The notes beneath the pieces were generated by a model. It had not been told where the DNA came from and did no database searches. It saw only the letters and a program-made list of their open reading frames with translations. The position numbers were made by a program, and so were the translations under genes. This document shows, piece after piece, positions 1 through 64,000 of a stretch of DNA of 64,000 bases (the first letter of the stretch is position 1; each line of letters begins with the position of its first letter). The stretch is taken from the NCBI GenBank assembly GCA_905250025.1, contig CAJNOJ010000103.1, positions 62,001 to 126,000 of the forward strand. Reading direction: 5' to 3'. This stretch comes from Adineta ricciae. Its lineage: Eukaryota > Rotifera > Eurotatoria > Adinetida > Adinetidae.

Positions 1-419
1 TGGAAATTACTCGATTGGAATTTGTCGAGATCAGAATTGATCGACGACAATAACCTCGACACATACCGAACGAAGCACCACTGGAAATTGATATTATATC
101 ATCTTTAGATGCCGAGCTTTGTCCATGAATAAGAAGTATTGAGCTGAGAAAGAAACAGCAGGATAAAAAGCTTTTCATCGTGACGAGGAGAAGGAGAAAA
201 TAACGTATGTCGTAAATATCGATTAATAAGGAGTGATTGAATGATCAAGTGGCCTGGCATATATACACATTTTGAAAAAGTATCAGTAATGGAAATAAAA
301 GATTAAAGTATCGATTTATTGCGAAAAAAGATCAAAGAGTAATAGAGAGAAAAAGCCTTTCGACGAGTGCTTTATGGAAAACAATCGATTTGTATTTGTT
401 TTGAGAAGCTATTAAGTAG
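1..419. other. 3' flank of the fucosidase gene, no gene seen
   Basis: AT-rich sequence downstream of the minus-strand fucosidase stop codon. I see no coding stretch with family resemblance, no tRNA and no clear repeat on either strand. It may hold the 3' UTR of that gene and part of an upstream neighbour outside the window. Confidence 0.5.
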
Positions 420-3268
420 TTATTGACATTTGGATTGATGAGTTAATTGTAAGTATGAATTAAGGTGATATACATGGCCCGATAGCACGTGTTCTAAAAC
501 TAATTGTTTCTCTCCATAGACAACATGACAAACTGGTTGATTTGATGAAGGTGTAATTGCAGCTCGTTCGAGTATTCCATCTGTCCACGTGATGTCTACT
601 TCATAATTTCCTCGTGCTCGTAAACCATAAACAGAACCTGACGGCCAACTCAGCGATGGTAGAGCAGGTAAAAGTTCAACACGATTCTTATGACTTTGAA
701 GCAACATTTCGCAAATAGCTGACATCGCACCGAAATTGGCATCGATTTGAAATGGTGGACCATCAATTAGATCAAATAGATTCGGAGCAGTGTGTGTAGG
801 TGTTAATAGCATGCAAAGAAGTTGAAAAGCGGTCGAACCTTGACGTAATCGAGCCCATATATTCGACTTCCATGCCAATGACCATCCAGTTGATGGAAGT
901 AAAATGCCTCGAAGTTCTAAAGAACGAAGAGCAGCATCATGATAAGGCGATGGATCATCGGTAACCGAACTGCCAGGAAAAACGCAGTATAGATGAGACC
1001 TTTAAAGAAACAAAATGAGTGATGCACGAAAGCAAATCTTCTTACATGTGCCGATTATGAAGGTCAGCCGTTTGATCCCAATCTTTGAACCACTCTTGTA
1101 GTTGCCCCATCTGTCCGATTTGTAAAGGTGGTAATTGTGCCAGAGTTTGTTGAACTTCTTGACGAAATGGCGCGTCAATATCAAACATAGTAGATGCTTC
1201 GATCACTGCTGAAAATAGATCTTTGAGTAAAAGAATATCCAGCGTTGGGCCGGCGCATACAACAGCGTTTAATTGAGCATGATGTGGAACTTCAGGTGAC
1301 ATGGATGGACTTGCTAATAAATAATTCGAGGATTTGACCAAAGTTTCAATGAAAAATTGGGCAGCCGAGCGAAGGATTGGGTAATAGCGAAAAAGAGTGT
1401 CTTTATCATTAGTAAATGCATAATAATCGGTGATAGTTTTACACAACCATACACCACCTGTTGGCCACGTGCCGTAAACAGCATCATCAACAGGTGCCGT
1501 GCCTCTCCAAATATCTGTATTATGATGACAGACCCAACTTCCTTCGCGTTTCTAAAATAAAATCTATTTTGTCTCACGAAGATAACGATTAACCGAATTC
1601 TTACTGTTCCGTAGTGTAATTTTGCAGTCGTTTGTCCCGTTTGAGATATATCTTGAATAAGGTCAAACAGTGGCTGGTAACATTCGACCAGATTCGCAGG
1701 TGCAGCTGCCCAATAATTCATTTCAATATTAATATTGATCGTATATTTCGATTGCCATGGTGGTGACATTGAATCATTCCAAATACCTTGTAACGTCGCT
1801 GCTTGACTGCCCGGCCGACTTGACGAAATTAAGAGGTAACGTCCGAATTGAAAATACAATGTTGACAATTGTGGATCTAAATTAGGATTTTGCGAGAAAG
1901 CCTGAATCCGACGATCAGTTGGCTGCTGCATCGCTGGACTTTCGCCCAAATTCAATCGAACACGATTAAATAATGACTGATAATCGGCGACATGGCGTTG
2001 CACTAGTTGTTCATAATTAAATTGTAAAGAATTTCTGAGCATAGTCTCACTCAAATGAATTTCATCACCATTGACATTGGAGTAATTAACATAACTCGTA
2101 GCGATTACAATGCGAAGCGTAAAATAATTCGCCGAAAATATTATTAAACGATCGTTTAGCAAATCGCATTGACCATCTGATTCAATATTGACTAACAAAC
2201 GAAACCGAATAGCTCCAGGCATCGAACCAAAATCACCGCCAACACCATCAACAATCAACGTGTTCGATTCATCAACAACTGTGCTGATTTTCTGTGTACT
2301 TGTAAATGATATAACACTATTGATAGAATTGAGTACCTAAATAAAAACGGCTTCGATCTGTTGAATAGTTCACTCAAAGTATACAGTACCGACGATTGAA
2401 CACGATAGACTATGCAATTATCAGGATAAGAAGCGAAACATGTTCGCTGGTATGAACTTCCATTGCTATCTGAATAACTTGTTGTAGCAGTGGCTTTTTC
2501 TAAATCTAATTCTCTCTGATAGTGATCGATCGTGACCGATGGTGATTGGTGAAAGAAATCGATCAGTAGATTTCCAACAGGTTGATACGGTGCCTGACCA
2601 ATCGGTTTTCCGAAAAAGCTCTCTGTCAACATTGTTTGCGCATCGACCCACCGATCATCTTGGATCAGTTGTTGAATTCGAGAAAGAGAATTGAAAGCAT
2701 CTTTATTCGAATAATCATGTGGACAACCAGCCCATAATGTATCACTATTCAGTTGAATTGTTTCACGTGGATATCCACCATAGATCATGCCACCCATATA
2801 ACCATTACCAACTGGCAATGCTTCCAGCCATGTTGAAGCGCTTTGTTCATACCACAATGTCAATGAAGACGAAGGAGTAGATTCCTTCGGTGGGATTGTG
2901 TCAGATTTGATGATTAAAATATTTAATAAATAATCAACTATTGCGACATGCTTGTGATGACTAGCCGTTCTTAATGGTCTGGGAGAGAAAGGAAAGAAAT
3001 TGCCATGAACAATAGGAAAATAATGCACTTACTCCAGCAAGTAAATATTTACACCGTGTTCGTAAAGATATTTTACAATAGGTAAATGGTTCGATTCAAT
3101 TGCACAAATTAATGGTGTTAATTTTTCGCACTGAATTAATGTCCAATGATCATATTCGACTTCTTTAAATATTGTTATTATTTCATCGACATTCTTTTTA
3201 TTTAAGTATTTCTTCACTTTGTCAAGGTCGCCATTAGAACATGACTCGTGCAGTTTCGATGGTATCAT
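420..3268 (-). CDS. Ankyrin-repeat / GH95 alpha-L-fucosidase fusion, 880 aa
   Basis: Predicted to hydrolyse alpha-1,2-linked L-fucose from glycans by an inverting mechanism. Five exons (3268-3033, 2978-2390, 2336-1605, 1551-1046, 999-420) sum to 881 codons including stop; all four introns are 46-54 bp and GT-AG. Residues 1-110 form about two to three ankyrin repeats (LTPLICAIESNHLPIVKYL, then ASHHKHVAIVDYLL across the first splice). The GH95 fold follows: LWYEQ...LPVGNGYMGGMIYGG, the NINIEMNYW block that carries the family's two catalytic Asn, HHNTDIWRGTAPVD, TWPTGGVWLC, GQLQEWFKDWD, SHLYCVFPG, GWSLAWKSNIWARL and PPFQIDANFGAMSAI with the base-activating Asp. No Met lies between the ankyrin part and the GH95 core, so the start must be at 3268. 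There is no signal peptide, so the product is probably cytosolic, unlike most GH95 enzymes. Where relatives usually read WEHY this protein reads TDYY. Gene models that split the two domains remain possible without RNA evidence. Confidence 0.85.
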
Positions 3269-3639
3269 TGGCGACTTTCGAATGGCTTTTTATTTGAATC
3301 CACACGAAATAATCTTCTGAGTTTGTAGGAAAGCAAAACGAACTTTAAAATAGATGTAATTTGACCAATAACACCAGTACTCAGTGAAGCTTTTTTAAAG
3401 TTTACATATAATGAAGATAAAGGAATGATAAAAAGTTTTATTTATTGAGATATGTTTTCATTTCATAGGTGAACTGATTTCTCAAATAATAGTCGCAAGA
3501 GAGGTCGCACTTTTGTATAAATTTCGTTCTATTTTATACACATGAAGACACAATAACGACGATTTTTTCTTCGGTATGAATTGCTTGATATTCATTGTGA
3601 TTTCATCCTTGAAATGGCTCAAGCATAATACTTTGTTAT

Positions 3640-4041
3640 TTTGTTAAGAAAAACAATTTATTTTAATACGAAACGAACGACAAACATCAGAAAAGCTTTG
3701 CTGCAAGCACAGCTAGAAGAACAAGAGCCGATGAGGAATAAAGATGAGATCCTTCGTTGCAAAAATCCATGTTCGAGCAGCAATAAACTGATGTAACACC
3801 AATATCAGTTGACGTCGCACACATTTCATCGGTACCAGACCGTACAATTACGCCAGTTACACCAACACTTTTCTATGCAAAGAAATCTTCTCTTTTCGAT
3901 GAAAATATGACCACATATCAACAAACTCGACAATATGTTTGGTTCAAAGCAGTTCCAAAAACTCCGCCTGCATTGAACGGGTCAGCGCAAGCTGAATTAT
4001 TCAGATTGTTACAAACTATACAACTAATCGTTCTTGCGTGA
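3640..4041 (+). pseudogene. Coding-like remnant, unassigned
   Basis: The stretch has coding-like composition in two neighbouring frames: first a charged helix-like segment (KALLQAQLEEQEPM), then about 80 residues containing VPDRTITPVTPTLFYAKKS and QYVWFKAVPKTPPALNGS. It does not form one continuous reading frame and has no convincing start. I do not recognise the family. It could be a decayed gene, or exons of a gene whose other parts I cannot see. Confidence 0.25.
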
Positions 4042-4376
4042 CTGATGAACGCTATTGAAAAAATATCAATTCTAATAATAAGATCATGCTACATAAAACT
4101 TACTCGATAGATACAGTAAAGATAAAATCCAATACATAGCTGATTGCATTTGTCTTCAGGTGAATTCAAAAGAATTTTTTTGTACAGTGGCAAATTTTTT
4201 TTTCTTTTCGATCCTGTCGCGATTGATTTCAAGGAGTTTTTCTTGTTTTGAAAACATTTAGAAATGAATGTAAACACGCCTTGAAGCTCTCAACGGTAAA
4301 AAATGAAGTTCTTCTAAAAATATCGAAGTAAGAAGGGTGAATAAGCTAATATGACTAACTTTCATTCATGTATTAA

Positions 4377-5024
4377 CCCTTAAAAGCCGAAACGTCCCTT
4401 CCAAGGGACATTGCATTAATGGCTATAGAACGAAGGAATTAAGTCGTATCCACAAGAGCTACTATGTTGTCGAATGAGAACAGCCAGAGTGATAGTATCA
4501 TAAGAAAAAAATCGTGTCAAAATAGTGGTCAGACACCAAAGTGTAGCTTTTAGAGTGTGTGACTTTTCAACCATAATTGGTTACTTGGATGTTTCTATCT
4601 GATGATATATACAACGTGGATTTCGAGTGGTATCATTAGAAATAATTCTAAACTATAATATAAAACAACTTTGTGCGTTTTAAACTCTTCTACTAAGGTG
4701 TTTTGAAGCTATAAAAAAGTGCCATTTTATGGGAACTTTTGGGCATAATCCTCAAGGTTTTTCGCAAATTCTCGCTCTATAGATAATTAGAGATATCTTA
4801 AAATTTCATCAGCGTGAACTTACAGTGATTCTGAACCATATAACAGGATCACCCAAACAAAAATTTATAGCGATCATACTTTACCCAGGTCATCTGTTTG
4901 GAAAAATTTTTTAGTCCCACCCAGCAGTTCCAACCACGGTTTGTGCATATTGGGGGTCTAAACCCTCTATTTATGTGATTAATTCTTTCTCCATTTCACA
5001 AAAACCCTCTTCGGCTTTTAAGGG
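4377..5024. mobile_element. piggyBac-type MITE, 648 bp, in a TTAA target duplication
   Basis: A perfect 15-bp terminal inverted repeat, CCCTTAAAAGCCGAA, opens at 4377 and closes as its reverse complement at 5024. Both ends abut a TTAA (4373-4376 and 5025-5028). TTAA target duplication with CCC...GGG termini is the hallmark of piggyBac-superfamily DNA transposons. The 648-bp interior has no long reading frame and no transposase motif, so this is a non-autonomous copy that would need a transposase from elsewhere. The perfect repeats and intact target duplication suggest a fairly recent insertion. It sits in the gap between the fucosidase gene and the plus-strand gene at 5355. Confidence 0.85.
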
Positions 5025-5354
5025 TTAAACCTCACTCACCCTATGTCTTTCAATAGTACATATGCTCCCAATAACTGCGACTGTCCCCAACGGACGTAAA
5101 AACCTTTGTGGCATTATTATAATATGATTATGTTGCCAGGGAATGAATCAGAACGCAAACAACATACAAATGTTGGAAGAAACCATAGACGTCGATATTG
5201 AGTTTCTAGTGTAAACGGCAATTACCAACGAGAAATAAACGGAAAAAACCAACATAGAGAACGTGGGCGTCATCATAAATATCAGTTGAAAAGCAAGACG
5301 TTTTGTGTACCAGTTAAATTGCACTGATTATCTATCGCGCCATAGTGACGAACA

Positions 5355-5801
5355 ATGTCTCACCCTTTTGTGATAGTATGGTTAGATATCCATGCAAATG
5401 AACCTGTTAGCAGTTTTCGTGACAAACTAATGCATGATGAGCATGAGTATGTGAAAATCTTCGCAGATAGTCAATCATGTGTTACATTTATTCAATCGGA
5501 AATACACAAGAAAATTTTCTTCATTCTTTCTGGTGCGTTTGGCTCGAAAGTGGTACCGATCGTCTATGATTTACAACAAATTCAACAGATCTATGTATTT
5601 TGTGGTACTATATCATCTCATGTCAACTGGGCGATAGATTATACAGACAAGATGTATATGTTCGACCATGAAGACGATTTACTTGAAAGACTTTATCGAG
5701 AAGTCGAAGAATTTCTGCGCAAAAGTGCAGATTTTTATCTTCAACAAGCCAATTTATTTCGAGATCGAATCCAAGACTTTACGCAAGGTCCCTGTGGATG
5801 A
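5355..5801 (+). CDS. Stand-alone N-terminal domain related to ART-TPR proteins, 148 aa
   Basis: A single exon encodes an alpha/beta domain that matches the N-terminal region of the larger ART-TPR protein at 17681-19533 in layout and key positions: VIVWLD versus LIWLDY, IFFILSGAFG versus IVLIVSGRLG, and DLQQIQQIYVFC versus DLKQVVSIYVYC. The pattern of buried beta strands and SG loop resembles a receiver- or Rossmann-like fold, but I cannot assign an activity. The ADP-ribosyltransferase and TPR parts are absent: the frame ends after a helix near residue 145. It could be a truncated relic of a full-length paralogue or a genuine single-domain protein. Start is the ATG at 5355. Confidence 0.6.
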   Translation: MSHPFVIVWLDIHANEPVSSFRDKLMHDEHEYVKIFADSQSCVTFIQSEIHKKIFFILSGAFGSKVVPIVYDLQQIQQIYVFCGTISSHVNWAIDYTDKMYMFDHEDDLLERLYREVEEFLRKSADFYLQQANLFRDRIQDFTQGPCG

Positions 5802-6300
5802 GACAATGAGCACTTTAGTTCTAAATGACTTTACTCAAACTCTGACAATATATTTTATATAATATTCATCCAATAAACTTAACAGTTGACTATATTGACA
5901 CCCAAATTCCACCAGTCGATAACACTAATAAGCATTAACACACTCATCGACAAACAAAGGATAGCGAAACACTGAAATTTATATCATTCTCTTGCATAAA
6001 ACTCCGTAAGAGCATCAAATCTTGTATTTATGACAATGAATCTGCTTTAGACTGATCGACATAGACAAATCATCGAACGATTAAACGCAGTTTGGCATTT
6101 ATAGCATTACGTTTTCCTAATCCTTGTTTTCAATTTTTCAAAGTTTAACTTTTCTCTTCGCCTAAATCCAGTCTTACATTGGTTTTTGAGGAGATTAAGA
6201 TGTTCTCTTGTCTTAACCTTCAACTATATATGTATCCGTTTACAACATTATTCAATTTCTTCATGCAAATTTTGTTTTGTCAGTGGCTAAAAAACTCCAA

Positions 6301-6972
6301 ATGATCAAAGTCGTGATTCTCGTGTTAGTTCTCCTTTCAATAAGTGTGTCAATTGAATGTCGACGTAATCTTCGTGATTATATTGTATCTCATGAATATT
6401 CATCCGGACTAACACGTGAAGAATTTTCCGTTTACGATCCTGTGGCAAATAGTTTACTTTGTCGTCTTGAAACATCAGGATATTCATACAATCGCTATAC
6501 CAATCTTGTTATGTATCCATCCTATCAAACAATTGGATTGATTCGAGATGTTTGGTCACCATTTTGTAAGAATTTATTTTCAAAAAAGAAATGAATTTTT
6601 CTTCTATAGAAACGCTTTCTCTTAGCTTATCAAGGATACTTCAATGTACTAGATGACGAATTGAATCAATGGATGAATGGCTATATTTTTCAACGTTATC
6701 GACCACAAGGTTTTCGCCTTTCTATTGAATACGGCGGACATGTGTACATCATGGAAAATCGACTTGGTTCGTTGATAACAGATATCCGAGATGAACAAAA
6801 CCCGAATTATCTTCTTACTCGATTCCAACAAACGTATATCGATCCCTTGACTGGCTCGATGAAGTACGCGGTGAAAGTTTTCACAAATGATCTGCCTGAT
6901 CCGATCTATATGATGGCTCTCTATGCATATGATTCAATAGCATCGAAAAAGAAGTTGAAACTAAGACCGTGA
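6301..6972 (+). CDS. Secreted protein, possibly LURP-one/tubby-like fold, 203 aa
   Basis: Two exons (6301-6565 and 6626-6972) join in frame to 204 codons; the 60-bp intron must use the second AG, since the first would create a stop. The ATG at 6301 is chosen because it starts a clean signal peptide (MIKVVILVLVLLSISVSIEC), giving a secreted or lumenal product. The mature part alternates beta strands: FSVYDPVANSLLCRLE, GYFNVLDDELNQWMNGYIF, YIMENRLGSLITDI, and it ends with a hydrophobic helix (DPIYMMALYAYDSI). That order is reminiscent of the LURP-one/tubby C-terminal-like fold, but the resemblance is weak and made by eye. No catalytic motif is visible. Confidence 0.6.
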
Positions 6973-7142
6973 AAGAACTGTACTTTTCTCTTCTCATTTT
7001 GTTAAATAAATCGATAGACCTGCACATACTCGTATGATTTTTATTAGATAACATCAAGTTTATTTTGATTACTATTCTAATTATTGCTCAAGGAAATGAA
7101 ATGTAATTAATGATACGACAGAAAAGAAAGATTTGTCTTAAT

Positions 7143-8744
7143 TCAAAAATAAGTTACGAATTCTGACGGAAGAGTTTTTCCAAAATCGCCGTTTTCTGCA
7201 TTGATATTTATTTTTGTCGGAGAGATATCTTTCTTTTCATTCGTGTCGTCATCATCATCTAGTGTTGGATTGAAAGCAAAAGATCCTTTCGGAATAAATG
7301 TTGATAAAAAGACAATGATCAAAATAATTGTTAATTGAATTGCTGCTGTATAAAATAAAGCCGGTCGAACACTGCCCGTTGAATTATAAACATAATCAAT
7401 ATATTTTCCAAGTATTGGATTTAGAATAGCATATAAAATAATGTATGACGAGTAAAGAAATGCCATGACGGCTCCTAATGCAGACACGTTTTTTGTCTTC
7501 GTTTCTAAATGTGTTAACGACGATTGAATATAAGCGATGAGTGACACGTCTCCAGCAGCCCATCCAAAGGAAATAGGAATGAATGTTAATGCAATAAACC
7601 ATGCATATTTGACTTCTCCAATCGGTGGATAAAAGAACGGAATATACCAAATGATTAATAACATCAATGCATCAATACGTAACCATGGCATAGGTGTTTT
7701 AATGATATTGGTAAAGAGAAAGACAAAGAATGCGCCAATCAATTCTCCAAAATTCGAACCACCAACAATGATTTGTGACCATTCAGAATTGCCTAGATAA
7801 CGACGAGCGATTTGTGGTGCGATGCCATTTTCGAGATATCGATGTGCATATAGAGCAATGGAATAACCTGTGAATAACCAAATGAATTTCCGATGAGTAA
7901 AAACAATCTTTCCGCCAACATAAACCGATTGACCAAATGCTACGAATCCATTGATAACCGATCGGAGATAATTCTTTCCTTGTTGTTTCTCAACATTGCC
8001 TACAATTTCATCATCAATAGCTCCTTCATGAAACTTATCGGTGCTCAGAAAGAACCAAATAATGGCTGATATGGTAAAGAATATCGGTGTAATTAAAAAT
8101 GCATAGTTATTTCCGAGTTGAGGAATTAAGCCGAGACCAGCAGCGAACGCACCACTTGTACCAGACACTTCATAGAAAATGTGAACTAACGCATCCATTC
8201 GTTGTAATTTTTCGACATTACCACCAACAATATCTCGTGGAATGACTCGTCGAATCAATTCAACCATACCGTATGTTACTCCAGTAATACAATAGATTGG
8301 AATAATGCCGTCGGTAAAATATTTTCCATAATAGGAAAAATCGTTTTTATTCAACGGTTTAAAATCTCGTGGTTTTATGTATCCACCAGTTGCACAATCG
8401 ATAATCATAAGAATGGCTGTAAAAATTCCGAAGGTGAATATGGAAACCGATAGAACAGTTCGTGTTGGCCAACGTTTGATTAATGGTGCAATTAGTATTG
8501 AACCAACGCATTGAGATGCTTGATTTAATCCCGATAATAATCCAACACGTTCGAATGTATTCGATGGATTCTGATGGAGAAATGCATCTTGATCATATCG
8601 ATTCGTTGCTAACGTTATGATCGCACCGTTGTAAGCTTCAAGACCAAATTTGTAAAACATGATACCGACGATGTAGAGAGCAATGTTTCGTCTTTCTTTT
8701 GTAGAAAATAACGTCCATATTCCACTAATGTTTTTGAAGACCAT
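7143..8744 (-). CDS. Major facilitator superfamily transporter, 533 aa
   Basis: A single uninterrupted exon encodes about 12 membrane spans with an N-terminal cytoplasmic start (MVFKNISGIWTLFSTKERRN) and a hydrophilic, Asp-rich C-terminal tail (LDDDDDTNEKKD). Family features include a soluble central loop after span 6 (about residues 235-265) and Gly-rich helices such as GTSGAFAAGLGLIPQLG and GGSNFGELIGAFF. It is presumably a plasma-membrane transporter; the substrate cannot be told. The layout reminds me of fungal-type MFS proteins rather than the usual animal SLC groups. Being intronless among intron-bearing neighbours is compatible with horizontal acquisition, but this is inference. Confidence 0.8.
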   Translation of the reverse strand: MVFKNISGIWTLFSTKERRNIALYIVGIMFYKFGLEAYNGAIITLATNRYDQDAFLHQNPSNTFERVGLLSGLNQASQCVGSILIAPLIKRWPTRTVLSVSIFTFGIFTAILMIIDCATGGYIKPRDFKPLNKNDFSYYGKYFTDGIIPIYCITGVTYGMVELIRRVIPRDIVGGNVEKLQRMDALVHIFYEVSGTSGAFAAGLGLIPQLGNNYAFLITPIFFTISAIIWFFLSTDKFHEGAIDDEIVGNVEKQQGKNYLRSVINGFVAFGQSVYVGGKIVFTHRKFIWLFTGYSIALYAHRYLENGIAPQIARRYLGNSEWSQIIVGGSNFGELIGAFFVFLFTNIIKTPMPWLRIDALMLLIIWYIPFFYPPIGEVKYAWFIALTFIPISFGWAAGDVSLIAYIQSSLTHLETKTKNVSALGAVMAFLYSSYIILYAILNPILGKYIDYVYNSTGSVRPALFYTAAIQLTIILIIVFLSTFIPKGSFAFNPTLDDDDDTNEKKDISPTKININAENGDFGKTLPSEFVTYF

Positions 8745-9664
8745 TCTACCTAAATGAAATATTCTTTTAGCATGTATGCTCGTCTATTTGTTATCTGCGA
8801 AATATATCTATGGACAATCGCTTTTCTCACATACCTTTCAATGACGTTATGTCGTTCGATAGTCAACGCTTAGAAAATCGAAAGATGACAAGACTATCGG
8901 ATCACATTCGTATAAGTATGTTTCATTCATACTGATTTTCTTTGTCTATTTACTATCTTTCCAACGAAAAGAAAGTGTACTAGAGACAAGCGATGTCGCC
9001 AAAGAGAAACGTCTGACCAACAGTCGCGCTATATAAGAAATAATGAAGGAAAAAAAGACTTCATATCTTCTATTGCCTTTCTTCGATCGATACAACGTTC
9101 AAATTAGTCAACCATGTCATATGTAGATGTATAAGGACAGATATTCATGAAGAAGAAGCGACCAGAAAACGACATAGACGAGAGAAAATATTAATCATAT
9201 ATGAACTTTAGAGGAAAGAAAAAGAAGGAGAAGAAGGAAACTTTCTAATGAGTCATAAGCGTAAGTAACACTTCAATTCGAAAAAAGTCAGCGAGAATTC
9301 TATTCTTGAATGCGTCTTTTTCATCCGTGAGAATATAAACAAACAGACATTTCAGTCGACATAAGGTTATACCAGAATACATCGCAGAATAAACAAAGAT
9401 CGTCTATTATAATAACATTTAACTGCAATCCGTTTTGAAATGTAATCCCTTTTTCGTAATCACTCAAGAAATAATTAAAATGCATCGGTTTCCACCAGTA
9501 CGGACGACCTTTAGTCTAAAAGGCAAAGTAAACCACCAATTCGGATGAAATTCCAGTTCGAAATGACTACATTCCTATGTTTCAGTGGTTCTCGTCAGTT
9601 TCAGACGAATCGTTTGATTTCATTCGATACAAAATGACAAACTGTTACTATCCTAAACAAGTAT
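8745..9664. other. Intergenic region, no gene seen
   Basis: About 0.9 kb between the MFS start and the 3' end of the F-box gene. It contains short A-rich and purine-rich runs (for example around 9210-9240) but no supported exon, RNA gene or repeat. It should include the MFS promoter. Confidence 0.5.
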
Positions 9665-10345
9665 TTATTGAACAATGTCGTTTATATTTAGTATATTGAA
9701 ATCCTCTATGTTTTGTAAATCTCTCCATATATGAAAAGCCGCGTTGACTATCGAGTCTGTCAGACGTTTTCGTTCGTTAAGAAAAATGAAATCTAAGTGT
9801 GTACAAATTTCATCTGTAATTTGTGGATTGAATTGAAAACAATTCGTATCTGATGTTCTGTCAAATATTGTCTGTTCGAGTTGATTGAATTGTAATGAAT
9901 AATGTCGTTGGAGAAAGTTTTGGAATCCGGAGGAAAATGTTTGACCTAATGGATGAAATAATGGATTTAATCGAATTGAATATTTTTTGATAATTTTTTC
10001 TACTCGATGGTCGGATATCGTAAAAGTTCTTTCTTTCGAAATGTGCCAATGTAGTTCATTAGAGTTGGAATTGATCTGATGTAACTTACGATTGAATGGT
10101 ATTAAATAAAAGATCTGTCCATCGTCAGTAAAATCTAAATTTTTGTACCAACATTGCAACTCCGAAAACAAATCGATATCATTTCGAAGTTCTAAGCGGC
10201 TGAACCAGACATTTTGCTTAATCAACTTTCTAAGACGAGAATTGAGGTTAAAAAAGGCGTAGAAATTATCGGTGGCTTTTAAATATTCGAAAATAGAAAT
10301 AATGACTTCATTTGGTAAATTCTCGAATGAATAAATTCTGGACAT
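9665..10345 (-). CDS. F-box protein, 226 aa
   Basis: A single exon. The N-terminal about 45 residues are a textbook F-box (ENLPNEVIISIFEYL, then FYAFFNLNSRLRKLI), the segment that binds Skp1 in SCF ubiquitin ligases. The remaining 180 residues have no WD or leucine-rich repeat that I can see; they look like a mixed-helical substrate-binding part. Bdelloids carry many such proteins, so the target cannot be guessed. The stop lies at 9665 and the ATG at 10345 gives the F-box right at the N terminus, as expected. Confidence 0.85.
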   Translation of the reverse strand: MSRIYSFENLPNEVIISIFEYLKATDNFYAFFNLNSRLRKLIKQNVWFSRLELRNDIDLFSELQCWYKNLDFTDDGQIFYLIPFNRKLHQINSNSNELHWHISKERTFTISDHRVEKIIKKYSIRLNPLFHPLGQTFSSGFQNFLQRHYSLQFNQLEQTIFDRTSDTNCFQFNPQITDEICTHLDFIFLNERKRLTDSIVNAAFHIWRDLQNIEDFNILNINDIVQ

Positions 10346-11111
10346 TTGGAGAAACGATGAGTTGTAGTTAATGTTGATAACATTTTCACAATTAAACGGT
10401 TTCTTTTATAGATGGTGCACAATGGTGATGACTCATTGGTGTTTTTCCTACGGTTAACTACATGACACGATTTGGTTTGAAGAACCACCTACAGGTTTGA
10501 TGTGAATCATCGAGAATGCGTAGTAATTTCAAAAGGAAGCCACTTATCACACGATATTCGGATCACTGAACACATAAGTTGTATGTATGTGTGTGTCTTT
10601 TTATAAATAAGCGTAGGATTGTTTTATAATGATAGAAAATAAGATAGATAAACATCAATAGACACGAAGATTAACTATCATCGAAATGATCATTGCCAGA
10701 AAAGATAAAAGAAACAATAATATGCTACCGTAAGTCAAACGATTCATCAACAGTTCTACCACATCTGTTCGAATCGATACAAAATTGTATCAATATTCGA
10801 ATTTAGGTGTTCTGTTTCTTACGGATAGACGTCCAGTGAAATGATCTTATTTTTTATTTTGTATACGCATTTTACACAAGTTTCTTGTTCGGATTCGCTC
10901 GAGAACGTGTGGTGACTCTGAAAATGTTGATGCTAGATTTAGAATCTAGTTCTCTGCCGAACGATAATCGATACATCCACATTCAAATGCATGCATCCCC
11001 TTCATATAATTATTTACTGATGAATGATCAACAAAAAAGATTGTGTCGATACAAAGATATGTAACGAGGAAAGAAAAGTATTAAATGATGAAAATCGGAA
11101 AGGTGTGAAGG
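10346..11111. other. Intergenic region, no gene seen
   Basis: Upstream of the F-box gene and downstream of the disordered-protein gene. AT-rich, with a short TG/TA run near 10580. No exon or RNA gene is supported. Confidence 0.45.
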
Positions 11112-11397
11112 TTAAGAATTTCGATGATTTGAAATTGGAATAAGAAAACATTTCTCAGTTGTCACTGTTGGTAATAATTCGGATAGTTTCGACCGTTGAA
11201 CTGCAGCCCGACGTGCGTACCGATAAGGACGTTGAAAATTACGGAAAAATTGAGTGTGATCATCCGTTGAATTTCTGTTTGAGAAACTATCATTCGGTGA
11301 CACTAATCCGCGTTTAAACGGAGATCGGTGTTCTTCATTAGAATGAAGCGAATTCACACGAGATACTATACGAAAAACAAGAGAGTGAGCGTTTCTT

Positions 11398-12405
11398 CTA
11401 AAATACGATCGCACAACCTGATTGAGATGTTGCTTCCATCGAACAATTCTGAAGATTTTTGGTTGAAGAGAAAACCAATGGCGTTACAGTTAAACCAAGA
11501 GTCGAAAGTCCGCGAAAAATTGTTGGAGTATTTCGATACTCAGCTGGTTTAGTAACCATTGGAGTTTCTTCAGTCGATGGAGTAGTTAAGACTTGTCGAA
11601 TTTTCGTATATCGTTCGACGATCGACGAAGAATCAGCTGCTGAAGTTGTTCTTGTTGATTTAATTCGTGGTTTCATTTCCAACGATGGCGTTTTCATTAC
11701 AGTTCCTCTGCAATTAAGTTCGACGGTTTCTTTTTGAAATAATTTATGCAATTGTTGTTTTAGTAAAAGCTTCAATCGATCCTGGTTACACGATGCATGA
11801 TAGGGTTGATCATCGATTTGTTTTGTTTTCGAACAGTTAGTACTCTGAATATGACGCATAAGAGTACGACTGTTTATTGATTTGTTTAGATTTGAATTTG
11901 CTGAAATTAAAAGGCAATCGCTGGGAATAGAATGATGCAAACTGTTTGACCTACATTGTTGATTTGTATTGACTATCGGTGGATTTTCAACATCGGATGC
12001 TGTCGATGATGATAGTTCATCGGATGGTGTGTTCTCGACGAGAAGAGCTTTTTGTTTTTTGAATAGCTGCCGAAGACGTTTAGGAAAAAGATTATTGGAT
12101 GTGCTTGTTGAAGAGACGAAGTCATTTGGAATTGGGACTCGCGCCGATTTGACTTTTTCACGTCGAGGTATGTAGATACCCAGATATGGACAAAAATAGA
12201 GGTTATGCCGAGAACAATTCGTTTTCTTGATATCTTCTGATACCGAGAATGACCATTGATCGAGTCCATCGGTCCATTCCGATGTATTAGCGAATTGATG
12301 TGAAGGTTTCAATGTAGAATTGGACGCTTGAATTAAACATTTCGTCAATGATCGATTATTTGATAAGTTGCAATGTGAAACCATTGATAAATTTCTCGCT
12401 AACAA
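11398..12405 (-). CDS. Ser/Thr/Asn-rich disordered protein of unknown function, 335 aa
   Basis: One long exon from the ATG at 12405 to the stop at 11398. Composition is Ser, Thr and Asn rich with basic clusters (KRLRQLFKKQKALL, KLLLKQQLHKLFQKE), typical of intrinsically disordered regulatory proteins; no domain is recognised. A near-N-terminal stretch (NLYFCPYLGIYIPRREK) is the most ordered-looking part. Immediately after it, the region 11112-11414 is open in another minus-strand frame and reads like more of the same protein (SPNDSFSNRNSTDDHTQ, ending SELLPTVTTEKCFLIPISN). I could not find a convincing intron to join them, so either a splice I missed or a frame change separates the two parts. 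The true C terminus is therefore uncertain. Confidence 0.55.
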   Translation of the reverse strand: MLARNLSMVSHCNLSNNRSLTKCLIQASNSTLKPSHQFANTSEWTDGLDQWSFSVSEDIKKTNCSRHNLYFCPYLGIYIPRREKVKSARVPIPNDFVSSTSTSNNLFPKRLRQLFKKQKALLVENTPSDELSSSTASDVENPPIVNTNQQCRSNSLHHSIPSDCLLISANSNLNKSINSRTLMRHIQSTNCSKTKQIDDQPYHASCNQDRLKLLLKQQLHKLFQKETVELNCRGTVMKTPSLEMKPRIKSTRTTSAADSSSIVERYTKIRQVLTTPSTEETPMVTKPAEYRNTPTIFRGLSTLGLTVTPLVFSSTKNLQNCSMEATSQSGCAIVF

Positions 12406-14280
12406 CCAGAATATTTTGTCGTTTTATTTCTTTTGCTCTTCTTATCAAAACAGAAACGTTTTCGTCGCGTTTCGTTTTTTTTTACTATTCATCTCTTAAC
12501 AATTGGACAAAGACTTTTAACCAATTGAAGTCTATAAATAAGTACGTCATTCAGACAATTTCATATAAGAAGGAATTCATATTCAATGAGACCATTCAAT
12601 AAGTACCATGGAAGATTCAGAAGTTCTGTTTTTCTTTTGTATGTATCTTTTACTCAAGTATTGAATTACATTCAATTGACGCGAGGATACGCGATGGCGA
12701 TCGAGTTTTATACAGAAACTAGAAACGTAGATCGTCAGATAAACAATTCATCTTATTGTAGTTTAGATATGAGAGCATAGAGACATATATAAATCTACAC
12801 TTAATCCAATGCGTCTATATTTGATATCCGAGCATCATGTTGTCCCTTGCGGATGCATTTATTTTTGTCTGTAGCCATACGGATCTTTTTCAGTTAGTTA
12901 ATAAACTCATTCGGACTAATGTCATCACATGTGCTCGCGTAACGAGAAACAAAAATGAGATGTTATCATTACAAATTGTTTGAATCAAATCGAAATTTTA
13001 CAATTGTATTTTTCTTAATCGAAAGGCTTCATCTTATATTTGTTTTTTGTTGTTCTTCAATTTGTTATATGGTCTTTACCTCTTCAAAATCTCGTGTGTT
13101 CGTTAGATTTTCTCTTTTATTATATCAAGACCGACAAAAAGTACACAATCAGTTTAACTTCGCCTACTTTCGAATATATATTACATATCACAATCCGATG
13201 GTTTAGCTGATCCATTCTTATCTGTCCCTGACGAAGACTCCTGAAATAATACATCTGCAGTACTGGTATTTCGTAGTGAGGCGAACGTCGAACTATTCAA
13301 CGAACGAATTAATCTAACCAACATTGTTGCATTGAATGAATAGAAAAAAAAAAGATAAACAAGAAGAAAATGACTGAATGCTCCATTAAGCCAATGACAT
13401 ACCGCGTCGCCAATAATCACCGCGAATATTCAAAAGCCATGAATATTTACAGTTGAGTATTTTGTACTCAGCTACCTAAATTTCATAATAGATTATCAAT
13501 TGTAAGATATGCACTGAAGAAAAGTGCAGCATAAACTTTGTGTTCGATACGGTACGTTAAATGAACACCTTTTCAAGTATCCGGTGTGCAGATTGAATAC
13601 CGTAGGAGATAGCGAATGGTCTTTTTCTGTCTTAATCAAGATGCTTATTTTTCGTGCTTGGTTATTTCTATGTTCTAATCTATCATTTCTGGGATAATTG
13701 AGAAGAGAAAGGTACATCCTCTTTAATGTGTACTCGAAGAAAAACAAACGAGCAAAATTATTCAGACTTACAAGGATGTTATATCGTCACATGAGATTAA
13801 TCAACAAAGCATCATAATAGAAAAAAATTAATTGGAAGAAAGTACTCGACTAATGAATGATATTTTATGTTATTCTTTACACATATATATATATATAGAA
13901 TACGTACACGTGTTATCGAATGCTTTTATTGAAATTAGTATAGAAACTTTGTTTTTTCCAAATTAAACCGATTCCCTACGGTTAGATTTCATTCAGGATT
14001 CTCTAAGTAAGATTGACATAGACATTAAGTCGATTCTTTCACACTGTTGGTACGTCGAATAAAATGATTAAATACCAAATCTCAGACCAATCTTCAATTA
14101 GGTACTCACAGAATGCTTTTCCTTCTTCGAAGAGTTCGAAGTATATTTTTTATTAAAGAACTTTGTACCATAGTTCGAGGGCGAATATTTCTTCTAAATT
14201 AATCTTTTCAATTATAATTATCTGTGAGAATCATATATTTTTCTCGCCAGTAAAATATAGTCTGACAGTTTGTTTTGGAA
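12406..14280. other. Long intergenic region with at most one tiny gene
   Basis: About 1.9 kb between the disordered-protein gene and the first receptor gene. Apart from a possible 47-aa gene at 13181-13324 (minus strand) I find no supported exon. Short open frames on the plus strand at 12348-12780 and 12955-13206 are low-complexity and hydrophobic, and look like chance. An AT run (TATATATATATA) lies near 13885. Confidence 0.4.
13181..13324 (-). CDS. Possible 47-aa protein with a mitochondrial-type presequence
   Basis: From the ATG at 13324 the frame encodes a basic, Ser-rich, Asp-free leader (MLVRLIRSLNSSTFASLRNT) that looks like a mitochondrial targeting peptide, followed by a hydrophilic acidic tail ending in a stop. 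A GTAATA donor overlaps the last codons, so this could instead be the first exon of a longer gene whose next exon I did not find. Very short, so chance is a serious alternative. Confidence 0.25.
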   Translation of the reverse strand: MLVRLIRSLNSSTFASLRNTSTADVLFQESSSGTDKNGSAKPSDCDM

Positions 14281-15404
14281 ATGAACGACAGTAACACATC
14301 TGTTGTCGACGATGATTCTACAAGTAATTTGGGAATGTCCCAACTTGAGCGAGGCATTAAGTTCTACTGCTTGATTTCGCTTCTCATTCCATCGGTCGCA
14401 TTGACAGGTTTTATGTAAGTTGTCGTTTGGTTTTTCATTTCGATTTCATCAGTCTATTTTTGGTAGTTTATATCACTTTCGATGGCGTTATATTCAATGT
14501 CAGATCTATGGATTTGTTCTAATTGTCAATGCTTTGATTATTACGGTTGAATTACCTATTACATTATATTATTTAAACTACGGAACGATTTATTCTGAGA
14601 GTCGATGTTCAGCATGGATAACGTTGAATTATTCACTCTTTCAATTAAGTATATTTCTGATGACATGGACATCAATCGAACGTTATTTATTCATCTATCA
14701 TGAACACTTCATTATGCGTCACCTGATTCTCCTTCATTATGTTCCGATTATATTTTTTTCTTTGTATTGTCCATTACTCTATACCGGAATTGTTATTTTA
14801 AACACATGTCAACCAGTTTACGATGTTCACTTGTACATCTGTGGTGGTCCATGTTATTCCTTAGTTTTGACGACTGGTTTATTAGATTGGATCGGAAATG
14901 GTATGAGTATGGAAATGACAACATTACTTATGAATATTATCTTGATTATACGCCACTTTATTCAACGTCACCGTATGAAAAAGGCTATACTTACAGCAGC
15001 TGGTCGACAACAATGGGTAAGTCTAAATATAGTTGCCTTCCCTAAACACGATTTCATTTGTATAGACTCGTTCAGCCAAACTCGCACTGCAATTACTTGC
15101 AATTGGTATGGCGTATATCATTGCGTGGATTCCGTATTCGATCATTGTTTTAATACAAATGTTTCAGAATTCTGAACGACTTGCGTATATTCTTTCCACA
15201 GTTTTTGTTTATTTACCTTATTTGCAATCATTGATCTTACCTTATCTTTGTATGCTATTCATTCCGGATATTAAACAAAAATTTTTTGCTTTACAAATCT
15301 TTTCTTGTTTTGGTCGAATACAGCGACATCAAAATCGTGTCCAACCTTTTGATGGACAACTGAAAACAGCAACGATTCAAACACGAACGTACAGTTTATG
15401 CTAA
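14281..15404 (+). CDS. Rhodopsin-like 7TM receptor, 340 aa
   Basis: Three exons (14281-14414, 14467-15016, 15066-15404) join to 341 codons with 52- and 49-bp introns. The N terminus has glycosylation-type Asn sites (MNDSNTSVVDDDSTSNLG), then seven hydrophobic spans. The end of span 3 reads TSIERYLFIYHEHF, with ERY in place of DRY. Extracellular loop 2 has CQPVYDVHLYICGGPC; span 6 has IAWIPYSIIVLI, and span 7 has LPYLQSLILPYLCMLFIPD where NPxxY normally sits. The same pattern (SIER, CGG.C, PY in span 7) recurs in the receptor at 28507-29679, so these are two members of one receptor family. Ligand unknown. Confidence 0.8.
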
Positions 15405-15686
15405 TAGTGACTGAATATTTTCAGTTTTTATCATTTTCTTTGTATCTCCTAATTGAAATAAAGACAAAAGTCACGGGTTTCGAAATAGGAATCATAATTG
15501 ATTATCAGAACGCAAGTAAAGCAACTGTCTACGTTTGTCGAATGGAGATATGGCGGAGGAGAGACATATTATATATAGATTTGTAAGCGATATGTTGAAT
15601 AGACAGAACAACAACGACGGCGATTATCTCAACGATTGATTACAATCTAGTTATTTGTATTCGACATAGAATTAGTTAATCTGACC

Positions 15687-16184
15687 ATGAAAATACTTGT
15701 AATCCTTTTTCTTGGCCTGGCTTTAATCTTAGCATTCCTTGGCACCATTACGAACCGTTGGTATCAAAGTCTTTCAAATGATTTTCATGAAGGTCTATGG
15801 TTGTTTTGTCAACGATTTTCGAGTGATTCATCATCATCAACTTCAACAATAAACTATTGTCGTCGACAACCCTTTGTAAAATCTCAAGCATTAGCAATAT
15901 CTGGTATGATACTATTATTCATTGCATTTGTTTCATCGATCGTTTATTTTTATCAAAAAACCGCTCGTTTACTTGTATATTTCATTATTTTAATATTGGT
16001 TGCAAGTACACTCTTGCTCATCTTCAGTTATTTACTTTATTCTCGAAGTCCTCATTCACGACAACTTGGTTATTCGATTTATTTTATGTTAATTAGTAGC
16101 ATTCTTGTACTTATTTCAACAGCATTGATTACATTTTTAGCGAAAACAGTTCGACCACCTCCACCGACTATCCGTTTGAACTGA
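15687..16184 (+). CDS. Claudin/PMP22-like four-span membrane protein, 165 aa
   Basis: A single exon with four hydrophobic helices. The first extracellular loop carries the signature W...GLW..C...C (NRWYQSL, then HEGLWLFCQRF, then NYCRRQPFV), the hallmark of the claudin/PMP22/EMP superfamily, whose members shape cell-cell junctions or membrane domains. Length fits the family. The short C-terminal tail (TVRPPPPTIRLN) is proline rich and lacks a clear PDZ ligand. It lies about 280 bp downstream of the receptor gene on the same strand, with no sign that they share a transcript. Confidence 0.7.
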   Translation: MKILVILFLGLALILAFLGTITNRWYQSLSNDFHEGLWLFCQRFSSDSSSSTSTINYCRRQPFVKSQALAISGMILLFIAFVSSIVYFYQKTARLLVYFIILILVASTLLLIFSYLLYSRSPHSRQLGYSIYFMLISSILVLISTALITFLAKTVRPPPPTIRLN

Positions 16185-17680
16185 GTTTGTCTACGGTTTT
16201 TTTTCTTCATCAGCAAATAAAGCGTCAATTCAATATCTTTCGACAAGTAAATCTTTTATGTGATTCGTATCAAAATATATAACGAAGATTATATCGTTTA
16301 ACTGTTAACAGATACAATTACTCTTTCCCATATACATTATCATCGTCTTTCAACAGAATTCATCAGTCATAACGTACAGAAAAACAAAGACAGCATAACA
16401 AGAAAATATGTCTCGTTTTCCTATGAGAACTTTCGGGAATTGTTTATTAGAGAGAAAGATATTATAGTTCGTATATGGTTAAGACAATCGTTTACAATAG
16501 ATCATTCCAAATATGAAGGAATATTCAAAAGTAGGAACAAACTAAGCTGAAGTTTATTCTGAAATAGAACAAAAGAAGAGATAATTGATCAGTAAAGAGA
16601 AATACAAAAGTCAATAGTTTTCCCATTGAAAATCGATGACAACATTGATGTTATAAGACTTCGAAGTAATCGATGATGAAATGGGGCGTAACATCGGATT
16701 TGGTCAATAGAAATCTGCATATCTCTTCAATCATATCACTCTCTCCTTATTGCTTATTGTCATTAGTGTTTAACTGACAATTTGGCATTGTCGATGACAT
16801 TTTTATGTATTGAAACGATCTTTGTTTTGTTGTTTTTTCGTACTGGCGCTAAAGGACACTATGATAAAAACACAGATGTCTACTATAAGTAAAAATATGT
16901 TTGTACCTAGTTCTGCTTCGTTTGAGATCACTTCTATAAATTATGTTGAGGTCAATATTCAGTTCTGGATGGAAGAGAATGCATAGTCTTGCTCTTAATT
17001 ATCAATAACTAAATGTATGTCATCCTATTCTCTTTCACGTCATAAAGAGTCGTACAAATAAATAAATCATCTACATGCTTGCATTCCATTAATTAATTGA
17101 AAAAAGACGTTGAAAATAAGAATTTTGCTTTGCATAAAACTTGCACAAAGATACGCGAAAGCATGAGTCTTCGAACAAACGCTACTTGTGATCACAATCA
17201 TAAAATGTATACCAATCAACAGTTGTTGAATTAACCTGCCAAACGTGATCTTCCATTGGGTTCATTTCTCTGTCTTCTATCTCGTTGTAAATTCGAGAAA
17301 GAACTTTTATCCTTTATTTTGATTTCATTGTAGAAAGTAAAGACTGAATAACAATTCTATTGGACATTGTCATATTCGATACATTTTGCAACAAAATTGA
17401 ATCACAAAGTTTCTCTCTAAACCAGACCAAGAGCAAAGTCAGTTCGTAAACACAGCATAGCGGTATGTCCTGAAGAAAAGTAAAGAACATATACCTGACG
17501 CATATACAAGATGCAAAAAGAAAGAAATCGCTGATTCATTGTTTGCTAAGCATAACTCTTTCGATTTTGACCGAAAAAAAAAGGAAGAAACGAAAGAGAA
17601 AAGCTGCATTTGAAAAAAAAACACATTCGTGGAAGAAAAACATTTGAAGTGAAGGTTGAAACTATACAACGTTATAATCG
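16185..17680. other. Intergenic region, no gene seen
   Basis: About 1.5 kb of AT-rich sequence. I find no supported exon, RNA gene, repeat or inverted terminal repeat on either strand. The 3' part should contain the promoter of the ART-TPR gene. Confidence 0.45.
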
Positions 17681-19533
17681 ATGACATCGACTGAGCATCG
17701 AAATAATTTGGAGTTGCTGACATTGATATGGCTCGATTATTTGGCTGATGCAACACAAGAAAATCGAGAAGTACAGGCAAGACTTCGAACAAAAATCAAT
17801 TATCTTCGAACATTCGATAATTGCCAAGATTGTGAACATTATATTCGAAATGTTATTGACGATAAACAGGAGAAAATCGTTTTGATTGTCAGTGGTCGAT
17901 TAGGTCCAGATATGACACAACGTGTACATGATCTCAAGCAAGTCGTGTCTATATATGTCTATTGTTTAAATAAAGAAGCAAATGAACAATGGGCAAAAAA
18001 GTATAAAAAGGTCGGTGTTTTCTTTTGTGTTTCTTCAATTTATGAGAATTATTTTAGATTCGCAGTGTTATTGTACGATTGGCTGATTTGCTATATGAAA
18101 TTGATCGCGATCAAAAGAGTGAAGAACAAAAGTTAAATGAATCGATTGAAATATCTACAAATGAAGATTACAGTTTACCATTACTTTTACGAACGAAATT
18201 ATCATTGAAAGATAGACGCGATTTTGTCAAGTTTTGTTCAAAAGAATATGACGACAACGAGAGTCAAATGGAAAAAGTCAGAGATTACGAGCACTTATAT
18301 TCATCATCCAGCGCACTCGATTATTTTTTCAATGAAACACTTTTGTATCGTTTATTACTAAAAAGTCTTCATACGTTCAATATAAAATTACTCTATTTTC
18401 TGAGATTTTTCCTTCAGGACATCGAAAAACAACTGGAAAGTCTGCCAACGATATCTGGAAAAGTATATCGTGGACAATTAATGACAACGGCTCAAGTGGA
18501 TTCTCTTAGTCAAACAGTCGAGAGTGAATTCATTCAATTTAACACCTATTTTATTGCAAGTTCAAATCAGGAACACATTCGACAATCGTTACAAACTGCT
18601 GCTGATAATTATCTACAAAGAGTTATCTTTGAAATTGATGATAAAAATCACGTCGGAAAACAGTATAAACAATTCTCTATGTTTCCAATTACTACTACAT
18701 TTCGCGTTACTTCCGTTCGACTCGAACAACGCATATGGATTGTTCAAATGACAGCTCATAATGATATTCACGACAGTCGATTGAAAGAAGAAATAGATCC
18801 GATTCAACTAGCTCAATACTTTCGAGAAATGAATCGATTAGATCAAGCAGAAATACTATTCGAACTCATTCAAACTCAACATCCTTCACTAACAGCTGAA
18901 TGTTACGATGGACTTGGCCGAATCGCTCAAGATAGAGGTCATTATGATATTAGTCTTAGTTTCTATTTAAAATCCCTGCAAACAATCTCATCGAAAAATC
19001 GTACACAATGTTTGAATAACATCGCATGTGCCTATGATTATTTAGAGCAATACGGAGAAGCAATACAGTTCTACGCTGAAGCATTGGATCTTATGAAAAC
19101 TGGCCTCGAACGTTCAACATGTTTAAACAACATGGGTGTTACATATGCAAAAGAGAATGAAATACAACAAGCATTGGATTGTTTTCAACGTGCATTAACT
19201 CTTCGACGAGCATCACTGGTAGAAAATCATCCCGAAATCGGAATTTGCTATGCTAACCTCGGTATGATCTATGTTACACGGGCACAATATGACGATGCAC
19301 TGGAACATTACAATCTAGCGTTGAGAAGTTTTTCATCGAATAAATTTTGCGATATACCACAAGCGATTGTCTGCCAGAATATGGCTTCTATATATTATCA
19401 TAAAAATCAAATTGATCAAGCATTAAAGTATTATCAAACTGCACAGAAGATTTTTCGACAATTACGGTCTGCCGATCACCCAAATCTTCTCTATATACAA
19501 CAACAAATCGAACAAATCATGCAGAATAAATAA
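17681..19533 (+). CDS. ADP-ribosyltransferase-like protein with TPR repeats, 601 aa
   Basis: Two exons (17681-18010 and 18058-19533, 47-bp intron) give 602 codons. Residues 1-150 are the alpha/beta N-terminal domain typical of bdelloid ART-TPR proteins (LIWLDY, IVLIVSGRLG). Residues about 150-370 resemble an arginine-specific ADP-ribosyltransferase: FFNETLLYRLL, LYFLRFFLQDIEKQL, then VYRGQL with the conserved Arg. The second motif, usually STS, reads FIASS. Where the family has the catalytic E-x-E before the final strand, this protein has KQFSMFPITTTFRV without Glu, so transfer activity is doubtful. Residues about 380-600 hold five to six TPR units (QCLNNIACAYDYLEQYGEA, NNMGVTYAKENEIQQALDC, YANLGMIYVTRAQYDDALE, CQNMASIYYHKNQIDQAL). 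It may act as a scaffold or pseudoenzyme. The intron donor is GTCGGT, which is atypical. Confidence 0.85.
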
Positions 19534-19740
19534 TCGATTGTCATACCATGTATGAAATGTAAAGAACGAATGGAAAATGACTATTAACATATGTGTATAT
19601 TCGTCCGCTTCTGTTTATTTATTTCGCTGAGGGTCGTGATTTTCACACAAACCCTCGATTTTAGTTTACAACGTTTTTTTTATCTTTTAGTAATTTCTTT
19701 TGACATAACACAGATCTATTTACATTAACGTGTATTTACT

Positions 19741-21363
19741 ATGACAACAGCATTTACAATATTAGAAAATAAAGAAAATCCATCGAGAAAAAACTATATT
19801 CTTTTTTTATTATTAATTATATTCATTCTTCTTATCTCGACAATCACATTTGCTATTTTGTTATTCAAGAATTCATCTTCGTCACGAGTAGCCAGTCGAT
19901 ATGTTGCCGACAACGATGATATTGATAATCCATCATCACTTTCTAACAATGAAAACTATGTTCAATGGACAATCTTACAGATGAACGATGTTTACGAACT
20001 GTTACCATCAGGTGGAGGAAATAAAGGTGGACTCGCTCATGTGGCTTATTTGAGAGATTCGTTATTAAAAGAAAATCCACATACTTATACAGTTCTATCT
20101 GGTGATTTCCTTTCGCCATCTCCACTAAGTCTCGCAATTGTTAATGGAACAAGACTGAATGGTAAACAAATGATTGCTTCTTTCAATACATTGGGACTTG
20201 ATTTCGTTACGTTTGGTAATCATGAATTTGATTTAAGTGAAATCGAATTAATTAGAAGAATGAATGAATCAACATTTACTTGGATAAGTTCAAATGTGTT
20301 TGATCCTCATACAAACACGTCATTTGCTTCAAGTATTCCATACAAACTGATAACCATTCGTCACGTTCGAATTCTTCTTATTGGTTTAACAACTGCTAAA
20401 AATCCAGTGAACTATACTCGTGTAGTAAACGAAACATCTCTTGTTCCATTCGTTCAACAGTTTCTTCAATCCCTGACTACTGTTCATTATGATGTACTTA
20501 TCGCATTGACACATTTAGATGTAGCAAACGACATTATACTCGCACAAAACATTCCACAAATCGATTTGATTCTCGGTGGACACGAACATGAGAATTATTT
20601 CTTATTGCGAGGTGCAAAATTTACACCAATATACAAAGCTGATAGCAATGCAGTCACTGTTTTCATTCATCGATGCGCATTTAATCTCAAAGCAAAAAAA
20701 TTCCACGTTCATAGTAAATTAACAAAAATTACTTCGGAGATGAAATATCAAGAGAAAACATTCGAAATAACCAACTATTGGTTCAACTTAGGTATGCAGT
20801 CTTTCATCGAAATGGGTTATCAACCAAACGAGACTGTTTCATGTTTACCTAATAGTATTGAACTCGATGGTCGATCATCATCCGTACGAAACTATCCCAC
20901 TCGATTAACAGAATACTGTTGTCAAGCACTGCTTGAATCAACAAAACAAGATACGACGGTTGTTGCGCTGTTCAATTCAGGATCAATTCGAATTGACGAT
21001 ATTCTACAAGGAAAAATTACTCAATATGATATTTTACGCACATTACCTTTCTTTAATAAATTAGTTACACTTTCCGTTCCCGGTCAAATTCTCGCGAAGG
21101 TTCTGAGTGAAGGCGTATCATTGAGAGGTAATGGAATGTTTCTTGCTTATGAAGGTATCGCAACATTCGATGAAGGAAAAACGTGGCTTCTTAATGGTAC
21201 AGACATTTCGAAATCAAAAGAGAATTATAATATCGTAACGCTTGATTACGCAAGAGAAAACACAGGATTAAATGATCCAGCAGTGACTATCATTCACAAT
21301 TATGATCTATTACACACAAAAGCTTTGTTAAATTATTTACGTATGATCTATCCACCTTGTTAA
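19741..21363 (+). CDS. Membrane-anchored 5'-nucleotidase family protein, 540 aa
   Basis: Predicted to hydrolyse extracellular nucleotides or related phosphoesters. A single exon. Residues 19-42 form one hydrophobic helix after a short N-terminal tail, so this should be a type II membrane protein with the enzyme outside. Calcineurin-like metallophosphoesterase motifs appear in order: NDVYE (82-86, where many relatives have NDxHG), LSGDFLSPS, TFGNHEFD, LTHLD and GGHEHEN. The C-terminal 5_nucleotid_C domain follows (FNSGSIRIDDILQGKITQYD, then LPFFNKLVTLSVPGQIL). Extra NxS/T sites fit an exoplasmic location. It is intronless, and the NDVYE variant is one I associate with bacterial or protist relatives, so foreign origin is possible but unproven. 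Confidence 0.85.
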   Translation: MTTAFTILENKENPSRKNYILFLLLIIFILLISTITFAILLFKNSSSSRVASRYVADNDDIDNPSSLSNNENYVQWTILQMNDVYELLPSGGGNKGGLAHVAYLRDSLLKENPHTYTVLSGDFLSPSPLSLAIVNGTRLNGKQMIASFNTLGLDFVTFGNHEFDLSEIELIRRMNESTFTWISSNVFDPHTNTSFASSIPYKLITIRHVRILLIGLTTAKNPVNYTRVVNETSLVPFVQQFLQSLTTVHYDVLIALTHLDVANDIILAQNIPQIDLILGGHEHENYFLLRGAKFTPIYKADSNAVTVFIHRCAFNLKAKKFHVHSKLTKITSEMKYQEKTFEITNYWFNLGMQSFIEMGYQPNETVSCLPNSIELDGRSSSVRNYPTRLTEYCCQALLESTKQDTTVVALFNSGSIRIDDILQGKITQYDILRTLPFFNKLVTLSVPGQILAKVLSEGVSLRGNGMFLAYEGIATFDEGKTWLLNGTDISKSKENYNIVTLDYARENTGLNDPAVTIIHNYDLLHTKALLNYLRMIYPPC

Positions 21364-21464
21364 ATGGATCTGTTTTATGATTTTTAATAAATCTCATTTT
21401 AAACCTGTAATATCCAACTCAAAGATTCAAATGCAAAGTCCGTCTTAGTAATCAGTTACAATAG

Positions 21465-22994
21465 TTATGCAACGGATAAGAGAAGTTTCGGTGATCCATT
21501 GTCGATTCGGAAGAGATTTGATCTATTCACTTGGTAAACCTTTCCGGAAAGTAAATCTTTCCATTCATTACATTGGATTTTACAAGGTAATGAAATGTAC
21601 TTAGACTTTTGAAATGATTGATTGGATACGATTACAATAAGTGGACCTTTCTTATACACGTAGGTGTATTGATCGACAGCAAGTGTTTGTTGATGGGCTC
21701 GGAAAAAAGTTTCACCATAAATTTGCTTCAGTAATAATCTAATTTGATTGAGCTTTTTTATAAAACTATAAATCCAATTCGAACGATCGTAACCAGTTCT
21801 CCATAAAGCTTCGCGGTTCCACGGATCACCAGCACCGTTTTTAACAAACGGATTTCCCGTGAAATTCTGTTCAGTACCCATGTAAACAATTGGAATACCA
21901 TCACTAAACATTAAATAAACAAGAGCATTTTGAATGCGTAGTCGATCCTGTGTATAACTTAGAAACCGATCTTGATCGTGATTATCAAGAAAAGTTCCAC
22001 AGAGAGTGGTATCTTTAAAGTATAATTCGTTTTGTTGAACTTGCTGTTCAAGAGTTGTCATTGATTTTCTTGTTTGATCATTGTCGGTGAAAACAGATTT
22101 CAAAGCATAATAAAGTGGGTAATGAATTACACCATCAGCAACGAATTGATATTTGCCGACATAAGATGTATTTGACGTTGCGACTTCTCCCAAAGAGTAG
22201 ACACCAGCTGAACGAATATAATCTTTCCAAAACGATTTCCGAACATGACGAAATGTATCAATACGAATTCCATCGAAATTGTATTTGCGAATTGTTTGTT
22301 CAATCCATGATAAGAACGTAGAAACAACAAACGAGTTTTCAGTATTCAAATCAGGCAAGGGCAGTTCTTCGTTACCAATAGAACAATACTCAACCTACGA
22401 AAAATAACAAATCATTCGACTTCTTAATTCGTGTGTTCATTCTATGATTACCTGCGTTTGATTATTATAATCTTTGATAAAACATAACGGCTGGTGATAG
22501 TGTTCATATTGATCAAATGGAAGATAATTTTTGGTAACATTAGGTCCAACATGATTAGCGACTACATCTAACATAATCCAAATGTCACGTTTATGTGCTG
22601 CTTTAATGAAATCGACCAAATCTTTTTCACTACCAAAGTATGCATTCAATTGATACAGATGATTCAACCAATAACCATGCCAACCAACTCCATATATTGT
22701 TTCTGTATCGATATTTAAAGGAATTGGTGAAATCCATATAGCGTTGAAACCCATGTCAGCAATGTAATCTAATTGATCAATAGCACCTCTATACGTCCCA
22801 CCACAATAATTTCTTATTGCTTTCTCTGAGGGTGGATATTCCATACATCGAGTGTAAGAATGATTAGATGGAGAAAATCGGTCTGTAAGTAGTTGATAAA
22901 TTGATCTTGAACGCCATTCGGCTACATTTTTACAATATACTGACGAAAATATAGATAATATCAATAAAAGACTTATTCGTATACCACTCTTCAT
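21465..22994 (-). CDS. Secreted alpha-amylase, GH13, fungal-type, 490 aa
   Basis: Endo-hydrolysis of alpha-1,4 glucans. Two exons (22994-22452 and 22394-21465, 57-bp intron) give 491 codons. Residues 1-21 are a signal peptide ending SVYC. The barrel follows the TAKA-amylase order: RSIYQLLTDRFS, YCGGTYRGAIDQLDYI, MGFNAIWISPI, GWHGYWL, YFGSEKDLVDFI, MLDVVANHVG, FDGIRIDTFRHV (nucleophile Asp), SLGEVATS (acid/base Glu) and TFLDNHDQDRFL (third Asp). All three carboxylates are in place, so it should be active. SIYQLLTDRF plus CGGTYRGAIDQLDYI is the fungal GH13_1 flavour, unlike animal salivary/pancreatic amylase, which suggests acquisition from a fungus or relative. Its start faces the ankyrin-SOCS gene across about 390 bp. 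Confidence 0.9.
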
Positions 22995-23383
22995 CTACGG
23001 CTTATTTTATTCTTGTCGTAAATAACTAAAAACAAAACTACGTAGCTGTTTGCAATGCACCATATACATCGTATAGGTTGTTAAGTACGTTTATTTGGAT
23101 ATTCTGAAATGTCATTTTGTTTGAAACAAAAAGAAGGGTAAAAACAACTAATGAAATGTGCATGTTTGTTTTATATCATTCTATACTAAACATAGATTTG
23201 AAAGACATGTGAGTAACACATGACAGTTCCTATTGTCTGTATAACAGTTAATGACATCTCTCAAAGTGCAACTTCGTATTGGATGATGTTCAAATCAATG
23301 AACGTGATTGTCGTCGTTCGTTTTTTCTTATTTTTCTTATTGTCATTATTATTTTTCGTTATACTTACTCAGAACAAAAAGCG
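22995..23383. promoter_or_regulatory. Shared divergent promoter region (amylase / ankyrin-SOCS)
   Basis: The 389 bp between the two divergent start codons must carry the promoters of both genes. It is AT-rich and I see no canonical TATA box I would rely on. Short plus-strand open frames inside it look incidental. Confidence 0.4.
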
Positions 23384-24878
23384 ATGGCTGGTCCCGGTGT
23401 TACTGATGAACCAATTGATTTACATGAATTATGTATTGATGGAGATTATGCTGAATTAAAATCAGTTCTAGAATCATCAACTAACGTTGATGTGAATCAA
23501 TATAAGCTGTTTGTTTATCGTCCATTACCGCATAGTTCTCAGCAAGTCGATGGTCTGGTCGATGGTGACGATGATTATCAATCTGATGATGAATCATCCG
23601 AATCGGGTACCATGTTTGATTATCGATCTCCACTCTTCTATGCAATTGTTCACGATCGATTAGCATGCGTTAAATTATTGATTGAACATGGTGCAAATAC
23701 TGAGAAATTAAGGTAGACAACGAACAAGTTTTCCTATTGTTTCAATATTCTTTTTGATTGATGTTTGTAGACCATGGGGTTTGAATGCATTTTGTTTATC
23801 ATGTTTTTGTGGTCGATTACGTATTGTAGAATATTTTCTTCATTTAAATTTCAATCTTAATATAACTGACAAACCAAGTGCAACTGATAATTATTTTGGT
23901 TCATTATCTAACGATCATGAACATAAAATAAAGATGCGCGAGATGCATTCACGTGTTGCACAGGATATGGGAATGTTTCATTATCCACTTCATATTGCTG
24001 CTAAACAAGATTCAATTGAATTACTTACACTTTTACTTAATTATAAACAAAAATTGAATCTCGAAATTCAAGAGCCTTATACAAAACGAACAGCATTACA
24101 TATTGCAGCTGAAAAATGTTCGACAGAGGTGTGCGATAGAAACTTTGATTAAACAGATATTCTTATATTTATTTCTTCTTCTTCTTCTTAGATCATTCGT
24201 TTACTATTAGAAGAAGGTCAATGTGAAGAAAATCCGGTTGATTTGAATGGACATACACCATTAGATATTGTTTGGAAATTACTCAATAATCTCGATTTTC
24301 AATTTGAATATCGCGAAGACACATTGAAACTAATGTTAAGTCATCAATGTCGATTTTCTTCATTGAAATCATTAACAGAATTTTATACGAATTCCTTATC
24401 AGCATTTCGTCGGTTCGAATCAAATTTCTGGATTGTCATTGCCTATGATTTACCCTCATTGTTTGTTGAACCTTTTCAAAATAATAAAACATTACTCGTT
24501 CATATATGGATTTGGTTCAATCGTAATTATCAAGACACTGTTATGGAAGATGATGAATTCGATCGGCATTACACTGGAAGTATTCTTCGAAATTTGATTC
24601 ATGTTATGTATGAAAACGAACAATTAACATTGACCAATCACGAATTAGTTGAATTATTTACCGAAGATTTGGGAAGTCATTTTGATAAAGCTACAGATGA
24701 AATTGATACGATTACAACAATATTATCAACACCATTGAAATTGAAGCAAATATGTCGAAATCGAATACGTAAACGACTTTGTTCATCTAAACTAGGTGGT
24801 CTTAATCAACAAACACTTGAACATCCATCACTCTCACCACAATTAACAGAGGCATTGAAACATTTTATTTTACCATAA
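23384..24878 (+). CDS. Ankyrin repeat and SOCS box protein (ASB-like), 457 aa
   Basis: Likely substrate receptor for an Elongin-Cullin5 ubiquitin ligase. Three exons (23384-23712, 23771-24128, 24192-24878) give 458 codons with 58- and 63-bp introns. The ATG at 23384 has a good context (AAAGCGATGG). Ankyrin repeats: IDLHELCIDGDYAELKSVLE, SPLFYAIVHDRLACVKLLIE, LNAFCLSCFCGRLRIVEYFL, YPLHIAAKQDSIELLTLLL, RTALHIAAEK and GHTPLDIVWKLL. The second is preceded by an acidic linker rich in Asp and Ser. The C terminus carries a SOCS box: PLKLKQICRNRIRKRL followed by LSPQLTEALKHFIL, matching the BC-box P.L..LCR..IR pattern and the distal L..FL helix. Confidence 0.85.
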
Positions 24879-25447
24879 AACAATGCTCTTTGCTTCACAA
24901 GGATAAACTCGGTCAAATAATTCTAATCGAACCTAAAGTCATATTGAAATATCTAGCAGACGCTTTATTTCCAGAATGTTATTTTCAGAAAGTAACAATG
25001 TAATTACTGTATTTCGATATTTTTTAACCTTTCAATAAAACAAAACGAATCCTCTTTTCGATATCACCACTCGAACTTGTCGTTCAATAATCAATTCTGT
25101 TAAACATATATTTGTCTTGTCAAGAAATCATCGTTTCTTCAGATAATTCGATTTCTGATGATATGAGATGTTCCCGATCGGAATAAAGTAATGAAAATTT
25201 TGTTGACAGCTGATTTCTTTTTATCGATCCATTGCCGAGAGAAACCAACCAGTGACGATGCGTTTTTAGTCGTCATCATCATTTACCTTGATGAATGCTT
25301 TAGAAAACAAAATATAAGATGCAATATGATTTGTTTCTGATGCAAAATAAATCGAAGAACAACTCATGCATAAAAAAATCATATCATATATAAAGACAAG
25401 GTAGAAAAATATCTCTTTTTGTATTATATCATTTGGATAAGGAAACG
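24879..25447. other. Intergenic region, no gene seen
   Basis: Between the ankyrin-SOCS stop and the start of the thioredoxin-ZZ gene. An AATAAA-like signal (TTTCAATAAAACAAAACG, near 25032) may end the upstream transcript. Nothing else is supported. Confidence 0.4.
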
Positions 25448-26910
25448 ATGTTCTCAACATTGAAAGAAATACTGGGAGAAAAACTTGTTCAACATAACCA
25501 ATCTGATGATAAACCAAGTGAAATCTCAGCAGATGAATTAAACGGAAAATCCATTGCACTTTATTTCTCGTTAGTTTCTTATCATTCTATTTATAGATAA
25601 CAATGAATTTGACTTTCTTTTGTTCTAGTGCATATTGGTGTCCACCATGTCGTAATTTTACTCCAATGTTAGCCAAAGTTTACAAAGATGTTTATGATGA
25701 AATATCAAACAAAGTTGAAGTTGTTTTTCTTTCGTGTGATGTGAATGAAGAAGAATTCAATAAATACTTGGAAGAAATGCCATGGAAAGCTGTACCATTT
25801 GCCGGTAGGTCATAATGTTTAATTGAAGAAAAACTGAATGTTGAACGGAGTCGTTGCTTGAAAATTTAGATCGTGATCGTCCGAGATTTCTCGGAGACAA
25901 ACTCACTCCCAATGGTCTTCCAAGTCTGATTGTTCTGTCACCATCTTTTGAGATAATCACCAAATCTGGTCTTGAAGAAGTACAGATCGGTTTTGATAAA
26001 GCTCTACGAAAATGGTCCGAAGGAAAATCTTTATTTTGGACTCGTCCACCACAAGAAGGTGAACATATCTGGAAAAGTGCAACTTGTACGGGCTGTTTTA
26101 TGAATCCAATAGTTGGTTCACGACATACTTGTTTAAATAAAGAATGTCAAATAAGTTTATGTAAAGAATGTTTATCGAAAACGAAACACGAACATCCATT
26201 AATTGATTATTTTCTCCCGACACAGCACTATTCTTTAGCACAATTATTAACAATGGTTCCATATTTACTTGATTCGAAAACGAATGAAGAAATTTCGACA
26301 AAAACATTATTAGATGACAATTTAAAAAGTATAGGATTTTATTTTTCAGCTCAATGGTGTGTACCTTCACAAACATTTACACCATTACTTGCGAAATTTT
26401 ATGAAGAAATACGAACAAAATCACATCATTTTAATATCTTGTTTTTATCTTGTGACAAAGACATCGAATCCTTTCATACTTATCGATCTCAAATGCCATG
26501 GCCTGCAGCACCGTTCAACTACAACGATGTTTTACCTGAATACTTTGGAATTTCTAGTAAGAATCAATTTAATTCATTATAGAATGATCATCATCTATCC
26601 TATAGATATACCATCACTAATTATCGTTTCATCAAATGGACAAATTCTATCACGTCAAGGATTTCAAGGTGTTGAACAGCATGGCATAAAAGCATTAGAA
26701 ACATGGTCACAAGGTGAAACGTTAACTCGTCCTTCACCTGATAAATACAAATGGTTACATTGTGCTTGCGATGTTTGTGGAATAAATCCAATAGTTGGTG
26801 AACGTTACTCTTGTCCAACATGTGGAAATTATGATCTTTGTTCGACATGTCAAAAGAAAGGACATCAACATGAACTTCAACTTCAACCATTGCCGAATGA
26901 AGATGATTGA
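25448..26910 (+). CDS. Nucleoredoxin-like protein with Trx-ZZ-Trx-ZZ order, 429 aa
   Basis: Four exons (25448-25569, 25629-25804, 25870-26556, 26606-26910) sum to 430 codons. The first tryparedoxin/nucleoredoxin-type domain has the active site AYWCPPCRNFTP and the partner strand VVFLSCDVNEEEF. Next comes a ZZ-type zinc finger (ATCTGCFMNPIVGSRHTC, then LCKECLSKTKHEH). A second thioredoxin domain follows with AQWCVPSQTFTPLLAKFY: its CxxC is reduced to CxxS, so it can form mixed disulfides but not a normal redox cycle. A second ZZ finger ends the protein (CDVCGINPIVGERYSC, then YDLCSTCQKKGHQHE). It is probably a cytosolic thiol oxidoreductase or redox adaptor; the ZZ fingers suggest binding to N-termini or other protein partners. 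A duplicated Trx-ZZ module is the simplest origin. Confidence 0.85.
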
Positions 26911-27118
26911 AATGAAGAAACTACAGAGAAATACAATACGTCTCTTTATTCTAGAATTGATCGAATTAATTTAAGAAGTTTTCTTGTCGATCTAATAAAA
27001 ACTATAGGGCAATTACATTCATAGTTACATATAGAAAATAATGATCAAACTCAGATACTCGCTGATAAATTATACAATTCGTATATATATGAAAAGCAGA
27101 AAAGTTATCGATTGTCTT

Positions 27119-27530
27119 TTATCGTGTAGAGATCGCTTTCGTTATAATTAGTCGTATTGGTGGACGTATTGTTGAATCTAAACACAAAAAAAAAAGGTTC
27201 AATCTATTTGGACAATAATCTTTGCTGCAAGAAATCTGAGATATTCGATTGAAGAAGGAAACGAATATAAAGGCCAATCTGACTTTACTTCGTGCAATAG
27301 TTACCTGATGAATCTTTTATTTCTCCACTACGAAGAAGAATGAGAATTGCTGGTAAAAGAATGACCATAATAATCAAAGCAATTGTAACTCCACAAATGA
27401 TCCGCATGCATATCTTTTCACTGTTCAAAACTTGTCTAAAAGAAATTCTTCAAATAGTTATTCAATGAGAAAATGTAGATCTAACTTACGGTTCTTCAGC
27501 TACTGAGCCTAACGAATCAAGTCGATCCAT
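27119..27530 (-). CDS. Small single-pass membrane protein, 76 aa
   Basis: Three short exons (27530-27490, 27435-27305, 27177-27119) join to exactly 77 codons, with GT-AG introns of 54 and 127 bp. The hydrophilic N terminus (MDRLDSLGSVAEEP) is followed by a long hydrophobic helix (CGVTIALIIMVILLPAILIL) and a basic C-terminal tail (RPPIRLIITKAISTR). No family is recognised. The exact splice phases and the clean membrane helix make it more than a chance frame, but it still rests on by-eye splicing. Confidence 0.55.
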
Positions 27531-28506
27531 AAATGATACGATCTTGAAATGTGAACGTGTGAATAGATAGTCAGTGGAAAAAAATAGTCGACAAATGTCA
27601 ACAACTCATGCTCCGGAATGAAATTTCTAGTTCAAGTAGATTTTAAAAGATATTCTCGAGTTCGATATGTACTTTCTTTATCTTGAATTACTTTTGTGGA
27701 ACATGTGTTAGCGATTAAACATCTTATCATTCCTTGGGAAAATATTTGATTCATGACTTAATGTGAAAAGTGTGAATAAAGCTATTTGTTGAGGAACGAA
27801 TAAAAGAAGAAAGTCAGGATTCTGCGTCTAATGGTGTTATTCTTTATTTAGCACTACATTTTTTTTCATCAATATTATTTCTTTGTTATATTAATACAAA
27901 TTAAATATAGATATTTGTCGTGTTAAGATGGTGACCTAGTATAGACTAGTTGGTTAAGTCTACTTGTTTTTACAAGATACTGTTTGCTCTTATAGATGAA
28001 TGCGAATACAATGACAATCTGTCGTATTTCCACCTGTCTCGACACTATAGACTATGGATATAAGGATTTTTCAGATCAAAAATTGGTATCATGTGTTTTT
28101 TTTAAGTGAGAGATCAATGATCTGTCATTATTTGCAAATAGTAATGATGTATTCTTGTCTTTTGTGATAGAAGAAGGAACTCCAAAAGATTTCAATTAAC
28201 ACTTCCGAGTGTACCTTCATGGAATTTATTTCTATTGCAGCGAATTATCTCTTTTGATAAAAATCAACATGAATAATAATCTAAAATTATATTTGTGCTT
28301 TCAAGAATCGAAAGACTTCTATCTTTAACTAACTTGTCTCGAATAATTCAAAATTCAAAAACAAAATCTTTTCACATTTTATATCTTTTCATAGACAGTT
28401 AATCACATGATGAAAGCTTAGTATTTGAAAGAACGCTTCTTATTGACTTGGACTTTATTTTTTTTAAAATGTAATCTGAAATAATCTGATTAGAAAACAT
28501 GATCAA
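27531..28506. other. Intergenic region, no gene seen
   Basis: About 1 kb between two divergent genes (the small membrane protein and the second receptor). AT-rich; it should contain both promoters. I find no exon, RNA gene or repeat. Confidence 0.45.
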
Positions 28507-29679
28507 ATGACGTTAACATGGAAATTTTTATTTTTTATATGTAAAATGAACTCCGATTTTGCTAAGTACTCATTTGAATTTTCCCAAGAAAAACGATACG
28601 AACTTCGGCTTTTTCAAGAATTCACATGGAACCCTGTGAGCATGTTGATGCCCTACAAATTCAAATTTCACAATACAGTTCCAAATAACTCGTTTCCTCA
28701 CATGATGGATTATACGAATGAAACGTTGATCAGTTCGATTATTTATGACGATAGTGAATTTTCACGTTTATTTAAATTATGCATCTTTACTTCAATATCT
28801 CTTCTATCGATTCCATTGAGTATCACCATTATTATCCATTTATGTGTGAGAAATGGCGAACTACGCATTTTATCTGATATAATATTGATTATTCTATTAC
28901 TTATTAGTTTAATTGACATTCTGTGCAATCAGTCAGGTATAATGGTGTATTTTGCTTTGTCGTATGTTTGGCCATCGCATTCTGTTTATTGTCTTATATG
29001 GAATTACTTTAATTATTTAGATTATTATTTAAATTTGTATTTAACAATGTGGGCATCGATAGAAAGACATATTCTTATTTTTCATCATTTATTTTTCGAT
29101 CGACCTGGCAAACAACTGTATTTTCATACGATTCCTTTGATCGGAATCATTTCCTATGGAATATTTGCTTATTTAGGTTTGATTATTTTCAATCCATGTA
29201 CGAATCATTTTCAAATGACTGAAGCATGGTGTGGAGGAATATGTTTCACAAATATACCAATTCAATATTTCTACGATTTCTTTATCAACTCAGTATTTCC
29301 TATCTGTGCGATTATTATTTTAAATCTTAGTTTACTCATACGCGTTATTAATAGAAAAACTCATCTGAAACAAAGTCGAATAGCATGGAAAAAATGTCGA
29401 AAATTAACCATTCAAATGATCACTATTTCCAGTATCTATTTAATATGTTTTCTACCATCGGGGATCATTGTAGTGTTACGAAGTCTATTGGCAAATAAAC
29501 ACATTGGAGAAAGAGAAATGCAGATATGCCTTAAATATACATTTCTATTGGCAAATGCACTTTTACCATATGTAACTCTTAGTTCATTGCCAAATCTTCG
29601 TAATAAGATCAAACAACTTGTACAACATGCAAGACGAATAAGAATAATCAAAATAAGACCGATACTGACGCATATGTAA
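28507..29679 (+). CDS. Rhodopsin-like 7TM receptor, up to 390 aa
   Basis: A single exon with seven hydrophobic spans. The ATG at 28507 gives an unusually long N terminus; a more plausible start is one of the Met codons just before DYTNETLISS, near 28702, which would leave a short glycosylated ectodomain. The end of span 3 reads WASIERHILIFHHLFF (ERH in place of DRY). Loop 2 has the CGGIC motif shared with the receptor at 14281-15404; span 6 has YLICFLPSGIIVVL, and span 7 ends LPYVTLSSLPNLRNKIKQL. It lacks introns, whereas its relative has two. Ligand unknown; probably part of a rotifer-expanded family. Confidence 0.75.
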   Translation: MTLTWKFLFFICKMNSDFAKYSFEFSQEKRYELRLFQEFTWNPVSMLMPYKFKFHNTVPNNSFPHMMDYTNETLISSIIYDDSEFSRLFKLCIFTSISLLSIPLSITIIIHLCVRNGELRILSDIILIILLLISLIDILCNQSGIMVYFALSYVWPSHSVYCLIWNYFNYLDYYLNLYLTMWASIERHILIFHHLFFDRPGKQLYFHTIPLIGIISYGIFAYLGLIIFNPCTNHFQMTEAWCGGICFTNIPIQYFYDFFINSVFPICAIIILNLSLLIRVINRKTHLKQSRIAWKKCRKLTIQMITISSIYLICFLPSGIIVVLRSLLANKHIGEREMQICLKYTFLLANALLPYVTLSSLPNLRNKIKQLVQHARRIRIIKIRPILTHM

Positions 29680-30228
29680 AAAGAAAACATTATTATATTA
29701 CTAAAAATAAAAAGCGTGTAATACAGATTTATAATGTGAAGAGAGATAAGACGAGGTCATGTTGTCATCATCATCTGGATTATAAAATCGAGAAAGTTAA
29801 GCAAAAACAAATATCCTCTCATAATCTTTGAGCAACATCCAATGAAAGAATTCTTTATTGGAAAACATCGTTTTTTTTCAATAATTAGTACAACAATGTG
29901 CGACAACGCTTTTTGTGTATTTGATGAACTTAGAAAGGCAACCAATTTAGCAAGAAAAAGCTCTTGTTGATTCATGAAAACTAATTCTTGGAGATAAAAG
30001 AATAAGCTGCAAAGGTGCTAACCGACGTCTGATTTTCCTTCATAAAGAGTAGAGAAAAGTAATACTTGATTGCTTCAATAACCGAACAAAGTATTCTTTC
30101 GTCATCATTTCTTCATAACGATTATTTATAGTTTCAATTTCAAATATAAGGATAAAACAGAAAACAATAGATAATTATTTCATATCATATACAAAGACAA
30201 TTGGATCTTTCGGACACGCATCGGATAT
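29680..30228. other. Intergenic region between convergent genes
   Basis: About 550 bp separating the 3' ends of the second receptor and the SPRTN homologue. A short minus-strand open frame (29757-29975) has no family features and is taken as chance. Confidence 0.45.
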
Positions 30229-31384
30229 TTAATATTCCAATGAATCTGTGAAATTCTCTCGTCGAACTTCTTCTTGACAAAACTGATATTCGTCCGATGC
30301 CGATGATTCACTTTCACTCTCGTCTGCAGTATACTGGATGTCGGCGAGTTCATCACGTGTCTTGGTGGATAATTTGTATTTGTATACTGGAGGAGTAATG
30401 GTCTGCAATTTCCCTTCGTTTGCAACTACTTTAACGCTCATCAATTGTCCGTTGCAACAACGTTTGTGTTCACCTAAAATTCTTGTAGAAATGCACCAGT
30501 TGGTATAACAAATCTCTCTTACTAAACCAGTAGTCACGGTACGATGGTTGTCGATATACTGGTCGTCTAAAATAACCGTAGAATGGCCTCCAGTTTTTAC
30601 ATATACCATTGCATTGCCACCAATAGTGTCCGCAAAGTTCATCTACAAATTTATGATAAACCTAAATGAAACCGACCCATCATATTTCTACGCTCAACAA
30701 TTCAATAAAATCGAAGTTTACTTTGATATTCATGCCACTCAGATCATTGATTCGTAACATGTGATAGAGAAAATCTTCATTGTGAATACGACGATCCTAA
30801 GACTCGAAATTAGCGCTGATATCCAATAGGAGTAAATAAATTCATTACTCGTATTTGTTTTGTAATGTACAAGTAAACATGGATCATTTCGTGCTAAAAG
30901 AAAAGAAATCAGAGGATTGTTATGAAATTTATGAAAAGAACCGACAAGTAGAGTTTCAATCAGATCTGTTCGTGGTCGTGATCTTAACAAAGGTTCACTG
31001 AGTGTAATTCGACAAGAGTTTTCTTCTGATTGATAGAGACAAACTGCTCCGCAGCTACGAAACACGGATAATTTAAAAACAGTAAAAGATTAATAAATTT
31101 TCTACTTACCCGTTTGTTCGCTGATCCCACTGAATACAAGTAGATGAAAGTTGCTCACTAAAATAATCCACATTGAGTTGATTGAACAACTGATGAATGT
31201 TGGATGTTAAATCAGGCCGCATTGAATCATTCTGTCCGACATCTAATGGAATTTCGTTGAATTCTTCGTGAAATTTCAATGCCAAGAAATAACTTTCATC
31301 TTCATAATCGCACGATTTCTTGTCATGAGGATGTTCTCTCATACTAAATAATTCATTATCACCAGCAAGGGTTTCGAAATACAT
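30229..31384 (-). CDS. SPRTN: SprT-like protease, SPRTN/Spartan homologue, 295 aa
   Basis: DNA-dependent metalloprotease that removes protein crosslinks from DNA during replication. Six exons (31384-31110, 31054-30946, 30893-30849, 30796-30722, 30661-30523, 30473-30229) sum to 296 codons; introns are 49-60 bp. Family landmarks in order: IHQLFNQLNVDYFSEQL, CGAVCLYQSEENSCRITLSE, LIETLLHEMIHVYLYIT with the zinc site HEMIH, RRIHNEDFLYHMLRIN supplying the third His, then the zinc-binding subdomain (WWQCNGICKNWRPFYGYFRR, YWFSEHKRCCNG). All catalytic residues are present. The C-terminal tail is short and acidic (ADESESESSASDEYQFCQEE). I see no UBZ finger and no convincing PCNA- or p97-binding motif, so recruitment may differ from human SPRTN, which is about 490 aa. 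Confidence 0.9.
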
Positions 31385-32561
31385 CTAGAACTAAACTACA
31401 TCATTCCCAGCTCATTAACTGATTCTCGTTCCATCAATCGATTTTATTCTCTGTAACGTCATTTGGATAAACATAATCACGGTGTACAAGTGATATTGAT
31501 GTTCACATGCCTGATTTCTTCCATTCACTAACTTCGCACAGATACTGCGCACTTAGCAGATGCCACAGTTCGTTCTAAAGAAAGCAAACATTGAAAATAA
31601 TGAAAAATACGGGAAAACATTTACGTTTCTCTGTTTGTACAACTTATTGTGTAAACATATGATTTGCTTCAATGATAAGAATATCAAAGAGTAGTTCAAA
31701 ATAAATGATCAAAATGGATTTTGCATTGATACGCTTGAACATCAAGTAAACAGAGATATTGATCTAGAAATCTCCAAATATACTTTTGCTGTACATTCAA
31801 GTGCACACTGATTGAACTCTTATTCCAAGCAGGAATTGTACATAATTAATATTTTCTATTCTTATGTAGTTTTATCTCGTTGTTAAGTCAGATGCTGATG
31901 GAACAACCGATGTTTTTTTCTTTCGGGGCTAATCTTTATACGTATATTATGCATTTCAAAAAGATATTTCACAGACAAAACATAACACAAATATTAAAGT
32001 TTCGATTATACAACATGTAAAAGCAGATATGTCCAATCTATAATTGACTAAAAACGCAATATTCTACTAATATCTAGACTTCAGCGGTGTCGTGCTTCTT
32101 TTCCATCGGATCGCAATTCCAACGGGATCGAGATCGGACTTGAAAGAGAAACAAAAAGGACTGGAATAGTCCCGTCGACTTCGACTGATCGGTCACACAA
32201 GCTACAAATAGAAATCTATCTCTGAATTTCCTGGACCCATTCGTGCATCGAAATCGAAAAACAAAACTAGAAAAATCGACAGCGAAATCGTTATATACAA
32301 AATATATGTGCATTTCCAGTTGATAAAACGCAAAATATTTACATAAATGACGAGAGAACGAGAAAAACGCATTATAGATTACAAATTTTGACGAGAAAAA
32401 TCTGGGTGTCACAGGGGGAAGTAACTAAAAGGTATTTATCGCGACTAAAATAATACGAAAAAGAAGAGAAAAAAAAACAGGCGTTGTATGTTACTGTTTA
32501 CAATTGCTGAGAATAGGCTGATTTGGGATTTATTGGCTGACAACCTAAATGAAATTGATAT
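31385..32561. other. Intergenic region, no gene seen
   Basis: About 1.2 kb. It covers the SPRTN promoter and the 3' flank of the p62-like gene. The minus-strand open frame at 32074-32412 is Phe/Arg-rich without a domain and is not called. Confidence 0.4.
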
Positions 32562-33500
32562 TTAGTAATAATGAAATCGATTTTCACAAACGATATTTGA
32601 TTGTTCATTGTATTCTTGTAAATCTAACTGAACAAAATCATCTTGTAGAGCACTGTTTGGAATAATTTCAATATCATCTTCGATTTGTTCATTATCTTCA
32701 TCAATACTTGTCTGTGTTGCATTAGAATTATAGCATTTCTCTTTATCAATATCTAATGGCTGATTGATAACTAATTCAGGCATTGGTACTTGTCGTTGTT
32801 TATTATATGAGGAAGTATTTGCTCGAGCCATTGTGCAAAGCTTTTGAACAACATCAGTCTAGAAAATCATTAATTAGACTGACTCGAACAAAAAAGATTG
32901 TCGATTACTTGATGTGGTGTACGAATCTTTGCCATAACATGATGAGCATGAACTAATTGTCGATCGGCACACGATTCACAGAGATCATAGTCAAAACATT
33001 CGAGACATTTATAACGAACACCAATAATCGGTGAACGATTACAACCTATCGATTGGACACACGAAATAGTATTATGAAAAGAGATAAGATTATTTTACTA
33101 ACCATCACAAATAACACCAACATGTTTGGGTGGAAGATACTTCAGTAGAGCACCATCTTCTTTTAGAAATTTAACGAAGACACGAAGAACTTGCTGACGT
33201 GAGGCTTGATCACGCGCCGCTTCATTGATTCCGCTCGATGATGTTACTAATACAAGGCCATGAACGTCATCTGAAAAGGATATCATTCTTGTCTGTCGAG
33301 TTTTCTTTTCATATTTTACCTTCATATTGAAACTCAACGTCAGTACCGTTCGAGTCCGCGGTTAACTCAGGAAACAATTGAGAAAGTTTAGCACGTAGAA
33401 CAGATAAAACATCAGTGGAACGCGTTAGAACAGGAATGCCTATACGACGGTATTCCGTTGTTCCATCTAACTTTCCAACGCATAATTTTACTTCGACCAT
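32562..33500 (-). CDS. PB1-ZZ adaptor, sequestosome-1/p62-like, 260 aa
   Basis: Four exons (33500-33320, 33270-33103, 33045-32909, 32858-32562) sum to 261 codons. Residues 1-95 are a PB1 domain: a basic cluster ([10 protein letters not shown]) and an acidic OPCA-like end ([15 protein letters not shown]). Residues about 112-160 are a ZZ zinc finger ([35 protein letters not shown]). The tail is acidic and contains [10 protein letters not shown], an acidic-preceded aromatic-x-x-Leu that fits an LC3-interacting region. This order (PB1, ZZ, LIR) is that of p62/SQSTM1, a selective-autophagy receptor that polymerises through PB1 and binds N-degrons through ZZ. No C-terminal UBA domain is visible and the protein is about 60% of human length. 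The start at 33500 immediately precedes the first PB1 strand. Confidence 0.85.
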
Positions 33501-33656
33501 TGCGTCTTTTTTACTCTTCTTTTTTTCTAAAAAGAAAAAAATAATAAACACCGAGACTCAGACTCATTTTTTTCATTAATTAATTTAAAAGAAAAAAAAA
33601 GAAAAATGCTATTAGATAATAACAAATATAATTACAAGGAGGAAAAAAAACGAAGA

Positions 33657-35314
33657 TTAAGTAGATACATAAAGAGACGATGGTGGTGGTGGTGGTGACT
33701 GAAGAGACTGACAAGATGATGAGCCAACGCGCGCTGTTCCATCTTCGTCATACATCAAACATAGATAACCTTGAACGAGAGAAAAAGTAAGACTTCACTT
33801 CTTTTTTATCTTTGCTTCAACATACCATTGGAATTTGTTACTGTTTTAGCATTATTATTCAGAACAGTTTCAACGATTTCTGTTGCATCAATTCTTGTTG
33901 AATGCAATCGTCGTTGAATATCTCCAAATTGATCAATAAATGGAGTCTAACAAAGAAGATACCTTCGTTCGTATAATTATTCAAATCAAATTCAGTCGAT
34001 CTTACTCGTCTTTTATGATTTACACGCCGCTGTGAGGGTTGAATACTCTCTTCATCACTGCCTTGTCTGAAAAATCGAAGTGAGATTTATTAATCGTGTT
34101 AAAGCGTTGCTTATCTTTAAGTTTTTTTTTTTTAGTAAAGCAACAAGAAGAAGAAGGCTAGATCTCTATCCGACGGTCTACCTGAGTTTAGCAAACATAT
34201 TGGGATCCGAATAGGAATTGTGAAAATGACGAGACTCACATTTTATACTTCTAAGAATATGACCGATATATCGGTTTTCTATTTGTCATTAGAGTACGTA
34301 CCTCAAATGATTTTTATCATGAGGAATTGAATTGTTGGTACTATTGATGCTATTGGTTGAATAATTCGAACACATACTACTTTTACTCGCTTGACGAGAA
34401 TGACCACGAAGGGAATTTGTAGTAATCGGAGGACAAAGTTCAGCAGCTGATGTGCTCATATTTGAAGAACCATCATCTAAAACAAATTCCAAGGTAAAAA
34501 CACAAATAAAACGTATGCAAATAAACCTGAACACGGATCATAGGTAGTTTTAGTTGCTGGAGCAGGTTCAACTTTAATATAAGGATGGTCGTTATTTGGC
34601 CTAGAGCGGTAAATATTAAGTTTTTCTTTTAACAAAGATTTCAATTAAAATCAGACCTTCGAAAAATCTGATCTCCTTCGACAATTGTTAATTTCATTCG
34701 TATTTGAAGATAAGCATTCGCTGGACTGGTATTTGTCTGTTGATATGCATTCAACAGACATGCCTTTGATTCGTCGCCACTGCCAGCAACTGATGCTAAA
34801 TCCAAATCATAGAAGCCAATTTTCTCATGCGAACGACCGCCGCGTCCTTCCTAAAGGTTGTAACGCGAGATTTTGAAAAATAATCGCTTTTCGTTCTTGT
34901 TACGTACTTTTCGAATAGAAATTCGACAGAAACAATGGTCCAATGTGAAATTATCTACTCGCGATGTCATTTTCACTGTAAAACGGTCACTTAGATTGAA
35001 TTCGACTTTATTTTCATGAACTTCAAAACGCCTAGAAGAAAACAACAGAATACAATGATTCATCTAGTGAATTGTACTTACTCGTGACATGTATAAACAT
35101 GATTTCCGCCACTGAGTAGACGAATTTTGAAGAAAAACTTTCCACTGGCATACGGAAGCGAAAGGACGCGATCGACTTTTAGATCAACATCGAAGGTATG
35201 TCGACGTTTACGATTGAATGTCGACAATAAACTGCTCGCTGCTTTATTATTAGGAATTTCTTGCGATTTGTTCATGTCAATCTGATCGTTTTGGTTTGTT
35301 TTGGGGCTCATCAT
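33657..35314 (-). CDS. FAM102: FAM102/EEIG1 homologue with NT-C2 domain, 364 aa
   Basis: Eight exons (35314-35082, 35031-34908, 34850-34657, 34600-34527, 34476-34302, 34066-34006, 33946-33826, 33769-33657) sum to 365 codons. The N-terminal C2-like domain matches EEIG1/FAM102: NRKRRHTFDVDLKVDRVLSL, GKFFFKIRLLSGGNHV, CFCRISIRKEGRGGRSHEKI, then GFYDLDLASVAGSGDESKAC and YLQIRMKLTIVEGDQIF. A Ser-rich middle follows, then a conserved C-terminal piece (STRIDATEIVETVLNN, GYLCLMYDEDGTARVG) and a Pro run near the end. In animals the family is cytosolic or membrane-associated and linked to signalling and organelle contacts; the molecular role is not settled. The gene lies about 160 bp upstream of the p62-like gene on the same strand. 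Confidence 0.85.
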
Positions 35315-35894
35315 TACGAAAGAATCTTAATAAACAGAGAAAAAAGAGTTGTTTTTTCTATGTATTAAAATTCTTCAGAATATTTTATTTAGCAAACAAA
35401 CACTTACCAGATTTCTTCACCTTTTTTCTCTTTTTTTCATTCATCAAATAGACATACACATGGCCAAGGTGTTAAGTAATATGACATCATTGCTTAGAAG
35501 CATATCAACAATAAATAAACATGTTTTCGATTACTAAATCAAATAAAACAAAGTCAAGGTAGAAATGCTCAGAAGTTTCATTTCAACAGACGAATATGAC
35601 AAGAGATTCTCATAGGGAACAATTACAAAGTAAATTGCTGTTCTACCCTTCGATCATTCATTGTTGTTGGAATAACAAAGTAAACAAGGTTTTACCCGAA
35701 ATGAATAATTGTACTAGCTATATCCAATGAACTTCTTTTGTATCGAAACACTAGCGACATCTATCAAACAACATATGTTTCATCTACTTTATTGAATTGC
35801 AATTAATTCTTCACTAGAAACAAAACTTATCTAAATCGTTTCTTTTCTAATAACACACGCACACAAGCAAAAAAAACATTTCATCTAGAAATCT
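35315..35894. other. Intergenic region, no gene seen
   Basis: About 580 bp between the start of the FAM102 gene and the stop of the Tudor gene. It should hold the FAM102 promoter; no exon or RNA gene is supported. Confidence 0.45.
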
Positions 35895-37784
35895 CTAACG
35901 AGAAAAGAATTCCAAATCACCGATGATTAAATCAATGGCTTGGTCGAAAGACAAATTAAGTTGACGTATATTAATAACAAAATATTGCTTTTGATTGATT
36001 AATGAAGATATATTAAACAAAACGAATTGTTCAGGACGAATTTTCGCTGACCAGTATTCGCTAACATCCGAATTATTCGCTCGTCGACCCAGGTATAAAT
36101 CACACATATGATCTGTTAAATTCTAAAACAAGTCACAGTGAAATACGCGGATAAAAAGAATGTAATGGTAATTGATCATACAGAAATTGTTGGCGTTGAT
36201 ATGTGAATAAACATCATTGGCCATTTCACTTGAGTCATATCAGCAATAGTTACTTTTAATAAAACTTTCCCAGATGCCAAACGTTCTGTTCGTAGGGAAT
36301 TTTCTAAACTCATACATGCACGACGATTCCATCCACATTTCTCGTTCTGTGTGAACGGAAGAACCTTTTCAAGAACAAAAAAAAACGGAGAAAAACGTAC
36401 GAAACATCTTTGAAATAACCAAACGAACTTGTGTTAATGAACAGGCAAGTGCTTGAGCTGGTCGATCTGTGAATTGGTTATGCAATGGTTGAATTAAATT
36501 CACACTCAATTCACCGATTTCACCGCTATCAACGAATATCAATTGAGATTTTTCATTTCCAACCAATCGAATGATTCTTGCTCGATACCAGTTCGCATCG
36601 TTTGGTGATTTTGCAACACAAAAGTCACCTGGTTGAGGAAGAAAAGTTTTATTCATATCGGTGCTATTATAGTACGAACTGAAAACGAATAGAAATGATT
36701 TGTGCTTCCAAGAAAAGAGTTATTCAAGGAGTTTTACTTGATAGTTTCATGCATTTCGTTATACGATTCGATTTGATTGGAGATTCGAAGAAAGAAATAT
36801 GATGGATTGTAATATTTCGATAATTCACCTTCGAAATCAACGCCCGTTTGAAACCGTTGATAAGTAATGGTAACAGGAGTATTGTATTCCACTGCAAAAA
36901 TCAACAAAATAGCACATCTCCTACCATTTAAAATCTTATTTACACGCTCGAGTTATAATTTGTGTTGCAGGATAATAGTGATTCTCCCGATTTGCTGTTA
37001 CTTTTGTACCATTGTATGTTCCTCGTCGATTCGTGTGGTTGCCATTTGTTTGGTAACGTTGTTTTTGTTGATTTTGCTCGAGTTTAGGTATCGGTCGAAG
37101 TAAATGAGAATTGTTTGCATTCGTTGGAAATACTGGTGATGATAGATTTTTATTTACATGGTGAGAAACTGTTGATGGTGATGAACAATTACTAACTGAT
37201 GGAAAGATTGGAGAGGGATCATCTAGACGTAAATCGTCGATCAATTGATACTGAAAACAAAATGCTCGGATAGTCCTTCGAAATGAATTCCATGGGAATC
37301 ATCTTACGTGAGATTTCACGGCATTGATTGTTTCCTGTAATGTTTGAAGTTCTTTGCCAATTTCCACTTGAATATCTAAGAGTAAAATTCTCTTTTTCGC
37401 TCAATAGAAAATAAAACTACAGGGTCGTTTACGCTGGAGTAACTGTGACCATTGTTGAAGAGAAGTATGGACGGATTCCAGAGTAATCAGACCGACAACT
37501 TGCTGTTTGGACACTTTTGGTTGATATTGAAATGAGTTGTCCATTCGCCGCGATATCATTTGACCTTTAATAACATTGTTGTTCGTTGAAACAAACGAAT
37601 CCAATGCCAGATCCAAATATTCATGAATTTGTTCATCATAGATTTGAATTAAATATTCCAAATTATATTTATCTTCGACACTGAATGCGGATTTGATTTG
37701 ATTCTCGAGTAATCCAATATCAACTGGATGTTTTAAATCAAATTTTCGTCTTTGTCGACCGAATTCTACGACTAACGTCAGCAT
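35895..37784 (-). CDS. Tudor domain protein, 517 aa
   Basis: Seven exons (37784-37421, 37375-37308, 37250-36944, 36891-36738, 36678-36429, 36364-36182, 36122-35895) sum to 518 codons. The N-terminal 60 residues alternate strands (MLTLVVEFGRQRRKFDL) like a small ubiquitin/PB1-type fold. A Ser/Asn/Gln-rich linker follows. From about residue 250 there is an extended Tudor domain: DFEGELSKYYNPSYFFLRIS, GDFCVAKSPNDANWYRARII, LIFVDSGEIGEL, then an SN-like half (GKVLLKVTIADMTQVKWPM, NLTDHMCDLYLG). Such proteins usually bind dimethylarginine on Piwi-type partners in germ granules. The cage motif commonly written FxDYGN reads FVDSGE, so the aromatic and Asn are lost and canonical methylarginine binding is doubtful. 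Confidence 0.8.
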
Positions 37785-38525
37785 CACTTATTCCCAATAA
37801 CTGCCTTCCAGTCGTCCAAACTTCGATAGATTTAAATTTTTTTCAACGTTAATCCGAACTGACCAACACGATGATTTCACTAACATATTTCAATTATTTC
37901 TCATCGATCATTTCTTTCAACTGATGACATCTATCAGTTCAATGAAGAATATCGATTTCCGAACAGAGAGAACAAGATACGATCGATAATCATATCGGTA
38001 ACAACAAAGAAATGTCTTCCGATATACGATCAATTTACCTTTAAGATAAGATATTTCATCTAAACTATCTCACGATCTCGTTATTGAAAAACACCAAATT
38101 AACAATTCGACATGCACAATCTCTTTTTCCTTTTTCCATCAAATTCCGTTTTTCTCACTCTATCACATACGATTCGATACTCCGAATCCTTTCATTTTGT
38201 TCGATGAACATCTGTGACCACCGTAAGTTACACGGCGAGTCTCCCCTACTCCTACACAATCGGTCTGCTCATCAGAATATCGTCACAAAGTTCAAAAGAG
38301 TATCGATAATTGAATACGCCGGTCAAAATCTACATTCGAATCAAGTCCAATAATGAAAAACTGGTTCCCAGAGAGAGAGAGAGAGAGAAGGCAATACTTG
38401 ATGCACTGATAATTGTATCTTTTTCCTCTCCCTTTGTTTTTCTCTTTTGTTTGTTTCGACGTCCGACGTCATCGGTCAATCAATTTCTTTTCTCATCGAA
38501 TATTCTCGAGAAAACAAAGAGAGAG
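37785..38525. other. Intergenic region with a GA microsatellite
   Basis: Upstream flank of the Tudor gene. A (GA)n run occupies about 38371-38388. The plus-strand open frames at 38084-38528 have no family features. No exon is supported. Confidence 0.4.
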
Positions 38526-38625
38526 TGACCGGGCAAACGGTCATTTATGACTCATGACCAATGAACAACAATGACCTTGAACTACACCAATGGCAATTTT
38601 GTCTTCTCCCTGTACCTTATATAAA
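38526..38625 (+). promoter_or_regulatory. Compact TATA promoter with several known motif types
   Basis: Within 100 bp: an 18-bp inverted repeat TGACCGGGCAAACGGTCA (38526-38543), an AP-1 site TGACTCA (38548-38554), a CCAAT in GACCAATG, an extended nuclear-receptor half-site TGACCTTGA (38572-38580, complement TCAAGGTCA), a second CCAAT in CACCAATGG, and a TATA box TATATAAA (38618-38625). The order and spacing to the TATA box look like a real regulated plus-strand promoter, with transcription expected to begin near 38650. Motif function is inferred from animal consensus sequences. Confidence 0.55.
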
Positions 38626-38639
38626 TGGATGTGTCTTCC

Positions 38640-38941
38640 AAGAAGAAATTACACAATTGAACAAACGGATAAAACAGTAAGTCCTATATCATTCTTGTTA
38701 TCGAAGTCACTGTTCGTCTTGCCTCGCTATTGAATACAATTCAGCGAAGCCTGTCGGCCAGTACCTTCTAACAAGAGATGTCAACAAACTGTTTTCTTGT
38801 CAACGACTCCTCCATACTATGTTAAAGAAGACGGCGATTACACTGTTCACACACCTCGCGCAGATATGAATCTCTTTGTCTTGAAAAAGATCAGGGATAA
38901 ACAAGCCCGCCAGATTGTGCGAACAGTCTAATTGCTGCTTC
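38640..38941 (+). other. Putative short transcript downstream of the TATA promoter
   Basis: A GTAAGT donor at about 38679 and pyrimidine-tract acceptors at about 38744 and 38774 lie just after the promoter. The following stretch is open on the plus strand to a TAA at about 38939 and reads as coding (TVFLSTTPPYYVKEDGDYTV, MNLFVLKKIRDKQARQIVRT), with an AATAAA near 39017. The problem is the start codon: the only ATG in phase precedes the expected transcription start. The unit could be a small-protein gene with a start I have misjudged, or a noncoding or relic transcript. Confidence 0.35.
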
Positions 38942-39127
38942 CAGTGACATAATTTCGAATGCTTAAAGGAACACAGAGAACAACTGTTCATCTAGCCTCG
39001 CCTGTGTATTTGAAATAAATCAAGGCGGGAGCAGATTGCGACAGTCATTAGATGTGCTTCTAATCGACGAACGGAAATTTTTTGTTTATTTGTTTGAAAG
39101 TTATATGGAATAAAAAACTGTTTAGGG

Positions 39128-40083
39128 CTAAACTTGTGCCATACGGATATAGCCTTTGCCGCTGGGAAGATCGTTTTTAACTTGAACACCTTGTGGAAAA
39201 AATTTCTGTACGTCTTCGTCTTTAACACTTGGTGGGACCATGACTTTGTCGCCAACCTAATGAAGAGGTGTTTGATATATGTGTAAAAGTGTCGAATGTG
39301 TGCTTACCTTCCAGTCAACTGGTGTGGCAATGGGTAATTTAGCTGAAAGTTGGAGTGAGTCAAGTAAACGAAGAATTTCACTAAAAATATGTTGTTTACA
39401 TGTATATTTGTTATTGTTTAATAAATATTACTCGAAGTTTCGTCCAGTTGTTGCTGGGTAAAGTAAGCTTGCTTTCACTTTCTTGTCGGGACCAATGAAG
39501 AATACCTATTTTGAAAGAGGCGGTGTTGTTATGCTGAAAGTGGAATCCAACTCACGGCACGAGCTGTTAAGGGTAGACCTTTGTTGTCGAATTCAGCTGG
39601 ATCGATCATTCCAAGTTCTTTGGCTAATTTTCTGTCGCTGTCATCGATAATTGGGAAAGCAAATTCACCGTGTGGAATTATTTTGCATTTATCTCCTGTG
39701 CATTGAAAGTTTGGGCCGCTGTATGCTTGTAAGTCCTAAATCAAAGGGATATGAGAGGAGGACGAATGTAAACAAGGTATCGTTGTACTTTGATCCATCC
39801 GTGGTGATTGTCGAGAGAGTCGCATGATAAACCGATGAGTTTAGTATTTCGTTTAGCGAAGTCAGGTGCTAGTTTAGCAGCACGTGATAATTCGGTGGTA
39901 CAGACTGGCGTGTAATCAGCTGGGTGGGAGAATAATATTCCCCAACTGAAATGTAGAAAAGAGGTGCATGGCGAGGAAAGTTGAAGAAAGAAACCTGTCT
40001 CCTAGCCATTCGTGGAGTTGAATGTCGCCAATCGTGGTTTTCAATTGAAAGTTTGGAAATTGATCACCTAATTTCAATGACAT
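39128..40083 (-). CDS. PRDX6: Peroxiredoxin 6 (1-Cys), about 220 aa
   Basis: Reduces hydrogen peroxide and lipid hydroperoxides, mainly in the cytosol. Five short introns; confirmed boundaries include exon 1 (40083-39995), the active-site exon starting at 39945 and the third exon (39735-39556). The active site is [20 protein letters not shown], with the peroxidatic Cys in TPVCTTE; the family signature [15 protein letters not shown] follows, and later [40 protein letters not shown] and [20 protein letters not shown]. The C terminus ([13 protein letters not shown]) is nearly that of animal PRDX6. All catalytic residues are present. Bdelloids rely heavily on antioxidant enzymes during desiccation, which fits but is not evidence of a special role. 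Confidence 0.92.
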
Positions 40084-40802
40084 TTTGTTCGTTGTAAGAA
40101 AGAAAAAGTTGGAATATCTAGAAATTTGTTTTTGGTATTCGTGAATGAATCAGTAGGAGAACGCGAACAGAGTCGGTTATATAGAAACGAGAAAGAAATA
40201 TGCTTCGTCATACAGCAGTACATGAAAGGAAGGACACTTCTCGTTTATCATGGCGAGAATGACATCTATTTATTACGAGAGAAGAAACGTGTCATTGTTT
40301 TCAGTGGATTATGAAATGTATAAAAGTGTGACAGGGCGCGGTAAGGTTTTTCTTTTGACGAGTAACCTTTGATCAGTGAATGATATTACGATAAGAAGAA
40401 GGAAAAAGTAAAGGTAAAATAGATAATGAATTCACGTTTGACATGGTCATTAATCGTAAAAGCTATGCAGAAAATGATTTGAGAATCATAAACACAAAAA
40501 AAACGTTATCATCACGAAAGTTTTGCTTCTGCTATTGAGTCAGACAAATACAGAAAAGTACTCGTATTCCTTTACATTGGCATACTTGAAATGATATCTA
40601 CAAGAGATAAGGAATGTGTCATATGTGCATTCTTTTCAGGTTGATATTATATAAGTGATCGAATACAGAATTTGCAGTCGACAATGTGCTTATTTTTAAT
40701 CAAGGCGAAATAGTTTTGAAAAAGTAGAAATAAAAATAAAATGATTTGCCATTGAAATGCGACATAGAAAATGAAGAACGAATACAAATGATAGTTTACT
40801 AG
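40084..40802. other. Intergenic region, no gene seen
   Basis: About 720 bp. It contains the Prx6 promoter and the 3' flank of the coiled-coil gene. The plus-strand open frame at 40126-40314 has no recognisable feature. Confidence 0.45.
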
Positions 40803-41877
40803 TTATCGTCGTTGATTTCCAGCTCCACCAGATCGTCGATGTGAATTATCATTGTGCATCGATGCCTAAACAAATAAGAGTAGAACAAATGATCGAAACG
40901 ATATTCTTTTACATTGAATTCTTGATCCGTTATTTGTAGGTTATTCACTCGTTTTTCCATCGTGGACATCCATTCACTGTACATTTGTTCCCAAGTGGCA
41001 ATCTACAGAAAGAAAATGAAACAAGGGAAGAGGGAAATCAAAACTGTCACTTGTTTCTTTGCTTCTTCTTCTTGACGACATAGTTCAGCCATTTTATCTG
41101 CATATTCTTTCGTCATTTTCTCACATGCATCCTAAAACATCTAGATTCAAACAGAACAAATACCAATTCGTATCAATCTACTCGGTAGTCCTGGTTTTCC
41201 TTTTGTAATTTCTCACGGCGATGTTTAGCATCAACCAATTGTGATTGTGCCAATGAGAGATATCGATCAACCGACTAAACGGAAGAATTTCGTCGAAGAA
41301 AATCGGAGATATGATCCAACCTCTTTAGCAGCGCGTGCTTCTTGGGTCTTTTTCTCTTGTGTCATAACTCGATCCATCATTTCTATGTTCTCTTCTTTTT
41401 GTCGGTCCAACATTTCTTGAGAAGTTGGACATTTTGGACAAGGAGCAGAAGTGGTTGATGCAGGTAAAGGTTGTTTTCTGGCAGTATCTTTCTGTTCGAT
41501 TTGTTTTTTCAGTTGAACATTGGATTTCTTTTCGAAATGAAGTATACCTTCTAATTCTTCGCATCGATCACATTTGACTTTTTCAGTACGACTTGTTCTA
41601 TTGATCAAGGTCTTGAAAATAGTAAGAATAAAAATGAAAATAGAACGCACCCCGAAGCACCGGCATTAACATATTCTTTTTCGGTTTTAACCACTGTTGT
41701 TGCAGCTTTCGCACGACGTAATTCTTCTACTTTCGTTCTGAATTCATTCGATTGACGTTCAAGCTAAACGAATATTCGATTGACAAAAGAAGAACGACGA
41801 CAAATATTCAGTTTTACTTCTGCGATTCGATTTTTCAAACCAGGAATATCTTCTTTTGCTTTTCCCACGGTCTGCAT
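40803..41877 (-). CDS. Coiled-coil protein of unknown function, 258 aa
   Basis: Seven exons (41877-41818, 41763-41651, 41597-41321, 41274-41182, 41131-41051, 41002-40913, 40865-40803) sum to 259 codons. Almost the whole protein is charged helix (NEFRTKVEELRRAKAATT, LEGILHFEKKSNVQLKKQIE, HRREKLQKENQDYR, KMTKEYADKMAELCRQEEEA). Two CxxC pairs (KCDRCEEL and PCPKCPTS) flank the middle and could bind zinc or be chance. The last exon is Ser/Arg/Gly rich (HRRSGGAGNQRR). I recognise no family; length and helix content would fit a cytoskeletal or centrosomal linker. The start could lie further upstream if a 5' exon was missed. Confidence 0.65.
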
Positions 41878-42208
41878 TGAACGGATGTTCTCTTATACTT
41901 TGATCGTGAGTGTTTTTCAAGCACAAAACAAAGCAACTTTTTCTTTTTATTTACTTAAAATTCTTTTTCAATCAATAGAAACCAACACAATCAATTCGAT
42001 AGAGGTCGAACATATCTAAAGTGACGTCGTGTTCTGAAAAACTGCTGAATTTCTTGATCGAAAAAAAGAACTCATTGTTGACTATATTCTACACGATAGT
42101 ACACGACGATTGTAATAGCGGCCTTTTAGAAAGAAGTCATTTTGATAGAGAATGAACAAAACCGTTGCTTGTGGCATGGAAAGAAGAATAAGGAGGAAAA
42201 AAGAAACA

Positions 42209-42280
42209 CTCCGCGGCGGGGAATCGAACCCCGGTTTCCCGCGTGACAGGCGGGGATACTAACCACTATACTACCGCGGA
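42209..42280 (-). tRNA. tRNA-Asp (GTC)
   Basis: A 72-nt cloverleaf read on the minus strand: acceptor TCCGCGG pairs with CCGCGGA, discriminator G, anticodon loop CTGTCAC with GTC, B-box GGTTCGATT, and variable-arm length normal. A run of six T follows the 3' end on the transcribed strand, a normal Pol III terminator. No intron. Confidence 0.97.
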
Positions 42281-42580
42281 CAGAAATCATTGTCATAACT
42301 AAGGAATTTTAATTTATCGTAGCAGGATGATTTTTCGTCGAAGATTGATGTTTTAGATAAATTTAAAGATTCAAAACTCATTTTCATTTGAAAAAAAAAC
42401 AGTGAAATTTGCCCTTTTGTACATTTTCTCTGTTCGTTAATAATAAAACGACACATCTCAACACATTTGTATGCAACTTCTTAGAACATAACCATACGAG
42501 AGGCTCCGATACCTCCACCTGTAAAACACATTTCTTAACAGTTTCGTACTTGTGAGAAAATGAACAAAAAAAAGAAGTCA

Positions 42581-42652
42581 CTCCGCGGCGGGGAATCGAA
42601 CCCCGGTTTCCCGCGTGACAGGCGGGGATACTAACCACTATACTACCGCGGA
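42581..42652 (-). tRNA. tRNA-Asp (GTC), second copy
   Basis: Identical in all 72 positions to the copy at 42209-42280, same strand, 372 bp apart. Followed by a run of eight T on the transcribed strand. The 5' flank is also similar to the first copy for about 25 bp (ggaca...atcatt.tcata), consistent with tandem duplication. Confidence 0.97.
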
Positions 42653-42914
42653 CAAAGATCATTCTCATACACCGTTTTACCTATGATAAATCGAATATTT
42701 ATTCATCTAGTAGTTAAGATACGCATCTCGCATTTTTTTTCTCTCATTTTATTTGTAAATCAAATTCAGCCGGGTTAGCTCTATTTATTATATACGAATG
42801 TTGAAGATATGGATTTCTTTATGCTATAAAAAAATATCACCGTAGGATTAAAAATGTGTTAATATAATAGCTCTGTAACTAAAAGTTCTAATTGAATAAA
42901 ATATTCATTCTTTT

Positions 42915-45900
42915 TCAGTCTTCCATTGCTTCATCAGAAGATTCGTTATTATCACCACTATCTTCATCTCCTTCTTCTTTCCATTCTACTGTGTATTCCA
43001 TGGCTTGTTGACGAATATACAAATTATCACATTGTCTTAGCTGTTGAAGAAGTTCTTGGCATTGTTGTCGATCAGCATCTGTTTGGTTGAATACGGTATC
43101 TTTTAAGAGCTCGAACATAGCTAGTCCGCGATTTTTTTCTTTGATAAACCAACGAGCAAACTGGAGTTTTTCATTCGTATCCAACTGATGAATGAAAGCA
43201 CAGGCATTATTATCTTTGATGACGCTTGCTAATTGAGTTAAAACAAATTCGAAATATTTCTCTGGTAAGTTTTCTTGTAGAGTCTTGAAAAGATCTTCAA
43301 GTTCTTCTTTATTTTCGATTGTTTTCATCAGTAATCTTCCTAATATTGGAGCCAATGTTTTATCAAATTGAAAGACGATTGGAGTTATTGCTCGGAATGA
43401 AACTTTTCTCGTGTGATCAAATTTTTCCAAATGATTATTAAGAGTTGTCAACAGACTTTGAACGCGATGATAAACCGGTAAATCATGTCGATTATCAATC
43501 GCATTTTCTTTTGAATCGATTTCATCCCGACGTGCCATGACTTTTTTAATAATTTCAATAATTCGCTCCAATGAACGATCTGTTTGATGTTTATAACACG
43601 ACAGAATTGTTTCGAAAGCAGTTGTGCACAACGTATTTCCTTCCTTATCGAATCGAGTACAAATGATTTCTGCTTTGTCTGTTAATTTTTGTATATCACT
43701 GTATTCTTGGTCAATATTTAACCAAGCAGTTGATCGCGCTTCTAAGGAACTTGGATGGTCTAAAATTGCAAACTGTATTTGATTGACAAATGCTTTGAAA
43801 ACATCTTTTCCAGACGCTTTTATTCGTGATAAAGGCGAATTCGATGTATCTCGACCTGTAACAAATAATGATTGAATAACTGGTAAATATTCATCGTTAG
43901 TAGCTTGTTGAAGAATTTGCCAAAGAACTGTTTGCTCTTTCGATCGACCAATAAAATGAAGTAATGTTGATATAAGACAGGCACGAATATCCTGATGAGG
44001 ATGTTTCTCCCAAAATGGTTGAATAACTAGATGAACTAGATCGGACTTCGAGATAAATTCAGTTAATAAACGAAGAACTTCTTTGTTTGCGGTAATACCT
44101 AGAAGAGATTTGATAGAAATTTTCAAATCATATGAAACGATTGCTTTACCATATGTTGGAAATTTTTCATCTTGAATAAATTGAAGGTATTGTTCTAAGA
44201 AGATGTCTTCTGGGATTCGACGAGAAATGCATAACATAGCATCGCTGATATATCGTGCATTTGATGCTTTTAATTTCGTTTTTAAGAAATCGAAATGTTT
44301 GAAAATTCGTTCAGGTGGCAAATCGAATGTTGTAGGTAAACATTTAATAATATCACCGAGAGCTTCATTTGTTATACCACGACCCGGTCGATTTGTTGTA
44401 TTTGTAGAATTTGTTATCAATTGTGAATCTTCTTTTGATCGTATCCATTCGAGTGTTCGCTGATATGTATGTGGAAAACGACGAAGAACGTGCAATGCCG
44501 ACATTTTTTCCGCGACACTCACATCCTTATACTGAGAAGAATAAAGAAAAATTCGATTGTTGAGGTGAATATTTTATAATGAAAGTCTTTTTACCTGTAG
44601 AAAATCATTTAAAATTATATTGGTGATACGTTCTTGTTGTTGTCCAGTTAACAAATGTGAAAAACTGGCCAATAGACTAATTTCGAAACCAGGTAATTTA
44701 ACATCTCTATCGTCACGATCGTTGGTATTTGCAAATTTGCTTTCAGAATCTGTTAATTTCTCAGATGTAATACATTTTTCATCTTCAATTAATTGATCAA
44801 CCATCTGTCGATGTTGTTGAGAACGCAAAATATTCTGTTGAACAGATTTCTCAAGAAAAAATAGTTTATCAAGTTTGAGTAACTGATTCACACGTTCTGA
44901 TCGAGTCGATGGATTTTTTAGATAAAGATCCACGATTGAATTATGCGAATTAATACGAAATGCTGATTGAAACTGTGCTGATGATGGAAGTGTTTCAGTG
45001 AAAAACTTCTGGAAAAACGCATCGATTTGTGGCATCAACCAACTCTTCTGTATGGCACCATTCAAAGTAGACTGAATCATGTCGAAGTGACGCTTTGAAA
45101 CGAGATTCGGCAGCAAATCATTAACAAATATCTCAGCAAATATTTGACGTGTTTCAGGATATGCTTGAGATATTGGTAAATCATCTGTATATGGAAGACA
45201 GTTATTTTGATCAATCGAAAAGCATCTAAAATTGAGAAGAAAATTTCTATCTCTTCTTGACATTCGCTTGGTCACCTACTCTTTCATCATTTGTGTAGCA
45301 AACGTTTGCAGTTTTGCTTTGCGTTCTTTGTTCGCATGTGTTTCAACACGTTTGAGTATCCGAATTGCGTATTTCGTAATTATTTGGGAGGTATTTTCCG
45401 TTCGTTGTAGATGATTTTGTGTAAGTGAAAGAATTTTTTGAACGGATTCCAAATTCTTTGGTAAGATTTCGAATTGAAATCGATCATCGAGTGCATAAAG
45501 TTGATTGACGAAATTTTCAAGAACTATCAATTGTTCATTTGTAAATCGCTTTTCAATCCATTGAAGAACTTTCTCAACGGACTGTTCGTCGGTTGACAAA
45601 GCACATTTTAAAAATAATTGATAGTTCTTCACGCGTTGATTTACGTCTGAACCTGTTTTTTTGAATAATGACAGAAATTCATCGAAAACAGCTTGTGTCA
45701 TTGTTTGATAACGAAGAAATGATAATCGTTCTTTTGCATCGACAATTCCTTTTCGTTCGGCTTGAGATAATAATTGAACCGAGAGTGGTGTTGTCAGTTC
45801 GGAATATTGTCCTAGTAAATCGAGTGTACCTTGATCTCCTTCTTTGCAAAGCTTCTTTAAAAATGCTTCTTTTCCAATGCGTTGATTAATCACGATATCA

Positions 45901-47088
45901 ATTAACCATTTTCGTTGTTTTTTCAATGCACCCAGACTCTTTTGTGAACTTTGACATTGTAACATCATTTGGAGAAGGCTAATTGTGTTATTTGCTGACC
46001 ATTTACATGTATCATAGAGAGCAGAGAATAATCGAAGATAATTTTCTACTGAGAATGAACTAGGAATTGCAAACCAATCGAGATCGTTTGTAGTGGAACA
46101 CCAATGTGATTGAGTTTTAATTGAACCTATAGGAGCGAAAGAGAAGATTTGAATTTGAGGAAAAGAGGTGTAAAACAAACCTGGCTTATTCGCAGCTACC
46201 GTAGTAATTAATTCAATGGTTTCATTGGGCGCTACTTTGAAGAAATATATAAAGTTGCTTTCGATGAGAGACGGAAGACATTTTTGATGTTTATCGAGGT
46301 TTTTTATATATTCGATGGTTAAATTCAGAAACTCTTTTGGTTGGACTCGACACAATGATTTCATCAGTTGTTGATTTTCTGGAAAATAACTTTTGTAGGC
46401 TTCTTTGTCTTTTTTCTTTTCATCGAAGTCATTTTTAATTAATTGAATGATGACAAGCGGTTGACACGACAGTAATCTTGCGTATAGTGCAGATTTCCGA
46501 TCAATCTCAGTCAAATTCTTAATTGACCAACGGGAAAGAAGTTCTAAAATCTTTTGTACTGAACAAAATGGTAGAAGATGCGCATCGATGTTGTATTGGC
46601 TATGGTGATTGACTTCAGTCAAACGGCATAGAAGATCGTAGAAAAATGCTGGTGACTTCTTCAAACAATCGACTCGATGAAGACCTTTGAGAAACCGATT
46701 TTTAATCCTTGAGAACAGTGTAAAGCTAGAATTTTGGATTAATTGAGGAAAGAACTTACAAACGTGGAACAGTTTTGTCATTGATTGTTTGTATGATGAA
46801 ATCAGACGTTTTTTGTTGATCTTTTTGCAATTTAAGCCATATTTTTCCAGCGTGTGTTCGTTGTTCAACCGGATACGATTGATTCGAAAATATTTCTAAG
46901 AGATTTTTTTCATTCTTCGTTGACGCGGATAGAAATACCAACATTCGCAGATCGTCGTAGATTGAAACAGCCGATTTTTTCAGATGTTGTTCAATTTCGG
47001 TTTTATCAGATAAAGACAAAACATATTTGACTCGATCTGTCCATGATCCTGTAGTTTTTAATGTTTCGTATTGATTAATCAAAGACAT
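42915..47088 (-). CDS. Large alpha-helical repeat protein of unknown function, 1,316 aa
   Basis: Five exons (47088-46760, 46707-46181, 46126-45280, 45225-44595, 44531-42915) sum to 1,317 codons; introns are 52-63 bp. The whole chain is built of amphipathic helices with a HEAT/ARM-like rhythm, e.g. DIRACLISTLLHFIGRSKEQ, EEDLFKTLQENLPEKYFEF, and a C-terminal acidic tail (GDEDSGDNNESSDEAMED). There is no signal peptide, membrane span or catalytic motif. A large scaffold or transport adaptor is plausible, but I do not recognise the family. The 54-bp intron at 46127-46180 is a multiple of three without stops, so a read-through isoform 18 residues longer is possible. Confidence 0.75.
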
Positions 47089-47906
47089 CTTGTTGGGTGA
47101 AAATATCTGAAAGAAAAATGCAGCAATGTATATATATAAAGTTATATATGGAGAGTTGCTGCTCCATGACGAAACTTCTAAAGACTGTGTTTTTGCACGT
47201 TCTCTGCTGAATTATCCAGTCATTGCAATTTGTCATGAAATTGTATTATTATTTGATGATTATTTACTCTATGCACTCGAAAGATTTCTGGCGGTTTTGC
47301 AATAACGTTGAGTAAGTATTTTTTATTTACTAATGGGTAGACTAGATTATTTTTAAGAACTTTTTGTTTTGCAAATAAGCAATAGTCGGTGGTTGGTACA
47401 TACAGAATCATTCAGAAAAATGAAAGAAAAGAGGGCGCAATCGTATTAAACGACTCTACTCAAGATACGTAAACACTAAAATTAAACACCTTCAGCAAAT
47501 CTTCGTCACAATTCTAAAAGCGATCGAAAGATATACATTTCACATCTCTAGGATATGTTGTAAACACACTACAAATATATCATTGAGTGAATGAAGCTAA
47601 CGAGAACTGATAGACAATTCATAACTTTCCAGATGTGAACACATCGGTATAATATACCATTTGAAGAAAGATTAGACAATATAAAACGAATGTTTGGGTT
47701 TGAACAAGTCATGCGTGCTGGTTCCAATTTTATCTGGTGTCATCTATAGAAACACATATGAAAAGATCTTCTCAATCGTCCAATAGAAAACTTTTCTTTT
47801 TCCTCTTTCTATTCTTCAACACTTTTTATCTTATCAAAAAACACATTTACATTACTGTGTTGAGCTTCGTCATTGTTCGATTTGCATCATTAGAATCAAT
47901 TCCAAG
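47089..47906. other. Intergenic region between divergent genes
   Basis: About 820 bp separating the starts of the helical-repeat gene and the plus-strand V-ATPase E gene; it should hold both promoters. No exon or RNA gene is supported. Confidence 0.45.
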
Positions 47907-48702
47907 ATGGGTTTAAGTGAAGCCGATGTTACTAAACAGGTTTGATTGTTCTTTCTCATTCATCTTCTCCTCACATCTTCATCCATAGATTCAACAAATG
48001 ATTTCCTTTATTCAACAAGAAGCCGCTGAAAAAGTCGAAGAAATCGAAGCGAAAGCTGAAGAAGAATTTAACATCGAGAAAAGTCGCCTCGTTTCCCAAC
48101 AACGCATCAAAATCATCGAGTACTATGATAAGAAGGAGAAACAGATTGAACTTCAGCGAAAGATTCAACATTCGAACTTGGCCAACGCAAGTCGTCTATC
48201 AGTTTTAAAAGCACGTGATGATTATGTTCAAACGTTGAAGGAGGAAGCAAGAAAACAACTATCGATTTTAGCTCAAGAGCGATCGAAATATACAACAATT
48301 TTAGCCAATCTTATCGCCCAAGGTTTATTTTTACTTATGGAAAAAGATGTTACAATTCGTTGTCGACGTAATGATGTGGATCTGGTCAAACAATTAGTTC
48401 CTGACACAATCAATCGTTACAAACAAGAATTGAAACAAAAGGAGATTCAAGTCAATATTGATGAGAAAAATTTCTTACCTGATGATTCGTTCGTAGTTCG
48501 ACCATTGAAAGTTTCAGAGAAAGATTACAAAATGTCTTTTTATCGTTTTAGAGCCGGTGGTATCGAACTCTATGCAATGGGAGGAAAAATTAAGGTATCA
48601 AATACGATTGAAGCACGTCTTGCAATGATCTTCAATCAAATTCTTCCCGAAATTCGCGAGAAATTATTCGGTGTTAATCAAAATAGAAAATATCATGATT
48701 AA
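47907..48702 (+). CDS. ATP6V1E: V-type H+-ATPase subunit E, copy A, 227 aa
   Basis: Peripheral-stalk subunit of the V1 sector that holds the catalytic head during rotation. Three exons (47907-47939, 47989-48488, 48552-48702) give 228 codons, almost exactly the usual 226. Landmarks: [78 protein letters not shown], the C-terminal domain (DVTIRCRRNDVDLVKQLVPD), [18 protein letters not shown] and the end FGVNQNRKYHD. The second intron has a weak donor (GTTCGT) and no in-frame stop, so unspliced copies would insert 21 residues; splicing is supported because copy B has an intron at the same place and phase. Confidence 0.93.
47924..48152 (+). repeat. Left arm of a 229-bp inverted repeat (V-ATPase E 5' part)
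   Basis: This arm matches the reverse complement of 49897-50125 over 229 bp without gaps; comparing the arms by eye I find one mismatch, inside intron 1. It spans the end of exon 1, all of intron 1 and the first part of exon 2. Identity drops just outside both edges. Confidence 0.85.
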
Positions 48703-49350
48703 TTTATTTTTCTTTTACTTTATTTTTCCACGAACATTCCGAAATAGACAAAAAAAACACAAGTGCAATTTTTCAAACCTTTATCAAGCTCTACGTTCTT
48801 CTTTCTTCACTTCTCTAACCGATACCTAATAAATATGTTGTATGTCAGTGTATATGTGGAAGATTTTCTATTCGAGAGTACCTGTTTTCACTTGTGTTCC
48901 CTTCTCCCTAATTATCATCATTCGATTTTTATTTTCAAATGGCAACATGATAAAATGAATTCAATTTTGTCCTCTTCTTTTTCATATCTCTTAGAAGGAT
49001 CGACAAAATGTGTAAGTGACGTATTTCCTTTGGGCATCGAAGTTCTCCGAAAGCGATTTTGGCGAATAATTAACATATACGATGATTTTTAATATACTAA
49101 TAGAATTGATAACGAATCTATATGTGTTATTTTAATTAGATAGATGAATGCGATAGTTCCGGGTGCAATTGGAAAATAATCAAAGATGTTTTTTGTTATA
49201 ATGAAGACTATCGAGATTTTAAATCATTTTGGCCTTTTATTCAACATTTTCTTTTCGTAATTCAAAATGAAAATATTTACTTAGTCTACATGTAAAAGTA
49301 ATTCATTGGTAAATACAGTCAACTGAGATAAATAAGAATACAATTTGATA
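48703..49350. other. Spacer between convergent V-ATPase E genes
   Basis: About 650 bp containing the 3' flanks of both copies. A plus-strand open frame at 48763-49092 has no features. No RNA gene or repeat is seen. Confidence 0.5.
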
Positions 49351-50142
49351 TTAGTCATAATATTTTCTGTTGTGGTTTGTACCGAATAAAGTCTCACGAA
49401 TTTCCGGTAGCATTTGATGGAAAATAATATCTAGTCGAGCTTCGATTGTATTCGATACTTTGATCTTGTCATTCATGGCATAGAGTTCAATACCGCCAGT
49501 TCTGTGAGAAATAAACAGATGTTTTGCGTAAAATATGACAATGCGAGTGATTTGATTACTCACAGTTTCTCGGAGAGAAAGTTTTTCTGATCTAAATGAA
49601 TTTCAATGTCTTTTTTCACTGTTTGTTTGTATCGTCGAATTGCATCAGGAATGAGTCGTTGAACAAGACCATAATCATCCTGTCGACAACGAATAGTAAT
49701 TATCGGTTCCATTAGAGTATAGAGACCTTGGATAATAAGATTTGAAAGAATAATTATATACTTCGATCGATCTACTTTCGAAAAATCTAATTTCTTTCTT
49801 ATTTCTTCTTTGAATGCTTCAATACATTCATCACGTGCTTTCAAAATTGATAGACGACTTGCATTAGCCAAGTTCGAATGTTGAACCTTTTGCTGGAGTT
49901 CAATCTGTTTCTCCTTCTTATCATAGTACTCGATGATTTTGATGCGTTGTTGGGAAACGAGGCGACTTTTCTCGATGTTAAATTCTTCTTCAGCTTTCGC
50001 TTCGATTTCTTCGACTTTTTCAGCGGCTTCTTGTTGAATAAAGGAAATCATTTGTTGAATCTATGGATGAAGATGTGAAGAGAAGATGAATGAGAAAGAA
50101 CAATCAAACCTGTTTAGTAACATCGAATTCACTCAGAGTCAT
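49351..50142 (-). CDS. ATP6V1E: V-type H+-ATPase subunit E, copy B, 226 aa
   Basis: Three exons (50142-50110, 50060-49564, 49501-49351) give 227 codons, the canonical length. Both intron positions and phases match copy A. The first exon reads [11 protein letters not shown], and the coiled N-terminal stalk is identical to copy A through KKEKQIELQ. Beyond that the proteins diverge clearly: LEEIRKK-type stretch [19 protein letters not shown], then [20 protein letters not shown] and [20 protein letters not shown], but the signature [11 protein letters not shown] and end [11 protein letters not shown] are kept. Both copies look functional. The pair are ancient enough to differ in the C-terminal half yet share an almost identical 5' part. 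Confidence 0.93.
49897..50125 (-). repeat. Right arm of the V-ATPase E inverted repeat
   Basis: Reverse-complement partner of 47924-48152. The arms are separated by about 1.74 kb, so the locus is an interrupted palindrome with the two genes pointing at each other. Confidence 0.85.
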
Positions 50143-50332
50143 CCTGTGTGCGAATGAATAATTATTTCAGAAAAGAGATTCTTTCCTATTAGCAAATCAA
50201 TACAAATGGTGACAGCTGGATCTTTTTATGCATATCGTAGTGTCCATCTCAGTAACTGAATTCAATGTTGAATTTATGCACGATTTTGTTTTTCTGAATT
50301 AAAATCAAATCATTGAATTTTATTGAAAATAT

Positions 50333-51265
50333 TTATGACAATAAAGTTTTAACTAGCGTTGAATCATTGTTCAGTCGATGTAATAGATCAAAACAAGATT
50401 GAATCCAAGAATTCTCCATATCGGTACTTTCATGTACATCTTCAATAATACATAAAGTCAATTTCAATCGAACAAAATAATCAAGTGTATCGATTTCATC
50501 TGTAGACAATGTTACTAATTGTTGATATCCACAAAGGAATGCTTTTGCGCGATGTTTTCCATTCTGTTTGTCTACTAACAGATGAAAAAGAGATGTTGCT
50601 AAATCAGCAATGAATAATGACTGACAAGCATCTACTAAATCAATGATATAAATCTTTGAATTATCCGTTAAAATAGAATTGTTCGTATGGAAATCATTAT
50701 GAATCAGACCACGTTCAAAACGATCGGTGCGATGAATTAAGAATTGTTTACATTCAAAAAAATTTGATATAAGAAATGAATCGATATTCTTCACGTCTTG
50801 TCGCTCCCACCACTCATTAGTAAATTCTTCATATTCTTCCTGCATATGCATTTCTGACACGTACTCTCGCGAAGCACATCTCCATCGTGCTAATAAGCGA
50901 CCCATTGTTTGCAAATAATCATCATTTCTATCGAGAATTTCCCGTGACGGTTCGGTTCCTTCGATAAATCTTTGAACAAAAAGTAAACGGTCATTATCGT
51001 CGATAATCAACGCATTGTCTTTCGAAGGAAGAAGTTTAGCACATGGATATTGATGAACATCATGTAAAACATTCTGAAATTTCAAAATCGACTGAAGATA
51101 TTGCAAACTATGATCGTATTGAATATATTTCACAACGTATGTCATTTGATCCGATGTAATAAGTCGATAAGTTTCATCGAGACAATATCCACCTTCGAGT
51201 TGACTAATGTTTTCTATCGTTAAATTATAATATTTAGAGAGCAGTTGTCGAACTCGATCTTCCAT
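50333..51265 (-). CDS. Aminoglycoside phosphotransferase-like kinase (APH family), 310 aa
   Basis: A protein-kinase-like fold that phosphorylates a small molecule with ATP. A single exon from ATG 51265. Motifs: a Gly-rich start (ISQLEGGYCLDETYRL), the Lys strand YVVKYI, the catalytic loop LIHNDFHTNNSIL (Brenner motif HxDxxxxN) and the metal-binding IIDLVDACQSLFIADLA, followed by a helical tail. The bacterial-type APH/choline-kinase family covers many substrates (homoserine, choline, hydroxylysine, aminoglycosides), so the substrate cannot be set from sequence alone. The layout HNDFH...IDxxDA is closest to homoserine/hydroxylysine kinase-type members. Intronless among intron-rich neighbours. 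Confidence 0.75.
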   Translation of the reverse strand: MEDRVRQLLSKYYNLTIENISQLEGGYCLDETYRLITSDQMTYVVKYIQYDHSLQYLQSILKFQNVLHDVHQYPCAKLLPSKDNALIIDDNDRLLFVQRFIEGTEPSREILDRNDDYLQTMGRLLARWRCASREYVSEMHMQEEYEEFTNEWWERQDVKNIDSFLISNFFECKQFLIHRTDRFERGLIHNDFHTNNSILTDNSKIYIIDLVDACQSLFIADLATSLFHLLVDKQNGKHRAKAFLCGYQQLVTLSTDEIDTLDYFVRLKLTLCIIEDVHESTDMENSWIQSCFDLLHRLNNDSTLVKTLLS

Positions 51266-51341
51266 TTATCTAGAAAAAAGGAAATATTTTTTTTCAACGA
51301 GAAACAGTTATTTATTTCCTATCATGAAGACTAATTCATAT

Positions 51342-53481
51342 TTAATCTAATTCCTTCATATCTGACTGAAGTGGAAGCGATTTTAAAGCTAAATTCGTTT
51401 CAAATATACTTCGAAATTTACCATCACGAACCGCTCGAAGAAATTCACCTTGAAAAATCTATCAAAATACATTTAGATCTTCTAAATCACACGAACGCGT
51501 ACAACAAACCGGTAAAACTGTATAATTATCGTTTCCAATCAAACGATATCTCATCGTTGTATGCGCACTGTAAACACGTGTAGAAGATCCATTCGATCGT
51601 TGTTGTCTTATCAACATGGAATTCATTATAGGAAGAACAGCAATTCGTTGTTTAACATCAATACCAAGAGCGTTCAATTCCTTCGTATTTGGAAGTTTTA
51701 CTTCTAAAACTATAGAGAAATCAAACTGAAAATGAAATCCACGGCTAATATAAAGAGAAAACCTTACAATCAAAAAGTAACAATGGATAACGTTGATAAG
51801 TGTCGATAACTTGACATGAATTCTTTCCGTATAGATTATCGATCTCTTGTTTTAGGTCGAGTAAAAATCGTTGATAAGTTTGTTGATCAGCACGAATCGA
51901 TGAACGATATTGATCGGTAATCTATTTGCATTGAAAGATTCCATATGCATAGCAAAAAACAAACAGATTTTACTTCATTTGTGTACGCAAGCATTTGATT
52001 GTTAAGTAAACGTGTTTTGAGTGCTGGACGATCGAGAGACAAAGCATGATGAATATCAGATAACTGTCGTTGAATAGATTTTGTGTACACGCCCATATCA
52101 CCTGAAGAAATTTGTAGACGAGAAATAAATGTTTTAGTCAAACTTACGAAACAGAAGCGGAAAGAATTTATGTTGAACAGTGGAAAATAGAAGTTGATAG
52201 TTATAAATATTGACGAGCATCATACCATGTTGTGCTTGAACGATCCATTGAGGAAATGTCATTTCATTTGCAATATTCTTGTGTAATTTTCGGCTTAATT
52301 CTACGATTGTTGCTCGTGTATCAAATCGATTGGTTGGATCGGTTAAGCATAAATAATAGATTAAACGAGAACATAATTTGATATCAGACAGATGATTCTC
52401 TTTTAAAAGAACGTCATGAATAAATGACAACAATGTTTAAATGACTTACTTTCTTTGGATTTTTTTAGATGAACTCGAATTTTTTCAATAACTCCTCGTT
52501 GAAATAATTCATGAGAATAATGACATGAAGATATCAAAATGAGTAGTTGACAGATCTTGTCTAGATTATCTTGATGAATACCAATTTCAATGAGATAACT
52601 ATTTAACAGGGAAAACATCTCGGATGAACTTGGCTGATTTTCATTGTGTTGAATTAATGTTAAATATTCGATTATCGGTAATGAACAAGACCTTTCATTA
52701 TAAAGATATTTCAAAAGTGCGCAAGGCCATTGATCGATTGTCGAATCTGATGGAATTTTCACAATTGAATGAAGAGCGAAACAAAGTTGATTGACTAACA
52801 ACAATGGCGATTTGTCAACTAAGATTGCAAATAGATAGTTCGATAAATAACTCACGATTAATGTTGATGATAGTAATGATTTCACATGCGATAATGGAAA
52901 ATGAGAAGATAGATATTGAACAAAGAATGTCAATTCACAAGTCAATGGCAATGAACTAGAAGAAAGGACAGATTTTGTTTTACTCGAATGTATTTTGGTG
53001 TTTGTACAAACTTGTCATTTAGATTTTCTTGATTTTTAGTGAGATCGAGAATCGAATTTGATGTTTCTTTCAATGCGAGATTAATATCGAAAGTGATAAA
53101 TCGATAAATAAATGCTATTTGTACATATCGAAGATATCGAAGAAGAATGAATAGTTGTTTTGTGGGATTCCCATCGAAATTCCCAGTAAGACTTTTTCGA
53201 TCGTTTTCGAATTGAAGAAATTGAGAATTGAATTTCGATGAAGTTTTCTCATAGATGTTTTTTGATGATGTTGCAAGGTTAATCGATGAATATTCCGAAT
53301 GAATTGTATTCAATGATGAATAGAGCCCTTTCGAAAATGACGAATCATCTTCCGTAGTTTTTAACAGATCTTGAATATTTCGACTCGATTCAACTAAATC
53401 TGATTTATTTATTGAAAAATAACGACAACTAATCAACGAAGTTTTCTTTAACAATTTGACGTAACGAAATATATTTAACAT
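51342..53481 (-). CDS. Probable mitochondrial protein, FASTK-domain-like, 608 aa
   Basis: Seven exons (53481-53012, 52955-52450, 52399-52148, 52101-51974, 51921-51768, 51709-51510, 51458-51342) sum to 609 codons. The ATG at 53481 is chosen because it opens a classic mitochondrial leader (MLNIFRYVKLLKKTSLISC then RYFS). The body is all-helical (TKQLFILLRYLRYVQIAFIY, LLLVNQLCFALHSIVKIP, DLDKICQLLILISS-like pattern), and the C-terminal part has the strand-helix order of a RAP domain (RYPLLLFDFLEVKLPNTKEL, then MRYRLIGNDNYTVLPIFQGE). FASTK proteins handle mitochondrial RNA. The assignment rests on architecture, not on strong motifs, so treat it as tentative. Confidence 0.5.
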
Positions 53482-54147
53482 TTCGAAACGAAAACAAAAA
53501 CTTTCCGGAAAACAAGTGTCGATATTCAACTTTTCATAGAGGTTTAATTCAAACGAAATGACTTGCAAACAATTTCATCCAATCTGATTCTTTCGTTCAT
53601 TTATCTCTACAAGTTGATACAACTCAAATACTTCCCCATTGTGTGATCAATACAAACCCTTCCGTAAAGATTGCATTTGTATTTGCTCTCTAACAATTTT
53701 AATCTCTACGCATAAAAGATGATAGAAGGTAATGTAGGTGTTCTCTCGCAAGTCTACTATGATAAAACTAAGTGAGCTTTATTGATTCCATAGTCATAAT
53801 ATTTTCACACAAGCAGACAAGTCAAAAGACTGACAGGTGTGAATCTCTGAATGAAAATCCATGTTATCGTTATGTTACTTTTTTTTATCAGCCATCCTAC
53901 ATTAATTGTGTGACTGGGTTTTTTCGTTAATTGATCGATAGAACCATTTGTTTAATGGTGAAATGAGATGGGATATACAATCCAGTTCGTTATAAGCCCA
54001 GAGAACCTTTGTGATGAAATTTAACTTCAGTTATTCGATGTCTATGTAAAAGACATTTTTTTACAAACATGGGAAGATTATAAATATTTATTTGAACAAT
54101 TTAAGAAGAAAAAATATATGAAATCTCGTTTAAACTGAGAAGTTACT
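53482..54147. other. Intergenic region, no gene seen
   Basis: About 670 bp between the FASTK-like start and the sirtuin stop. No exon or RNA gene is supported. Confidence 0.45.
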
Positions 54148-55561
54148 TCAAATAGGTAAGTCAGTTTCGTCAATTGTCTTTCGCCAGATGCCACTCATTG
54201 GATTGTAGAACAGATAGAACTGTTCTTCTGGTGGAATAGTTTTTACATTGATATAATCAAGTGTAAATGGAATTTCATTGTAATGTCCGAAGAAATGCAG
54301 TTGGATAGCGATCGATTGAATATTTTTATCGGATATTTCGAAGGTAAACGGTTCTTCGGTTAACACGTGTTTTTTCTTCTTGCCAATACTCATATCAATC
54401 GATTGAAAGAGTGAAAATGGAAGTTCTGAATTATCCGGATCACGACCTTCGATAAGAACGGTCGACTTTTGTGTTTGATTATTACTTTGACATGTGATAT
54501 GAACACGTCGTCGAAGGATATACGGTGGAATCGGTATGTCCAATCGTTTCATTACACCTTTCATAATTACATCGCTAAAGGCATGTATATTTAATGTTGC
54601 TCGCGTATATAATGGTGTACGTTGAAGATTGCCAATGATCAGCTTTTGCTTGCGTTTTGCTACACGACGTGGCACATCGCTAGCCGGCGTCACTGTTAAG
54701 CTACTACCTAAAACAATCGATCTTATTGTCTATTGGAGTGTCCGTGTGCTTAGTTACCGAGGACAAGACACACATCTGCCTTTTCTGCATGATCGAACGC
54801 CTTTTTTAATTCATCGGCTGGTAGATCTTCACCAAAATGTATGAGTGAATCTTTCAATCGGCCACGACAATCAGTTTTGCTACACTGACGACCAGTATAA
54901 TGTCTTGGATGATCCATATCTGTATCAAAATCTCGTAAATATCTCGCTTGACACTTCTGACATATTTCCAAATTCATATTGCCATGCAATTCAGCAAGAT
55001 GTTCTACATTCATACCACTACGTAGATGTAAACCATCACAATTTTGCGAAATGACACACTTCAAAATCCCGCGTCGTTGTAATTCAACAAGAGCCCTAAG
55101 TCAGAACGAAAAATCGTTAAATTTTTCTCGAATTCCGTATAAGACTGTATACATATGAGAAGGTGATGGTATGGCCTTCTGCATATCATCAATGGCATTA
55201 GCTGAATTTGGTCGAAATTTTTTGTTACTAAAATTACGGAAACTTCAATACGAATTCGAATGACTACAAAAAGATGTACTCTCTTAATTCCCATGCACCT
55301 GGTCCTGTAGGCAAAACAGTATCCATTGCGCTGCGGAAATCAGGAATTCCAGTTGACGTGGATATTCCGGCGCCTAACCATGCGTTCACAAAAAGACTTT
55401 GAAGAGATTTCCTCAATTAAATCATGCAACACACCTGTAAACACAATGAAATGCTGGCTTTCTTTTATCCATTGAGCTAACTGGTCCAAATGAGCATTGA
55501 GTTCTTTTCGTGAATCAAAGTACTCCTTTCGACAATCAGGATCTGATATACCATGAGCCAT
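54148..55561 (-). CDS. Sirtuin, class IV (SIRT7-like), 397 aa
   Basis: NAD-dependent protein deacylase, probably nuclear. Five exons (55561-55435, 55373-55280, 55227-55153, 55095-54758, 54707-54148) sum to 398 codons. Motifs: IVFTGAGISTSTGIPDFRSA for NAD, PSPSHMALVELQRRGILK, ISQNCDGLHLRSG, ELHGNM with the catalytic His, the zinc Cys pairs CQKC and CSKTDC, IHFGEDLP, and LVLGSSLTVTPAS. The IIGNLQRTPLYTRATLNIHA strand and DIPIPPYI are SIRT7-like. A C-terminal extension of about 110 residues reads as beta strands (RRRVHITCQSNNQTQKSTVL, TFEISDKNIQSIAIQLHFFG), an add-on not present in human SIRT7. Introns are 48-75 bp; one donor (GTATAC) sits within the MAL codons. Confidence 0.88.
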
Positions 55562-56019
55562 ATGCGACTAATACGTACGCGCGTCGATTGCTAAATGTGC
55601 AGCAGATGGAAAGCAAGATCGATTTTGCGAACATCTTGCGTAATAACATTTCTTGCACAATAGTCAAATATAACGAATGGTAAAGAAAAACGTATTTAAT
55701 GACTCATTGAAATAGCAGGACTAGACTTGCGTCAATTTGTAATTATATCAAGATAATGTCTCTTTGTTTTTTATTAATAGAATTTGAAAAGATTAAATGA
55801 ACAACAAAGAATCATTTCTGATTGAAACTTTCACATAGGAAACGACTATTTCTTTTCTGACCGAAGTAAACACACTATTTTTGCTTTCTACAAATCTTTC
55901 ACTATACTGAATGGAATATCAGTCGGCTATTACCGTTAATATTTGATCGAACATTCATATTTATATTAGGTAAAATAAAATAGAAAAGAAAAGTAAGACG
56001 AAAAACTACAACACGATTA
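55562..56019. other. Intergenic region, no gene seen
   Basis: About 460 bp between the sirtuin start and the stop of the third receptor gene. No exon or RNA gene is supported. Confidence 0.45.
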
Positions 56020-57890
56020 TTATCGTTCGGTAAATGACTGTGTACGTCTATTAACATTTGTCTGTAACGACGATGTTGTTCGTTTATGAGCAACTAAACG
56101 CATTCGGACTGTTTGTCTTACTTGTTCACGTTGTGATTTCGTTCGAAATAGATTCATAAATTTAACAAAACAACATTCTTGATAATATACATAGAGCAAT
56201 TTACGTATCTCATTACGAAAAGATTTTCCACTCAAACAGTAGACATAAAAGTTCAACGAACAATTGGCTAAGATAACAACACTAGTCCAATAAACTAAAA
56301 GCGCATTGGATGTTGACCAATGTACAATCGTCGCGGTTAGTGACGAGAAAAAGAATAGACACGAATGGATAATTAAAACAATATTCATCCATGAGGTGCG
56401 AGGACGATTGTGAACTATTAAACCGTCTGCGACTTCTTTGCCACGGAATGACGTATTCGAACCCTGACGAATATTTGTCGCTGAGCCACTTGCTGATGAA
56501 AATGAGAGTGTTGATTGAACAACACGAATAATAATTCCGATATTGAAAAAAATAACTAAAATCGATGGTATTATCTCGGAAAATATTGAACGAAACGTCG
56601 TGTAATTAAAGCCAAATCGAACTTCCGTTAGAAATTTAAGCCAAGACAAAGATATCGATCGTTTTAACGAACACGTTGTATGATAAATAGGAATTGCGTC
56701 GTGATTTGATGTGACATCTTCGTTTTCACGAATGGAACGAGTCAAGGTTGTTAAGTTGGTTGTTCTAGGGACCGAAATAGAAATTTCTTAATTGATGTTC
56801 TGTGTAAAACCTAGATCATATTTATTTATCAGCTAAAATTACATCTTATTTGTAGACATTCCTTAGTTAAATAATATTTCCGAAAGATGAGATTAATTTA
56901 TCTTCTACAAATACATTCTCTAACCGGAAATAGAAAGAAAGAACAAATCGTCCTTCGATTTAATCGTACTATTACCGAGCGCAATCGTTTTATGTCTTAT
57001 TTTTGTTGACAAATATCCCAAAGAAAAAAAATTTCGACTAATTGTAATCTCGCGGTAACACACGATGAAGTCAACATGTACTTTTTCCTTTCAATTGCTC
57101 GTAAATTTAATTAATGAAATCTTCAAAAGACTACATACGTCATGTTACCACTCTCTGAAAATTTCATAGAAAAGATAAAACGTGTGAAAGTATTCATTTT
57201 TTACTTTCAGGATTTTATTGATGAAATTTTGCGCGTCGTTTCTTTTTTTTCTTTAATAAGATAAGCAGAATAAAAAACCTACCTGAATATTGTTGCTGCC
57301 GTCGTTGTGTTGCTATTCAAGTTTGCAACTTGTGGAGAAATTCGTTGGGGTTCCGATTTTAATTCATAAAAGTAAATTGTCGGTCCAGTTAGACTAGTAA
57401 TGATGATCAGAGAGAAACTAATCATAAAATAGAATTTGTATTTCTTAACATATTGATTAACTGTCAAGAATTGAAAATTCGTCGTGACATAGGTGAACCG
57501 TTCGTATGTCCATGCAACAGTGACAAATGCTGAGAGAATTCGTAAACAAGACGAGATTCGATATAATTTACAAGTGAACCATGATTGGCCAGCTTTATGC
57601 GTAATCCAGAGACGAGTACTTGTATGAAGAAGGAGAGAATAGCGAAATACACAAAGAAGATTGATTATTAACGATGCAATGGCTAAACGACCATAAGTCG
57701 TTTGGCGAAATTTTCGAGAAGAAAAAACAATTAAGCCGAGGGTATTTCCAAGTGTACCAAGTATAATCATAAATATACAAGTCCAATCAACAATTTCAGT
57801 TGTTGTTACACGCCACATATCATTATATCTAAAAGGAAAATAATGACGAACACTAGTTGATTTGTTCCTCCATTTTTCTCGACTAAGCAT
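56020..57890 (-). CDS. Rhodopsin-like peptide-type GPCR, 450 aa
   Basis: Two exons (57890-57283 and 56764-56020) give 451 codons, split by a 518-bp intron, far longer than any other in the window. Span 1 has GTLGNTLGLIVF with the conserved Asn, span 2 LAIASLIINLL, span 3 ends TVAWTYERFTYVT (ERF in place of DRY), and span 7 reads NCSLNFYVYCLSGKSFRNEI, a clear NPxxY-helix-8 variant (NFYVY). A long second extracellular loop carries N-glycosylation sites, and the C-terminal tail is basic and Ser/Thr rich. The pattern recalls FMRFamide/neuropeptide-type receptors of invertebrates. It differs from the other two receptors here, which lack a good span-7 motif. Confidence 0.82.
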
Positions 57891-59751
57891 CTCAGATATA
57901 TCGTGTTACCAGCATATTCTTTTGACATAATTAACAAAACTTGATCAATCTTGTTGTTATACTCTGAAAACGAGGTTCGCTGGTATAAGAAAAACACAGT
58001 CATAGATCATCAAGATAGATCAAGAAGACAAAAGACGTAGCGACAATAACGAGTCCTCGAAGTCTTCTATAGGGCATACCAATCAATATTCTTAACAGAT
58101 AAAAGTCTGACTAAACTTACTCGAAATGCAAAACATGGCGTAGAAAACAAAATTGTTTGAAGAAAGTAATCAACAAAGTATAATCGAATACCAGGTACAA
58201 ATCGATGAAAATAACTCTATTTACTTTGATTATGCCACGGTTTTGTGAGAAACATTTCTGCTAACAAAGAATAATAACACAGCTTTGTCTAAACATATTA
58301 TTTTCTCTGTTCGTCTGTCCAAACAATTAATTATTCTAAACGCACGCTAAACCTCGTCTAACTCGAACTAAATAACAGTACTGTCAAGAAAAAACTTTTG
58401 TGAAATCATATGATGACAATTTATCATTCCTTTATAGACTGATGTGAATATAATAATGGATTGTAGAAATTTTGCGTCCATTTTTTTTTCTTTAATAAAG
58501 AAAAGGAAAGAAACACGGCGCAATATATCATTCTTGTTTTCCTCACTAATAATTCAGCTTTTCTTTTCATAAGTCGAGTTTTTATTAAAATCTGCTCGAA
58601 TGGTTCAATGATTTATTCTTCAATTGTATTTTCTTTTGTCTTTGAAATATAAAGCAACACTCATTAACGATAGAAATGGTTGTATCCCGTACGCTGATGA
58701 CGTATGATTACTGGGATCTAGCTATTTTCTCAACATATATAATCTCTGATGTTTTCACCTTTCTTTTCGAATGAATCTTTTTTGTTTGAACGAGAGAGAT
58801 TAATTAGAACTAAGAACTTCGCATAGTTTTCAATACAAACAAAAAGGAAAAATGTGTTTTTCTCCCAAGCAAAACTTCCAAAGATTGTATCCGCCTTTTT
58901 ATATTTAGCTGAATTACTCATGTGTGACAGATTTGTTAATTCAATTAACTAATACAAGCAGAAAGAACGTTTTTAAACAAAAGATGCTTCTCTTGCAGAT
59001 AAAACTCAACAAATGTCATGTTTGTAATCTGACTTGTCGGAAATGATATATTACTATTTTTCTCTATCGTTTAAGCACGTCAATCTCATTTCGAAAGACA
59101 TTTCTAAATTTCATTTGCCATGAAAACTCTGGTAGTTAATTATCTTTTTCATATCGACGAAACTAAAGGAAACAAAGATCTATATAATGTGCAAAAGAAA
59201 ATCAACATTTTTACTTTGCAATTATACAAAAAGCTTTTTTTAACCGCCCTAGAGGCTTCACTTCGCTTATGCCTGTATATCTGTCAGATAAAAATAGCAT
59301 GATAAGAAAAGAGAATATTCTATACCTTTTTTTAAATATTGACTAAAAAGAAAAAAAGCGTCTTTCTGTCCTCCGCTTTTTCTGTTTATGATACAATTAA
59401 TCTGAACCTATTTTTCATCTTTATCATCTTCCTGTTCCAATTGTCAAATCTGCTTAGAAGAAAATCTCACGAAGATAAACAGAATTGAAGTAAACTATCA
59501 ATATTTACTTACCAGCAACGAATGTACTTAAAAAAAAAGGTCTCTCATCGTAAATATTCACTGTTAAGTTGTTTTCACATTGTATTTGAATCATTAGTAA
59601 TATTTTCAAAAGAAAGACTTAAAAAGAATGAAAACAGGAAACTAATTGATTATGAAATAGAAAAGTATATAGTAATTTTAGATAGATGAGAGTCATATTT
59701 CTTTGTCGACTAAGCAAATGAAATGCAGTTAGACTAGTTTTTCTCCTTCTG

Positions 59752-59772
59752 TCTCTCTCTCTCTCTCTCTCT
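59752..59772 (+). repeat. (TC)n microsatellite
   Basis: About ten TC units, in the gene-poor region, followed by GGCAGTC. Confidence 0.9.
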
Positions 59773-61949
59773 GGCAGTCTTTATCTCTCTTCGTACTATG
59801 ATTCTTTCTTGCACTAATGACGGTTGCAACGCCTTCTCGAACATATTCAATACAAGGTTTGGCTTAATTATCTTTTCAGTAAAAAACAACGATCGAAGCG
59901 GATCGATTTGTAACCGATCAAAGCGACTAAGGTCGGCTAAAGGAACATTTCAATCCGACGAACAATAAGTTGTCTGAAAAGACGGAGAAAAAGTAGAATG
60001 AATGTACCGTCTGTCACTTGTCACTACTGGAAAGAGCAAATTGAACATAATAGACTCAGTCATATTTGACATACCAAATGATGTTCATAATTCATATAGT
60101 TTTCATGATATTTTGATTCTTAGACCTAAATTAACGTTTGTCAGGCTATGGAAAGTCTAGGGATCATAACTAACAATAAGAAGAAGAAGAAATAATAAAA
60201 AGTACGTCTTTCTTCAGATATTTTTTTTTTAATCAAATGCCGGAAAAGAATACTATTGGATGTTGTCGATCGTTCTTCTCAATACTCTCGATCGTCTTTT
60301 ATTTTCAGTTCGTCTGAAAATCAAATCCTTATAACACAGAATATACCTCCATTCATTAAAATCTATTGTGAAATAACTTCTAGAGAACAAAACATCAATG
60401 AACCATATGACGTCGCCTGTCATTGAGGCGTGTTTTTCATCACTAAACGCTATCAAGTTTTATGCGAGGAAACTGATGCGCGTTTGAATAGAATTTCCGA
60501 TAAGTTCATGAACATTTATGACAAATTGATTTGATGTGTTCGACGACAAGTCACGACGAACAAGTTTTCTTCCGGGATACAAGTACTCTGCATTAGCACA
60601 TAGCTCAAGTTCTATCGCAATGCGTGTAGAAAAGGCGATTACAACTATTAAGAAAGGATATAACCCTAATAATGTCTAGAAAGGGCGGAAGAAACTATAT
60701 TTTCTTTTTCTTTTATCGGCGCGATAATCTTCGCGGAATGTACTGGTTTTTCTCTTCGAAAATCTTCGCTTCGGTATTAAAACAGACTATTGGATGAGTT
60801 GACAAACTTGTTCTGCGAGGACATTTCTCTAAAGATACCTGTCATTGTTACTAATTATCTCTATCGGTTACAAACAATACTCGCAGATCAAAGCCGAAAG
60901 ATTCCGCTATCCATTAGGAGTGTTATTTTATATTTAGGTTAGAAATGTGGACTCAATGTTCACTATTTTGTTCCAATAACGTCACACATAAGGGTGACTT
61001 CACGCAGTTTACAGGCAACAAAAATACAGAGCACTTCACTGACTGCAACTCATTGATCGTAGTAGGTTTATTCGATCAAGATTTTTCAATGGACGTCTCA
61101 TTAAAAGAATTAGCAACTAATACACTCATTGAAAGCTTTTAATGCTCTTTTCCATATTATTCGTTATTTATGACATTATTTCTCTGAATCTTGTATTCAA
61201 TAGTCGATCGAATATCATGGGAATTCTTTTTTTTGTCATTTGTGCGATTATGATTATTCCCCTTAGAAAAAAAAAGGAAACACGGAGCAGAGAACATTAG
61301 TCAATCATTAAATGCGAACCGACATTTATGAAGTGACTTTGTCGAACATCATCACGCAGTCGTCTTCGTTCTCGATAACATATCAGTCGTTGCCGACAAG
61401 AACTTTATGTCAAGAACATCGGCTATCGTGACATAAAACAAGTGTGCATTCATAACACACGAAATATATCGAACGGAGTAGACGTGAGGCTTGTCGACAT
61501 ACTCGAAATCTCTTATTAACATTAAGAGAAGACGTCTAAGATTATGACAAGCGCAATGAGTGTCTATATGCGTACTATTTATGTAATTGTTAAGAGTTCG
61601 TAGTGAAAGAATATCTTGATAAGATTTACTAATAATAAACTTTTCTGTTGTATTCTGAACTTCGAAGCATCATAATCTATATACATAAAAAGAAAAGTAG
61701 AGGCGAGTCACGATATTCTATAAATATTCTGTTAGAAAAATTTCTTTGACGAGTTTACTAATCATCTTAGGAAAAACTCAAAATGATTATCTGAATTGTG
61801 AATTCTACCGACAATATCTAAACGAACGGTGACGTAGACATTACCAATCGACATGCAAAGTAAAACTAACATGACAAATTTCATAATTCCATAAATCACC
61901 ATTTAGCCGCTGTTAATAAGTCTACAAATGAATTGTTCGTCCTAACCAG

Positions 61950-61950
<1 letters not shown>

Positions 61951-61974
<24 letters not shown>
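61951..61974 (+). repeat. (TA)n microsatellite
   Basis: Twelve TA units in an AT-rich context. Self-complementary, so it may fold or vary in length. Confidence 0.9.
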
Positions 61975-61980
<6 letters not shown>

Positions 61981-62845
61981 GCCCTTTTTTTTAGATTATT
62001 TCTGTTTGTCTGTGTTTTAATAGAAAACCCACAGATAAATATCCCCCATATGAATCTAAATTCTGTCTGTCGTATACGCAATAAGTCTGTAAAATAACGA
62101 CAAAGCTGGCACCGTTTAAAACAAGGATTTTCAGACCTTATAATCTTTTTTTTCGAAGTCATTATCAAAAAGGAACTGCCGATGAACTCAAGCAGATTCA
62201 GATGAAAGACGATCAAAACGGTTAATGATTTTCTGTCACATGAATAGAAGTTCCTGAAAATTCCCTTTACATGTTATTCATAAATTAGGGTAGTATTCGA
62301 AACATAAATACTTCATAACCACACGATACATAGTTTCTTCAATTTTTCACCTTTGAACAGATGGAATGTAGTTCGATTTTTCCATAAGTATTTCAATGTT
62401 TCCACAATCCTAACATTTTGCTTTTAAATGCGTCCGTTATAATTAATAGCGTTTATTTAAGTTTTCAATTGGCAGTTCTCGTGTGCGATGGTCCAGATAG
62501 AATGTTTCATTATGTTGTAGCATCTCTTTCTATTCACCACTTTGTTTACCATATCTAGGATAGAGTGAAATTTGAAAAAACTAACATAATATTCCAAAAA
62601 ATCAATCGCACAACATACAATACAAAACATGAATTGTTTTTTTCTGGTAATTTTTCCAACCTACGGCTGTTAAAACATATAGAGCGTTGAAAAAGAACCT
62701 GTACTTGTTATTTGATATTTCTTTTCGATATGAATAACGCGTGATTGTTAAATGGCGACAGATGGTCGCTTGTGATAAGGAATGAAAAGAGAAAAAAAAA
62801 CAAAAAATATCAACCGATCTAACCATATACCAGATAAGTTAACGA

Positions 62846-63357
62846 ATGTCAGCCATAATCGATGACTTTCTATATTTGGGCTCACTCGCAGATGCATGTA
62901 CACCGGAACTCTTAAACAAACTACAAATAACTCATCTAGTTAATTTAAGTATAACTCGAATTATTCCTGATGAATCTTTTGAATTACTTCATATACCACT
63001 GCGAGATACACTCGATGAAAATATCATGATATATTTTCAGCAAGTCAATCAATTTATTGAAAAATGCCGTCAGCGAAAAGACGGACGGTGCTTGATTTTC
63101 TGTAAACATGGAAGATCAAGATCAGCTGCAAGTATGTACAAAAGTTTCGTTGAACTTGTTAAAGAAAATCTGTCGATATTCGGCTCGTTTTAGTTGCGAT
63201 TGCATATTTAATTGCACATCATGGCCATTCACTTTCATCTGCATATATATATTTATCGAAAATTCGTTCAAGTATATCGCCTAATCGAAATTATTTGAAG
63301 CAGTTAGATAAATATTCTTCTCAATGCGAACAAGTTCATTGTCCATCCTTTTATTGA
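62846..63357 (+). CDS. Small dual-specificity phosphatase, 149 aa
   Basis: Two exons (62846-63131 and 63194-63357) give 150 codons. The fold order fits atypical DUSPs: IIDDFLYLGSLADACTPELL, ITHLVNLS, LLHIPLRDTLDENI (general-acid Asp), YFQQVNQFIEKC, LIFCKHGRSRSAAIAIAYLI and SLSSAYIYLSKIR. The CX5R loop is intact (CKHGRSR), so catalysis should be possible; the usual His before the Cys is Phe, a change that can alter the Cys pKa. No targeting signal or docking domain is present. It probably dephosphorylates Tyr or Ser/Thr in the cytosol. Confidence 0.87.
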
Positions 63358-63413
63358 TGAAAATAAGTTGAACAAGAAAAAGGAAAAAATGTTAAGCAAT
63401 CAATGTTGTTGAT

Positions 63414-64000
63414 TTACTGATTTTGTGGTTTGCTAAAACGACAAAATGAACTTTTGTAAATAAATTTCAATAAAGAAGAAAATATACTTTGCCCATTCAA
63501 CTTTCAAAATCAAGTGATCGTAACCAAATCCAGATACACATTCGATTGCCTTTTGTGCATCTTTCTTTTCGTTAAATGTAATAAAGGCGAAACCTTTCGA
63601 TGTATTGCTGGTCTTGTCTTTTGCTAAATAAACTCGACTAAGTGAGCCGAACGGTGTAAATAAATCACGTAAATCTTGTTCTTGAGTTTCTTCCGGTAAA
63701 TTCGTTACTCGAACGGTGGCTTCATCTAAAAAAAGGGACTTTCTTCGTATTTTCGAAAGGCAAAGAACAACAAACGCACCTCTTCTCATGTCATTATTCT
63801 TGCCAGCATACGGACCACTGCCACCACCACCACGTGATGAAGCACCTCGGTCGCCAGGATAAGCAGTACCAGAACTGCCACCTTGTACTCTTTTTGAAAC
63901 CCATCTTGTAGCGGAAGGTTCACCGGTAGTTCCACTTGATGCATTTTGACCTTGCGATGTAGCGTGCGGTGTTGCTGTCGTGGTACTTTCAGCTGAAAAG
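63414..64000 (-). CDS. EIF3G: Translation initiation factor eIF3 subunit G, 3' part
   Basis: RNA-binding subunit of the eIF3 complex. The window holds the last three exons, up to 63992 where an acceptor marks an intron that runs past the window edge: 63992-about 63780, about 63726-63488 and 63432-63414. The middle exon encodes the RRM: ATVRVTNLPEETQEQDLRDL (RNP2), GSLSRVYLAKDKTSN, SKGFAFITFNEKKDAQKAIE (RNP1) and FGYDHLILKVEWAN, ending NKPQNQ. The order and the GYDHLIL...VEWA end are diagnostic of eIF3g. The exon before it codes a Gly/Ser-rich linker (GASSRGGGGSGPYAGKNND). The N-terminal eIF3i-binding region lies outside the window. Confidence 0.93.

Follow-up and report, generated by a model that had tools for sequence, protein, structure and literature searches.

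GH95 enzymes of bacteria have counterparts in plants and fungi, and bdelloid rotifers are known for very many foreign genes. Two bacterial GH95 enzymes of known structure are the nearest described systems to the rotifer gene reported here. XacAfc95 (XAC1774, PDB 7kmq) of Xanthomonas citri is described as a GH95 alpha-1,2-L-fucosidase of xyloglucan (PMC8245568), and BACOVA_03438 (PDB 4ufc) of Bacteroides ovatus is an alpha-L-galactosidase. A third system is found in bdelloids: N4CMT, described as a bacterial amino-methyltransferase with an added chromodomain (PMC8885841).

The gene lies in Adineta ricciae (assembly of 130.46 Mb, 1033 contigs), within positions 62,001-126,000 of the 341-kb contig C103; this whole stretch of 64,000 nucleotides is called the window below. 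The gene encodes ankyrin repeats followed by a complete GH95 enzyme. It is probable that a bacterial-type GH95 was fused to a host ankyrin exon, which would have given an intact gene for a non-secreted, ankyrin-tethered glycosidase.

Gene model and the ankyrin-GH95 junction

The gene is encoded on the minus strand by five exons (236+589+732+506+580 = 2643 nt), which when joined give 881 codons including the stop, and thus 880 residues. All four introns are GT-AG, with phases 2, 0, 0 and 2. The features are as follows, in the order of transcription.

3033..3268, minus strand: exon 1, holding the start codon and the first two ankyrin repeats (residues 1-78, plus two bases of codon 79)
2979..3032, minus strand: intron 1, 54 bp, phase 2, GTAAGT...CCCAG
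2390..2978, minus strand: exon 2, ankyrin half-repeat PLRTASHHKHVAIVDYLLN, short linker, start of the GH95 N-terminal domain
2337..2389, minus strand: intron 2, 53 bp, phase 0
1605..2336, minus strand: exon 3, end of the GH95 N-terminal domain and start of the catalytic domain, with Thr474, Asn476 and Asn478
1552..1604, minus strand: intron 3, 53 bp, phase 0
1046..1551, minus strand: exon 4, middle of the GH95 catalytic domain, with Glu606
1000..1045, minus strand: intron 4, 46 bp, phase 2
420..999, minus strand: exon 5, last part of the catalytic domain (including Asp774), then the GH95 C-terminal domain and the stop

The coordinates, the frame, the phase-2 first intron and the 881 codons given in an earlier note on this DNA are exact. 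Its reading of ankyrin repeats fused to a complete GH95 enzyme is borne out by a Pfam search of the 880-residue product, which placed ankyrin at residues 6-98 and GH95 at residues 120-851, and by the one exon that spans both. This single exon (2978-2390) covers, without interruption, the half-repeat as well as the beginning of GH95. Because exon 2 spans both parts, the fusion is encoded in the DNA and does not come from joined gene models. Methionines occur at residues 1, 140, 143 and onwards, and Met140 is already within the enzyme. The note had also claimed that no Met lies between the two domains; indeed, residues 2-139 contain none in frame, nor does intron 1 add one when translated in the frame of exon 2. 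Because there is no usable Met before Met140, the GH95 part depends on the ankyrin start, unless there is an unseen first exon.

The ankyrin part was recognized by Pfam in the full product as Ank_2 (residues 6-98, E 2.5e-9). Exon 1 alone matched Ank_2 with 34.5 bits and Ank_3 with 34.7 bits; adding the exon-2 stretch brought the Ank_2 score to 43.4 bits, over positions 1-81 of the 90 in the profile. Within residues 1-117, Ank_2 scored 43.4 bits (cut-off 27.3) and Ank_3 scored 42.5 bits over three stretches (cut-off 22.3); the two or more repeats that define an ankyrin-repeat protein are thus present above the curated cut-off. The exon-2 stretch scanned by itself gave no Pfam ankyrin match. The half-repeat was also scored with a small ankyrin matrix built from nine repeats of the same genome. 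Its score of 13.5 was reached by 10 of 20,000 shuffles and exceeded by 2 of 997 window segments, both located at 23.6-24.0 kb in what is apparently one other ankyrin/SOCS gene. A chance match seems unlikely from these scores.

No parent ankyrin gene could be recognized in the host genome, where the best match had an E of 0.04. Nor was there a sign that the ankyrin part had recently been copied from a known ankyrin gene of the host; the best ankyrin matches in the genome are weak, and those with readable frames lie in ordinary multi-repeat genes. Where intron 1 interrupts it, the repeat loop has about five residues fewer than the loops of the other repeats, and the third ankyrin repeat may fold poorly because of this. 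AlphaFold modelled the half-repeat without helix and with pLDDT mostly below 50, when given exon 2 alone, with the exon-1 neighbour absent.

The ankyrin part might be a captured start only, supplying a promoter, a start codon and a splice site, binding nothing and leaving the enzyme free in the cytosol. The shortness of the domain, the clipped repeat at the intron, the weak model of the half-repeat (exon 2 alone) and the lack of any other start for the enzyme are consistent with this. However, the frame of the ankyrin part is unbroken and its score lies well above the Pfam cut-off, neither of which would long need to be preserved in a leader without use. We regard the captured start as rather unlikely, and prefer a glycosidase tethered by its ankyrin module.

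The GH95 enzyme and its bacterial relatives

The three GH95 domains are present in the expected order, all above cut-off: the beta-sandwich Glyco_hyd_65N_2 (PF14498; residues 120-359, E 2.1e-58), the (alpha/alpha)6 catalytic domain Glyco_hydro_95_cat (PF22124; residues 382-787, E 5.6e-151, profile positions 1-408 of 408), and the C-terminal Glyco_hydro_95_C (PF21307; residues 789-851, E 5.2e-18, profile positions 1-61 of 94). Catalytic positions were set by alignment with the structural relatives, and their roles were taken from the descriptions in PMC8245568 and PMC4491172. The asparagine pair and the acidic residues reported as general acid are both found. Asn476, Asn478, Glu606 and Asp774 have the same letter in 84, 85, 85 and 85 of 85 bacterial relatives, respectively, and Thr474, His528, Asn530, Asp532 and Trp534 are likewise kept. 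These relatives comprise the best 80 of 588 confirmed genome loci and five of 82 plasmid records; eukaryotic GH95 enzymes (plant, fungal and other animal) and other bdelloids lay outside the comparison set.

Among the 123 columns that are near-invariant (at least 95%) in the 85 bacterial sequences, seven deviate in the rotifer enzyme, including Ala775, which replaces a glycine beside Asp774. The bacterial median is about two deviations, and seven of the 85 bacterial sequences have at least as many as the rotifer enzyme. At the 98% level, 3 of 71 columns deviate; the bacterial median is 0, and three of the 85 bacteria are as deviant. Small insertions occur at residues 521-523, 721-722 and 766-767, among others. 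The rotifer enzyme thus appears more divergent than most of its relatives, but not decayed. A pseudogene was ruled out, as the catalytic residues, the splice sites and the frame are all intact.

Residue 474 is Thr, as in both the fucosidase XacAfc95 and the L-galactosidase BACOVA_03438. In XacAfc95, the T395H substitution is described as leaving the preference unchanged (PMC8245568). Thr474 as a sign of L-galactosidase was dropped, since XacAfc95, described as fucose-specific (PMC8245568), also has Thr. The name alpha-L-fucosidase used in the earlier note is right as to the family, GH95; as to the substrate, it would be a family name only, since Thr474 is common to both activities and cannot tell them apart.

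That GH95 enzymes are normally secreted or periplasmic, as the same note had stated, agrees with most of the relatives. A hydrophobic-stretch test detected a signal-like stretch in 69 of the 85, and 11 of the 16 missed by this test show a twin-arginine motif by eye. Only two, L018 (Rhizobium) and L099 (Paenibacillus), leave no space for an export signal; L118 and L120, two of eight further Armatimonadota loci, also look unexported. Export is therefore the norm among these relatives, with exceptions. Leaders were scanned with Pfam in the 19 relatives that have at least 60 residues ahead of the enzyme; the other 66 are shorter and were left out. No ankyrin family was found in these 19 N-terminal leaders. 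A Tat signal was matched in eight (E 0.01 or better), LamG in one, and two metallopeptidase-type families in one leader each. Six leaders were scanned from the eight Armatimonadota loci, L118 and L120 showing no such leader. A weak Tat-signal match was found in five of the six (all below cut-off) and a lectin-like LamG domain in three; ankyrin was found in none. An already fused bacterial ancestor was rejected, as ankyrin was absent from 19 of 19 long leaders and from 6 of 6 Armatimonadota leaders.

In the bacterial and viral collections compared, the nearest GH95 sequences found belong to Armatimonadota and Actinomycetota, with about 50% identity. In Armatimonadota, the phylum of L020, a match was found in 193 of 291 genomes, with a best identity of 52%. 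A quick tree grouped the rotifer enzyme with Armatimonadota and Actinomycetota GH95 (SH-aLRT 100), and a careful tree of 29 rows, with the eight loci added, kept the same placement with support of 100/96. The careful tree contained no smaller well-supported set holding the rotifer enzyme, and it does not single out a nearest member. The rotifer branch is long (1.36-1.44), and in the careful tree its amino-acid make-up was flagged as unlike that of the alignment; because of these two features, and in a comparison with bacterial sequences, the exact place of the enzyme is unsure. A bacterial-type enzyme part is supported by these sequence comparisons, although its source may yet have been eukaryotic.

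Third-position GC is 0.30 in the ankyrin part, 0.295 in the GH95 part and 0.28-0.32 in four neighbouring frames. Because the values are alike in both parts and in the neighbouring frames, this composition suggests that the transfer of GH95 was not recent. The neighbours within the bacterial collections compared, the introns and the host-like third positions would fit horizontal transfer. The earlier proposal that fusion followed acquisition of a foreign enzyme is favoured, within the set of bacterial relatives compared, by their lack of ankyrin.

The fusion might instead have been received ready-made from another eukaryote or a virus, and not made in bdelloids. This would agree with the missing parent ankyrin gene in the host, and with a comparison confined to bacterial and viral GH95. 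However, only two GH95 loci were found in viral contigs, each less than 40% identical to the rotifer enzyme; the third codon positions are host-like, and the bacterial leaders scanned are without ankyrin. We consider such an origin improbable, and keep to the view that a bacterial-type GH95 was fused with an ankyrin exon of the host.

Start of the gene and its surroundings

Retention of intron 1 leads to an immediate stop and a 79-residue ankyrin-only product. It is conceivable that the locus yields two transcripts side by side, one from an ankyrin gene that ends in exon 1 and one from a GH95 gene with its start elsewhere, and that the joint protein is a model artefact; read-through of the exon-1 donor would allow such a short ankyrin protein. 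However, the half-repeat of exon 2 is itself in frame with GH95, and the Pfam ankyrin score increases when exons 1 and 2 are joined. Exon 2 and intron 1 offer no in-frame ATG before Met140, and exon 2 has four ATGs ahead of Met140, all out of frame and opening short frames. Two transcripts are thus very improbable, and the single fused gene is preferred.

An unrecognized upstream exon with a signal peptide, by which the protein would be secreted like its bacterial kin, could be joined at the pyrimidine-rich, acceptor-like CAG site TTTTGCTTTCCTACAAACTCAG about 50 bp ahead of the start codon, but is highly improbable, because a TAA in the coding frame, eight codons ahead of Met1, lies between this site and Met1, so that an exon joined at TTTTGCTTTCCTACAAACTCAG cannot read into the ankyrin frame, and because the site is better suited to trans-splicing, in which the bdelloid leader would be joined to a short 5' UTR. 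Trans-splicing is reported in bdelloids (PMC1925144), and we infer that the CAG site could be a candidate acceptor for the spliced leader.

The genome was searched with a 23-base sequence that we take to be the bdelloid spliced leader. No exact match was found in the assembly; 46 places matched with one to three mismatches, whereas a reversed control gave none at this level. A lone difference at the first base is shared by 41 of the 46, and at 45 of the 46 places a T replaces the first G of the search sequence. The copies mostly form opposed pairs about 130 bp apart, on C6, C8, C43, C77, C79, C99 and C146. At the one leader place that was read, a GT donor follows. The leader copies, together with the N4CMT-like frames described below, mark the host as a bdelloid.

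Several other features were observed around the gene. Directly upstream, at 3687-3872 of the window (minus strand), a frame ending in CCSNMDFCN and a hydrophobic tail resembles by eye the final exon of a gene for a GPI-anchored Ly6/three-finger protein. About 1.1 kb upstream, at 4373-5028, lies a short element with 19-bp perfect inverted ends, which starts and ends in TTAA and is presumably a member of a piggyBac-like MITE family. Ten genome places, including itself, carry it at full or nearly full length with 92-100% identity; others are near 68%. Ankyrin-like repeats at 23624-24875 (plus strand) precede a SOCS-box match that is weak and below cut-off, and together they probably make up an ASB-type gene. 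At 42918-46895 (minus strand), single stop codons separate three long frames (552, 233 and 539 aa) that share one reading frame and gave no Pfam match above cut-off. Outside the window, two tandem ADP-ribosylglycohydrolase-like genes were recognized by eye at about 57.1-61.1 kb of C103 (L108 2098-6145, plus strand).

GH95 was found at a single place in the 130.46-Mb assembly by searches at protein, family and DNA level, and neither a paralogue nor an ohnologue of the gene was found there, the best candidates being scored in each case. In contrast, the GH29 alpha-L-fucosidase family is multi-copy in the same genome, with 37 matching pieces on seven contigs (C134, C147, C101, C300, C717, C72 and C326), some of them in tandem.

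Proposed origin and comparison with known systems

From the gene model, the one-exon fusion, the GH95 domains and the kept catalytic residues, the following course may be proposed. A bacterial-type GH95 sequence would have become fused, in frame, with exon 2 of an ankyrin gene of the host. The start codon and the first intron, and presumably the promoter too, would have come from the host part; the bacterial export signal would have been lost, with the host ankyrin module in its stead. The encoded protein consists of about three ankyrin repeats (residues 6-98), a short linker and a complete inverting GH95 glycosidase (about residues 117-880). As a non-secreted enzyme, it would remove terminal alpha-L-fucose or alpha-L-galactose by single displacement, through the attack of a water activated by asparagine. 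The absent signal peptide predicts a cytosolic location, and the type of the ankyrin domain predicts that it holds the glycosidase to a protein partner inside the cell.

It is possible, and proposed here only tentatively, that an exported bacterial GH95 that trims polysaccharides became an intracellular, partner-bound animal enzyme when a host ankyrin module took the place of its export signal. Bdelloids would then trim L-fucose or L-galactose, at the site of one particular protein, from intracellular glycans or from oligosaccharides imported from plants or algae. It can seldom be seen how a foreign frame acquires its start codon, its promoter and its location in the cell. In this gene the boundary between host-type and foreign-type sequence falls inside a single exon and can be placed to a few codons, and host-type ankyrin occupies the place of the export signal in the bacterial relatives.

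No ankyrin-GH95 protein is named in the titles or abstract openings of the related papers found in the open-licence PMC literature, and the pairing looks new. The closest solved relative is XacAfc95 (E 1.1e-194). The three-domain layout is common to both enzymes, and Asn397, Asn399, Asp690 and the Thr of the -1 subsite align; however, XacAfc95 is bacterial, belongs to a xyloglucan-degrading gene set, and is described with a layout without ankyrin (PMC8245568). In BACOVA_03438, the second closest solved relative, Asn372/Asn374, Glu501 and Thr370 align with Asn476/Asn478, Glu606 and Thr474; this enzyme is however described as periplasmic and L-galactose-specific, with a barrel flanked by beta-sandwiches only (PMC4491172). 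The nearest sequences found, the Armatimonadota GH95 (L113, L114 from the genome of L020, and L115-L117; 50-52% identity), differ in having weak Tat matches (L114-L117), an N-terminal LamG domain (L113, L115 and L116) and no ankyrin.

The principle is already known from N4CMT, which is likewise a bdelloid enzyme of bacterial type to which a eukaryotic binding domain was added (PMC8885841). Two bacterial-type N6_N4 methyltransferase frames (L109 and L110) in the same genome are N4CMT-like and are followed at the C-terminus by a chromodomain-like stretch, recognized by eye; N4CMT is apparently present in this genome too. The enzyme and the domain of N4CMT are different ones, and its added domain is C-terminal (PMC8885841). 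It has been reported from every major bdelloid family, and a recombinant form of the protein was tested (PMC8885841). If the fusion is held in other bdelloids, it would be a further foreign enzyme with a eukaryotic binding module, beside the N4CMT-chromodomain protein.
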